A stretch of DNA of 64,000 bases, taken from Symbiotaphrina buchneri (Eukaryota > Ascomycota > Symbiotaphrinales > Symbiotaphrinaceae). The position numbers and the translations under genes are program-made. Under the pieces are notes generated by a model. That model was not told where the DNA came from, did not search any database, and saw only the letters and a program-made list of their open reading frames with translations. Location: assembly GCA_001599915.1 (NCBI GenBank), contig BCIG01000024.1, forward strand, positions 62,001 to 126,000, given 5' to 3'. This document shows, piece after piece, positions 1 to 64,000 of the stretch. The first letter of the stretch is position 1. Every line of letters begins with the position of its first letter.

Positions 1-429
1 CAGAACAGCAGGTGCAAGGCAATTCGAGCACGGAAGCTCTTGGGCTGGACGCCCTCTAAAAGGAGTCTCGAGGCGGAGCTTCCCACTGCGGTAGACTATG
101 AAGCTGTGCGACTTGCAAATACGGAAATTGCTGTGTAGATATATAATTGATGGTAAAGGAGAAGCATATCGAGACGGCCATAGATACGATTTCATAGCAT
201 AGCAACTACAACCCACGGTCTGAACGTCGCTCATTCATCTGCCAGTGCAAGACAAACTGTAAGGATGTGGACGTGCATTTGAGAGAAAGGAACAACCCCC
301 ATTATTGGCTATATTAGACGGCCTAAAAGCTGCTAAAAGAGCCGTCCATCGAATTAAATCTGCATTGAAGCTCCATATGCAGCTTCCATCCACCAGTCTC
401 GCCGTAGGAGTAGTTTCAGAGCGAGAATC
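1..429. other. intergenic / left edge, no gene seen
   Basis: No reading frame with recognisable coding character. The last part is presumably the promoter and leader of the aldo-keto reductase that follows. Confidence 0.5.
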
Positions 430-1487
430 ATGACGAGCAGATCTAGCATGGAATATCCAGGATCTCGCAGGCCGCCTCGAACTCTGAAACTGAATGATGG
501 CCGTGAAATCCCTATGGTTAGAGATCGGTCTACATGGATATCCATTTACTCAAAGAGGAGTGCTGACTGCTGTCCTTTCTATAGCTGGGCTACGGAGTAG
601 GGACTGCGTTGCAGAAAACTGAAGAAGGCGGCATTGACAGGGCATTGGTCGAGACCATCAAAACCGCCATCAACATGGGATACCACCACTTAGATGGCGC
701 CGAGTGTACGTCCTTCCTCTCCCTTACTATCCCACACCACAATGCTACAAACTCACATACAGATCCAGCCTATGGCAACGAAGTCGAGCTCGGCCTCGCC
801 ATCGAAGAATGCGGCATACCACGTGAAAAACTCTACATCACGACCAAAGCCTCCACCGCCAACGGGCGCCCCGATATCCCCACCGCCATCGCCTCCTCTC
901 TTCTAGAACTACAGCTAGACTACGTCGATCCATATCTGATCCACGCGCCATTCTGGGCCAGTAGCGACGCAGACCTACAGCATGCCTGGGAAGCCATGGA
1001 AGCGGCGCAGCGCAGCGGACAAGCCCGTTCCATCGGGGTCTCTAATTACCAGGTGGCGCATCTACGGGCCACGCTCGCGACGGCGACGGTTACTCCGGCC
1101 GTTAACCAGATTGAGTTCCATCCGTACCTGCAGTCCCCGGCCGTGGTGGAGTTCTGTAGAGACAAGGGTATTGTCCTGGAGGCGTATAGTACGCAGATGC
1201 ACCTGACCAAGGCGCGGCCGGGGCCTGTGGACGAGATCTCGCGGGATCTGGCGGTGAAATATGGGGTTACGGAGGGAGCGGTGGCGTTGAATTGGGTGTT
1301 GAGTCAGGGGGTGGTGGCTTTGACGACGAGTGCGAGGGTACAGAGGTTGGAGCAGTATTTGGAGGCGATGAAGTTCTCATTGGACCCGGGAGAGGTGGAT
1401 GCGGTGCGGCGGCTGGGCAGGGGGAAGCATTTTCGGGCGTATTGGACGGAGGAAATGGGGTCTGAGGAGGGTCTAGAACACAGTTAG
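430..1487 (+). CDS. aldo-keto reductase (AKR), 3 exons
   Basis: This gene encodes an NAD(P)H-dependent aldo-keto reductase of about 310 aa, expected to be cytosolic and to reduce aldehydes or ketones; the substrate is unknown. Exons are 430-516, 585-705 and 763-1487. Exon 1 carries the opening strand LKLNDGREIPM, which joins to LGYGVGTALQ. The second junction gives LDGAEYPAYGNE. The usual catalytic tetrad is visible: Asp in LDGAE (about residue 65), Tyr nearby, Lys in YITTKAS (about 92) and His in YLIHAPFW (about 125). The C-terminal cofactor segment (NWVLSQGVVALTTSA) is present. An in-frame ATG at 448 is an alternative start. The length matches the family and the exon sum is in frame. Confidence 0.85.
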
Positions 1488-2005
1488 GGGGCAATGGCAA
1501 GCGACTTCCTGGATGATATGAACTCAGGGCTATGGTCTTGCGCAAGCTGATCAGCTGCAGCCACTGTAGGCCTTTGATGGGCATATTCATATCCACCGAC
1601 CAGGACCCTGAGCGACGGTTAGCAATTCTTGGGCTGCACTTTCGGTAGACACGCAAAGTATAATCCCTCTGAGCTAACCCCTGAACATGCAGGGGAAACC
1701 AGGAGTGAGATACACTTTTGGTCATATTATCGCGTACCGGAAGTGGGGGCTAGTCAACATCCTCATCCATGCCACTCATGCTCGTGATCTTTGGGGATAG
1801 CTTTACGATAAGAAGTACAGCTCTGGGGTCTAGCTAGCTACCGTAAATGTTATATATGCCCCGCTTCAATCCACAGGGAGATCGGTATATTTTCTTGGAC
1901 CAGCGGTGCAAGGATATTCGTTCAACCACATCCTTTTCCTCCACACTTCGCCTCCAACCAACCGCCCCATATATTCCCCCATACCATCTCCCTTCTCCAT
2001 ACACC
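1488..2005. other. intergenic, promoter of the amino-acid permease
   Basis: Between two genes on the same strand. No convincing gene. Its 3' part is the CT-rich leader of the permease (ttcctccacacttcgcc region). Confidence 0.5.
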
Positions 2006-3801
2006 ATGGCCACCTCCGAAAAGAGTCTCGGGCAGCACCAAGCCAGCGGGTCCGAGCCGGGCGACCCGATCCTTGAGATCGTGGAACCGGGCTCGATCGA
2101 GGCGCTGGACAACTACGAGGTGTTCAAGAAGACGACCGACGGCGTCGACTTCCGGACGGTGGGGTGGATCCGGGCCTCCGTCATCTTCCTCAAGTTCCAG
2201 TTTGCGACGGGAGTGCTCAGTATTCCCAGCGCCATGTATGTGCTCGGCGCAGTGGGCGGTGCGTTTAATGTTGTGGGGTGGGGGGCGTTGAATACCTGTA
2301 GGTTTACCATGTTCCCATTGTTGCCCCTTTCCAAATCAATTCCCTTTTTGCCCGGTGCCTATATTGGCAAAGAATCATTTGACTGACAATCCTCCCTATC
2401 AGACACGGGCTACATCCTCGGAAACTTCCGGCACGCGCCGATATGGCCGCGCTGTGCGGGGGTCGCGTGGCACGAGAAGCGACCGAATTACTCTTCGTCG
2501 TGACATACGTTTTATGCGCCGGCGGGGGCATCCTGGGGGTGTCGATCGGGCTGAACACGCTGTCGACGCACGCCGCCTGCACGGTGTGGTGGACGTTGAT
2601 TGCCACGGTGGTTGTCATCGCGAGTGCCAGTGTCAGGAAGTTTGAGAAGATCGGCTGGTTGACCTGGGTGGGGTTTGCGAGTATTTTTACGGCGGTGTTT
2701 ATTGTTGTGTGAGTTACTTTTTCCCTTTTTCTATTCCTTCCTGCCCTCGTGGGATCTGGTTTCTATGCATATTAATACCCTCCAGCATCGGCGTAACAAC
2801 CCTCGACCGCCCGGCGGCAGCCCCACAAACCGGTCCGTACGAGCTCGGGTACCACGCAATCGCGTACCCAACCTTCGTATCGGGCATCACAGCCGCAGCA
2901 ACGATCTTCGTATCCTCATCCGCGACGTCCGCCATGGTGCCGGTTATCTCGGAGATGCGCGTGCCTTCGGACTACAACAAGGCGCTGTTCACGTGCCAGG
3001 GCTTGCTGAACGCGGCCTACCTCACTTTTGGTCTGGTCGTGTATGCCTGGTGTGGGCAGTGGGTTGCTAGTCCGTCGCTGGGGGTACGTTTTGCTGTCTT
3101 TTGCTGCTTTGCTTCGCTTTGCTGACGAGGTGCTTCTTAGAGTGCTGGACATACTCTCAAAATGGTAGCCTACGGCATCGGCCTGGTGGGACTGATTGTG
3201 AGCGGCTGTCTCTGGCTCCACGTAAGCTCAAAACTCCCTCCCCTCCTCCCTCCTCTCCTCCCTTCCTTTTCACCCAAGCCACCAGTTTTCTAACTTTCCC
3301 ATCCAGGTCGCCGCCAAAACCGTCTTCGTCCGCATCCTACGTAACTCGAGGCACTTGCAAGCCAACACCGTGGTCCACTGGGGAACTTGGCTCGCCTGCA
3401 CGACCCTCCTCGGCTCCCTCTCATTCATCCTCGCCGAAGGAATCCCAATCTTCAACTACATCATCGCCCTCGAAGGCAGCGTATGCTTCGCGCCCATGTC
3501 ACTCTGTTTCCCGGCTTGGTTTTGGCTCTGGGACCACTCCGGCCATCGCAGAGGCACGGGCGCGCAGAAGATGGCTTACGCCGGGCATTGTCTGTTGTGG
3601 TTGATTGGGGCGTTCATGACGGTTGGAGGCACGTATGGTACGGTCCAGCAGATTGTGGATGCGTATAAGTTGGGGAGTGTTGGTATGTGCTGTGCTTCCC
3701 GCTCTTTCCATTTTTTGATTTTACTTTTTTGCGGGGCCAGGACTGACTGTGATGATATAGGCTCGGCGTTTACGTGCGCGGATAATTCGGGATCGACTTG
3801 A
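2006..3801 (+). pseudogene. AAAP-family amino-acid transporter with an apparent frame break
   Basis: This is a polytopic plasma-membrane permease of the fungal amino-acid/auxin permease type, with an N-terminal hydrophilic tail and about 11 hydrophobic segments. Proposed exons are 2006-2297, 2403-2708, 2786-3083, 3141-3221, 3307-3682 and 3761-3801, and all junctions are GT-AG. Recognisable stretches include FATGVLSIPSAMYVLGAVGG, YVLCAGGGILGVSIGLN and ISEMRVPSDYNKAL. Exon 2 starts in the frame giving TYTGYILGNFRH, but the rest of the conserved sequence (DMAALCGGRVAREATELL onward) lies in another frame with no usable intron between. This fits a small deletion of 3n+1 nt at about 2430-2440 that removed around six family residues. 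It is either a pseudogene, a recent null allele or a sequence error. Confidence 0.7.
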
Positions 3802-4516
3802 GGGAGACACGGTGGTATGGTCTCGTCATTTTAGGTAGCAGCTCGAGGCAGGGCGGGGGCAGATAGAACCGGTCATGCTCTGCTCGAATCTCGCTTCAGG
3901 AGGCGCAATTACATATTTGACATATTGAATATTGAATTTCAAACTGAAGCTGCCCAGATATGACAAAAATTATATCGAGTCTCTCTCTCTTTTAACACAA
4001 GCTAAATTTTTATCAAAAGCTTTTTGCGGAAAAAAAAATTTGTAAAAAGATACAACAACCCGGATTCCCAAGTCGTCCCCGACCTTAGTACTGACGAGTC
4101 GGTCAATGGCTTAGATTCAGCAGAGCGGACGGGATGCGTCGTATCCCATTGCCTGTGGTCATATCTGAGTATTAATAAGGTTTTGTAATCTATATACCTT
4201 ACTTAATGCCTTCGGATTGTTGGAGCGGGCCCGGCGAGCCGGGTTGGGCAGTAGTTGTGGGTGCTGCGTAGTTTCGGCTTATAATGGGAACTGTCGTAGT
4301 ATTGGAAGGTGAAGGTAGCATGTGCGTCATTGGTAGCACAGGCTTTAGGGCATTAGATAACTGCGGATTGCAGAATTAAATGCTATCCATGTGACTGTGT
4401 TGTTTGCTAGCTATCCTGTCAGCTGCTAAATCTGTCCCCTCTCTGAGGCAGGTTGCGTATGCTCGCTCATCGGGCATATATGCCATCAACATGACATTTC
4501 AGCTAACTCCCTGCTA
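3802..4516. other. intergenic between convergent genes, AT-rich
   Basis: Lies between the 3' ends of the permease and the DJ-1-like gene. It holds A- and T-runs (for example around 4028-4045) and no coding signal. Probably the two 3' UTRs plus spacer. Confidence 0.5.
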
Positions 4517-5475
4517 TTAGACATCAATGCCCTCAACCGTAACGCCCTTATTCCAGACGAACTGCATCATCCGCGCCACCTCGATCGCACTCTCAAAGCT
4601 CACCAGGGCCGCGACAAGATACAGCGCCGCATCCATGCCCGCCGTAATTCCACCGCTCGTAATAACCCTCAGCCCACCAAGCGGCAGCACGCCACGACGA
4701 ACCAGACTCTCGCGACGGCGCTGCAATTTCCACGCATCGCTTCCACGGCGGGGTTTTGTCTTCGTGGTCCCATCGGGCTTCTTATCCAGAATAAACGGGT
4801 TATCCTCAAGCTTATCACCCAGATCAAACCGCGCGTTATTCACCACATAGCGCTCCTCCATGACGTCCGTGCGGGCGCCGAGATCGCGGCGCGCGGCGGC
4901 GTCGCAGAGGATTTCGAGACGCGTGTAAGAGTCCGGATGCGTGGTCGCGGCGAGACCCTGCAGGATTCCCTGTTGTGCCAGGAATAGGCTGCCGGTGCAC
5001 ACGGAGAAGAGCGTGCGCTCGCGGCTCGGGTCTTTCTTTTGAAGTTCTGCGAAGGCTTTGATGAGGCCGAGAGGCTCGGATTTGGCTTTGAGGATGGTGT
5101 CGGAGGATCCGCCGGGGACGATGAGCACGTCGACTTCGTCGAGCATAGCGTGCGCGTCTTCCCAGTCCATGTCGGCTTTGATCGTGATGCCCTGCGCGGA
5201 CTTGACGGCGGGATTGGCCGCGCAGGTCGAGATCGTGAAGGCTTTGGTTGCTGCGGTGGAGAGAGGAGGGGTTAGCGAGGTGGGTTCACGTTGCAGGTGG
5301 AGGTGGAAGCTGGGACCGTGAGGTGTCTGGGCTTACAGGCGTCTTTGATGTTGTGCTGGGCATAGCTCAAGACCTCCTGCGGGCCGACAAAGTCGAGCGT
5401 GTCAAAGCCCTCATGGAGGGTGAAGAGGACACGAATCGGCTCGATCTTGTCCCCGTTCTCCACGATTGCACTCAT
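4517..5475 (-). CDS. DJ-1/PfpI family protein (class I glutamine amidotransferase-like)
   Basis: The protein is about 290 aa, with exons 5475-5337 and 5250-4517 (intron 5336-5251). The first exon gives the opening strand and helix (IRVLFTLHEGFDTLDFVGPQ). The second carries LIVPGG and the nucleophile elbow FSVCTGSLFLAQQG (Cys at about residue 128), followed by ATTH. A late ITSGGITAGMDAALYLV segment is typical of the AraC-associated/isocyanide-hydratase-like branch of the family. No DNA-binding domain follows, so a regulator is unlikely. Members act as isonitrile hydratases, glyoxalases or stress proteins, and the substrate here cannot be told. An insertion of basic residues around KTKPRRGSDAWKLQRRRE is unusual. 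Confidence 0.8.
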
Positions 5476-6076
5476 TTTGCCGGTATTGAATCTCTATGTC
5501 CATCCAGATCAACATCTATCAGCTTCGGATACTCATTGGGCAACTTACTGTGATGAATTGGAGTAATTGCTGAAGGATGACGATGGGACACGAGAGCAGG
5601 TGAGGTTGGAAGAAAGTGTGAGGTGTGGTGTGCAGAGTGAGCTCACACCCTCCTGTTCCCCCGCATTTCCTAGCTCTTTGCCCTTTGTGCTGTGTGTGGG
5701 GGAGCTTAGCCGAAGCCGGGGCGCTAGTGCTGCACCTGGTGGCGTCAGCTGACGTCGCTCCTTTTCCTGGTTGGGTGCGATTCGCGAATGCAGTTGCGGC
5801 ATTTAACTGCGTATGCTGGGCAAACAAAGCACTCGGCAATCAATTGGTCAGGCCCGCGGGAAGGGCAAGTTCCAGCCAGGCCAATGATCATCAACTGCAC
5901 TGTAAGTGCAGTGCAGTTGGTTATACACAGGGTCAATTTCGGCTCAGGTACGGCATGCTCGACTCTTATCATAGAAGCATTACCAGGATGCCAAGAAGAA
6001 TTCAAGTTCAAAGAAGTGTCTGCTCGCAGAAATCCATATGCGTTGCCTGTGTGTAACCCGGACAAATCAAATCATC
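5476..6076. other. intergenic, promoter of the DJ-1-like gene
   Basis: Upstream of one minus-strand gene and downstream of the next. Short open frames overlap on both strands with no domain. It contains a perfect 10-bp inverted repeat, listed separately. Confidence 0.5.
5893..5918. repeat. perfect 10-bp inverted repeat
   Basis: AACTGCACTG at 5893-5902 and CAGTGCAGTT at 5909-5918 are exact reverse complements with a 6-nt loop. The repeat lies about 420-445 bp upstream of the DJ-1-like start codon. It could be a regulator site, a hairpin or a relic of a small element. Confidence 0.75.
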
Positions 6077-7408
6077 CTAGTACCCGTCCTTCCCCTTGAC
6101 AACACCATACGCACCCCCGCCCTTGCCAAACATCTCCCTTAGATCACCCACAATCGCCTCAGGCCTCTCCCACGCCGCAAAATGTCCTCCACTCTCATGT
6201 CTTCGCTCAAAGACCACCGGACCGAGGGTATGCCCCCAGGAACTCGGATACACAAACAGATCCCTCGGAAACCACGCCAGGCCCAACTTCACCCCTCCCA
6301 GCCAATCACTCGGCCCCTCTCCCTCCTTTGCGGGGCGATGCGTAGCCTCATAATAGATCCTAACACTCGCCGCCGGGCCCGCGGTCGAGAACGCATAGAT
6401 GCTGATCCACGTGATGATCTCGTCGTCGGTGAAAGGGTAGCTGTCGCTCCAGTCGTGCAGTTTCTCGTAGATCCACGCCAGCAGCGCGACGGGGCTGTCG
6501 GACAGCGCGTAGCCCAGCGTTTGGGGCTTGGTGCTCTGCAGCCGGTTGTACCCGGTGCCTTCGGTTTGGAACCAGTGTGAACGCGCGAGGCCGGCTTTTT
6601 GGGCGGCGCTGTAGGGCTGTACCGCGTGCTGGGCGGCGAGCAGCGGCTGCTTGCCGAAAGTGGGCGGGTTGGCTTTGATCATGTTGATGTGCGTGGCCTT
6701 GCAGGATGAGGGGAATAACCGTGCGATGGTGCGCGTGATGGAGAAGCCCCAGTCGCCGCCTTGCGTTACTAGAGAGTGTGTTAATTGGCTGGTTGTGTGG
6801 AGGAAGGATTGGTCTGGCAGAGAGCGAGCGTACCGTATTCTGTGTAGCCCAGCTTGAGCATCAGCTTATGGCATGTTTCGGCGTACTGCTTCAAGGCGAA
6901 ACCCTTGGTCTTGACACACTCAGAGAAGCCAAAATTCGGCAGCGACGGCGCGACAACATGGAACGCCGGTCCGCCGTCTCCAGGCTTCGTGAGCAGCGGC
7001 AGGATCTTGCTCGCCTCTATGAACGAGCCGGGCCCTATCAGTGTCTTAGTCTCGGAGTCGATCCCTCTAGGAAGAGATATCGAGCTTACAGCCATGCACA
7101 AACAGCAACGGAATCGCCCCCTCAACCTCACTAGGCTGATGCAAGAAATGAACATTCAGCGACCCGAATCCATCGACTTCAATCCCCGTTTGGAAATGCG
7201 GTAGCTCGTTGAGTTTGGCCTCATGTTTGCGCCAGTCGTAGTTCTCCCGCCAGTGCTGCGTCAGCCGCTTGATGTCGGCGAGCGGGACGCCATAGTCCCA
7301 GTCTGCGCCGTCGAGTTCATCAGGGAGGCTGGCGAGCGAGAGCTTTTGCCGCAAGAGCACGAGGGAGGCTTGAGGGACGGATATCTTGTATGGTTTGATG
7401 TCCGCCAT
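6077..7408 (-). CDS. epoxide hydrolase, alpha/beta-hydrolase fold (EHN N-terminal domain)
   Basis: A 403-aa protein with exons 7408-7090, 7034-6834 and 6768-6077. It resembles microsomal-type epoxide hydrolases, which open epoxides to diols. Residues 1-100 fit the N-terminal EHN domain ([32 protein letters not shown]). Splicing restores the oxyanion motif HGWPGSF (about 105) and the nucleophile motif VTQGGDWG (Asp at about 178). The C-terminal [11 protein letters not shown] (about 370) supplies the catalytic His. A run of tyrosines in the lid is compatible with ring-opening acids. ATG 7408 was chosen because the family starts just before this strand; a longer in-frame extension to 7579 is not conserved-looking. 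The gene is probably for detoxification or secondary metabolism. Confidence 0.88.
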
Positions 7409-7744
7409 GATGGATCCTGGGCTCTGAATTAAGGAGGTTATTGGTGGTGTAAGGTAGGTGTGATGAGGATAGAGGGTGGGGCAATGCGGGAGGGCGTCAT
7501 ATACATGGACGCAGGCTGACAAATGACGATTCCAAACCGCATATTGCAAGAGCACATGCATTCCTGCGTCTAGTACCAATTTGTATCACATAAAATTGAG
7601 TAGTGATTCAACAGATGACCTATAGTACTTTTTTGGTTCCGTGAGGCTCTGCGATAGCAGCGATACAAGCTTTTCAAGATCTGCACCAGAGATCCAGCTC
7701 CAACTTCAGATCACGAAGCCCGTTTCACAGGATTCAGACACCGA
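7409..7744. other. short intergenic spacer
   Basis: Promoter of the epoxide hydrolase and 3' region of the CocE-type hydrolase, both on the minus strand. No gene seen. Confidence 0.5.
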
Positions 7745-9693
7745 CTAATGTATCTCCACAAACGGAAAAATGACATGACTCCCATACTTCCCTCCCAAAT
7801 GCACATGATGCCTACCCTTATTCCTCGTCTGGTATTTCCCAGCCGTTGACGGCTCTTCCGGCAACTCCATTGGATGCCCCGCAATCTTCAACACAAGCGA
7901 CTCTCCCGCCGCGAAGACCATGCCCGCAGGCGCAATCGCTATTTCCAGCCTCACCACCTCTCCTGGCTTGATCCTCTCTTCCTTGCTGTGATCATGCACC
8001 GGCCAGTGCGGCTGCGAGCGCCCCTCATCCAGAGCACGGTGGCTAGCGCGGAGCTGGCCCGTGGGACCCAGGTAGACGTAGGGATCTGTCTTGGGAAGTT
8101 CTTCCCTGGCAATGTTTACGATTTTGAGGCTCTCCGGAGGGATATTGTAGCTCTGAAGAATCTTGTAGTGTTGATCTGCTTTGCGCAGCTGGACGAAGAC
8201 GTCCATATCGTCGCCTTCGTCGCAGGACATGTAGAGGACAACTTTGGCGGCGCCCAGGAGATGGAAGGGTGTGGAGAATGTGTGGTGGAAGTGCAGTTCT
8301 TCGGGGTCGTTGTCTTGTTGCGTGGCGGGGATGTCGGATTGGTAAGATTGCGTTTGGGCGTGCAGTGGTGCAATTGTGGGGAGCACGCCCGACGGGGAGA
8401 GGAACAGCTCAGAGTAAGATTTTGTGGAGATGGGCCATGAAGGAAATTCCTTGTTGACGAGATTTTCCTGTTTTATTGTCAGCACAAGCTCTATGGTCCT
8501 CCAGGTAATGCTGACGCACGGTATTGAAACCTAAGAGAGACGCTCGGACTCGAGGAGTGCTTTCCCACCCGGTCTGCAAGTTTTGTGTATACCGGTCAAA
8601 GAAGGATTGGAGCTCGTCGACCGTTTCAGGCTGATACAAGTCATATAGCTCGTTCGTATCAGTTGTCCGAACCCTTTCATTGTTAGCCCTCACAGTTCAC
8701 ACACAGCTTGAACGGCTTACCATCTCTGCTGACTCGGTACGTCGCCCACTCTCCTCAGTATGCCGGAGGTGCAGGAGTACCTCGCAACAATATATGATGG
8801 CGTGGCTATTTTATCAAGCGCGACCTCTTTATCCCTCCAGTACTTATCCTTCAGTGGGTGTTTGTCCAACATCGCAGCCAGGTCTTCCTGCTCATGCCGG
8901 CCGCGGATATACTTCGCCTCCTGCTCGATGAACGCTGTCGACGGCACGCCGCCTCTGCAGACCAAGTCCTCGTACACATCAACTGCTCCACCAAATGTAG
9001 CTATGCACTTTAAGCTCGGCGGCTGCTCTGCCGCGGTAGCCAACGCCGTCGTCGCAGACCACCCGGCGCCGACCATGCACACGCGGCCGTTGCACCACGG
9101 TAATCGAGCGACGAACTCCACAGCACCGTAACCGTCTCTTCCTTCGGCGCTTCCAAACCAGCTAATATCATCGGTCGTCAGCTGACTGTCAAAAAGCACA
9201 AAAGAAAGCAAACTTGACACGATGGCAAGACGAACCTAAAATCGCCCTGCGAATCCCACGTTCCTCGCGCATCGATATTCACCACCGCATAGCCCCTCTG
9301 CGCCCACTCCGCGGGATCCACGCCACCAAATGTCTCATACCCCGAAAGCTGCTCTTCCGGAACACCCATGCGCGCGGCCAAGCCCTCTATCCTCCGAGCC
9401 TCCTTGACGCTTCCGCTCTTGCCGTAAGGGCTTAAGACAATGATTGCTGGAACGCGCCCGGGGAGAGCAGGCCGGAAGATATCGGCGCGAAGGAGAAGCC
9501 AGTCGCGGGTTTGGATCTCGGCGTCGTGTCGGTAGATGCTCTCGATTGGAAACGGTTTCGAGTGTGGATGCCGGCGGTGGCCCTTGAGGAGGATTTCCGT
9601 AGCTGGTTTGGGTGGAGATTTGCTCGTGGGTGTAGATTCGGGAGGTGTCATTGGTTTGAGAAATATATTATTAGTTGTCGGTTTGCTAGCCAT
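7745..9693 (-). CDS. CocE/NonD-family alpha/beta hydrolase (X-Pro dipeptidyl-peptidase S15-like)
   Basis: A 599-aa protein with exons 9693-9236, 9185-8721, 8673-8520 and 8467-7745; the exon sum is in frame. The N-terminal part is an alpha/beta-hydrolase domain with RPALPGRVPAIIVLSPYGKSG, the conserved INIDARGT-like segment (VVNIDARGTWDSQGDF) and the nucleophile elbow GAGWSATT (about residue 193). A helical cap ends in QRWVRTTDTNELYDLYQPET, the usual WLR..H..EWYDLY element, which is restored by the third junction. The C-terminal 240 aa form a PepX-type jelly roll. Family members hydrolyse esters, amides or proline peptides. The usual LHxxG segment before the third junction is poorly kept, so activity is uncertain. 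Confidence 0.78.
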
Positions 9694-10018
9694 TCTTACT
9701 GTTTTCTTTTCGAATGTAGCTGGATTTTGTTCTCGGTTTGATTTGTTTTCTTGTCCGAAGGGAATATTCGGGGGGCGCGGGGTTTGATATATTCTTTGGG
9801 CAACCGGGGCTCGGAGATATCTCGGGTATTCCGTCATCAGGAGAGGGCAAGGCACGAGTCGGGAGCGACGGAAGCGCGCGTGGTGCTCATTGGCCCAAAT
9901 CGTCCACAACCTGAGGTACAAGCCGTGGGATGGAAGGATGGAGAACTGGTGGGGATGGACCCAAGGAAAGCTTGATGCAGGTGGATTCATTTGCAGCTAT
10001 ATTATGATCCTTGACAGC
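9694..10018. other. intergenic, promoter of the CocE-type hydrolase
   Basis: Sits between two minus-strand genes. No gene seen. The open frame upstream of ATG 9693 continues to 9990 but has no conserved character, so it was treated as leader. Confidence 0.5.
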
Positions 10019-11728
10019 CTACGACTTGTTCTCCACAAACAAAACACTAGCCTTCTCCCGCTCGAGCTCCGTCAACTCCTCATACGCGTCGATCTTGTAC
10101 TTGGAAAACTCCCTGGTTGGCACCTTCCTCTGGAACATAATATCCAACTCCTCATACGTGCGACCGCCCGTCTCTGGCAACCTAAAGAACGTCCAGATCA
10201 AGCAAATGATACTCAGGCCACCAAAGAAGAAGCCGGCTTTTCCGATCCAATTCCACGCCGTCGGATTGAGCATGTACGGCGTCATGACCCCAATCACAAT
10301 GTCGACCAGGTACGCGGTAGCACGCGCAAGAGAGACAGTCTTACCACGGACTTTGGAGGCAGGGACTTCACCGACGATAGTATAGAGAGTCGCAGCGACG
10401 GAGGGCGAGTAGACGAAGAGGAAGAGGATCAGAAGGACGGCCTGCGCCCACGACGCGCCTTCGGTCTTGCCCAAGGACGCAAATCCGATGCCAAAGTAGA
10501 GGAGCGTCATGCCGACGAGACCGTAGAAGAAGATGGCACGGCGGCCGACGTATGCGAGGAGCGGCCAGGCAAGGATCGTGCCGACGACAGAGATGGCGTT
10601 GTTGCCGATGTTCAGGGCGAAAGCCTTCTCCGTCGGCAGGCCTGCCTGCTCGAAGAAGTAGGTCGTGTAGGCCTGCAGCGGCGATCCGACAAGAGCCTGA
10701 ATACCATATGCGACGCAGGCAATCTCCGTGCGGCGGAGATCGATACCGCGGAAGCAGTCGAGATATGTCTGGCCGGTCTCCACCTCCTTCTCAAGCTCGT
10801 TCGTATGGATCATCATGGCAACGGTGTGCTTAGCCTGCTTCGCCGCGGCACCGGACGTCAAGCGCTTGACCGTCTTCTCCGCATCAGCGTACCGGCCCTT
10901 GCGCACCAGCCACCAGGGCGACTCGGGCGCGAACATGATGATGCAGAAGAGCGGTAGGGGCCACGCCCACTGCACAGCGAACGGGATCTTGTACGCCCAC
11001 TTGGTTGTGAGTTTCGCGCATTGGTACGTCACGCCCGACGAGACGAACTGCCCGAAGATCCAGCAGAGGCACACGTATGTCGTCAGGTAGCCGCGCAGCA
11101 CGACTGGACACACCTCGGCGGCATAGGTGGTGGTTGAAGCGGCGAAGATGCCGAAAGGCACGCTCGATAGCATACGACCGACCAGCAGCACGGCCAGCGA
11201 GGATGCAAAGAACTGGCAGAATATGGTACCAGTGACGACGGCGAGCGCACCGAGGGTGACGAACTTGCGTCCGACGATTTCAGACAGCCATCCATCGAGG
11301 AAGACGCCGATGACGGTCGCGATGAAACCCATGATGTTCAGCAGCGTCTGCCAGCCGGCAGTAACCTGGTACTCGGTGCCGTCGCCGTACGGCTTGCCAA
11401 AGTCACGCTGGAAGGCAGGCTCGGCATACAGACTACCCAGGAAGGCGGTATCGTAACCGTCCATAATGATGGTCAAAGAGAACGCCACGGACCAGAAGAC
11501 CGCTTTGCGGTACTGCTTGAGACCTTCCCACAGTGTCAGGCTGTGTTCACCGACGGTGGCGAGCTGGGCGTCGCGGGACACGGCGAGCCAGTGCGTGTTC
11601 TCCTTGTTGGCTTCATCGTAGGTGTAATCGCCCTTCTCGACCTCGGCCAGCTGTTGCTTGAGGACTGCCTGCTTCTCAGCATCTGCCGGAGCGGCCATGG
11701 ATTCCGTTGTGGGGGGAATTGAAGCCAT
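10019..11728 (-). CDS. MFS sugar transporter, maltose/alpha-glucoside permease-like
   Basis: An intronless gene for a 569-aa protein with about 12 hydrophobic segments. Family hallmarks are IIMDGYDTAFLGSLYAEPAFQRDFG in the first segment, DGWLSEIVGRKFV (the GRR/GRK loop motif), PESPWWLVRKGR after segment 6, AYVGRRAIFFYG in the second half, and PETGGRTYEELDIMF at the end. This pattern is that of fungal proton-coupled disaccharide permeases of the MAL type. The start at 11728 is the first Met giving a normal hydrophilic tail; a frame extension upstream is not typical. It diverges from the hydrolase at 12360, and its promoter carries the 17-bp element shared with the GH127 gene. It probably imports the oligosaccharide used by the cluster. 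Confidence 0.88.
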   Translation of the reverse strand: MASIPPTTESMAAPADAEKQAVLKQQLAEVEKGDYTYDEANKENTHWLAVSRDAQLATVGEHSLTLWEGLKQYRKAVFWSVAFSLTIIMDGYDTAFLGSLYAEPAFQRDFGKPYGDGTEYQVTAGWQTLLNIMGFIATVIGVFLDGWLSEIVGRKFVTLGALAVVTGTIFCQFFASSLAVLLVGRMLSSVPFGIFAASTTTYAAEVCPVVLRGYLTTYVCLCWIFGQFVSSGVTYQCAKLTTKWAYKIPFAVQWAWPLPLFCIIMFAPESPWWLVRKGRYADAEKTVKRLTSGAAAKQAKHTVAMMIHTNELEKEVETGQTYLDCFRGIDLRRTEIACVAYGIQALVGSPLQAYTTYFFEQAGLPTEKAFALNIGNNAISVVGTILAWPLLAYVGRRAIFFYGLVGMTLLYFGIGFASLGKTEGASWAQAVLLILFLFVYSPSVAATLYTIVGEVPASKVRGKTVSLARATAYLVDIVIGVMTPYMLNPTAWNWIGKAGFFFGGLSIICLIWTFFRLPETGGRTYEELDIMFQRKVPTREFSKYKIDAYEELTELEREKASVLFVENKS

Positions 11729-11925
11729 CGTGTGAAAAGCTCTTCGATCACCAAAGAGCAATAAAGCAACGAACAAAGACTTGTGGAGATAGGATAACGA
11801 AGCCTGGAGAAAAGTGGAGTCTCGCGGCCAGGACAAGGATCGTGATTGACATGCAGCGGACCCACTCTTTATATCTTCCCCAGGTCAAAATCAGTCAGAC
11901 GATCTGGATTCCGGAATTTGTGGAG

Positions 11926-11942
11926 TCTCGGGCCTGACTTTC
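11926..11942 (-). promoter_or_regulatory. 17-bp element shared with the GH127 promoter
   Basis: TCTCGGGCCTGACTTTC on the plus strand is identical to 20554-20570. It lies about 200 bp upstream of the minus-strand transporter start, and the same orientation and similar distance hold for the GH127 gene. It contains a CGG triplet, the half-site of many Zn2Cys6 regulators. Confidence 0.7.
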
Positions 11943-12010
11943 CCTGTATGACAAAGTATTGGGACCCTGCGACAGTGATCAGGGGCTCGACCCCGGAAAA
12001 TTGCAGCGAA

Positions 12011-12036
12011 TTCCCCACGAAATACCCGAGGACCTC
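12011..12036 (-). promoter_or_regulatory. second shared promoter block
   Basis: TTCCCCACGAAATACCCGAG and the six bases after it align with 20615-20641 at about 22 of 27 positions with one gap. The core ACGAAAT is exact. It lies on the same side of the 17-bp element in both promoters. Confidence 0.5.
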
Positions 12037-12359
12037 AGAGAATTCGGCCCGTCACGGGGCCACGTTCGTATTTTTTGATGGACGCGGCATGGAAAGGGCA
12101 GGTCGGGCCCGACTTATACATTAGCGCTGAATCGCCACCAGGGGTCTAGCCGCAGTTGGAGAAGGAAAGTCAAACCCGAGCCTCCACCATCCGAACCTTG
12201 TCGGCGCGTCAGGTGCAATTATTACTTCTTTTACTGCCGTGGCGGATCGACATTGCCCGGCATTATTGGAACCGATCTCTCAGATAACTTGCTCCTCCAC
12301 CTTTCACTTTTTCACCTTTTTCACATCATTCCGTACCCTTTCTACCATCCGCCCCGATA

Positions 12360-14752
12360 ATGGCGTCTTCAATTGAGCTTGCGCCCGAGACGATCGCTGC
12401 TGGGAAACACACAATATCGTGGTCAAACGGCCATGAACCCGTCCTCTCACTGCCGGCGCCTGTCATCCTAGAATCGTCTTCAGCAGCTGTCCCCGCAACT
12501 GTCGATGGCATGAAAACAGACCTCCACTACACCTCCGTCTCCAACACATCATCCGGCTACAAAGCCCATGCTCGGTTCTCGACGTCCGACGGCATAGCAG
12601 GCTCCATCACCGATGACTGGTCCAGCACCCAACCCTCTACTTACACACTGACCCGCCATGTCTCCGTCTCCGAAGCCCAAGCTCACAGTGGTCTCCGGGT
12701 CAATCTGCATCTGCAACCTACGCTGCCCGAAGGCGCCAGCTTCAACGACTTCGAATATTATGCCCCCAATGCTTGCTACAACCTCAACGACCTCAACGAA
12801 GACGGCGTGTGCGACTACCTCGACACCCAGACCCTGTCATACCGCGAGGACCGGCTGAACGCCCTCTCAGTAATGGCATATCATCCCAAGCGGCGGCTTG
12901 CCATCGCGCTATCCCGGCGGGACGTACCCAAATACGACAGCCTACCGCAGCGTGAAAAGGGGCAGCTGGCCTTCCTGCAAGATACCGACGTGGGCAGCTT
13001 AGGCTTCCAGCCTGCGGGGAAGGGCGCGCTGAACGACGTCCTCCTGACAGCGTGCTACCCATTCGCCGAGCGGGAAAGATGCAATGCGCTGTTGGTGGAG
13101 GAGCGCGTGCCATGGGGCGCCTTCAAGCCTGTGAAGGCGGGCGATGAGTTCGAGATCAGCTATACGGTCAGGATCTATGAGGCGCCGTCGCCGCACGAGG
13201 CTCTGTGGATGCTGCTAGGGGAGCAGTTCGAGGCGTTGAAGCCGCGGCCGGTTGCCTTGGACGAAAGTCTGGATGAGATTGCAGCGGCCCGGTTAAAGGC
13301 GCTGCCGAAGTATTTCTTGGTGGATAGTGCGGGTGGAGCGGGCTTTGTGACCAATTGCCATCCGCAGGATGGGGAGCAGCTGGGGAACGTAGTGCAGTAT
13401 GGTATGATGGCTGATCACAGTTCCCCTACCCTTAATCCGCATCAACTGACGTCGCTCTAGGTTTCACCGGCCAAAATATCATGAACGCTGGCAACCTGAT
13501 CAATGCATCCGTCCCCGGGTCGGAAGAATATGAGAAAGCGATGAAGGTTGTCGACTTCTACGTGTCCACCGCCTTGAAATCCCCCTTCGGCTTCACCTAC
13601 GGCCTCTACAACATGGACCTGCAACGACACGACTCCTGGTGGACCGGTCTGCTACTGCCGCTCGCATACGCGGAACCGGGCGACGACCTCGAACGGCACA
13701 TGGGCCCTCTATACGCGCACCGCGAAGCCGTCATCAAAGCCCTCTCAGGCTCGCATGGCGTCTACCTCCGCTGCCTGCTCGAAGAGACCGAAGCCCTGCT
13801 CGCCCTCTACCAATCCCTCTCCTCCGCCCCCGCGTCCTGGCTTGACGTTGTCAAATCCTTCGGCGCATTCCTGCTCACAGCCCAAGAATCCGACGGCTCC
13901 TGGCGGCGCGCGTATTCGCTCGACGGCAAGCCCCTAACCGAACCCGATATATGGTTCGGCCAGACGTACTACCAGCAGCGGTCTTCCACTGCGACCGTCA
14001 TCCCTCTGCTGCTCGAACTGGGCAAACTCACCGGCGACGAGCGATATCGCGCAGCAGCCATCCGTGCCGGCCGCTTCGTGCGCACGCAGCTGGTCGACAA
14101 GGTCAAGCACAACGGCGGCATCCACGACTCCATCTACGCCAAACCCCAGCTCGTCGACCACGAGAGTGTCTACTTCTTCTGCCGTGCGCTTCTGGCGCTG
14201 TACAAGACCGTCGGCGGCGAGTTCTTCCGCGAAGGAGCTATCCGTGCTGCGCAGCTTAGTGCCAGCTGGATCCTGCTGTGGGACGTTCCGCTGCCGTCGC
14301 AGTCTTTCTTAGCTCGTCACAACTTCCGTAGCACTGGCTGGGCCGGCTGTGATGCTCCTGGGGCTGGGTATGTGCATCCCATGGGCCTGATCGCCGTGCC
14401 GGACCTCGTCGACATCGCGCTCTTGTCGGGCGACGTGCTCTTCTTGGACATTGCGGAGCTGTGTCTCATGGCTTGCAACGAAAACGTCGGCACCAAGTGG
14501 GAGTATGCTATGGAAGGGCTGCAGGAGGAGGGATTGTTGCTGAGTCCGTGGTTCTTGGATGATCCGATGTTCGGTGATGATACGGGCTTCGGTGGGCGGA
14601 GGAAAGGTGAGGGGAACAAGACTTGCTTGCCGTGGATCTCAGCCGTCACCGTCTGGGCCGGTCAAGAGATGAAGAGGCGGTTTGGGACGCAAGAGTTTAA
14701 TGTCCTGCGGAACCGCATTGGTGCGAAGCCGATTTTGAACGGTGTCAAATAG
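12360..14752 (+). CDS. putative (alpha/alpha)6-barrel glycoside hydrolase, family not recognised
   Basis: A 777-aa protein with exons 12360-13401 and 13461-14752 (59-nt intron, exon sum in frame). Residues 1 to about 290 are beta-rich and could be a supersandwich domain (TYTLTRHVSVSEAQAHSGLR, EFEISYTVRIYEAP). From about 320 on there are repeated helices with W-, D- and H-rich loops (DLQRHDSWWTGLLLPLAY, SDGSWRRAYS, GGIHDSIYAK, DHESVYFFCRALLALYKTVG, STGWAGCDAPGAGYVHPMGL) typical of six-hairpin glycosidases. There is no signal peptide, so it probably acts inside the cell. Its position next to a disaccharide permease and near GH127 supports a role in oligosaccharide breakdown. The reaction and the exact family are unknown; no known catalytic signature could be assigned. 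Confidence 0.75.
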
Positions 14753-15029
14753 AGTCGCTTAGAAGCATACAATAGACTTAGACGGACCTGTTTTTGCACC
14801 TTTGAAGTTACCTTGCAGCCATTCCTCATTACTTCATATGTGATTGCACATCTGACAGAGACCAGCCCCAGTCATGTATAAGCCCCTCCATGATGTACGA
14901 CCAAGGCCAACCGTTCTCGCTCTCGGTCCTCCGAAGCATCCCTAGCAGTGCTCTTTGCTGCTTGCGATCCGTAATCCACGATCCACCTGTGTTGCCTATT
15001 AGTGAAGTGCAAGTATTCCAGATGTCATT

Positions 15030-16881
15030 TCACCCACAAGAGCACAAGGCGTGACACGCAACAAAACGAGGTGCAGCATCGTCAGTAGATAAAGCTGCAC
15101 CGAACAGAATGGCAGCAAAGGTTGAGATATGGTCCTGCAGGACTCTCAAGTCCCGAGCCGATCCTAAACCCATTCGCAGACGACTTGGATCATAAGCAGT
15201 GAGAAGGATTCTGGCGATGCAGATATGCTGCACTGCCGCCACTGATGATGGTCCGTCAGCACCAAGCCAAGCGATTCGCCGCAAAGTTATCTTACCGTGC
15301 CATGGATGCAAATACCAAACCATCGGGAACGGATTGTCTCCGTCGCGATTTGCGGGCGCGCGATAGAGCGGGCGAAACCCATTCGGTTTCTCGGTCTCCC
15401 ACCGGGCGATTTCACTATCCAGGCGTTCCCACCCCGCGCGGCTCTTACTGTCTTCGTCCGTATAGCAATACTGTATCGTCTCAGCGAGCAGCCAAATGGC
15501 TCGATGCGTACAGCTGCGCTCATCCACTTCCGTCATCACCGACCAGTATTGCTGGAGTGTTTCGTGGAAGGCGGCGAAGTGCATCCTCAATGGCTTCTGG
15601 TAGGCCAGTGCCACTTGAATATCTTGGAGCACGTACGCCCAGAAAGCAGCGGATGTCAGGCCACCCGAGACGGCACATGAGACTTTGGAGTTGACGAAGA
15701 CGGAGCCGCCTAGAAGATGCCGTTGAAGGTCCTCGGCCGGGGCCCGAGCTGCATGCTGTTGGCACGTGTGTAGAGATGAGTTGGAAGGATGGCATAGAAA
15801 GCGCACTACTCACATGACATTTGTTCGAAGAGACGGAGTATGACGGTCGATGCTAGGAGGATATCCATGTCGTTGTGGAAGTCAGGGCTATTGAGCATGG
15901 GTATCAGAAGCTCGACGCATCTTTCGTGGTAGTAGTCTGCTGTCTCGGGCGAGTAGGTACCAGACACGCGCGAGAGATGCCGTGCTGCGATGGCCAGACA
16001 TGCATAGAGCAAAATAGGGTTAGAGGTTGCGCGGCTGAGTACTTCAGTTGCAAAATGTCTCTCATAGTCGCAAACATCCAGCTGGAGTCAGGTTAGTCGG
16101 GTGTCATGAAGTGGCCCAAGGCGAGACGAACCCAAGGAGCCAAAGCATGGTGGAAATGTCGTAACAGAAGCGCTTCATCATAGTCACTCAGCTTTGAAGA
16201 TGACACAAGCAATTCGTGGGAATGGCGGTCGGGTTGAGAAAGCGTAGTCGTGGTGTCCAAGGGCGGTGATGTGTCGGCAGTGGGAAATGGAGAATAACCA
16301 TGGGAAAGGTGGTCGTGAATCGCAATGGATAGACCTGGACTAGGAATCATCGCGCCAGGGCTCGTCATTAGTACAGAAAGGTTACTATTAGGTGACACCG
16401 CTATTGGATCTTCCAATCTGCCATTGGGGGAGAAATCACGATACTCGGATGCAATGGCTTCGGTCTGGTCTTCAAAGACAACTATGGTCCGTCAGCATAT
16501 CTGGCATGGTCGAGAGGTAGTCATAAAGGCCGTAAACTCACAGTCACCAGATACATCGACCCATATCTGATCGTCCGAAAAGGTCAAGTCCGTTTCGCCG
16601 TATCTGGGACTCCCCTCCATGGGCCGGGACGGATTTTGCCCATGGCGGAAGGTGATCTTCCTCTCGACTGCTGGTGACACACATTCCCGTTTCGACCTCA
16701 CACAAGGCGAGCACTCCGGTTTCGTGCCATCACCTGACTCGTAATCAGTCGACAGATAGAACAGCGCCGGGATCAAATCGCACATTTTACATGGCGTTTC
16801 CGACAGGTTAGACTACGGTCAATCTTCAGCCCACTTTTCTCAAGAGCTTGATGCCTTGTGGTTTCCTCACCAGCCTGGCAT
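15030..16881 (-). CDS. Zn2Cys6 transcription factor, ARCA-like
   Basis: A nuclear regulator of 504 aa in seven exons: 16881-16871, 16812-16784, 16733-16542, 16481-16132, 16081-15814, 15748-15296 and 15241-15030. All junctions are GT-AG and the sum is in frame. The first two junctions rebuild the zinc cluster: MPGC, LTCRKRHVKC, then DGTKPEC, SPC and VRSKREC, giving Cys spacing C-x2-C-x6-C-x5-C-x2-C-x6-C. The rest fits the ARCA-like fungal transcription-factor domain (APWLDVCDYERHFA, EDLQRHLLGGSVFVNSKVSC, LTSAAFWAYVLQDIQVALA, ARILLTAYDP). The first coding exon is only 11 nt long. It lies between the two hydrolase genes and is the natural candidate to control them. Confidence 0.82.
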
Positions 16882-17795
16882 GGCCTGTGGCCACCTTTAG
16901 AGTCCGAGCCTCAATCAAGGATACAGGTCTAGGTTGTGAGATGTGGACAAAGCATTCTCGAGCGTGTGAGGCCGGAGGAGTGGAGCGGGAGACGCTTAGC
17001 AACCCAAGTCTTGACGTCGAAATCGTCTGAGCGTCGTAGTAGTTCACGTGACTTCAATCCATCTTCCTGCACTTTATGCACGATTCTTAGCCTTGGCAAG
17101 GCAACCCAACCCAACCGAATTCCCGTGCTCATAAGGGAGGAAAGACGTGGCACGACGCTTCCGGCGTCAGGACAGATGCCTTTCGTTGATCATCTTTCTC
17201 TCTCAGTGCCCTTCCGCCACCTCCCCTATGTGACAGTGTGTTCGGCCGCTGAAACCGCGTCACTAGAAGTCCCAAGTGGCCAGGAGGTGATCCTGAGAAG
17301 TTGGGACAGATGGAGCTATATTGGGCACAAGGCAGGCGGACGAGGAGAAGCGGTGGAAGTTCATGTCTTCGGAAAGCTGATTGTAGCGGCGCGCGAACTA
17401 CCTAGGTGGCAACATCACACAAAAACCCTCGGAGCATAGAGGCACGGTACGTCCTGGAAGGTGTACTTCGTAGATTTGTTGATTTGGTAGGTAGCTGATG
17501 GAATGTCAGAGATAAAGCTCTTTTGGCTATCTATCCTGATAGCTGTCCAGAAAGCTGACTATGGATGGCAGTAACGTTGCGGTATTCTACAGAACGTCTT
17601 GAATGTTTTCGAGTACTTGAGGCGCAGGACCACTCGAAGGGACCCAACGGGGTTCATGAATCATAGGAGATGTGCAACCTCCAAAAGTCGCATGTCCTCG
17701 AAACCCCGCCGAACCATGCACACACAGCAAGTACATCACGCTCGTCCCCACCATACACAATCCCCCGCTCTTCCCCCTGGATTCCCGCCTAAGGT
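16882..17795. other. intergenic, promoter of the Zn2Cys6 gene and 3' side of GH127
   Basis: About 0.9 kb. Open frames on the plus strand reach 167 codons (16936-17439) but have no domain and shadow-like composition. No repeat or RNA gene seen. Confidence 0.5.
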
Positions 17796-20382
17796 CTAAC
17801 ACCCCAACCTCCTCAACCCGACCCTCATCATGCCCCTGCCGGCACGATTCGCGCGCGCAAAATAGGGAACAAACATCAAGGTCTCCGTGCGCAGCTCCGT
17901 CGGCTGCTCGAGCAGCCGCACATCCAGTCCGGGCTCCGCCGCAAGCGGTGGCGAGGCCATGATATGCGCCGCGTGCTCGGCTTCAATGGCGATATATCGC
18001 GTGCCCGACGGCATATCGGCCCTGGAGATCTCGCGCAGCGGCGCGCGGGTGTCGAATTGGACGGACTGTTGGACGGGCGTTAGATTGAACGCTTAAATGG
18101 AAGGAGCAATAAGGAGGGCAGAGGAGAGGAGGGAGGTGGGAGGGCAGGAAGGGGGGAAAGGTGGGAGGGGAAAAGGCAGAGCATATGATTTACCTTGAAG
18201 TGGTCATCGACCCAAGGGTGGTCGGCATCCTCAACGCAGTAGATCAGCGGACCGCGCGCGACGGCCACAACGGGCTGGTTCGTAAATGGATGCGGCGCGA
18301 CGAGGCGGGGTTTGAGCGGGATGGCGAGGTGGAATCCGGTATTTGCGCGCACCCAGGGGCCGGGCAGGTGCAGGTAGCCATTTGATGGCGCGGAGGGCGA
18401 GGTAGGCGTGATCTGCTTGTTTTATTAGTTTGTAGGAATACTAAGGAAGGGCGGGTATGGAGGGGAGATATGAGAGGGACTAAAGGGACTGGGGACGCTT
18501 GTGAGTTGACTAACTTACCGTCCAGTCCTTCGCCCAGCCCGGAATCCGCACATTCACTTCCACGTCGACGCCCTCCGGCGCCTGGACTTCAAATTCCACA
18601 CTGCCCTCCCACGGCCACTCCGTTTTCTGGCGGACCAGCACTTCCCTCCCACCGCCCACATCAACCGTCAACGTCGCCGCCGTAAACAAATGCACATTCA
18701 CCACCACCTTTGACGCGCCCTCTCCCTCCTTATGGACGTCAAAGTCCCAGATATATCCACCTATATACCCCAGCACGCGGGCGACGTTCGGCGGGCAACA
18801 TGCACACTCGAACCAGGACTCGCGCTTGGAGGCGTCGGCGGGGCTCGAGGCCAGCTGGTTGACGTACGTGAAAGCCCGCCCGTCGGCAGACATGCCCGTC
18901 AGCACGGCGTTGTACAGCGCGAGTTCGAGGATATCCGCGTATTTGCTGTCAAGCTCGATCTAGACCGAAACCGCTTCTATCAGCACATGGTCTGCATCAT
19001 TGCTCTTCACATTCGTCGTAAAAGGAAGGACGGTAAAGAAGAGCGAGAGGGTGCGCAGGGCGGGAACAGGTCAGGGAGGGCGAAGGAAGGGACGCGCCTG
19101 TAAGTCCGTTCACTCACCTTCAACATCCGCTCCGCAAGCATCATGACTCCAATCCCCGCACACGTCTCGGCGTAGCAGCCGCCCTCGTCCGTCCCCTGCG
19201 GCAGGAAATAATCGATGCCAAAGCCCTCCCATTGCTTCATGGCGCCGATGCCACCCGTCAGGTACATTTTCTTCTCGACCATGTTGGCCCACAGCCGCTC
19301 CAGCACGGGGCGGTACTTGGCCGCGAAGTCCGCGCCGTCGTCGGCGATGGCGATGTCCGCGACTCCGGTGAGGAGGTACGTGGCGCGCACTGCGTGGCCT
19401 TCGACGGTGGCTTGCTCGACGAGCGGTTTGTGGGCTTGTTGGTACCTGATTTCGAGCTGTACATTAGCACCATAGGACAGATATGCCATGAAGACACGGA
19501 AGGAAAAAGGAAGGAAAAGACAAACCAATAACTCTTCGGCGCGGGCCAGTAACTCGGCGTCTCAAACTCCCTATCCCCTCTGCGCCTCGCCTCAACGGTA
19601 TAATAATGCTCGCCCTCCTCTCCCCGCGGGTTCCCCCGCTCCTCGACGAAGTAACGCGCCAGCGCCAGGTGCTTCGGGTCGCGCGTCACCTTGTACAGCC
19701 GTACCAGCGCGAGCTCGATCTCCGGGTGTCCGGGGTACCCGTGCAGTTGGTCCGGGCCGGGGCCGAACTTTCGCGCAATCAGGTCGACGTATTTTAGAAT
19801 CGGCTCGAGGAGGTCAGTGGTTTTGTAGTGCTGATGGTGGATGAGGGCTGCTTCGATGAGGTGGCCCGCATTGTAACTGAAAGGAGACAGGCAGCAGCAG
19901 TCAGCAACTTCTTTTCCCTTTCTCGCTCTCAGTGGAGAGTGTGTGTTAGGAAGAAAGACGGCACTGGCTACCTACAGCTCATGCAGATCCCTTAGATTAG
20001 TCCACTTCTTGTCGGGCTCGACCACCGTAAAATGCACATTCAGGTAGCCATCCTCCTGCTGAGCGCCGCGGATCATGCTCACCAGCTCCGCCACCGTCCT
20101 GTCGATTCCCTCGTCCGGGAACTCGCGCAGGAAATAGCACGCCCCCTCGATCCACTTGGCCACGTCCGAGTCCCAGAACAGGTGGTTCGGCACCGGCCAG
20201 TTGGTGCACGGTTCGCTGTAGCACGAGTGCCATTGGAGCTTGAAGCAGTCGTACCGGCCCGTGCTCTTGAGCATGTCCAGCTGGTAGGCCAGCGTGGTGG
20301 TGCGCACGATGGAACGACGGGAGCCCCAGAACGAGGAGCTGGGGAATGTGGTGTGTGGGAAGGTGCTTTGGGGGTTCGCCAT
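17796..20382 (-). CDS. beta-L-arabinofuranosidase, GH127 (DUF1680)
   Basis: A 671-aa protein with exons 20382-19976, 19876-19526, 19445-19118, 18959-18519, 18412-18194 and 18065-17796; the exon sum is in frame. GH127 enzymes release L-arabinofuranose from beta-linked arabino-oligosaccharides through a zinc-bound cysteine nucleophile. Visible hallmarks are FWGSRRSIVRTTTLAYQ near the start, DLHELYNAGHLIEAA across the first junction, YQQAHKPLVEQ, LTGGIGA, CYAETCAGIGVMMLAERM (Glu, about 347) and WFECACCPPNVARVLGYIGG (about 410-420), which supplies the Glu/Cys zinc ligands and the nucleophile. A beta-sandwich follows, ending in FVPYFARANR. There is no signal peptide, so it is probably intracellular. 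Its promoter shares the 17-bp element with the transporter at 10019. Confidence 0.9.
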
Positions 20383-20553
20383 TGCGAGGAAGGGAAGCGC
20401 GGGGGTGGTGCCTATTGACGGAAGGATGAGGATGAATAAGGGAATGAGAGCAGGCGAATATGGTCGGGATACTGTGTTTCTAACATGTTGTGATTTCAAG
20501 AAAGAACCGCCCACTCATAACATTTTCCCCATGTGAGGCCTATCGGAAAAGTA

Positions 20554-20570
20554 TCTCGGGCCTGACTTTC
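20554..20570 (-). promoter_or_regulatory. 17-bp element shared with the transporter promoter
   Basis: Exact copy of 11926-11942, located 172-188 bp upstream of the GH127 start codon and in the same orientation relative to the gene. Confidence 0.7.
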
Positions 20571-20614
20571 TGTAGCTGTCTAGCGCCGATCATCGCCAAA
20601 GCGGCGCGGGTAAT

Positions 20615-20641
20615 TTCCTAACGAAATCCCCCGAACACCTC
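20615..20641 (-). promoter_or_regulatory. second shared promoter block (GH127 copy)
   Basis: Begins TTCCTAACGAAATCCCCCGA. It is the counterpart of 12011-12036, sharing the exact core ACGAAAT and a following CCCGA and ACCTC. Confidence 0.5.
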
Positions 20642-21377
20642 GCCCCTGCCTTTCTACTGCGTCGCTAAAATCCCCTCGCTCCGGATCACGATCCGGTCAG
20701 TAATAGTAGCAGCGCAGAGACGGAGAAAGATTTAATCGGACCGCTCGCTTGAAGCGGAGGTGATGATCTCGTAATGAGAACAAACTTTATTTGCAGGGCA
20801 TGGCCGAGGAAGGGGGTGATTCGTGAAGCTTGTCCGGGTGGTGGAATGAGGGGTTCTGCAGAAAAATCAACCAGCTCGGGACACTCCTCATGTTAACGTC
20901 CATACTACGAGAAGCAGACAGTGCGAAAGATTGCTATTAGAATCACCTTCCCAGGATCCATCCCGCGGGTTCTTACCCCAGATTGTAAACGGCTGGGGCC
21001 AGTGAGCAGCACGCCCGCTTCCGTGGTTCCCAGGCAATCCCTCAATGGTTTAAAAGGTTGTTCTAGTTTAGTTAAATCATACAGTTACTTTACTGGCTTA
21101 GTTATTATTCTTTACCCTTGTCACATCCTATATAAGTGTCTATCCAGGGCGAACGTGCCAAGTTATAGAGTCCGTTAAAGAATTATGATAACAAAGACCT
21201 AATGCTTACAATACTTTAGAACTCTCAAACCGGGTATTTCCAGAAGTGGTAAATATTCCAAAAATGCAAATTTTAGATCTCTCTACTTGTTAGGTCTTGA
21301 TTTCCACACTGTTTTGTATCTTTCCGATTAGTTTGACTGTTGAATGCGACTCCCCCGAAGCATCGCGGAGGCAACCC

Positions 21378-21524
21378 CATCCGATTACGCGGAGACTACC
21401 AAGGTTCGGATAAATCTCTCATCTCTCATTCGCCCGCGGCGCCTGCTCAAAAAGTGAAAGCTGACGGCCAGAGTGCATGACCCGTAGCGTGCGTATTCCC
21501 GCGGTTCCACATCGGATTCCGCGG
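21378..21524. repeat. 15-bp direct near-repeat CATCSGATTMCGCGG
   Basis: CATCCGATTACGCGG at 21378-21392 and CATCGGATTCCGCGG at 21510-21524 agree at 13 of 15 positions, on the same strand, 490-630 bp upstream of the sugar transporter. Both carry CGG-type triplets. Confidence 0.5.
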
Positions 21525-22009
21525 TTGGAATGGGGGCGAATCTACTGTAATCTACACCTACCAAGTCTTTACAGCGCCAGCACGCGTTGCCACCAGCCGC
21601 TCGATACTCATAGAGTACTAGAGTTTGCTGCTAGCCGTCCGACCACGGAACATTGAGTGAGGCCTCGGTCTGGTCCCTCGCTTCGAAGACCACTCGTCCA
21701 CGTCGTCCCTACATCCGAGAACAGCAATGTTCCCCGGATGGACCTGATACGCTCCAGGCCCACTTCGCATGTGAGGAGACCCACATTCATCCAACGGGGA
21801 TGCCGACGATCGGGTATTTCCAGCAATGGGGCTTTAGGAAATTTCCCGATGCTGGAGAGACATAAAAGCCGAATGGTCAGCATGGGGTATCGTCTTGATC
21901 CACTTTTGGTCTTTTGCAGAACTCCACACATTGATACTCCACAGGAACAGGTTCTGCGGGGAGACGATAGCGACTCGGGCTGGGATAATTTGGTAGACAC
22001 GCAGCTAGA

Positions 22010-23936
22010 ATGGCGGGCAGCATGGAATTGGAGTCGTCTGCGGCGGTGTTGCAGGTCGGCACCACGACACCGACGACAACGACGAAGGAGTGGACGTTCA
22101 TGGGCCAGACGAAGGCCGCGTGGTATATCTATTGGATTTGCGGTGTAGCTTCGATTGCCAATATGTACGTCTCTACTACAGCAGGCCGTGCAGTCTGACA
22201 TGAGGTGAATCCCGCTGACATTACTTCCAACAACAGCTTCCAAGGTTTCGACTCCGGCATCTACTCAATCATCATCTCCGATGACCGATTCATCGATTAC
22301 TTCGATATCAACAGCTCTAGACAGGGCGTCGTCGCTAGCATGAGTGAGTCTTCTTAGCTGCGGCCCCCCTTGAGCTTTCTGAACAACGGCGGCTAATCCT
22401 CTTCCTTAGTAAACCTCGGAAATGTGGTCGGAAACCTCTTTGTCTCGTGGTGGTTCATCTGGTATCTCGGACGCCGCCACTCCTTCTCCTTGGGGACCAT
22501 CATCCTGCTGGTCGGCGTCGCGCTGCAGGCTGGAGCCGTCAATTTCGGCATGGTCGTTGTAGGCCGGATCATCTCCGGGATCGGAACCGCTATGTACGGC
22601 CTCCTCCCCTGCACCCGCAACTATCTCTCGCACCGGCAAAACTAACACCGTCAAAACAGCATCGGCACCAACCTCGCCTCCTACCAAGCCGAGGTCTCCT
22701 CGCCGCTGATCCGCGGCCGGGTCGTCTCCTTCATCCAGCTCTCGTACCAAATCGGCGTCCTAATCGCATACTGCGTCGGGCTCGGCACCGTCAAGATCCC
22801 TGGGAACAACTCCTGGCGCACCGCCTGCGCACTCCAAGTCATCCCGGGCGTGATCCTTATCGCAGCGTCCTTCACGATCCCCGAGTCGCCACGGTGGCTG
22901 CTCGAGCGGCACCCGGAGCGGCCGGAGCGGGCGCTTAAGGAGCTTGCGCGCGTTCGCCGGCAGCCGCAGGAGTCGGCGGCGGTGCAGGAGGAGTTCCTGG
23001 AGCTGGTCGCGGCGCGAGAGTACCGCGTCGAGCACGAGGGCGAGTACACGTGGCGCTCGTTCTTGGGGCGGTACACCATCTGGAAGCGGATCGCGTACGG
23101 CATGGCGACGATGGCACTGGGGCAGATCTCGGGAGTCGGCGCGCTGATGCTGTATGGCATTCTGATCTTTGAAGGGCTGGGGTTCAGTAGTGGTACGGAG
23201 AGCCTGCTGCTAAATGTCGTCTCAGGCCTGCTGTGCCTGGCAGCGACGCTGGTGTGCACGGGCGGCGTGGATCGCTGGGGACGCCGCATCACGTTGATTG
23301 TGGGATCAGCTATCATGGTGAGCTTTTGAATCTCCTTTTCATAATATATGGCCCTTAGGCCCCCTCGGGACCGGTTCCCTGGACTCAGATTGGCGTATTG
23401 CTAACGCATATTTCCCGTAGGTGCTCTCCTACGTGATCATCGCCGCGCTCGCCGATGCCTACCCGGCGGCGACGCACTTCAACCGGGGCGCGGCCATCGT
23501 GCAAATCATCTTCATCTACGTGATCGAGATGGCATACAGCGGCGCACTCGGGCCATGCGCATGGATCCTAGCATCGGAGATCTTCCCGACGAACCTGCGC
23601 GACAAGGGCGTCAACGTCAGCCAGGCCGGGCAGCAGATCACGACGCTGTGGGTCAACCAGGCCTGGCCGTCCATGTTCAACAACGTGGGCCACAATGCCT
23701 ATTGGATCCTGGTCGGCATCAATTCCGTGGGCTTGGCGGTCGTGGTGGCCTTTTGGCCTGAGACTAAGGGCGTCAGTTTGGAGCATATGGATCGCATCTT
23801 CGGCGAGACGGATAAGGTCGAGGCGTATAAGGGCGAGCATAACGTACAGCAGACGGGCGATTTGAAGGTTGTCCCCCAGGAGGAGCAGGCGGGCAAGGCG
23901 AGTCATCGAGAGGATGTCGGAGATGAGATTGCGTAG
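22010..23936 (+). pseudogene. MFS sugar transporter (lactose-permease-like) with an apparent frame break
   Basis: A transporter of about 540 aa if uninterrupted. Exons are 22010-22164, 22237-22345, 22410-22593, 22660-23317 and 23421-23936. Sugar-porter signatures are clear: IFQGFDSGIYSI, WFIWYLGRRHSFSLG, GRIISGIGTA, IGTNLASYQAEVSSPLIRGR, PESPRWLLERH, GGVDRWGRR, PCAWILASEIFPTNLRDKG and FWPETKGVSLEHMDRIFGE. Within exon 2 the frame giving FIDYFDINSSR must shift by two bases at about 22316-22325 (TCTAGAGACAGGG) to reach the expected QGVVASM; otherwise translation stops soon after. The exon sum is accordingly 3n+2. This may be a broken gene or an AG-repeat sequence error. It would be the second importer of the carbohydrate cluster. 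Confidence 0.72.
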
Positions 23937-24219
23937 CGTGGTGGGGATTTCAGGGGTTCTACAAGGACATATAGGGGACTGTTGGTCCGTTACGTATAGT
24001 ACGACGGTGTTGTTGTGCGCAAACTATGCTGACGTTGGACGCTCTCAAGTCAATTGGACAATGGCATTTCGCCATGCGGACTGGTCTTCATATGCAAGTT
24101 GTTTGGAATCACTGTGAGACTTTCAATTGCATCATTATAGAAGAAAAACTGCTAGAGCATGACATCAACCTATTCATCCCTCCTCGCTCACATGAAGGCA
24201 TTTGAAGCGGTCTGTCTCG

Positions 24220-25131
24220 TCACAGGGACCGTCTCTCCTTGTCTCGAGAATACGCCTCCGTGATTTGATACTCCATGACTTTCGCTGTGGGCGTGGTCTG
24301 TGGCCAAGAAACGATCGAGAAATTCAGTTCACCACTCTTCGACCACGCATTCTTCCACGCGGTCGGGCTATGTTCGGTAGCATACAAACCTGCCGACCCG
24401 CCGGGCCTGTCCCGGTTCTTGCTCAAGTCGCAGAGTTGAAAGTAATACTCGCGGACCTGTGAGCGCCATATCTCGATATTGTTGTAGTCGGCGCTTTTGT
24501 AGGGCGTCGTCCCGTGCAAGATTCCTCCGTCCCTGTTCATGGCGTTGTACAGCTCTCTCCACAGCGCGGCCGCTGTCCCTTGTGGCGCCATCGCCGCCAG
24601 GCGCATGTAGAACTGCGTGACCATCCCGTAAGCGACCTTGAAGTCATTCCAGTGGTCGCCTTCGCGCACGCCGACTTCCGTTCCGTTTTCGCTGCTGATG
24701 TCCAGGAACGCCCTGTACTGGCCGTCGGGCACTTCGTCGTTGTTTTTGCCCGTCGCGGCATTCGTCCACACCGCCGCCGCGTTGCAGAGGTGCTGCAGCG
24801 TGCGGTTCGGGGGGTCGGCATCGTATCGAAAGCTGTACATGAACGGCTCGAGGCGAGTGATGGTCACTTGACCGAGAGCTGTCCGTCCCGGGGCGACACC
24901 CTTGCTCAGGGCAAGGTCATCCTTGTAGAAGGACTCAAATGTGGGTATCTTCGCAATGGTGAATTTCCACAGGCCAGTGCTTGCATCTTGAGTGACGTTG
25001 AAGAGGTTGAAAGGTGCAACGGGCGGGTCGGTCTTGCCCATGGCCAACCCGGTGAGCCCAGGGTTGTTGTTGAGTGTTCCGAAAAGTCGGTCGAATGGGA
25101 TGGCCTTGTAGATGGCATCATGGGACGACAT
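24220..25131 (-). CDS. hypothetical protein, 303 aa
   Basis: An intronless frame starting MSSHDAIYKAIPFDRLFGTL. The family is not recognised. The sequence is soluble-looking, with no signal peptide or membrane segment in the chosen form. Notable stretches are FTIAKIPTFESFYKDDLALSKG, FMYSFRYDADPP and YATEHSPTAWKNAW, the latter rich in aromatic residues. An in-frame extension to 25284 lacks coding feel, and a TATATATA-like run lies at about 25246-25253, which supports the shorter start. Codon use looks genuine across the whole frame. It lies just after the carbohydrate cluster, transcribed toward it; no functional link can be shown. Confidence 0.6.
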   Translation of the reverse strand: MSSHDAIYKAIPFDRLFGTLNNNPGLTGLAMGKTDPPVAPFNLFNVTQDASTGLWKFTIAKIPTFESFYKDDLALSKGVAPGRTALGQVTITRLEPFMYSFRYDADPPNRTLQHLCNAAAVWTNAATGKNNDEVPDGQYRAFLDISSENGTEVGVREGDHWNDFKVAYGMVTQFYMRLAAMAPQGTAAALWRELYNAMNRDGGILHGTTPYKSADYNNIEIWRSQVREYYFQLCDLSKNRDRPGGSAGLYATEHSPTAWKNAWSKSGELNFSIVSWPQTTPTAKVMEYQITEAYSRDKERRSL

Positions 25132-26333
25132 TTCGGTCACTCTCGAAGCGTGTCTGAAATTATGGAGTATTTGGTGATAAGTAAATGAAGCGAGGATGGA
25201 TGAATTAGCAGTGTTGGGATATTGACATATTGCCTCTTCAGACACATATATATACCGATGGGGATTCCGCTTCATTGTAGCCATCTGAGGAGAGCTGATC
25301 TCTCCAATGACTCACAATCGCCAACACATCAGGACTCGTGCTGAAAATCGAGGACATGCAGCCAGCCAATGTCCACCCCACGCTGGGGTCGATGACCTGA
25401 CGTTATTCCAGCCATCTTCTTGATCACTGCTGAGAATACAAGCTTTCAGGCGAAACTTGCGCACCCAGACTAGCCAACAAGTGGAGAGGGTAGACCCCTT
25501 CCTGGCGTGGCTGGCTGTTGATCGCTCTAATGGTCTGCAACAGCTCCACATTAGTGGGAATTTCACCTTGTCAGCTTTGTTTTGGCACTCCACATCGTGC
25601 GCTGAACAATACACATCACAGCTGACTGACTGAAAGCGGCATTCTGCATCTTTACCATGTCCATCTACCTAGGTGTAACGTCAATATGTCTTGTGACTCT
25701 AGCTGATTCTGTGACTTGACAGGCTCAGCCAGCCAATACACGCCCTTGACGGACATTCATGTGGGGTACGGTGTGACAGGGGCAAAGGATGGTCGGCAAG
25801 ACCGACGAACTACACGACCCAGCCGGACTGGAACAGCCTGTCAAGCCACCGACTAGCTGAACAGCTCTAGTGCTTTTCTCAACTAAGGTCGTGATATCGC
25901 CCGACTTCAAGGAGTATGATGAAGGCAGTGGGCGATGGCCATTTCACCAACGGATGTTCCCCGTGCAGCACAGATACCGAGATACAGCTGAATCTGCGTG
26001 GTCACAGCTCGTACATTTCCGCGCAAGCTTCACGGGAAGGGATGCTATGATTGGTCAGCTTCAACAAGATGTTCCTTGAGATACTACTCAAGGGCCGTTC
26101 AATGACTGAGATCTCACACAGTTACTTCAGAAGATCTGTACTACTGTCTCCGAGAAGTACGCTCTTGGGACACGCTTGCATATAGACACCTTTAGGTTCA
26201 CGGTGGCGAAGGACGTATAATATCTGGCACAACGTGATGTGTATTAGGACACGACTGCTCCTTCCGTACCTTATCTAGAACAAGACCACACGATCCAGCA
26301 GACAAATTATTTCCACCAATAATCTATCCGCCC
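25132..26333. other. intergenic, no gene seen
   Basis: 1.2 kb with only short frames on either strand and no repeat or RNA gene recognised. It includes the promoter of the hypothetical gene and the 3' side of the TLC-like gene. Confidence 0.5.
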
Positions 26334-27311
26334 TTACCCCTGTGTCGGCACACATGGAACGGGTTCACTGAGGGCACTATCAGTATCACTGACCGACTCG
26401 GTCGTGACAGTCCCCTTCTCCTCATCCCTAACACTCTGCTGCTGCTGGGCCAGCTCATGCCTGCGGACATGTTTCTTCATATAGCCACGACTCATCTGAA
26501 ACGCGACTCTCGCGCCATGGACCTGCGCCGCCATGAACGCAAAATGCAAGATCGGCAGGATGACTTTCATAGCCAGATCCCACTGATGCCAATTCTTCCA
26601 CATGAAGCACGCCACAGCCACCAACTCCCCGGTGGTCCCAACGAGCGAAAANCACCCCGCCACAAACCAAACACGCGCGCAGCCAAGATGATACGTGCTG
26701 TGGCAGCGGTAGTACAGTACCGCGGCGTGGGGGACCGTCTCGAACAGCACCTCAAATGCGCCGTATAGCATCAGCAGGCGGAACTGGGAGTCGTTGCTGG
26801 CGCTATTGCCCGATGCGTCCTCGGCCACCTGCCAGCAGGCCAGGATGATTGCCGCCGAGTGGTGGATTAAGGAGACGGGCGAGATGGTCAGCCGGTAGAT
26901 TAGCTCGAAGAAGAACATGCCGATGACGGCCATGTACGCCACGGACAGGAAGTCGGCGCACGAGATGGCGGACCCGGCGAAGAGAGGGTCCGCGATGGGC
27001 GTGTTCTTCGCGAAGACGACGACGAAGGGCCAGGCCGCGGGGAGCAGGCACAGTTTGACGAGTAGCCAGAGGTTGTGTGTAGTAAAGGACCGTCGCTGGG
27101 TGGGTGTCAGGTCCGTGTAGAGTGTGCCGTAGAGCCGTGGCATGAGTTGCTTCTCGAGGATGAAGCGCGTGAAGAGGAAGTAGGCGAGTTGGAAGGAACA
27201 TAGTGTTGCGAAGGCGTTGGAGAGCACGATTGAGGATCCCTCGCTGATGGGACCGCCCTTGGTAGCGCGGCTGGCTGTCATGGTCGTGATGGGGTGTGCC
27301 CTCAGATCCAT
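26334..27311 (-). CDS. TLC-domain-like integral membrane protein
   Basis: A 325-aa intronless protein with six or seven hydrophobic segments. A central PVSLIHHSAAIILACWQV segment with paired histidines recalls the TRAM-LAG1-CLN8 (TLC) domain found in lipid-related ER proteins. The C-terminus is hydrophilic, with a Q-run (about residue 290) and an acidic/Ser tail. ATG 27311 was chosen as the first Met before the hydrophobic part; a Met at 27395 is possible. Position 26652 is an undetermined base, so one codon cannot be read. It may act in lipid handling, but the family match is weak. Confidence 0.6.
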   Translation of the reverse strand: MDLRAHPITTMTASRATKGGPISEGSSIVLSNAFATLCSFQLAYFLFTRFILEKQLMPRLYGTLYTDLTPTQRRSFTTHNLWLLVKLCLLPAAWPFVVVFAKNTPIADPLFAGSAISCADFLSVAYMAVIGMFFFELIYRLTISPVSLIHHSAAIILACWQVAEDASGNSASNDSQFRLLMLYGAFEVLFETVPHAAVLYYRCHSTYHLGCARVWFVAGXFSLVGTTGELVAVACFMWKNWHQWDLAMKVILPILHFAFMAAQVHGARVAFQMSRGYMKKHVRRHELAQQQQSVRDEEKGTVTTESVSDTDSALSEPVPCVPTQG

Positions 27312-28746
27312 CTTCGTGGAAGATGTGAAACGTAGGTGAGTCTTCTGAATTGGATCAGAATTGGCTGTCAGGACCGAAGAGGATCGAAAGAACAAGCCTT
27401 TCAGATGTCCTCAGACGAGAGAAACACGCCACAGACTGCTCTTTCCTCTCTTGAAAACTTCAGATCAATCCACCTCTCGAGGACCGCCCCCTAAATACCC
27501 CCTTACCACTCCTCAAGCAACAAGCACGGCCTCCGCCATCAAGGCCGCCAATCTACCACCATCCCAAACCATCAATTCCATCCCTCCCTCGCACCTCCCT
27601 CCCGCCTCTCTAACCCCAGCCAGCGGGTCCAGAACCTCGCAACACCCCTCCACCAACCCGCACTGTCGCCTCCTATTCCCCATCCGGCCTTGTCTGTGCC
27701 TCGCTTAGCGCCCCTGAGCCGTGCCCCCGCCCTGGGCCCGTCGACGGGTGTCAATTTAAGCTTAGAGGGACTTGGCAGTTTCAAATCTTCCGACTGTTTT
27801 TGAATTGGTCGGGATAGGGCTGAGCGCCCCCGGCCGGGAGGTTGGTGGTGGAGGGAGGAGAAGGTTTCCGTGGGTGAAGAGGTCATGGCGGATGGTGGAT
27901 TGGTCTGCCCGAGAACGGCGGCGCCGCGGGTGCGGCAGAAAAGTCTGGACCAGGAGAGCGGCAGCTGAAGACGGGATGATCCTGAACGGTTTAATTGGTG
28001 GGGAAATTTCTGGCAATGGATTTTATTTCCCAGTGAAAGAGCCCCCCGCGCCTGTTACCGTAGATCCCAGTGTCCTCTCTTCAAACCCTGCCTGACATAT
28101 AGCTGAGTTGTCGAGCATGGCGTTGTATTGCACAGATTACCTCAAAAATACACAGACGGAAGAAAGGACGTTTTTTTTTTGGCTGCGGTTGACAGCGATT
28201 GATACCACTCCAGCATTGGGAGAAGGTGGCTAGAATAAAGGATCAATTATATACCAAGATGTCCCTTTTCACGATAGCTGTGTTTGACTAGAGCGATTGA
28301 CCAATGGCAAGTTGGTGAATGATCCTGAACAGCTGTCTCCCATTGATTTCATATAAACAGGCACTTCACACTTCACCCCTGACAATCTCATCCGTTATGG
28401 TCCTCTGAAGGAGACTAGTCGCATATCTTTCAGGTAGAAGCTTGCGATTCTCCCAACAGGGTCCAAAGCAGATACTACAGCACTCAAATAGAGATCGATG
28501 AGTTGCAGACATCTCAGATATTATTATTATTATCTTCAGGTCACACAGAGCATATCAAGCAAATAATAATACATCTCTCGAAAAATCGAAGAAGTGTACA
28601 GCCAAATCAAAGCCACCAACACCTTAGCAACCCCAGCCAAATACATTATTAGTACACTTGCCCCTCAGGCGTCCTAGAAGGCAACCTCTCTCACCGACTT
28701 CTCTTTTCATTCAGATCACCAGCACCAGAACCCTTCAGCAGGACCC
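27312..28746. other. intergenic, no gene seen
   Basis: 1.4 kb. It contains a CT-rich leader-like stretch near 27480-27700, a T-run at 28171-28181 and a short ATT microsatellite at about 28521-28535. No open frame with family character. Confidence 0.5.
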
Positions 28747-29384
28747 TTACAACAGCAGAGCACCAGCCAACAAGGCACCGGCGCCAACCATGGATCCAGC
28801 AAGCTTGTTTGCTGCACCAGTGAAGGCCGATGGGGTGGCGGTGGCGGGCTTGACGGTGCCGTTCGCGGTGGCAGAGGGGTACCACGTCGTGATGGGGATG
28901 AGGCTGGTGGACACCGAGGCGGGGCAGTTGGTCACTGTGGGTGCGCACGATGTGATCGTGACTAGCGAATCATCAACATCAGCCATGCCCCACCCGTAAC
29001 AGAACCCTCTCAAGTGGAGAAGGGTGACTTACTCAAGCTAGTGCTGTAGATGGTGCTGGCGGTCATACTCCCACTCGCACTCGTCGAAGTTGCATTGCTG
29101 GAACCCGAGCACGCCACAACGCACGCCGCCAACGGCGCCGCACAGTCGTCGATGCTGCTAGCCGTCGCGAAGCACGCGGTTTCTTGGTCCTGGCACCCGC
29201 AGGCATTGGTGGGTGCGATGCAGCTGAAGTATTGAGAGGCGCAGTACGCGTGGTTGGCCTCGGGGGCTGTGGAGCAGGCGGTGCGGGCGGCGCCGCAGGT
29301 GTTGAGGAGGGTGGTGGCGGCGTCTTGTGCCATGGCGGTCGAGGCCAGGCCGAGCACGGCCGAGAGCATGATGGTGGTCTTCAT
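28747..29384 (-). CDS. GPI-anchored Cys-rich cell-wall protein (putative)
   Basis: A 188-aa protein with exons 29384-29033 and 28961-28747. Residues 1-19 form a signal peptide (MKTTIMLSAVLGLASTAMA). A domain with about ten cysteines follows (NTCGAARTACSTAPEANHAY, YFSCIAPTNACGCQDQETAC), then a Ser/Thr-rich stalk (SGSSNATSTSASGSMTAST) and a hydrophobic C-terminus after a small-residue region (NKLAGSMVGAGALLAGALLL), which fits GPI attachment. The cysteine pattern is reminiscent of, but not clearly, CFEM. It is probably displayed at the plasma membrane or wall. The function is unknown. Confidence 0.78.
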
Positions 29385-30547
29385 TGTTGATGTGATGGTG
29401 GGAGTGGGTGTGTGGTTGAGGAGACGAGTAGAGGGAGTGGTTGTTTATATGAGGCAGGACTGAGAGAGGAAGAGCGTATGGGCGAGAATAGTTGATCAGT
29501 CGTGAATTCCGTGATGCAAGCAGGAGCGAAGGTGGATGGGTGTCATGGAACTGTTAAATAATTCCCCGGGCAGCGGGTTCGACCGAGCTATTTTCTCCGC
29601 CGCAAATCACGGCGCAGACTGGCGGACCCATCATCAGTCCATCACAACAAAAATAAACATTTAGAGCCGTCCTAAGAATGCAATTTGGTGGCTTCCCCCG
29701 GCTAGGGCTCTGTTCGAAGCCTCAAAGCCAGTCGGCTTGACTTGGCGGGCTCCAAATTCGAGACATTCGAGATAAGTTTAATTTAAGCTCGGCCGCACCT
29801 TCCCCTTTTTCGCTGCGTCTCGTGGCGGCGTCGCCGCTAAACCGTGTCTTAATATTAACCATGCTTGGGCTTTCCATTTCCGTTTGGTCGGGACCGCAGA
29901 GTTCAAAACATTGGCGGAGATCGTACCTTCCCCTTAACTGCATTCGGCGTAACTCGTCTTGGAGCTTGGGTGCAGCCAGCCAAAATCCTTCTAGACCGCC
30001 AGCAATATTCCGTTTTGCTAAATGATAGAAACCGCATAAGGGTAAGACATTGCGGCACAGTTCAGACTTTTGCTTCATAGGAATTGTGGACCTGAACTGA
30101 GTAGGTATCTTATTGAGAAAAGGCGTGGTGTGAGTGTATGCGAGACTCAGGCAAATGGCCAGAAGCCGCTCTAAAGCCAATAATAACTGGCAGCTCTCGG
30201 CCCTGCTACTGCAGAGGAAACGCCAGCCCGTATTGAAATGGTCCGCCGCAGCAAATCATGCATTTTGCCTTCGGTAGTGGATTTAAACGTTGATCTAAAA
30301 CAGGATTGGCGATATCCTATTTGTCGGTCGAGTACCATGACATAGAAAGTGGTTTTTGCCATGGTCACACCACTTTATTGATCAAATAATCAGCGGTCGG
30401 GTTCCGCAGCAAGCGTCCCACCTTTGCAATGAGAATCCCAATCAGGAAACGGTTGCGCTTGGTTCCGTGCAACGACAGTTGAAGCTTGTTCCTTGCCGTC
30501 GGTTGTACAGGCGCAAGACTGTCACCTTGCTCATGTATTTGTACCGT
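29385..30547. other. intergenic, no gene supported
   Basis: 1.2 kb. A 152-codon minus-strand frame (29722-30180) lacks any domain and was not accepted. The stretch at 29700-30350 is unlike the neighbouring coding DNA and could be decayed sequence, but no element is recognised. Confidence 0.45.
29444..29450 (-). promoter_or_regulatory. TATA box of the GPI-anchored protein gene
   Basis: ATATAAA on the minus strand, 60-66 bp upstream of the start codon at 29384, within an otherwise CT-rich leader. Confidence 0.45.
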
Positions 30548-31657
30548 TCAAGGTCCATTCGATCTCCGAGTTCTGGTGCTGCGCCGCAACGGTCTCGCAT
30601 CTGTAGCTTTCCGCTTTTTAGAGCCTGCAGCCTCCTGACCTAAAGCGTTGTCAACCTTCTTCGGCGGTACTGGAAGAATCTCCTCACGAGCCTCAACGTT
30701 GTTGCTTGTCGCTCTGGCTTTGCCGCTTTTTGACCCCTTTCTCATCGACTTGCTCCGTGACTTTGTTGCGTCATGTGCTTGTTTTGCCTTCCGACGTCTG
30801 ATGCCCGGAGCGTCAACTTCCTGCTCAACGTCCTCTCCCTGCTCAAAGTCCTCTCCCTGCTCCACGTCCCGCTCCTCCAGCCTCTCCAGCCATCCACTCC
30901 AAACAACCTTCCCGTCCTGATCCCAATTCATCCTGCCCTCTCTCTTCTCCTGCAGCACTCCCTCACCTCTCAACCACCCCTCCACCACCTCCGCCACCTT
31001 CACCATGACACTCTCCCTGCCCTTTCCCGGCGCCTCAAGCCCATGCCCCGCGCCCTCAACCAGCACCCTCCAACTCCTCGCCTGCATCTTCTCCCTCGCC
31101 TCCTCCAACTTCTGCAGGGGACACATCGCATCCCTCGTCCCTACCACAAAAAGGACCTCTACCTCCCTCGGCAGCGCGAGCAACAGCCCCTCCCTCTCGT
31201 CCACCTTCGTCGCCGCATCTCGCCCCGCAACGAGCGGATAGCTGAGCAGCAGCATCTTCTGCACGCGCTTCTCCTCTCCGCCCCCAGCATCGTAGATCTC
31301 CCGCGCATACCAGCACGCCGCCCGCGCGCCCATGCTCTGGCCGCCGACCCACGCCGCTCCGCTGCTGTTACTGCCCCCGCGGTTCCCGCTGCCGGATGCG
31401 GACTCAGACGCGGCGACGTGTTGCGTCACGGCGTGAAACTGCTTCACGCGCGAGGCCAGGTTCATATTGCCCTCGAAGAGCTGGACTGGGAGCATGAGTT
31501 GTGTGCACAGCGTGCGTAGGGAGTCGGTGATGCGCCCGCCGGCGCCGGGCGTGAGGATGAGCGTTGGTGTAGAGGACGCGAGGGGTGAGGGTGTGGTTTT
31601 GTAGATTTGTATAGGCTTGGGGGAGGAGGGGATGGTGAGGGATTGGAGCGGGGGCAT
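30548..31657 (-). CDS. KANL3/Tex30-like alpha/beta hydrolase with a basic C-terminal tail
   Basis: A 369-aa intronless protein. Residues 1 to about 215 form a small alpha/beta-hydrolase domain: LILTPGAGG near the start, nucleophile elbow GGQSMGARAA (Ser), FVVGTRDAMCP (acidic residue) and VEGAGHGLE (His). This is the arrangement of the KANL3/Tex30 group. The remaining 150 aa are an acidic repeat (EQGEDFEQGEDVEQEVD) followed by Lys/Arg-rich blocks (RRRKAKQAHDATKSRSKSMR, SKKRKAT, RRSTRTRRSN) that look like nuclear-localisation or nucleic-acid-binding sequence. ATG 31657 places the first strand correctly; a Met at 31744 is an alternative. The substrate is unknown. Confidence 0.75.
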   Translation of the reverse strand: MPPLQSLTIPSSPKPIQIYKTTPSPLASSTPTLILTPGAGGRITDSLRTLCTQLMLPVQLFEGNMNLASRVKQFHAVTQHVAASESASGSGNRGGSNSSGAAWVGGQSMGARAACWYAREIYDAGGGEEKRVQKMLLLSYPLVAGRDAATKVDEREGLLLALPREVEVLFVVGTRDAMCPLQKLEEAREKMQARSWRVLVEGAGHGLEAPGKGRESVMVKVAEVVEGWLRGEGVLQEKREGRMNWDQDGKVVWSGWLERLEERDVEQGEDFEQGEDVEQEVDAPGIRRRKAKQAHDATKSRSKSMRKGSKSGKARATSNNVEAREEILPVPPKKVDNALGQEAAGSKKRKATDARPLRRSTRTRRSNGP

Positions 31658-32043
31658 TTTGTAAGTGGGTTGATTTGATGCGATGTGTGTCCGTTGATGG
31701 TTTGGATGAGATGAGACGCGTTGAGTTGAGGGCGGAGTGGACATGCGGCAGAATATTGGCGATGGTGGAAGATACTGCAGGCATTCAACTCACCGCCTTC
31801 AGTTGCCTCGGACCGCCCAGTTTTGTATTGTTCATTTTTTAGATGGATTGTGAAGGATGCCATCTTTCTGAGTCTCTTAATATTTAGAATGAGGAGCGCT
31901 GGTATTTCTGAGCCTTGCATCAAAGCGTAGCCGGAATATTCTTATGTGCAGAGGTATGCGAGATCGTCCCAACGATTATTCTAGTAGGTGTCTTACCAAA
32001 ATTAGGTAACAAATAACAAGTGCAACCAAAGCTGCCGCTCATC
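31658..32043. other. intergenic spacer
   Basis: Promoter of the hydrolase and 3' side of the next minus-strand gene. No gene or repeat seen. Confidence 0.5.
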
Positions 32044-32934
32044 TCAAGATATAACCAGCTCAGGTGCCCGGCCCGGCCGCGCATTCAGCCGTCCCATAAG
32101 CTCAGCAACTCTATTCTCTTCATCGCCCGCCGCAGCTAGCCAGTTGAGGTCGACATCGCCATCGGGAAGGACTCCACTAGCCCTCATTCCATCCAGGAAT
32201 TGGGACAATCTCATCGCAGCCGGTATGAAGTTCATCATATCGGCTCGCGGTCGACTAGGAAACGACACGGTCATACTCGCACCTCTACCACCATGAGCAA
32301 CATCGAATTCGACGGCCCTTGGTACCGTCCTCACCGCCGCCAGGGCCGCATCTCTGGCCTCACACCAAGCTTCTTGGCTGGCTTCTGACTCCATCTCTTC
32401 GAACTTCCTGGCCCTTTTCGTACCGAGCTGATCGATCCTAAGAAGACCGGAAAATACGAACAGAAGACTCCACTGAAGACTGAGATCATCCATCTCCTTG
32501 TCCAATGCTTCTGTCTTTTTATTTCTCCATCTTGTATCTTTCTCACTCTCTTGCATCTCGAATATTTGTGCCCTTAACCGTGCAAGAGCACAGGAGACGC
32601 CTGTCTCAAACTCGGCCAGTGTCTTGTAACGACTTTCAAGCTGTTTGACCGAAAAGTCTTTTGGGTACTTGGAGGATGATGATAAGTACGCGTCATCAGT
32701 GATATCCGAGCTGGTGTCGCTATCGGTCGATTCTTCCTCATTCATGGTCGTGTTCTCGTCTATGCCGTCCAACGAGCCGATACCTGAGTCCCGATGTTCC
32801 ATCACCTCACGCTGGTTCTCCGGCCTGGGGATCGCTCTCGTCACGATGGCGGAGCTGGTATTTGTGCCTGCTCAATCAGTGAGACTCACAATAAGGCACT
32901 ATAACGTGCGCTTACTGTGTCGCTGAGATGCCAT
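32044..32934 (-). CDS. hypothetical protein, 280 aa, coiled-coil-like middle
   Basis: Exons are 32934-32916 (19 nt, MASQRH plus one base) and 32867-32044; the sum is in frame. The N-terminal 60 residues are acidic and Ser-rich, probably disordered (STDSDTSSDITDDAYLSSSS). The middle contains a charged, probably coiled-coil stretch around TLAEFETGVSCALARLRAQI and EKDTRWRNKKTEALDKEMDD. No family is recognised. The short first exon is inferred because the long frame has no ATG before the acidic region and a stop blocks it upstream; the donor and acceptor fit well. It diverges from the TDP2-like gene at 33345. Confidence 0.6.
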
Positions 32935-33344
32935 TGACCCCTGCGGGCGACTGCGTGGTTTTTGGACCCGGCCCGACCCCGTAGCGTTTGGCTGCTGCGC
33001 CAGCGGAGTCCCACTCGTCCCCCTCGAGCTCTGTCTTCTTGTCTGTACCATTTTGCCAGCCAGGCGGTTGAGGGCCCGTGATCCGAGTTGCAGTGTGTCT
33101 GAGCTGTTACGACAGGTGTTGAGTAAAAGATAAAGGGGTTATTATTTACGCGACGCGACACTTTCCTAGGCGGTAAAGTGCGGCAGAATCTCTGCCATTG
33201 CCCCTCCCGTTGCCTGCAGCCAAATCTCGTTCTTGGCTATGGTGAGACAGCTGTCCAGGCAGTAATGTCAGCTTACGACTTCTTGAACTTCTTCCAAAAT
33301 CATCATTCGCGGCTCTAATTCTTCCTTACAGTGTATCCTTGACC
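32935..33344. other. divergent promoter region
   Basis: About 0.4 kb between the starts of the hypothetical gene and the TDP2-like gene. No separate gene or clear motif seen. Confidence 0.5.
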
Positions 33345-34292
33345 ATGGCTACAGATCTCCTCACACGACACCAGGCTTGGAATGTCTTCCACGATGGAGC
33401 ATGGAACCCCGTCGTGCCTGCCGAGGACAACAAACTCGGCAGCTTCCTACCATCTAGGATCCACATAATCACTTGGAATATCGATATGCTGTGTGGCGGC
33501 AAGGAGATCCGTATGCCCGCAGCCATCTGTTACTTAAAGAATCTAGTCGATGCCGTACCAACGGACATACCCATTATCATCTTCCTACAGGAGAACCTCC
33601 AGCCTGATTTAGAACTGCTCAAAGGGACCGAGTGGATCCGAAACCACTTCTATCTGACCGATGTCTCCAATGCCGACTGGAAGGACGACAGATACGGCAC
33701 CACGACGCTCGTAGACAAGCGCCTGCAGATCAAGGATTGTTTCCGCGTTTACTATAAGTCTCAATATGGGCGAGACGGCCTTTTCCTCGACGTCGCCGTC
33801 AAGCCTGAGGGTCAGAGCCATGAAGAGACGAAGATCCTGCGGCTATGTAACACGCATCTGGAGTCCCTGGTGGCTAACCCACCACTACGCCTAGGGCAGG
33901 TGGCGGCCGCAGCGAGGGAACTTCAGAAGCCAGAAGTGTATGCTGGCGTTGTCGCTGGCGATATGAACGCTATACAACCTTTTGATCGCACTCTGCATGT
34001 GGAGAATGGGTTGAAAGACGCATATCTGGAGCATGGAGGCCAGGAGGATTCAGATGATGGGTACACGTGGGGGTACCAGTCCGATGAATACTCGATGCGG
34101 ACTTTTGGGGCCAGTCGCATGGATAAGATCCTGTACTGTGGGAATCTGCGTGTGGAGAATCTAGAGAGGATTGGAGGTGGTGCGAGGGTCGAGGAGGAGA
34201 AGCGCGAAGAAGTGAAGCAATTGACGAATGGGCTGGATTGGATTACGGACCATTATGGTCTTCAAGGAACAATTGTCATTACCGCTCCATGA
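33345..34292 (+). CDS. endonuclease/exonuclease/phosphatase-fold protein, TDP2-like
   Basis: A 315-aa intronless protein with the metal-dependent phosphodiesterase motifs in order: IITWNID (Asn), IIFLQEN (Glu, metal ligand), LCNTHLES (His region), VVAGDMNAI (Asp and Asn), SRMDKILYCG and ITDHYGLQG (terminal Asp-His). This set and order fit the tyrosyl-DNA phosphodiesterase 2-like branch of the EEP superfamily, which removes protein adducts from 5' DNA ends, though a general nuclease or lipid phosphatase role is possible. There is no signal peptide or membrane segment. The start ATG 33345 follows a good ACC context, and the length is close to that of other fungal members. Confidence 0.82.
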   Translation: MATDLLTRHQAWNVFHDGAWNPVVPAEDNKLGSFLPSRIHIITWNIDMLCGGKEIRMPAAICYLKNLVDAVPTDIPIIIFLQENLQPDLELLKGTEWIRNHFYLTDVSNADWKDDRYGTTTLVDKRLQIKDCFRVYYKSQYGRDGLFLDVAVKPEGQSHEETKILRLCNTHLESLVANPPLRLGQVAAAARELQKPEVYAGVVAGDMNAIQPFDRTLHVENGLKDAYLEHGGQEDSDDGYTWGYQSDEYSMRTFGASRMDKILYCGNLRVENLERIGGGARVEEEKREEVKQLTNGLDWITDHYGLQGTIVITAP

Positions 34293-34488
34293 TGGACGAA
34301 CAGGGCCAGGAATGCTCATGAGATATGAATTTTGATAATGTATCTGAAAGCCAAAAAGACTTCTCGTCCTGGAAGGCTACCATAGGGCATTGTTTGGAAT
34401 CAGCCGAAACTAGTAATTTTTAACATCTTTCTTGTCATTTGTTGACGTTGTATCATTTGGTATCCACTGCAAGCCACCTCCTCAGCCT

Positions 34489-35623
34489 TCAAAGGGCGAC
34501 CTCAGTGTGCACCTTCACATCCCCTTTCGCCACCTGCTCCCCAACCCTCTCGTACAACCCCGCAGACCTGTGCAAATACACAAAGCTCGCAATATAAGTC
34601 AAGAAAACCAAAGAGGTAAGCCCGCACGTTGCGACACCGAAATGCTCAGATACTTTCTGCATGAACGTTAGCTTCGAGTAACAGGGTGGTGAGTGGCGAA
34701 AGACGTCACCCCTTCGGTGCAGATATGTGACCAGCTAAAGTCCGGGTGCATGAGGAAGTCATGGTCTCGGTATGCACAGGCCCAGAGGGTGATACTTGGG
34801 TGACCTCTGTCCAGAGCATTGAACCCGTAGCCTATCACGACAATATACCACGCGACCGTGAGAGCGCCCGTGAGTGTAGTCAGGAGGAGAAGGGCTTTCT
34901 GCGAGGATGGTTCTCGGATCTTGCATGTCCTTTAGTGAACCGAAGGAAAACAAGAAGAGAACAGGGCAGATTATACCTTCCGGGAGATGCTAGCAACAAG
35001 CAAACCCAGCAGCGCAGCGACGGAGACGGCAGCAACAGCCAGGAACGCATACGACGTAGCCATCTCCATGCTCTTCGGATACAAGATCATCTTCCAGATA
35101 TTTCTCGAGCCCTTGATACTCGCCTTATTGCGCGTATACACCGCCATGGTCATCGCCTGCAGCACGAGCACAACCACCGATGTCGCAAACGCACAGCATG
35201 CGAAACCGAGCCTGAGTCGGGCCGCGAGACGTGCATCATACAATGCATTTCTTCCCGTACGTTGGACTTGCAGACCGTTCGCAGGTCCTGTAACGACCAT
35301 CGGAGGCACGGGTGCGCCGCGGAAGGCCTCGTACCGTTGGCCATGCGTGGGTGTGCTCAAGAACGCGTCGTCGTCGCCGTCGTAAGCGCCATCGTTGCGG
35401 ACCGCGCCGCGGTAGGTCTCGTACGGGGCGAAATTCGTCTCTAGCATTGGCGGCGTGGACTGGCCGACGTCGACTTCACCCGTGGGGGCTAGATGGGTGA
35501 AGTGCTCTGGACCTGCGATGTTCGATTAGCATTTGAGTTGGCAGGTGCGCAAAGAATACAATAGCCACAGACCATGAGGAAGGAATCGCTCCGTCTCCTC
35601 GAGTAACGCTTTGGCTCGGCCAT
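34489..35623 (-). CDS. fungal integral membrane protein, 322 aa, function unknown
   Basis: Exons are 35623-35569, 35512-34977, 34919-34710 and 34656-34489; the sum is in frame. A hydrophilic N-terminus of about 90 residues precedes four or more hydrophobic segments (LGFACCAFATSVVVLVLQAM, FLAVAAVSVAALLGLLVASI, ALLLLTTLTGALTVAWYIVV, CGLTSLVFLTYIASFVYLHR). The exon 2-3 junction gives SISRKIREPSSQKALLLL, and exon 3 alone would otherwise be out of frame. The arrangement resembles small tetraspan proteins of ascomycetes with no known role. The GTGGCT donor of intron 1 was chosen for frame and is the weakest junction. Confidence 0.65.
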
Positions 35624-37012
35624 GTTGTCGCGGTTCCTGTGATTCCTGGAGTTTTGAATATAATTGTTGGGCGGCCACGGTGTATATACGGTGGAGGCGC
35701 GGCATATGGGCTGGTTAGTGCTGACAACTGTAAGCCGTAAGGGGTAGTTCGCGCACAGCCGCGCTGAGGTCAAGCAGGTTGGACCTGTCAGCAAGGCGTC
35801 CTTAATTAAACTTCTGGTGATACCTAAAATAACTTGCAAGTTTCAACCGTCTTATTGGCCCATCAATGGGCTGGGGACTTCATCTTATCCGTCCAATTCG
35901 GGGTTGGCTGATGACTTGTCGCGGGGAGTCGCGATGTCAATATTGATACTCCGTATGAGATCCCATCTCCAAGGTATGAACCGCTCGGATTTAATTAATA
36001 TAACACCAACTAGATGAGGTTGTCTTCCTGTGGCAAGTGAATCGGCCATCAGGAGACAGCCAAAGACCACTTCGCATCGCCTTCTGTCGACATAGGGCAT
36101 CTGAGTTTACGGCAATCACTATCATGGTATTAACTGTAGTTCTGCTTGGGGAGCTGCATCAATTCAGAACATGATCAACTGCTCCTAATAGAAAAGTCCC
36201 TGGCAATCCCAGTCTGTTGATGAATCCCAACCATAACCTCCCTGCCTCTCTCGCCTACCTTGGAGACGTTGTTGAAGTGCACGGAATTGCATCGATGTAT
36301 GGGAACCATCAGGGTTCCTTTGTAATTCCGACGCCTCGCTTCTCTTCATTCACTCTTCGAGAACAACTTGTCAGCTAATCTCCCTGAGCCGATAAACATG
36401 GGCCCAACGTGCATCTGTTCATATAATCCATACCATTCTCCTATTAATCGATATCGAGCCTGTACCAGGGATCTATGGAAAAGACCTGGACATGACTGTC
36501 CGTTGTCCATAATGATGCTCTCCCTGCTGGTTCTAAGGGGGCACTTAAAGATGATTTATCTTTTGATATCATATACTTTCAGTCGCTTGTTCATGCAAAA
36601 CATGTCGAAAGTTCCCGCATGGACAGGATCCGGGGCAATTGCCACGTTAAAAGGGGCCTCAGAAAAGGCCCTGAAATGAGCCTTAGGAACGGACTTTGAA
36701 AGGGCCGTGTGGGGGCGAGTCAAGATGAGATATTCACGGTTTGTAAGCAAAGATCACTTTGCTTGATAAAATAGTATCTGAAGGAAGTGGTGCACAAGCT
36801 TGGTGGACTTCTCCAAGACTAAGGGTTATTACTGACAGCATAAGGCAAAAGAAAATGTGGGGCTTACAGGCTATAATCATCCCCTAACCTATATATATTA
36901 CAATAAGCTCTCTCTTTTCAACAACGGGGCATATGGCATATGGCGAAGAGTAACTGCAGATGATGTATTTCGTCTTAGAGTGTATCTGAGAAGTTCATAT
37001 ATGAAGTCACAT

Positions 37013-37112
37013 GTAGAGCATTCACCCTTTAGGGGCAAGAGTTCGAATCCCGGAAAAATCTTCGGATTTTCATAGGATCACTAGGGAAGTTTCCCAGTGA
37101 TCTGAACTTTTT
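37013..37112 (+). ncRNA. candidate small Pol III unit or tRNA-like relic
   Basis: GTAGAGCA followed by AGTTCGAATCCC looks like the 3' half of a tRNA, and the latter fits a B box. Next comes a stem AAAATC-TTCG-GATTTT (37055-37070), then GATCACT(A)GGGAA paired with TTCCCAGTGATC (37076-37102), then five Ts (37108-37112), which could end Pol III transcription. The tRNA arms do not pair properly, so it is not a normal tRNA gene. It could be a SINE-like relic or a small RNA. Confidence 0.25.
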
Positions 37113-37618
37113 GCCTTTGCCTTTGAGGAGTTCTCATCTAAATCTTTTGCTGCTGCAAGGTTGTGGATGGCTGATCCATCTTTACATCTTCACAAGACAG
37201 AGGATCATCCTGTCCTACCAGTTTGCAAAATCCCGAGCGGGAAAAATCCCTCGAGACTCAAGGATCAATGCTGCGAGGCATGAATAATGGAGGCATACAT
37301 TCAAGATATCGTGCAATCATCGGAACCTTCAATCATTCTTTAATACCGTCCGCTAACTATAGGACCGGCCTAGGATGGGGACGCTGCAAGGGACGAAGAT
37401 GTAACCTTCCTCTACTACCAGTTAAATCAAAGCAACTTGTGTTCATCTGGCTGGCGCAAGTAATGGTAAGTAGGCGTTTCGTGACTTCCAGAGAAGAATA
37501 ATCTGTATGGCGAGCTTGTCATAACTGTAGCTTTAGGCAACCTTGTTGGCACTCGCAACCTACCGGGTGTGGAAAGTTGTTAAGATATCCGTGCATAGCA
37601 ACCCTTGCGGCCTTCCAG

Positions 37619-37626
37619 TATATAAG
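37619..37626 (+). promoter_or_regulatory. TATA box of the secreted-protein gene
   Basis: TATATAAG about 100 bp upstream of ATG 37728. Confidence 0.45.
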
Positions 37627-37727
37627 ATCTGCAACACCCACGGCACTAAACCTTTTCTCTCGCGAAACTTGCCCAGAACCTGCCTGAAGTAGAATCATTG
37701 TCATCGAAGCCCGGGGTGCCATCACAG

Positions 37728-38596
37728 ATGTTGCCAACTTTGGCGTATATACTTATCCTTGGAACAATAACAAGCCTCGTGCGCACTGCTGCGACACTCC
37801 CGGGCAATTTCGGACCGCCTGCAGATGCCCCAGTACCGCTATTCAGGGTCCGCGTGGTCGGCCATGACCATCACTTCGAGTATGTCATGTCATTTCGGCG
37901 TGAGCTTCGTAACCCCCTAGGGTATGTGAAGACGCCAATGCGCTTCGACCACGACGCCGAAAGCAACACGACGGACTCCTACCTGGCAACGGTAGGTCTC
38001 GGGGAAGCGTTAAACAAAGACGGCAGGCCCCTTGCCGACTACGAGGTTCAGAATTATATGATCACGGTCGAGGACCATGTCTACGCCGGCCTGTTTCAGC
38101 TCAAGAATAACCAGTTGCGTATCGCTGCTGAGAATGACCTGATTGCGGATGACTATGCCGGGACCAGGCCGCTGGCGTTTCTACATGGCCCACATACTCA
38201 ACGAAAGGACTGGACGCTGCATGTTCCGTACCAAGAGATCGACGCAAATGAATGGCTCTTTTACCTGGACGGCGACAAGATCAAAGTCGTCTTGCGTAGT
38301 AAAGACCAGACTACGTACACTTACTGGAGATGGATATGTAAGTCATAGCGCCCTGTGGCCTGTGATGTTGCGGCTGGCTGATCTTGTAAACAGCATGCCT
38401 GAACGAGTGGCAAACAACGACCAGAGCAGATGGCCAATTGCTGCCAGCAATCTTGATTACACACAGGCCAGCACAGCAGCATCATCGCGCAATCACCAAG
38501 TGGAGTTGTGCTGACGTTGATCTCGTGATGGAGCCGGTCCCACTGGACTTTTCACAACTCCCGCCTCCCCGTCCATCTCCAACCGATAAGAGATAA
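37728..38596 (+). CDS. secreted protein of unknown function
   Basis: A 270-aa protein with exons 37728-38337 and 38394-38596. A signal peptide is clear (MLPTLAYILILGTITSLVRT). The mature part has repeated beta-like stretches (LFRVRVVGHDHHFEYVMSFR, FYLDGDKIKVVLRSKDQTTY) and two NxT sites near NTTDSY. No family is recognised. If the 56-nt intron is not removed, the frame ends at 38348 after WRWICKS. The spliced form continues for about 66 further codons rich in Pro and His without a stop, and the donor GTAAGT, branch GGCTGAT and acceptor are good. Both products may exist. Confidence 0.6.
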
Positions 38597-38694
38597 CGGG
38601 CAGGTTAGCACCATTTATCGGCCAGCCGCTGCCACATTTAGAATCACCCTCAACCCAACAGGATAACCCTCAATCAAACTGCCATATATTCCAA

Positions 38695-39766
38695 ATGGAA
38701 GCCGGCACCTCTCGCATCGCCGCCGACGAAATCACGGGCGCTCTGGCCCCTCACCGGCGCGCGGTCATCGGCTCGCCGTCCTCCTTCTGGCTGCACAGCA
38801 CAAGCGCGGGCTTCGACCTAACGCACCCATCCTCGCCGACGGCCGCGCCCATCACGCCGCGGCTGACGCTCAAGACGACCACGACGCCCGTGACGCTGGA
38901 CCCGGGCAAGTCCGCGCTCGTCATCATCGACATGCAGAACTTCTTCCTCTGCCCGTCGTTTGGCCGCGCGCGCGGGCCTGGCCACGCCGCGCTCGACCAG
39001 CTGATGCGGTATGCGATCCCCGCGGCCCGCAGGGCCAAGATGCAGATCGTCTGGCTCAATTGGGGATTGACGGAGAAAGAGATTGTGGAGATGCCGCCTG
39101 CGGTGAAGCGTGCTTTTGGGTTCGAAGGCGTGAGTGAGGATGGCGCGGGCGTGGCGGTCGATAAGAATGGCAGCCCAAGGCATCTTGGTGGCGATAAGAC
39201 GCTAGAGAATGGGAAGGACGGCAGGATTTATAAGGGCCTTGGGGCGGAGTGTGGAGTCATCACGCTGGAGGACGGGAAGAAGGTCGATGGAGGGCGCCTG
39301 CTTATGAGAGATAGCTGGAATGCGGCGCTGTTTCCGCCGTTGGACATGGCGTATGAAGAAGGGAAGGGAATAAAAGAGAAGCCGGATGTCTGGATACATA
39401 AAAACAGGATGAGTGGCATGTGGGGTGCGACGACGGAGTGTCAGGATTTCTTGGAACAGCATGGCATCAAAACCTTATTGTTCACGGGCGTCAATACTGA
39501 TCAGTGTGTCTCTGGTACACTGACGGATTCCTTCAGCAAGGGGTATGATACGATCCTTCTGAAAGATGGTTGTGGTACTACAAGCCCGGAATTTGCTCAA
39601 CAAGCAATTGAATTCAATGTAAGTGAATGTCATATAGCAGCAGACTCTCAATGACTCGGAACAATTACTGACCCTGTCCTAGGCTGCAAAGACTTGGGGA
39701 TTTCTTGCAACATGTGAGGATTTGGCGAAAGGTGTCGAAGCTATGACAGCTGTGAATGGAGCATAG
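38695..39766 (+). CDS. isochorismatase-family cysteine hydrolase
   Basis: A 335-aa protein with exons 38695-39618 and 39683-39766. The catalytic triad of the family is visible: Asp in ALVIIDMQNFF (about residue 82), Lys in DVWIHKNRMSG (about 235) and Cys in LLFTGVNTDQCVSGT (about 265). Family members hydrolyse amides or enol ethers such as isochorismate, nicotinamide or ureido compounds. An N-terminal extension of about 70 residues precedes the domain, and a long loop around GLGAECGVITLEDGKKVDGG is inserted. It is probably cytosolic. The last exon completes the final helices (AAKTWGFLATCEDLAKG). It converges with the RNase T2 gene. Confidence 0.87.
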
Positions 39767-39876
39767 GTGGCGAATTATGAAAATGGGTCAAGTGGACAAA
39801 CGAACATTGGATGGTCATGAAGGAAACAGCCAGTTGATGTCATCTATAACTACTATAAGATCCTTCTCTTGTGGCA

Positions 39877-40898
39877 TCACAGCTCATCCTCAGTTGTGCC
39901 AACGGTTTTTGGCAAGTAACGGATACCCCTCGTCGGGCATGTTGATTTCCCGCCATCTGCTCAATTAGCCCATGTCGGGAATTCAAAAGGGATATCGTTT
40001 ACCGGGAGATGTTGGTACAAATTGGCCGGTTTGTACGCTGCCGCGCACATTGAAATGGTACCAAACTTCATTCAACTGCCCACTGTGACAGCCAAGGCTT
40101 ACTTGGTAACCAAAAGCGTTGGATATGGCAGCTTGAATATCAACAAGGTCGTAGGTTTTTGTCGGCGAGGGGACGATGCCTGCGTCCGAAAGTATCTAGC
40201 TGACTTAGCAGGGAAGGACACAATCGTGCAGTTCTAGGGCAGTTACTTTGTATGTGTCCAGTCCCTTGAAAAGTTCCGTAGTTCGGTTGAAGAAGTCCAC
40301 GACCTCCTCTTGCGGTGAGTAGTCGATGTAGCATGTTGGCCGCATCGTGCTGACGCATGTGCCGTGCTTCCCCCACTCATGCATCCATAGATTCTCGTCA
40401 TTCCCTTGATAGTCCTTCCAATATGTGTTTATATACTGGAGAAGGTCGTCTCGCTTATAAGCACCAAGGATCTCGCTGATGTTTTTGTATTCTCGGCTGC
40501 GGTCGCAGTATTGCTCATAACTTCCATCGCAAAGCTAGCGGGGTTGAGTAACATAAAACCACTTGGAGTCTCGATCTACGTACATCAGGCCTGTAACGTA
40601 TGAGCATCTGGCTTGCATGGCACTTCAGCCTTGGGGGACCATCAGCTTACCATAGCCCATGAATCGTCCAAGAGTCATCCGGTCCCGTCCTCTGACGGCC
40701 AGTATCCCAGAACTGTGTCTGCAGCATCTGCCCACCAGGGGCATTGAAGCAGCATGTATTCTCCACTATGCTCGTATTGTGACAGCTCAGCTGAGTGTTC
40801 GGGCAAGAGATGCTTTGGCCGGTATGGAACGCTGGCGCCTGCGACGCGCCGAACGCGAACTGGGCAAGTGACCAAATCGATGGCATTCGCATAGCCAT
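39877..40898 (-). CDS. RNase T2, secreted
   Basis: A 271-aa ribonuclease with exons 40898-40651, 40590-40584, 40534-40247, 40195-40003 and 39956-39877; the sum is in frame. It cuts single-stranded RNA through a 2',3'-cyclic intermediate. Both active-site segments are present: CAS I DSWTIHGLW (at the first junction) and CAS II NLWMHEWGKHGTC. Cys pairs include SCPNTQLSCHNT, NTCCFNAPGG, LCDGSYEQYC and GKSTC. A hydrophobic N-terminus (MRMPSIWSLAQFAFGASQAP) serves as signal peptide. Exon 2 is a 7-nt microexon coding Pro-Asp between HGLW and LCDG. The C-terminus ends GIRYLPKTVGTTEDEL. Met 40892 or 40907 are alternative starts. Confidence 0.85.
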
Positions 40899-41487
40899 CT
40901 CTGGCATCGTATTCTGGAACACAGTACGAGCCCGATCGAGGATTTCCATCGCTGTCTGGAGAATTTGAGCAGGCACTAGCTCAAGGAGGAGTTGAGGATG
41001 ACAGGTTTGGAGCTGGGGGAACAAAGGGAGCAAGTCGTCGGTTGCCGTCCAAGCTCAGCTCGCTTCGAAGCAAGCTTGGGCGTTCTGATCCAGCGAGCCA
41101 CTGACGTGCACCGACCTGCCCTCGTGGTCAACCTCCGTTTCAGGAACATCTTCCCCGTATCTCTTTATGGACTTCTCTCGTGATTTGAATCTACCATGGT
41201 CATTGGATTATGAGGATCATCCTCTTCTTGAAACATTACCAAAGCCCTGCAGAATGAAGGAATGACTGCATGCACGGCACCAGCTTTCTTGCCCCTTGTA
41301 CCATGTGGAACGGACCTGAAGACTCAAAGAGAAGCAGTGGGACCTGCAATGCTTGAAACCCCAAAAGGATGCGCGTCGGAACAAATGAAGGAGTGCGTAT
41401 ACACCTAGAACCAATGCCCAGATATTGTCCAGATCATCGTCTGCTTGGCCTTCGAGGTGAACAGGGATAAAGCGTCCGCGACCATTG
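40899..41487. other. intergenic, promoter of RNase T2
   Basis: The RNase T2 frame stays open upstream to 41033 but without signal-peptide or family character. No other gene seen. Confidence 0.5.
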
Positions 41488-42432
41488 CTATGCCTGATCT
41501 CTTTCGTCTTCTATAACCGCCTGGCTGCAGGAACCGCTGCTTGATCGGGTGGATCCGTCATTGTACATTTCTTCGTTCGGGTCACCGTGTTTCAATGGAC
41601 CCAGCTCGAAGTATACATCCAACGCTAACTCAATCTCTGCATGAAACCGTTTGCTGTTTTCAGCCTCAAAGGTGCCGTCCCGGAAGAGATCTCCCCAAGG
41701 CGCGTTAAAGCCTTCCGAAAACAAGCCAGTGATCCACCTCGCGATATACCCAAGCATGCTACGCCGCATAAATGGCCCTGGAAGTGGCCACAGCCCGATC
41801 GAGTCCACACCCTCATGGACCGACTTCAACCACGAGAGCGTCTGTCCTCTCTGCAACCTCATGATTAAGGATGTGACGTAGTGTAAATAGAGCTGCTGTG
41901 TACCTGGGCGATTGTAATTGCGAAATGCTAGCTCTCTCCCGTGAAGTTCTCCGAAAGTCAACGTCTCCATGATGTTCGGAAATACTGGAAGTCCCAGAAG
42001 ACTGTCGTTTATGATAATGAACATCCAACGACGTGGCTCGTCTGGGTCCGATGGAACGGGACACAAGACCGCATCGGAATTCTTCAAAGCCTCTGCGACG
42101 GCATTATCCACAATCAGACCATTCTCCAAATCCCAAAGGATGCGCAGCCCGAGGTAAGGGTCCTTTGTCCAGTCACTTGCACCGAAGATATATTCCACGG
42201 TGGGGAAGCTTATCGTCTGAGGCACGATTCGAAAGGCAGTTCTCTGGCTGCGAGCGCCGTACTGCTGCATGACTGGACACCACCAAAGATCTGGTTGCTC
42301 GGGATGTGGGACTCCATAATGTTGTGGGATGGTTCCTCCCCATGGATCTGGATCGGATCTGCATCGACCCATACAGTTGAGGAAAGCGGAGTATCTCCCT
42401 TCCTGTATTCCATCTTCGTCGGGATGATTCAT
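41488..42432 (-). CDS. hypothetical protein, 314 aa
   Basis: An intronless frame from ATG 42432. Part of it (LENGLIVDNAVAEALKNSDA, PRRWMFIIIND, FGELHGRELAFRNYNRPGTQ, QLYLHYVTSLIMR) recalls the C-terminal half of fungal HNH-endonuclease-like proteins, in which a WENGLLL segment and an LDGREL..R.NRPA..YL..HY segment follow the HNH part. No HNH motif is visible here, and the N-terminal CMGRCRSDPDPWGG region is unlike it. This could be a diverged or truncated member. Expression and function are unknown. Confidence 0.55.
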   Translation of the reverse strand: MNHPDEDGIQEGRYSAFLNCMGRCRSDPDPWGGTIPQHYGVPHPEQPDLWWCPVMQQYGARSQRTAFRIVPQTISFPTVEYIFGASDWTKDPYLGLRILWDLENGLIVDNAVAEALKNSDAVLCPVPSDPDEPRRWMFIIINDSLLGLPVFPNIMETLTFGELHGRELAFRNYNRPGTQQLYLHYVTSLIMRLQRGQTLSWLKSVHEGVDSIGLWPLPGPFMRRSMLGYIARWITGLFSEGFNAPWGDLFRDGTFEAENSKRFHAEIELALDVYFELGPLKHGDPNEEMYNDGSTRSSSGSCSQAVIEDERDQA

Positions 42433-42849
42433 ATTTGCGCGGTAGGTAAGACGCGTGGTACAAGCAACTTGTCCTGTGTCTCGTTGATCTGCTCCAATAG
42501 CGATTGCATGTATCAGTTTCGCGTCAAGAGAGTAGAAAGATGCAAGGTCTGCCTGCTTCGCACAATGAGCAGAAAGAATTGTTGAGAAGCATTCAAAAAG
42601 TGAAGTAAAGATATCGATTCTTGATGCTAACTATTATGAAAACTTCTAAAGGAACTGAACGAAACTTTCGCGAGGCTTCCTGTTATCATTGTGGGAAGGT
42701 CCGCCTACCCCGTGCCTTCCTTCTATTCCGCCAATTCAACATACCCCGACTCTTGATTCCTATTCTAGAGGCCCCGTCGTCTACGATTCTATTATCGGTC
42801 AAACTTAATTGGTCTCCACTGCATCTTGAGGCTTAGGATCTTCTATCTG
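42433..42849. other. intergenic spacer
   Basis: Promoter of the hypothetical gene and 3' side of the MFS gene, both on the minus strand. No gene or motif seen. Confidence 0.5.
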
Positions 42850-44547
42850 CTAAACCCGCTCTTTCTCCTGGTCTTCCGCAGGTTGCTCATTAGACGGCAT
42901 CGGCCTCAGACACAGTACCGAAACAAGGACCGCCGTCATCGCAAGACCCATTGCAAGGTAAAAGCTTTCTCGATACTGCTCCAAAAGCTGCTCTCGCGTG
43001 CCTCCGGATATGAACGAGCTTGCTATCCCGAAAGCAAGAGCCGTCGCTAGTTGCGCGGCTGTCTGGACGATTCCGGATACCAGGCCTGGCTCCTCCGGTT
43101 TCGCGCTCGCAATAGCAATGTTGATGAAGTTGACGAAGAAACTTGAAGCTCCGAAAGAGAACAAGATCAGTCCAGGAAAGGTGAATCGCCAATACTCAGA
43201 CGAGATATCATTGCGTGAGAACAGGACCAGGCCTGCAGTGGAGAAGCATTGCCCGACAGCTATAACCCATTTCGGCGGGAAGAATCGGTGATTGAAGAAG
43301 CGACCAAGAAAAGGCATGCAGATCAGTGCTCCAGTTGCGAATGGGAGAAACATAACTGAGGCTATGATGGACGAGCGCTGCAAGAGGTCAGTCGGACGGC
43401 TCTTGAGTAAAAGGGCCCAAGGCTTACATCTTGAACTGCAACAAGGAATTGGGAACCGTTCAGTATCAGAATGAAGATAACCCCATATCCGCAAGCGGTG
43501 ATGAACAGTACCGGGACGAAGTTCCTGTACGTCCAGACATGACGTGGTATGAGCGGATCGACTTCGGGCAACCACCAAGGAAGAAGCAGTTCCTCATAGA
43601 CTCCGAAGACGATGAATGTGCAACCGCCCACCACAATTGGTGCTATGACTTTCGCATGCGGCCAGGTCCCTTGTGCTTCGGTGAAGCCTAGGACAAGGAC
43701 TAGTGCAGCGGCTGTGATTATAATGACACCACCATAATCCAGCTTCTTCAGGCCGGAAAAGTGGGTAGGAGAAGGCGGTATCAGGATAAATCCAAGCAAG
43801 GAGCACAATGTCCCTGCCCCAAAGGATAACCAGAAGAGTCCACGATATCCTATCGGAGTAATGGAGAATGCTCCACCGACTGCCTTGTTATGAGTATAGG
43901 AAGCCTGAACGAGGAGTCAGGACTTACGGATGGTACCCAACACTGTGCCAACACATTGGCAAGCACCCAGAAAAGCCACTGCCATATCTCTTGCTTTGCC
44001 CTCATAGCTATTGGCGACAAGTGCATAAGCAGTGGGGATTGTTGACGCGGCAGCAATGCCCTGGAAGGTCCTCAATACTGCTAGGCCTATAAAAGACGAG
44101 GCAATCCCGGCTTCCAGTGCTGATATGATCGAGAACAATAAGAGGCCGACGCAATATATTTGTTTGTGACCGAAGATGTCACCTGGACCGACGTCGGATC
44201 AGTATAAGAGAACTGCAGGATTTAACATCTCAACACTTACCTGCTCGCCCAGAAAGCAACAGAAAACTTCCAAACGTCAAAGAATATGCGCTCAGTGTCC
44301 AACTGGCTTGAGCTTCGGGTACTTGGAAGTGTTCTGCCACTGATCTTTGTGCAAAAGCCAAACCAGTGACATTGAAAATATCCAGTGTCATGGAACCTGC
44401 GTAGACCGCCAAAGTCAAAGCCTTGTACTTCTCCCGGAAAGGTTGAAGCCCAGTACGTGCCAAAGGATCTCCAGGACCAGCATCGTTAGTGTTACAAGTC
44501 CCCGCAGAAGCCATTCTTGCTGAATATGTCGAGGTATCTGCAGGCAT
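42850..44547 (-). CDS. MFS efflux transporter (drug:H+ antiporter, DHA2-like)
   Basis: A 513-aa protein with exons 44547-44241, 44182-43928, 43879-43428 and 43377-42850; the sum is in frame. It has about 14 hydrophobic segments. Motifs include LSAYSLTFGSFLLLSGRAGD IFGHK (loop 2-3 motif, restored at the first junction), LRTFQGIAAASTIPTAYALV, and ILGGAFSITPIGYRGLFWLS, which matches the antiporter motif C/D region of segments 5-6. Export of small toxic molecules or metabolites is the likely role. It diverges from a Zn2Cys6 gene, and the shared promoter has two perfect inverted repeats, which suggests control by that regulator. Confidence 0.85.
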
Positions 44548-44930
44548 AATGAGAAAATATCTCACATAAAGCAAATCAACGATCTGGATATTTCTGATTT
44601 TATAGTGGGTTCGAAGCATCATCCTCCCCCTTAATTATCATTGGGACCACTGACTACATGGATCCGGACTGGTGCGTCGGTATTCCGATAGTCCTTCCCG
44701 GCTTCATTGGACTGAAGTAATTCCATGCTACCCGTTAAGCCTTTTTCTTTTCCTCGTCAGTCAGCGCAATGCAAATCATTCAATATACGAAATGGGGATA
44801 ATATTCATGAGAAAATCATCTGCATTTGTTAGATCGATTGGCTTCTGATGATCTTGCTAGTGAATTCTTTCCAGTATTATTTTTGCAGGCTCGTGAGGAG
44901 TTACCGGGCCGGGATTCCGATACGAGAAAG

Positions 44931-44956
44931 GATGTGCTAACCTAAAGTAGCACATC
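44931..44956. repeat. perfect 9-bp inverted repeat in the divergent promoter
   Basis: GATGTGCTA (44931-44939) and TAGCACATC (44948-44956) are exact reverse complements separated by 8 nt. A dimeric regulator site is likely. Confidence 0.75.
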
Positions 44957-44962
44957 TAACGT

Positions 44963-45012
44963 CGGTGTTCCGGATCTCCTCATATTCTCTCGACCAAGTC
45001 TCCGGAACACCG
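44963..45012. repeat. perfect 12-bp inverted repeat with two CGG-N4-CCG sites
   Basis: CGGTGTTCCGGA (44963-44974) and TCCGGAACACCG (45001-45012) are exact reverse complements with a 26-nt spacer. Each arm contains a CGG-N4-CCG palindrome, the type of site bound by Zn2Cys6 dimers. It ends about 80 bp before the regulator start codon. Confidence 0.8.
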
Positions 45013-45093
45013 TCCTGATGCTCAAACCCTCGTATGAAGGATATGTAGACGAAATGGGTGACGTCTCATGCAGTATTCAAGCCAGAGTTCCTT

Positions 45094-46580
45094 ATGCTAA
45101 TGGCTGAGCTAGAGGATCCAAATACTCCCCGTCAAGATCATCCATCACCACGCGGATCTCAACGCTCGGTGCGACAGGCAAGAATGGCGCCATCTAGAAA
45201 GAAGTCATGCCAGCAGTGCTCCGAATCAAAGACAAGATGTGATCTGCAGCGCCCAAGCTGCGGGAGATGCGCCGCTAGGAGATTCCAGTGCTTTTATCAG
45301 ACCGGGCCACCGACCACAGCAAGCCCCACGTCTCAAACGGACACCGACCGGACTTTCAGCACCATGTTTACTCCGACCCTTACAGTTGTGAATCCGCTTG
45401 TAAACCCGCTCTTAGCCGTGGCCGCAAGTGAATCGGCTCCGGAGCATAACAGGGCCACTGACAGCACCACTGTAGACGGCGAGTTTGGAATCGGAGACCA
45501 GTCACAGGTGCTTGAAGCGCCGAACCTACTTCTCACCCCGCACTCATATGAAGATTCTTCCCTAACACACCATAATCCAGCGGAACATCAGTCTTCTGCA
45601 AGGGGTCCGGACTTGGACTTCCAGCATCTCGACCTCGTTGCAACTACAGATAGCGCGCGAATCCGAAACCGATGGCTCGAGACCTTCCTACCCTCTCCGG
45701 ACCAGGTTCTCAAGAACCTACAACCTCCGGTGGTGAACTTTGCTTCCCGGGTATTGAAATCCTATCCCCGCATGATGCTTCGGAAGGGCGGTCTTCCGCC
45801 TATCATACACCCTTTGCAGGTCGGTGGGGACAACGGTGAGAGCATGCCGTTGCCGCTGGCTAACTGCTTCAGCCTGGTGCGCATGTGGGAAGGCCGTGTA
45901 CCTGGAGGCGAAGGGATTGTGAAAGAGACGGTCAAGAAGGAAATGGAGCGATTGTTCCATGAGGTATGTCCAAACCTTCACTATCGACAGGGGTGCGATG
46001 AGCTGATCCTAAACCCCTATCCCAGCACGAAACCTACGACCAACTCGACCTCTTAGCTGCATTTCAAGCCTACTTCCTCTATACCTGCCTCGCCTTCTTC
46101 TCTCCAATCGACGCCACTCCCCTGGTCGATCGCAGCACCATGATCAACCTCCAAGAACTCGCCTGCCAGGTCTCCATCACCGGACTCGTCTGCAAAGCCG
46201 AACTCACGCACACCCGTCCAAGTTGGGAATCATGGATCATCGCGTCAGCAAAGCGCCGAACTCTTTTCGCAATGTACCTGTTGGATAACGTGTACAACTA
46301 CCTGCATGACATCCCGACGCATGTTGCAGGCGAACTAGGTGCGCTGCCGGCGCCGGCGAGTAAGGCGCTCTGGGAAGCGAGGACGCGGCAGGCGTGGGAG
46401 CGGGAGTATGACCTACATCTAGGTACGTGGGATGGTGGCGAACTGAAACTGGGGGAGCTCTGGCCGCCTCCCGAGGAGGAAGTCGAGAGGAGGAGAGATA
46501 GGGTGGATCGATGGCTTCAGTCTGTTGACGAGTTTGGGATGATGCTCTTCACGACAACCAGTCTCATACACGGATGCTGA
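45094..46580 (+). CDS. Zn2Cys6 transcription factor
   Basis: A 474-aa regulator with exons 45094-45963 and 46026-46580. The zinc cluster lies at about residues 40-65: CQQCSESKTRC, DLQRPSC, GRCAARRFQC, with spacing C-x2-C-x6-C-x6-C-x2-C-x6-C. It is preceded by a basic stretch (RQARMAPSRKK). A low-complexity Thr/Ser/Pro linker follows. The C-terminal part (TYDQLDLLAAFQAYFLYTCL, ASAKRRTLFAMYLLDNVYNY) fits regulators of fungal metabolite or drug-response genes. The in-frame Met at 45100 is an alternative start. It diverges from the MFS efflux gene and is its likely controller, and probably its own. Confidence 0.85.
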
Positions 46581-46626
46581 TGAACTTTGACCACATGCAT
46601 ACTGGCGTTTCCAGAAAAGGTTTGCT

Positions 46627-47592
46627 TCACAGTTTCAAAGCCTGCATCAGGTTTCCTTTCTCCCGCTCAAGAAACTCCTCCAGTGTCGTCAGCTTGATAC
46701 CATACTGCTCCAGCCCACTAGCATCAATTGTCAAATCCACAGTGTTGGCCCAGACATGGAACACCTGAGTCGGCACCACACTCATCATCTGCTGGACTTC
46801 CTCATCCGACCTGTACCTGACCTTGATTTCCACCCCACTAGCTCTACTCAGTGCCCGAGCCACGTCTTTAATTGTCAGATTCTCAAATCCCAACTCGATC
46901 TCCTTTCCTGCAAAGACAGTGGGCCGGGTCAATGCAGCTGCAGCAAATTTACCCACATCTTCGGGATCAAAATGCGCAATGCGCGTGTCCGGTTTGTACG
47001 AGACGGCCAGCTCATGCTTGTCTCCCAACTCCGGAAAATGAATTGCACTGTACGGCTCGACATAATTATGCATCAGCCACGACGGCCGCAAGATCGTATA
47101 GTTCTGCACGCCGCTCTGACGGACGGCATCTTCGAGAGTGTCCTTCAACTTGTAATAGCCGGAGAGGATGTATCCAGGGAACTGTCTTTCCCAGTCTTTG
47201 TGGTATCCTGTAAAGAAGGCGGTGGAGAGGACTATTGTCTTTACTGTTCCGTAATTCCGTGCTGCTGACAAGACGTTGTGTGCGTGCCGCAACTGTGCAG
47301 ACTCGTCCTTCGGGTCGAGGAAGGTATTTAGGAAGACTCCCTGCACACCTGCTGCAGCGTCACGCAATACGGCGGGATCATCGAATGTCCCTTCGAAGAG
47401 AATGGCCCCAGCGGATTCCAGGGCAACGGCGGCGGATGACGACCGGTTACGTACGAGTGCATGCACAGTCTGTCCTTGAGCAAGCAGTGCCCGGGCTGTA
47501 GCTCCGCCTTGACGGCCAGTGGCCCCTGTAACAAGAAATATCGACATTGATGTGCGATGCGTCTTCAGATCCTCTGCTGTTGAAGAAGTCAT
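46627..47592 (-). CDS. NmrA-like family NAD(P)-binding protein
   Basis: A 321-aa intronless protein of the atypical short-chain dehydrogenase group. The dinucleotide fold starts with MSIFLVTGATGRQGGATARA (GxxGxxG), then ALVRNRSS after strand 2, and LSTAFFTGYHKDW where classical SDRs have the catalytic Ser region; no YxxxK is clear, which is usual for NmrA-like proteins that sense redox cofactors or act as isoflavone-reductase-like enzymes. The Met at 47547 (just before SIFLVTG) is the more typical start. Only 46 bp separate its 3' end from that of the Zn2Cys6 gene, so the two are convergent. Confidence 0.85.
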   Translation of the reverse strand: MTSSTAEDLKTHRTSMSIFLVTGATGRQGGATARALLAQGQTVHALVRNRSSSAAVALESAGAILFEGTFDDPAVLRDAAAGVQGVFLNTFLDPKDESAQLRHAHNVLSAARNYGTVKTIVLSTAFFTGYHKDWERQFPGYILSGYYKLKDTLEDAVRQSGVQNYTILRPSWLMHNYVEPYSAIHFPELGDKHELAVSYKPDTRIAHFDPEDVGKFAAAALTRPTVFAGKEIELGFENLTIKDVARALSRASGVEIKVRYRSDEEVQQMMSVVPTQVFHVWANTVDLTIDASGLEQYGIKLTTLEEFLEREKGNLMQALKL

Positions 47593-48706
47593 GAGATAAG
47601 GGGCGAAGGTCTCTACTTAAATCAATCAATCTTCTTCCGTTCGCCATCATGTGATATTATTCGTCCGCCGAAAACTGCAAATGTCGCAATACCTGGACTC
47701 CGACCGTTGCTGAACCACCTACCAAGGCCTTAAGCAGCACAAGATAAATTCCCCAATTCGTTGAGTTTCCTAATCAAGCGCTGGGATTCGTGCAACTCAT
47801 GAGTGAATTACTAGATCACTCAGGTTCTATAGAAGAGAGGAAAGCAGAAGCAGCGAGGTAAAGAGACAGTAAGGTCAACCGACAGAAAGAACAACAGCGT
47901 GATATCCTCCCAGATCAATCCACTGAAAGAACAACGGAGAAGGTCTGCAAGTGATTGAGGGAAAATCCACTTGCAGACAGTGAACGGGGAATGGAAAACC
48001 AATCTCACGACATATACCATACGGTATAAGTCTTTCAGGTTATTCTTGAAGCCGAGGGAGAAGACGCCGCATTGGCGGCGATGCGGTTTCTACCGTCGAT
48101 TGCGAAAACTGTTGGAAACACTCCTTCTTAAGATCTGAATATTGTTGTTGGTAATGCAGGTTTTGCTTTGCTGAGTTTGGTGTGTTGGGGGTCGACGATT
48201 TTTGGTGCGAATTATCTCCGCGCGTTAGAACCGAGAAACGAGAAACGTGAGAGGGTCGCGGCGTCGCCTCAAGCCTAGGCCAGCCGAATGTGGTTTAGTC
48301 AGCGGCGCCTGAGCGAAGAAAAAAAGTTGGATTAATTGTTATCAACGGGGGTCCCGCCTCCTCGGTCCTCTTCTTCTGTTAAAGAACATCTCCCCTCTTC
48401 GCCCTGTGCCTTCTTGAAGGCCATACGCTTTTCGCGACTACTATCTTGCGGATAGTTGATAGAGGGATACCCAGTGTTGTCTTTTTGTACATTCTCTTCA
48501 TTCTTTTGATCTTGCTGGTCCCGACCGTGAACGCTGCGGCAAAGGACCCCTGGCTTGCGGTGTCAGCATCGGTTGAAGCCTCACGACGACAACCTTCGAC
48601 GTTTCATCAAAGAAACTGGATCAAGGCAATCGCATACGATAGAGATCTACTGTGCTGCATCATCTTATAGATTACGGATACGTTAAACGACCGAGCCCTA
48701 CCGATA
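47593..48706. other. intergenic; probable promoter and leader of eEF3
   Basis: 1.1 kb. The strongly CT-rich stretch at 48355-48430 is typical of highly expressed fungal genes. The leader may contain an intron, since GT and AG candidates occur between 48430 and 48700, but no model could be fixed. Confidence 0.5.
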
Positions 48707-51700
48707 ATGCCCCATCATATCTCGCCACAACTGGCACCAATGGAGCCAATCATCATTGCAAAGACCGACTCTGCGAACGGCATTCCCCCTACCGAAGAAG
48801 AGATATCATCTCTTCTCAACAATATCTTCACGGCGCAGACATCTCAGGCAGCCCTCGACTCTGCGTACGCGCTTACGAACGTTTTGCTCAACTCCGTGGG
48901 CTTTCGCGGACTCCGAGGATATGGCATATTTGAAGAGATCAAGAAAGCGGCGGGAGATAAGAAGAGTGGGGCGAGACGTGAGAGTGCCATGATCGTCTTG
49001 GGTGCACTCTTTGAGCGATTTCCTGCGCATCAACCCATCACTGAGGTGGTCTTCCTTCTCCAGAACAACTGGCTGGTCCCGCTCGCTCTGGACGCCCTTG
49101 CTGATAAGGGTGCTGTTGTGAAAGAATCTGCCCAATATGCCTTGGATGCTCTGTTCAACTTGCTCAAGCCTGAAGCCATGGTTATCGGACTGTTGCCGGT
49201 GCTGATGGATTACTTGAGCAAGAAGACGGGCAAATGGCAAGGAACTGTTGGTGCATTAGAGTTGGTTGGTAGGATGGCCGATAAAGCCAAGGAGGGTATG
49301 GAAAGTGAGGAAGAAGAGACTTTGAAGACCATACTGCGAGAGAGCATGGGCCGGAGGTTGGAAGGCCTGATCCCCCTGGTAGAGGCTGGCATGCACGATC
49401 TCAAGGCTGAGGTAAGCTCCATTGGAATGTCTGTATACGTGTCACATTGGCTAATTGTTGTCCAAGGTTGCCAAACAAGCCGTCAAAACCATGACCTCTT
49501 TGACTACGCTGCTTTCGAACGATGATGTTGCTCCCCGCATCCCCCTGCTTATCAAGACCATGCAGAATCCATCCTCAGAGACCCAGCAAAAAGCAATTCA
49601 CGCTTTGTCTCAGACAACATTCGTTGCTATTGTAACATCGCCTGTCTTGGCTCTTCTTACTCCTTTGCTGGAACGGTCACTGAACACCCCGTCCACCTCT
49701 CAGGAAGTGTTGCGCCAAACAGTCGTTGTGGTGGAGAACTTGACCAAGCTTGTCCATGATCCAATTGAAGCTAGGACCTTCTTGCCAAAATTGAAGCCCG
49801 GTGTGAAGGGTGTCAAAGATCGGGCTTCTCTTCCGGAAGTGCGAGAACTGGCATCAAGAGCTTTGGATACAATCAACAAAGCTATGGGCGACGATGACGG
49901 AAACATCGCTAGTGGTGCGATCGCCCGCATTACTACCGATGAGGTTCTGCAAGTCATCATGAAGCAGGTCAAGGCTCACGGAGGTTTTGTCGGAGAAGCC
50001 GCGGATGAAGCCTTGATCGCTTTGACCATGACATACATCTCCGACATGTCCCGGGAAGATATCATGTTGCGTGAAATTCAGCGCCTCAAAGTCTGCATTG
50101 CTCCATACTTACAGCCAGTGTTGAAGTCTGGACAAGCCGACGCTGTTGCAACGGCCGTTGAAGCCCACTTCGTGGCAGAGGACCAACGCAAGTTTGGAGT
50201 CCCCATCAAAGAAGATGATGGTGAGGTTGAGATCGTCAATGCCAAGTTCTCCCTCGGCTACGGTGGAAGACTGCTTCTGTCTCACACGAATCTCCGTCTG
50301 CTCAAGGGTCACCGCTATGGTCTTTGTGGACGTAACGGTGCTGGAAAGTCTACCCTTATGCGGAGTATTGCGGACGGCAAGCTTGAGGGATTTCCCAGCA
50401 AGGACGAGCTCAGGACTTGCTTTGTCGAGCATAATCAAGGCGAGGATGCGGATATCAGCATTCTTGACTACTGCTTGAAAGATCCTGAGATTGCTTCTGC
50501 TGGTAAGGAACGTATCTCGGAAGTCCTTGAAGAAGTCGGGTTCACGTCGGGTCCTGAAGGTCGACAATCTCAGAAGGTGGGATCATTGTCAGGAGGTTGG
50601 AAGATGAAGCTGGCTTTGGCCAGAGCCATGTTGATGAAGGCTGATGTCTTCTTGCTCGACGAACCTACTAACCATCTGGATGTTGCCAACGTCAAGTGGT
50701 TACAAGAATACCTGAGGAGCCACACCGAGATCACCAGCTTGATCGTCAGTCACGACTCCGGATTCTTGGACGCTGTGTGCACCGATATCCTCCATTATGA
50801 AGGGAAGAAGCTGGTCCACTACCGTGGTAATCTGGCCGATTTTGTCAAACAGAAGCCAGAAGCCAAGAGCTACTACACGCTCGCGGACTCCATGGTACAA
50901 TTTAAGTTCCCTCCGCCGGGTATCCTCACCGGTGTCAAGTCAATGACTCGTGCTATTGTTCGGATGACCAACTGCACCTACACGTACCCTGGTGCATCGA
51001 AGCCGTCCTTGAGCAACGTTACCTGTTCGCTCTCTCTTTCATCTCGTGTTGCTATCATCGGCGCCAACGGTGCTGGTAAATCCACGCTTATCAAGATGTT
51101 GACTGGCGAGACCATCCCACAGGAGGGTAAAGTGGAGAAGCATCCTAATCTGCGTATCGGTTACATCAAGCAGCATGCTCTTGAGCACGTGGAGATGCAC
51201 ATGGACAAGACACCTAACCAGTATCTGCAATGGAGGTATGCCAACGGTGACGACCGGGAGGTGCTGATGAAGCAGACCCGCATCTTGACTCCGGAGGACA
51301 AGGCGCAGATGGAGAAGCCGGTCGATCTTGGAGATGGCAGTGGTCCACGCCGGATTGAGAATCTGATGGGCCGGCAGAAATGGAAGAAGTCCTTCCAATA
51401 CGAAGTGTACGCATAACCCCCGCACCCTTTGTGCCTTCCCTCGCGCTTACATATTTCACAGGAAATGGGTCGGTCTCCTTCCCAAGTATAACACCATGAT
51501 CTCGCGTGAGACCCTTCTCCAGCTGGGCTTTGCCAAACTCGTGCAAGAGTTCGACGATCATGAAGCCTCGCGCGAGGGTCTCGGGTTCCGCCAGCTCGAG
51601 CCTAAGGTGATCTCTAAGCACTTCGAAGACCTAGGTCTTGACCCAGACATCGCCAACCACAACGAGATCTCCGGCCTATCAGGCGGGCAGAAAGTCAAGG

Positions 51701-52203
51701 TCGTGCTAGCGGGCGCCATGTGGAACAACCCTCATCTCCTCGTCCTCGACGAACCGACCAACTTCTTGGACCGCGACTCAATGGGCGGCCTGGCCGTAGC
51801 CATCCGCGACTACAAGGGCGGCGTAGTGATGATCTCTCACAACGAAGAATTCGTCGGCGCACTCTGCCCCGAGCAATGGCACGTCGCCGACGGGCGCATG
51901 ACGCACAAGACCTCCACCAACGGCGTCAACGACCTGGACGCCGGCAACGTATCTAGCGCCGCAGCATCGCCGGCGCCGGGCTCGCCCATGCCGGGCTCCA
52001 GCGCGGTCAGCTCAGCGGTCACGTCGGCGGTCAATTCCGGCGCCGAGGATACGGGCGAGCTCAAGTTCAAGGCTAAGAAGAAGAAGAAGCTCACGCGCGC
52101 GCAGCTTAAGGAGCGTGAGGTCCGGCGCCGCTTGAGGCATATCGAGTGGTTGAATAGTCCCAAGGGGACCCCGCACCCGCCGGATACGGATGATGAGGCT
52201 TGA
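48707..52203 (+). CDS. translation elongation factor 3 (eEF3), ABC-F type ATPase
   Basis: A 1128-aa protein with exons 48707-49411, 49467-51406 and 51462-52203; the sum is in frame. eEF3 is the fungal ribosome-bound ATPase that helps release E-site tRNA in each elongation cycle. A HEAT-repeat region covers about residues 30-430. ABC1 has LCGRNGAGKSTL (about 520), LSGGWKMKLALARAML and LLDEPTNHLD. ABC2 has IIGANGAGKSTL (about 765), LSGGQKVKVVLAGAMW and LVLDEPTNFLD, with a chromodomain-like insert between its motifs. The tail is rich in lysine (KFKAKKKKKLTRAQLKEREV) and in Ser/Pro. It is slightly longer than the usual 1044-1066 aa. The alternative start Met-Glu-Pro at about 48740 is possible. 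Confidence 0.92.
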
Positions 52204-52708
52204 TGGTTGAAACCAGTGTTGAGGCAATGGCATAAGGACAGTGGGACAGTGTGGATGTGTTCGATCCTCCTTTTCTTTCCACGTTTTCTGCATGGCGTTC
52301 GAATATAGACTGGATTGACTGACTGGATTGGGTCGGGTTTGCTGCGATGTTTTCCATCTACTTTTCTCTCACTTTACGATCAGAGTGGATCTTCATGTTT
52401 GGACAAACGTACACATGCATGCATGCGCGGATACGTGCAACCACATGCACGAGAGAGAGGGGCAGTCGCAGAGAAATGCCTTTAGAATAGATACAGCGTA
52501 TGTGCCTGCGTGCATCGAAGAGAGAGACATGGTCCCGCGCGTTTCGAATACCGAACAGATAGATTAATATTCAAGTGTGTGCAATTCCAATTCCTTCTTT
52601 TCAAATAGTTCGTCTTCGATACATGTGGATATGCTATATAACAGACGACCCTCCCCTTCACACCCCCGGCTTCTGTTCCCTTGGGCTTCCCCCATCGCAC
52701 CCATCCAT
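52204..52708. other. intergenic between convergent genes
   Basis: 3' regions of eEF3 and the dehydratase. Contains alternating purine/pyrimidine stretches (catgcatgcatg, about 52413-52424). No gene seen. Confidence 0.5.
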
Positions 52709-54542
52709 CTACTCCTTAACATACAAATCCACAAATTCATCAATATCCATCTCAAACAACCTCTCCGGATCATCCCCTAGCTTCACCAACTCCTCAATCT
52801 TTTTCTCCGGATAATGCTCCCTCAAATGCCTCCTAAACTTCTTCAAAATCTCCGGCTTCGCCTCATCACGGCGGAGTTTATGGCCCAGCGGCGCGCCGAC
52901 CTCGACCTCGGGGAGCACCGTGCCGTCTCTGAGCGTCACGGTGAGCGCGTTCGGGATCGTCCGCAGCTCTGGGTCGTGGTAGTCGCGCGTGAACTGTGGG
53001 TCTTCTTTGCAGCTGATGCTCTTCCGGAGAGAGTCTACGAGAGGCGAGTTCGCGGCTTCGCTGTCGTCCGTGTAGTCCGTTGCTTCGAGGCGGCCGTAGA
53101 CGAGCATTACGGCGATCATGTACTGTGGGGAGAGAGGGTCAGATTTTGATGGAGGGTGTAGGGGGGGGTGATGGGGGTGGGGAGGTTTACCTGGACGCAG
53201 TGGTCACGGTCAGCAAAGTTGTCTAGGGCTTTGAATTGCTTGTCGATGATGCGCACGCACGCCTCGTGGGTGCGGTTGGTGATCTCTTTGATGTCTTCTG
53301 CGGTCTTGCCCATCTCCTGAAGCTTTTTCCGGACAATGGAGGCTGCTTCCACGGCCGTTTGCGAGTGGAATTCAGCTGGAGAGATTTAGTCAATGCAGCT
53401 ACAAGCAGCGAGACGCGGACACTTACCAGGATAAGACACCTTGAAGAGGACATTCTCCATGATATAACATCCATAAGGTCTCTGGAACTTGAACTTCTGG
53501 CCCTTGAAGTTCACATCGTAGTAACCCCATGTTGGGGCTGACAGCACAGTCGGCATACCTTGTTCGCCTCGCATGACTTTCAAGGCCAGGTTGACAGCCC
53601 GCTGGCATGCATCACCTGCTGCCCAAGACTTCCGGGACATGGCATTCGGGGCATGTCTGTATGTGCGGAGACTGGACCCATCCACCCAGGCATGGGTAAT
53701 CACGTCGGCAGTTTGCTGCTGAGTCAAACCGAGCATTTCAGCTGAGACGGCTGCGGAAGCAACTTTAACGAGCTGCACATGGTCTAATCCGACCTTGTTG
53801 AACGAGTTCTCCAGAGCCATGCAGCCTTGAAGTTCGTGCGCCTTGATCATCCCCTTGACCAGATCCAGCACTTTGGGAATCTTTCCGCCAGCGAGGTTAC
53901 CCCCTGCACGGTTGGTGCGTGCAATCCAATCCGCCACGGCCATTATAGCTCCCATGTTGTCGGATGGATGCCCCCATTCGGCCGCCAGGAAACAATCATT
54001 GTAGTCGAGCCACCTGATCATGGCGCCGATGTTGAAAGCCCCTAGTACAGGATCCAATTGATAGTTGGTTCCGAAGACCTTGGTCCCATTCGGCACGATC
54101 GTCCCCGGTACCACCGGGCCTAACAAGTTCGCGCATTGTTTGAATCGTAGAGCTTCGAGACCACAGCCGATGGTATCGAGGAGGATGAATCTCCCGGTGT
54201 CGATCTGCGGATATTGTCAGCGTCTGCTGAGAGTCCAATCTCGAGGCAAGGGAACCATACAGCTAGATCCGAGTATTGGTCAAAGTTATGAACATATTCC
54301 GCCATGTCCAGAACCTCCGGATCATATTGCTTCGGCGGATTCGGGGTCTGCGAGGAGAAGTTCAACATCGGCATGGTCACTGGCTTCTGTGCCATTGCTG
54401 CAACGTTTCGAAGCGGGGTCGGACGGGAAATGGCTGGTCTCAGGCCTGCTGAGGTCTGGATGGTGCGTCTGGAGATGGAGGGGCTCGGTCGCCGAAGGTT
54501 TCTAGAAGCTTTGGCGAAGCAATTGCGGCTGATGGACGCCAT
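52709..54542 (-). CDS. 2-methylcitrate dehydratase (PrpD/MmgE family), mitochondrial
   Basis: A 552-aa protein with exons 54542-54261, 54204-53427, 53375-53191 and 53122-52709; the sum is in frame. PrpD dehydrates 2-methylcitrate to 2-methyl-cis-aconitate in the propionyl-CoA-consuming methylcitrate cycle. An Arg/Ser-rich presequence ([20 protein letters not shown]) suggests mitochondrial import. Family stretches include [72 protein letters not shown] and [15 protein letters not shown]. It lies beside methylcitrate synthase and methylisocitrate lyase genes, which supports this role over that of other PrpD relatives. Confidence 0.9.
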
Positions 54543-55709
54543 GCTCGCAGTCAGTCTGAGAAGCTCAAGATGAGGTCAGCTCGAGATGTGAAATGGGTAT
54601 GCAGTATAGGTGCCGGAGATGGCATTAACTGGTATGAAAGAAGTTCAATTGAAGGTGGATGGGGAGAGGGGACTGGAGGTTGACGTATATTGCCGGGGTT
54701 CCTGGCGCACGGTGGGGGAGGTTCGAATGGAAGAAATCCGGGAGGTGCAGCGTCTAACTTCGTACCTTCAATTAGTCTCCGCGCTGACCGCAAACTTTCC
54801 TTCACGTAGTATATAATTGACTGATGCCCAGAGGATAATACGTTCGTACGCGTACGCAGTCCTGAATCTCCGTATCCTGCTAGAGGTTGTACAGGGATCT
54901 CGGGAACCACGGCCGGCGAGGAGGTCACCGCTTTTCTCCGCCAAATTGGTACTTCATACGCGGGGTACGGACTGCCACTACGGAGGTATTCGTACTCCGG
55001 AATTATACGCTACGAACAGGACAAGCGAAATCGCTCCGACGATACCCAGCTCACTCAACTTAATGCCGAGGTTAGCCGGCCATCCGATCTTGGAAATCCT
55101 TGAGATCACTTTAGGTAGAGTATCTATGTTGATTCTTCCTTTATTGTCATGGCAATTCATAATTTGAATTCTTGCCCTCGCAAAATAATGGCATTGCTGC
55201 TCAATTGAATCGTAACAATCGTCATAAAGGGGAGGTCCGTATCTGGTTTATCATGGCCATATCAGTCAAACGCCTACGTCATCCGTACATCCGTACATCG
55301 ACAGCTCCATAAAATCCGGACGTCTCTCGACCAAACAAGTGATTGCAAATGAGCATTGGTCCATGCTCTCCTCGTTCAGACATGAATTGCAGTTTTCGTC
55401 CACATCCTTATGTAGCTTGCCGGTATCCGAATACACCGTCGGCGCATTCGGGTTATTCCTGGTGCGCCTTAGAACGGGAGAAGAAATAGATCTAGAGTGC
55501 TGCTATATAAAATCTGCGATAGCTTTTAATCAGAGACATTGCTTCAACAGTATCACTCTCTCTTGAGCAGAAACAGAGTTCCATCCTTCTTTCCGCTTCC
55601 TTCTAAGCAGATCTGCAGATCCTGAGGTCGTAACCACCGATCTGCATCCACCAACACACCACCATTCCCCAGGATCTCCCAGCGGGCATATCTTTCCGCA
55701 ACCCTCACC
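54543..55709. other. divergent promoter region of PrpD and SDR genes
   Basis: 1.2 kb without a supported gene. Contains the 12-bp palindrome CGTACGCGTACG at 54845-54856, about 300 bp upstream of the PrpD start. Confidence 0.5.
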
Positions 55710-56641
55710 ATGCTCACCACCGACCTCTCCTCCCGCGTGGCCCTCATCACCGGCGGCACGGGCGGGATCGGCTCCGCCACCTGCCGCGCTCTCGCCGCGC
55801 TCAACTGCTCTCTCGCAATCCACTACAACTCCAACAGCGGCGCAGCTTCCTCCCTGATCTCCTCTCTGCGGTCCTCGCACCCGCACATCCGCATCGAAGC
55901 CTTCCAAGCCGACCTCAGCACCTACGACGCGGTGCGAGCACTTCACAGCGCCGTGGTGCAGAAACTCGGCCCGCCGAGTATCCTGTTCAATAACGCGGGG
56001 AGCACGCTCGGGCAGCAGGGTATCACGGACGTGGGCGTCGTGGATGTCGAGACGTTCGAGCGCACGTGGCGCGTCAATTGCGGCTCCGCGTACTTGCTCA
56101 CGCAGTTGTGTGTGCCGGCTATGGTGGAGGCGGGCTGGGGAAGGGTTATCTTTTGTAGCAGCGTGGCGGCGTTCACGGGCGGGGTTGTGGGGCCGCATTA
56201 TGCGTATGTCCTGCCCTACTCTCTTGTGGTGTAGATGATGTGGGAGTGCTGACTTGCTGCCCCGCTCCGCGACACAGATCCTCCAAATCCGCCCTGCACG
56301 GGCTCATCCACTGGCTCTCGCAGCACTACGGGCCCGAGGGCGTGACGACCAACGGCATCGCGCCGGCGCTGATCGAGGACACGGCCATGCTGCCTGGGCA
56401 TCCGACTGAGATGGCTAAGAGTATGCCCCCTCCCTTTCTCCTCCTCCCCTCCTCCCTCCTGCTCCCGCCCCGGCCCCCGCCTCAGGGAAATAGGGGACTG
56501 CAACTAACTGCTGCCGCAGAGATACCTATTGGAAGACTTGGCCGGCCAGAGGAGATTGCTGAGACGGTCGTGTGGATGGTCAAGACCGGCTATGTCACGA
56601 ATAAGGTCGTCGGCGTTGATGGTGGGATGTTTGCGCAATGA
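55710..56641 (+). CDS. short-chain dehydrogenase/reductase (3-oxoacyl-ACP reductase-like)
   Basis: A 252-aa classical SDR with exons 55710-56203, 56278-56420 and 56520-56641; the sum is in frame. Visible motifs are VALITGGTGGIGSATCRAL (cofactor site), LFNNAGS (NNAG), VIFCSSVAAFTGG (catalytic Ser) and HYASSKSAL (YxxxK, rebuilt at the first junction), then GRLGRPEEIAE and VDGGMF near the end. It uses NAD(P)H; the substrate is unknown, though the FabG-like pattern suggests a keto/hydroxy acyl or small alcohol. It sits between genes of the methylcitrate cycle and could act on a related acid, but it may be a bystander. Confidence 0.87.
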
Positions 56642-56955
56642 AGCTGTGCAGATCTATGTGGCTTCTCATCGGGTCGAACCGATAGAGTTGTGAGGGATGG
56701 AGATGACATAGAGACATGGGGCAATCGCATGAAAATATACACAAATAATGCTATGATGATGACAGGGACGCATGATATAACGGTTAGAGCTGTGCAAGAC
56801 CAAGTCTCAAGTATGCTGACAATTCAGACTACCGGACGATAGAGCATTCTAATTCAGATCAAAATAGCAGATCTATAAACTTTCCCGCTTTTGGCTTCGA
56901 ACAGCTCCATATCCTCGCTGCCCAAGCACCCAAATTCATATTGCTTACAGCAGCC
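56642..56955. other. short intergenic spacer between convergent genes
   Basis: 3' ends of the SDR and the citrate-synthase-type gene. No gene seen. Confidence 0.5.
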
Positions 56956-58560
56956 CTACTTCTCCGCCGCAGCCTTGATCCCCAACAAATTAATACTCTT
57001 CGGCCTCTCAATTGGCAGTCCCAGGGCTCTATCCCAGATCAACTGCGCCAGCGGTCCCAAGCCTCTACTAACGCCAAACGTAGCCGTATAATACAGCGTC
57101 TCCGTAAAGCCATAATGATGGAACAGCACGCCCGAGCTGCTATCCACGTTCGGATACGGATTCTTCGTCTTGCCATGCTCCTTCAGCACCTGCGGCGCGA
57201 TCTCCGAGTTGGCCTTGACCAGCTGGAAGACCGGGTCCGCGGCAATCTCGGGCCGCGAGGCTGCGAAGTTCATGAGCGCTTCGAAGCGTGGGTCGGGTTT
57301 GCGCAGCACGGCGTGCCCGTACCCTGGTACGACCCGCCCGGATTTGAGTGTGTTCCAGAGGTAGGCCCGGATGGAGTCCGGTGAGGCGGTGTCGCCGATG
57401 GACTCCCGCATTTGGATGATCCAGCGGAGGACTTCTTGAGCGGCGAGACTGGAGCAAAGCGTTAGCTTGTGTGTTAGGGACGGTATGGGGATGCATACCC
57501 GTGTAATGGCCCTGCCAGGCCCTGTAGGCCTGCGCTGTATGCCAGGAAAGGATCACTCAGTGCACTTCCAACAAGATGCGTTGTATGCGCGGAGACATTG
57601 CCTCCTTCATGATCACCATGCAGTGCCAAATACAACCTCAGAAGGTCTTGGAAGCCCTCGTTCTCCTTCCCGCCCTTGCCGAGCATGGCTGCAAAGTTGT
57701 ACGCCCAATCTTGCTCTGGGTCAACGGACGCAGGCAGTGCACCACCTCCACGATATGCGTTCTGGTAGATCTTTGCGGCGATGACGGGAAGCTTGGCGAG
57801 CAGACTGATACAGTCGTCGAATGTAGGTTCCCAGTAATCTGCCTTGCCTAGACCTCTTTCGTAGGCTTTGGCGAATGCTGAAGTGTGGTTGAGTGCGGAG
57901 ACAGCGCAGGCAAATTGTGTCATGGGATGTAAATCCTTCGGGAAGTTGTCCAGCATTTCCTCAACGAATGAAGGAAGGTCTGCTTGCGCAGCAAGTTGTT
58001 TCGACAGTTTTCGTACTTGGGATGTGGTAGGGACTTCTCCTGTGAGAAGAAGCCAGAACATCGCCTCAGGCAGCATCTCATTGCCGCTTGTTCCCTTAGG
58101 CAATTCGTTGGAGCAGTCTTTGATGGTTCGGCCGTGGAAACGGATGCCTTCTTCAGGGTCGAGGACTGAGCCTTCCCACACCATCGCTTTCAGGCCTCTA
58201 TGTTCGGATTAACCCCTTTGCCCTTCAATTGGTAATAGCAACGGGAGGCCCTACCTCATACCACCAATGGCGTTCTCCACTTTAACATCCCCAAGCTTGA
58301 ATTCGCCATACTTCGTCCGGACTTCTTTCAGAAGCTCTCGCTTTGCAGGTATAACCTTCCTTAACGATTCTTTCAGATCTGGTTCCGTAGCAGCGCTTAG
58401 GTTCCTTGTCTGCCGGTAGCCAGGAACTGCCCGGCGGAAGGGGGCGGTCGACTGATTCCCGGCAGTCAGCCTCTTGATAGCTGGCCAATTTGGGGAAATG
58501 CAATAAATTCACCTTGAGAGCATCCAGCAGAGCCCTACTCGCCCGGTGATTCACCGCCAT
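56956..58560 (-). CDS. 2-methylcitrate synthase / citrate synthase family, mitochondrial
   Basis: A 478-aa protein with exons 58560-58513, 58451-58255, 58197-57499 and 57448-56956; the sum is in frame. It condenses oxaloacetate with propionyl-CoA or acetyl-CoA. The short first exon plus the junction give a mitochondrial presequence ([20 protein letters not shown]). Family hallmarks are [20 protein letters not shown] (restored at the second junction), GIRFHGRTI, the His-containing [34 protein letters not shown] (second His) and the Asp of [10 protein letters not shown]. The sequence [20 protein letters not shown] resembles methylcitrate synthases more than the housekeeping enzyme. The divergent methylisocitrate lyase gene supports this assignment; an alkylcitrate synthase of a secondary pathway cannot be excluded. 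Confidence 0.85.
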
Positions 58561-59247
58561 TCTGTCTGGGGAATTCCAGTCAAGTGGTCGTGAGCGATGA
58601 AGTTGGCTGCTTGTCTCGGCGATGTGTAAAGTGCGGGGTTCTTGGCTGGGATGTCTCCACAAGTTTCAGCTTCGTGTTCGAAAATGGTCATTTGCAAGGC
58701 CCAGTATATTTCTTTACGCGGAGTGCAAGATCCTCCAGAAGACGCTGCGTTGCAAATTGTAGGTGAGGTTCTTGACCGATCAAGAATGTCAGCTCTGGCA
58801 TGCGCTCCGCAGCTTCCCCTTCCCCATGCATTTCCCCGACCTCGGCTTCGGCAGAACGGCGGATAAGATCAAGATTAGATTAGCAACCTCCGGAAAATCT
58901 CCGGGGCGTGGAGAGCCGAAAGCACCACAAAGCACCTCCGCTGCATCACCAGGTGCGTGCTTAGCAATGAAGCGGAGCAAATAGGTCCTCGATCTCGAGT
59001 TTACTTTTCTTCCCTCGGTATCACGCCACGAAGAATAGTATGCAAAGGTACGTCAATCATTGTGAGGTCTATGTACGGCTATGGCTCACCAACCGCCCTG
59101 TCAAACCGCCGAAGCCAAACCCCCCTTCACCTAGACAAAAATTTGATTGCTAATCTGTCCATTAATAGAGACCCTCTGCGATGAGTATATAGAGCTTTGA
59201 GTGGGCCACATTATCTCTTCACTTCCGGTGGTCTCTCTTCTGCCGCG
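58561..59247. promoter_or_regulatory. divergent promoter of methylcitrate synthase and methylisocitrate lyase
   Basis: A 687-bp spacer shared by two cycle genes. Contains two CTCCGG copies (58888-58893 and 58899-58904) close together. No gene seen within. Confidence 0.6.
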
Positions 59248-61217
59248 ATGTTTCGAACCGCAAATCGGTCGTTATTGCGACAAGCCCACAGGGCCAGTTG
59301 CAGGACTGCTATACCCTCCACAAGACTGATCTCCATGTCTCCCCGCAAACTTACTCCGTCATCGCTATCACCTCCTGACCCTCCTATAACTACGTCTCTC
59401 CCATCGGACTCATTTCAGCTGCTCTCGACATCTGATAAAGCCGGTCAAAGCGAAGATGATCTGTTCAACCAACAAGTGGAGGATGTGAAGAAGTGGTGGG
59501 CTTCACCCCGGTACGAAGGAATCAAGAGGCCATACTCTGCAGAGGATGTCGTCAGTAAGCGGGGGACTCTTCAACAAGTGTACCCAAGTTCATTGATGGC
59601 ACGTAAATTGTTCAATTTGTTCAAAGAGCGGTCCTCGAAGGGGGAGCCTGTCCACACAAGTTAGTCAAGCCTGGCTCCGTGTGTATGGTTGTTAAGTAAA
59701 TATTGACAGAAAGTAGTGGGAGCAATCGATCCAATCCAAATGACGCAACAAGCACCGAACCAAGAAGTCCTGTACGTGTCAGGTTGGGCTTGCTCCTCGG
59801 TCCTTACTACGACGAACGAGGTTTCTCCGGACTTCGGAGACTATCCATATAATACGGTTCCAAATCAAGTCCAGCGGCTCTTCAAGGCGCAGCAACTTCA
59901 TGACCGCAAGCATTTTGATGCTCGTCGAAAGCTGAGTGCCGAACAGCGCGCAAAAACGCCTTACATTGACTATATGCGACCGATTGTCGCCGACGGAGAC
60001 ACTGGGTGAGCAGTCACATGATAACATTATGCACAAGAGTCCATAGACTAATCGTCATAGGCACGGTGGGCTCTCTGCGGTGCTGAAACTGGCCAAGCTT
60101 TTTGCAGAAAACGGTGCTGCAGCCGTACATTTCGAAGACCAACTGCACGGGGGCAAGAAGTGCGGGCATCTTGCTGGCAAGGTTCTGGTTCCCACCGGCG
60201 AGCACATCAATCGTCTGGTGACAGCCAGATACCAATGGGATCTTATGGGCTGCGAAAACCTGGTCATAGCACGAACAGACTCCGAGAGCGGCAAGCTTCT
60301 CAGCAGTTCAATCGACGTGCGGGACCACGAATTCATCCTCGGCGTGACCGAGAACGTCGAACCCTTAGCAGAGACTCTCCAGCGGATGGAGCACGAAGGT
60401 GCTACTGGAGTAGAGATTGATGCTTTCGAAGCCGAGTGGGTCAAGGAGCACGAGCTAGTGACTTTCGACGAAGGTAAGTTTCTCAGTTGCCCCCTCATTA
60501 CCCCTAATACTCACGTTCCACGCAGCCGTCGTCAAACACCTCAAATCCGAAGGTGCCCCAGACTCAAAGATCCAATCCTACCTCGACACCACCGCTTCCA
60601 ACCGGGACCTCTCCCTCACGGCCCGGCGCGCGCTCGCCGCCAAACACACCTCCTCCGGCCAACCGCCCTTCTTCTCCTGGGACATCCCGCGCACCCGCGA
60701 AGGGCACTTCCACTTCCGCGCCGGCCTCGCCGCCGCCACCAAACGCGCCATCTCCTTCGCGCCGTACGCAGAGCTCCTCTGGCTCGAGACCGCGGACCCA
60801 TCCGTGTCCAAAGCGGCATCCTTCGCGGCCGACATCCACGCCGCCGCGCCGGGGAAATGGCTAGTCTACAACCTCTCGCCGAGCTTCAACTGGATGGGCC
60901 ACGGGTTCACAGACGCTACGCTGCAGTCGTTCGTCTGGGACCTAGCGCGCCATGGGTTCGTGCTGCAGCTGATTTCCCTGGCGGGATTGCACTCGACGGC
61001 GACGGTGACGGCGGAGCTGAGTCGTGCGTTTAAGGACGAGGGTATGGCTGCGTATGTGCGCCTGGTGCAGCGCCGCGAGAAGGAGCTCGGCGTGGATGTC
61101 CTCACGCATCAGAAGTGGAGCGGCGCGGCGTATTTGGATGGGATCTTGGGAGCGGTGCAGAGTGGCAGTTCGGGGAGTAAGAGTATGGGCGAGGGGAATA
61201 CGGAGGGCCAGTTCTAG
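59248..61217 (+). CDS. 2-methylisocitrate lyase (isocitrate lyase family), mitochondrial
   Basis: A 601-aa protein with exons 59248-59659, 59717-60005, 60061-60473 and 60526-61217; the sum is in frame. It splits 2-methylisocitrate into pyruvate and succinate, the last step of the methylcitrate cycle. The first 30 residues ([20 protein letters not shown]) are Arg-rich and Ser-rich, a mitochondrial presequence absent from peroxisomal isocitrate lyase. Family motifs are [55 protein letters not shown] (the active-site KKCGH loop), [22 protein letters not shown] and WSGAAYLDG. The residue after KKCGH is Leu. The presequence and the gene neighbours favour methylisocitrate over isocitrate. Confidence 0.87.
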
Positions 61218-64000
61218 GAGGGGTGTTGGATTGCGTGATGCATGGCCGAGAAGGGTAGATTTTGGTACAGAGATGAATATATCATTTGATCAACCATATT
61301 TGCAAGCGTCCATGCCATACACCGAGCAGACCGCAACGTCCGGCACCGGCCCATCCCACATATGTCTGTCACTGGTATGGTAAGTGAGCCTCAGATACCG
61401 CCAGAGATCCCAGCCAAGCACCAAGACGCGGATGCTGAGGTACAGAGAAGGATAGGTTGATTGCCGTCGCAGCAGAAAGGTATCGCACTTGGACGGCTCC
61501 TGAATTCCTCCCTGCGGGATACCGTCACCTGTGTTACTGCCAGGAGACGACGATGGGCGCATCAGGTTGCCGAGGGATATGGCGGGCCACTGGCGCGAGG
61601 ATGGAAGCGCGAATGGAGTGAAGCATGATATGATGTACTGGTTGTGCAAGCATTGGGCCGAAGGTGACGACTTGACCATCTGAGCTCTTGAGGGACGCCG
61701 TCGGGAAGGGAAGCTGAACTTTTTCGAGGATTCCAAGGAACCAGAACCGAGCAGTACGCTAACAGGAAGTGACGTTGAAGAGCGGACTTTCTTAACGATG
61801 ATATGTCATCTCGTCGTATGCGGATATGGCTTTGTATGTTGAAGCCTTGAAGTGACCTCGTCAATGCCATGTTCTCCTGTGTCCGCCAAAATCCTGCACG
61901 ACAGCGCGCTCCCAGTGAATGTCATCATTATTTGTTGTAGTCCTGTAGATGGTTCACAATCCAGTCTTCCCTGGCCAAAGTTGCCGTCACTCTTGTGTTC
62001 ACCGTCTCTTCCTCCCTTCTGCGATCTCTTTGGCGATGGAGCAAAACGCCTCGCCTCCTTGGAAATCCCTCATACAGATCAGGGCGCAGACCACCATGTC
62101 GTGTTCCATGCGATCGCGTCGATACGAACAGCAGGCGACCACATTACCTTGCATCCTGAAGAGATATGGGACCGATGCAGCCATGTCATGCCGCTCAGGC
62201 ACAGTTCATCAGTGCATGAGCATGATGCAGCGGGAATTCCGTGCAGAAAATGAAGGTAAGAGGAACACATGGACCCTAGTTACTGCAGACCGACAATCCG
62301 AAAAGGGGTGCATAGGCTTTGATGCACGCCGTCGTTGGCAAATCGAAGGCAACGAATTTCAGGATGAGGTGATATGGATTTGCGGCACGGAGGTGCTTGA
62401 GGAGATATGTGAGGGATAGGAATATGATATGGACAGTTCCCAGACCGCCAGAAAGAGAACTGAGAAAAGAAGAGAGACTTCCGGACAGACGACAGTGACA
62501 CTGATCGAATGACAGCAGAAAGATCCCGGCAGAGGAAGTGCCACGAACGAGCACGAGGCTGAGATGGCGGCCGCCACGCAGCCTCGGCATGCAGAAAGGG
62601 GTTCACGGCGGGCCGGGGATGCGGGAGCGGACTGCAATTGCAGATGGAGTCCTCACACGTGGATGCAGCAGCCCGGCACCAAAAAGGGAGACCGAGCTGG
62701 ACTTTTCTGACCGCCCGAGCTCTCCACTTACATCATGACATCTGCAGCCTCTGCTCAGGGAAACGGTTACAACAAGCGTTTTCGCTGTGGAGGCGCCGCA
62801 CCGACGTTGAGCCAAAATCAGGAGGCGGGAACGCACGTTTTCGTCGACAGGTCATGATCCATCCGAACAGCAAGCACACATTCAGAAAAGTCACACGTCG
62901 CTTGGGGAAAAGAAGCCATGCGTTGAGCACTGTCGGGGATCAAGGTTCTTGTGTGCTTTACTCTGCCATTTCCATGGAACCGAGGGCGGGAGCCACGGCC
63001 ATCTGGTGGTTCTGGTCCGAAAAGAGAGGAGTGTTCCTTTTTGGTCTGCTGCCACACGCATTATTGGGTATCAACGGGCGGCGGAACGTGGGAAGGCTTC
63101 CGGGTGGAGCGATAGAACCAAAGGGCCTTTCCCTTCCCCGCTGAACCACCTGCCACAAACCTTTCTCGTGTAACGACGGGTCCAGGTCACAATGACAGCA
63201 GGACACACTTGCAGGATAGACAAAGAGACATGGCCACGGGTTCCTCGTGGCAGTAACATCGAGAGTTACTGTTTCTATCATCAACAATCATTGTAGATGA
63301 ACAATTTTGTTCCAAACGGCCTCAAACAATCCTTGGGATGATAACGGGCCCGATAATCTATTAATATTAGCGTTCGAAGGCGCGTGCCTCCTTGCCTGGA
63401 GCAAGTGGTCCAAATTAATGAAACTGAAATGGTAGCACAACCGTCAGCGAGTCTGATTCGTCGGTTTTTATCTGTGGAGAGGCCCTCCCCGCTACTAGCC
63501 CGCCGCCGAGCGTCGGTAGAGTCCCGGGACCCAAGCTTGAAGGACACGAGCAGCCAATGAGCGAGGGCGATATTGGTGGAGAGGGGACGAGCACCGGACT
63601 GATAGGCGGAAATTAGTCGTAGATGTGTAGGAAGGAAAGATAAGGTAACAGCTCAATCTTTGGTGGTTTCTGCCGGGCCACTTGTGATAAGCCGGTACCA
63701 GTTACCAATGCGCAGCGAACCCAGCTGCCTCCGTCTGATGTCGATTGCAGGTGCGGGCAAAGGCCAGACAGACAGCGAGCGTCCTACTGCCCGCCCACCA
63801 CACAGAAATCAGCCCGCACGTCCCGAAGTTCCATTTCGGACTGCTTCTGCAACTCATCATCATTATTTTCTCCCTTCCTGAAGACATTCCCTTATCGTCC
63901 CATTCAGTCATGCTGCCCAAGGGCTCCGTTTACTGCCTGCCACTAGCCATGGGTGCTTCAGAGCCTTGATTGATTGCGGGACACGACTATCTAAATCTGG
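61218..64000. other. right-hand non-coding region, 2.8 kb
   Basis: Several frames of 100-170 codons occur (for example 61949-62419 and 62638-63144 on plus, 61290-61736 on minus), but none has a domain, splice pattern or consistent coding composition. The last 2 kb probably contain the promoter and leader of a gene beyond the window. Confidence 0.45.

Follow-up and report, generated by a model that had tools for sequence, protein, structure and literature searches.

Do neighbouring genes that carry the same short word in their promoters answer to a common switch and, if so, which protein reads it? This question is raised by a sugar-use cluster of Symbiotaphrina buchneri, contained in a stretch of 64,000 nucleotides that was analysed as a whole (the window). 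A first-pass annotation had reported an exact 17-bp word, TCTCGGGCCTGACTTTC, at 11926-11942 and 20554-20570, before a sugar permease and a GH127 gene, with a Zn2Cys6 gene lying between the two. Both copies are present at these coordinates and the three gene calls are borne out by domain matches. The genes concerned are the following.

10019..11728, minus strand: sugar-porter MFS permease, a single open frame (Sugar_tr; TIGR00879 341.8 bits, cut-off 237.8)
12360..14752, plus strand: GHx, 777 aa, with an intron at 13402-13460
15030..16881, minus strand: Zn2Cys6 regulator, the candidate binder, with an intron inside the zinc-cluster coding region (PF00172, Zn_clus, 38.2 bits, cut-off 21)
17796..20382, minus strand: GH127 enzyme, six-exon model, 676 aa, with three GH127 Pfam domains

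The GH127 domains, catalytic, middle and C-terminal, all score above cut-off (PF07944 291.9 bits, PF20736 42.8 and PF20737 42.8), and the genome contains a single locus over the family cut-off, recovered as three exon pieces. The enzyme is a putative beta-L-arabinofuranosidase, an activity suggested solely by the name of its family; against the NCBIfam model for aceric acid hydrolase two of its exons score 67.5 and 22.8, far under the cut-off of 950. Two further loci adjoin these genes. A second sugar-transporter gene (Sugar_tr, approximately 22060-23936, plus strand) lies next to GH127, and beside the permease, at 7745-9990 on the minus strand, Peptidase_S15 and PepX_C domains are encoded by the open frames of a hydrolase that might also belong to the cluster.

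When the whole genome was scanned (23,383,419 bases, 82 contigs), the exact 17-mer was found at these two positions only, both in promoters of the cluster. The 16-bp word GAAAGTCARRCCCGAG matches perfectly at three places in the genome, each in a promoter within the cluster and together spanning 8.6 kb, the additional copy being located before GHx. The annotation was correct as to the two exact copies; it missed two more sites, and with them GHx as a third target.

11926..11942, minus strand: site 1, before the permease; GAAAGTCAGGCCCGAGA in gene orientation, core start -214
20554..20570, minus strand: site 2, before GH127; GAAAGTCAGGCCCGAGA in gene orientation, core start -188
12165..12181, plus strand: site 3, before GHx; GAAAGTCAAACCCGAGC, core start -195, three mismatches to the 17-mer
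12102..12115, no strand assigned: possible site 4, between the permease and GHx; palindrome GTCGGGCCCGAC at 12102-12113, minus-strand core AAGTCGGGCCCGA at 12103-12115

Measured from the start codons at 11728 (permease), 12360 (GHx) and 20382 (GH127), the 16-bp cores begin within a spread of 26 bp, and all three perfect copies share the orientation of their own gene, in agreement with the 170-215 bp and common orientation first described for the permease and GH127. In the permease promoter a TATAAA stands at -145 from the ATG, with site 1 upstream of it. The palindromic variant is a fourth, additional site-like word near the permease and GHx. The shorter core AAGTCRRRCCCGA matches six times in the genome, four of them in the cluster (the fourth being the palindromic variant at 12103-12115) and two inside open frames 338 and 372 codons long, against four matches for the reversed pattern; since the 16-mer and the core were derived from these very sites, their genome counts are partly circular. 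A TCCG that follows the sites was set aside as part of the element, its spacing being variable (11, 9 and 7 bases) and the reading post hoc. Sites 1-3 carry the CGG triplet that the annotation had noted, the complementary strand reading CTCGGG. A sequence shared by the promoters of clustered genes and rare elsewhere is expected of a cluster-specific Zn2Cys6 upstream activating site, and such a sequence is found here. The shared promoter element first proposed is well supported, being unique in the genome, confined to the cluster, fixed in orientation and position and present in a third copy; the original observation was right, and is stronger than first noted.

As a near-identical site precedes three neighbouring genes, their joint activation is probable. 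The reading preferred here, which we hold to be fairly probable, is that GAAAGTCARRCCCGAG is a 16-bp cluster-specific upstream activating site, bound most likely by the resident Zn2Cys6 protein, and that the three genes are co-induced. In such a mechanism, the contacts of this protein, whose gene lies between GHx and GH127, would be with the CGG (CTCGGG, other strand) and the adjoining TGACTTTC, and an inducing sugar would lead to the permease, GHx and GH127 being turned on jointly. The presence of a Zn2Cys6 gene inside the cluster and of a CGG in the site supports the resident regulator as candidate binder. Zn2Cys6 sites usually, although not universally, contain two CGG triplets at a fixed spacing. 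Against this reading, the site has one clear CGG, compared with two in the best-studied Zn2Cys6 sites. The switch is of a well-known kind and the mechanism as a whole, judged from sequence, is plausible.

Comparison with known regulators bears on how such a protein might read the site. The nearest solved zinc cluster to that of the regulator is PUT3 (1zme, E 3.1e-5), the yeast regulator of proline use, whose sites reportedly have the spacing CGG-N10-CCG. In the three sites described here CCC, CCT or CTG stands ten bases past the CGG, close to the PUT3 arrangement, and one clear CGG with an imperfect triplet ten bases on would allow an imperfect PUT3-like dimer. However, none of the three sites has a perfect second triplet, and the role of PUT3 lies in proline use; a literature search on PUT3 spacing found no motif. 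A closer analogy than a PUT3-like dimer is the target of Pho7 in fission yeast, TCG(G/C)(A/T)xxTTxAA (PMC5559640), since it too is asymmetric, one TCGG-type triplet leading into a conserved tail (here TCGGGYYTGACTTTC on the other strand). The tails differ, and the two proteins are broadly related only, the Pho7 DNA-binding domain giving a weak match (E 0.023). RhaR / PDR-1, a Zn2Cys6 regulator of pectin-sugar genes, has the site TCGG-X11-CCGA (PMC5469009); the element shares its TCGG, although no CCG lies eleven bases past the CGG in the sites here.

The comparison of published motifs was made by letters and covered those taken from excerpts of PMC5469009, PMC5468973 and PMC12941744; AraR and the motifs predicted for A. 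niger AraR and RhaR (PMC5617896, likewise in excerpt) lie outside it. PMC5468973 and PMC12941744 list motifs for XlnR, InuR/AmyR, GaaR, FarA and FUR1, regulators of fungal plant-biomass or related small-molecule use, and the 16-bp element contains none of the words in that list (GGCTAAA, CGGN8CGG, TCCNCCAAT, CCTCGG and CCGACGG), the FarA word CCTCGG differing from it in the first base. None of the published motifs compared, in the form in which these excerpts give them, contains the 16-bp element, a statement confined to those motifs. Searches of the literature on Zn2Cys6 promoter motifs returned none with CTCGGG among the matches listed, and no paper was found that joins a fungal GH127 gene cluster, a Zn2Cys6 protein and a transporter.

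The rival explanation that survives best, although we consider it rather unlikely, keeps the site as a real co-regulatory element and has it bound by a factor encoded elsewhere, either another zinc-cluster protein or a reader of GAAAGTCA. It is favoured, at the expense of the resident regulator, by the lack of the site in the regulator's own promoter, where the best match to the 16-mer in the 500 bp before the ATG is 11/16, and by the extension of the conserved block well past the CGG, across GAAAGTCA. The promoter of the second transporter likewise gives a best match of 11/16 (500 bp before 22061, a start that is not settled). However, a Zn2Cys6 gene resides in the cluster itself, and the broader regulon expected of a factor encoded elsewhere should show more sites, whilst outside the cluster the 16-mer is nowhere matched perfectly; two matches differ from it at one position and 69 at two, compared with 53 in total for the reversed control, counts that are again partly circular. 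One of the one-mismatch matches (C2:469978) lies inside a 728-codon open frame; the other (C3:329841) lies approximately 210 bp outside a minus-strand open frame of 429 codons, in the opposite orientation. Three of the four closest out-of-cluster matches that were checked fall in long open frames. A wider regulon was set aside, the excess over control being small for the 16-mer and likewise when three mismatches to the 17-mer are allowed (98 against 70), with only the closest matches examined.

That the repeats are a chance or non-functional resemblance is improbable. The annotation had called a repeated 17-mer most unlikely in 64 kb, which is overstated, as at least one occurs in 7 of 20 dinucleotide-shuffled windows of that size (the real window has four), and a third site of 14/17 or better does arise in shuffled GHx promoters, albeit in three of 2000. 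The sharing between promoters is more telling. The longest word common to the 500-bp promoters of the permease and GH127 is 17 bases, whereas the maximum over 1000 shuffled pairs is 15, so that none of these pairs (0/1000) shares 17 bases; across the whole window, 0.21 matches to the 17-mer with up to three mismatches would be expected. The third copy, moreover, agrees with the others in orientation and position. Common orientation, the narrow spread of positions and the shuffled-promoter results together make chance a poor explanation.

It is very improbable that a promoter stretch was recently copied and that this, as opposed to selection on a binding site, accounts for the repeats. The permease and GHx sites are indeed alike beyond the 16-mer (GGAAAGTCARRCCCGAGnCTCCAC), and part of the cluster does recur in the genome as a decayed duplicate; yet the similarity ends at the site edges, and the duplicate reaches none of the promoter sites. 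The proposal that the site is, or overlaps, a target of CreA, and so serves glucose repression as opposed to induction, is the least credible, for although CTCCAC (complement GTGGAG, fitting the CreA word SYGGRG as given in an excerpt of PMC5795998) begins one base past the permease and GHx sites, it is not found beside the GH127 site, SYGGRG occurs nine times in the 631-bp region between the permease and GHx, and the 16-mer itself does not contain it.

The decayed duplicate is partial, comprising the 3' end of GHx and the 3' half of the regulator (window 14540-15874 and 17083-17193), and is located close to the beginning of a different contig (C14:455-1884). C to T or G to A changes account for 243 of its 300 substitutions, in the contexts CpG (89), CpA (79), CpT (44) and CpC (31), and the copy looks like a product of repeat-induced point mutation.

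Aspergillus and Penicillium commonly have homologs of the regulator, at approximately 39-46% identity, and for many of these the fungal regulatory middle domain PF11951 is precomputed; of the window regulator, two pieces of one exon each were scanned and did not match it. The wide distribution of regulator homologs against the rarity of GHx weakens a tight bond between the two, and the main role of the regulator may lie elsewhere. In Penicillium canariense, atrosanguineum and robsamsonii the longest listed contigs of the regulator and GH127 homologs differ in length, giving no support for linkage. In Exophiala sideris, homologs of GHx and the regulator are each listed on a contig 7,897,194 long, possibly one scaffold.

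The two exons of GHx, scanned apart, have no Pfam or NCBIfam match, and its homologs among the matches listed are mostly bacterial or metagenomic and rare in fungi. GHx is a bacterial-type protein, probably acquired by horizontal transfer; viral contigs scanned with the Thermoascus homolog yielded nothing. GH76 was considered as a family for GHx: PF03663 is precomputed for nine of 120 GHx homologs among the matches listed, direct comparison with GH76 sequences gives weak matches (E 0.18-0.21), and the barrel in the predicted fold of a GHx homolog has GH76 chains among its fold matches, in a comparison where the absence of a family from the tables was not counted as evidence.

In bacteria, GH127 is found near the GHx homolog at three of four loci: directly downstream in the first, approximately 3.6 kb away with sugar-transport genes in between in the second, and as two copies in the third, the fourth having no GH127 within its 22 kb. 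This proximity makes co-regulation of the two genes biologically sensible and, although the loci are few, supports a common pathway for GHx and GH127. A pairing conserved across a bacterial family was set aside, as the GHx cut-off was passed in three of 299 genomes, one being the seed, and the other two, with distant GHx homologs (34-36%), have no GH127 in their loci of roughly 5 kb. Full-length identity of the window GH127 to its nearest homologs is approximately 60%, and those of them that carry an organism name are all fungal (best 120 of 7892), compared with 30-33% identity to the bacterial GH127 proteins. Being far closer to fungal than to bacterial GH127, it makes a joint arrival improbable and, as far as so few loci allow, GHx and the window GH127 probably did not arrive together.

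A tentative extension is regulatory capture, in which a bacterial GHx came to lie beside a native fungal GH127 and the pairing was rebuilt with the fungal partner under an asymmetric zinc-cluster switch. Equally tentative is the part of that reading in which GHx, GH127 and the permease would share one pathway-specific 16-bp site with no match among the compared motifs. The cluster offers a sharply defined cis-element and a candidate regulator as a pair for an uncharacterised sugar pathway, one that includes an enzyme from a family that no Pfam model matches, and regulatory capture, if true, would provide a clean case of a horizontally acquired bacterial gene placed under eukaryotic pathway control.
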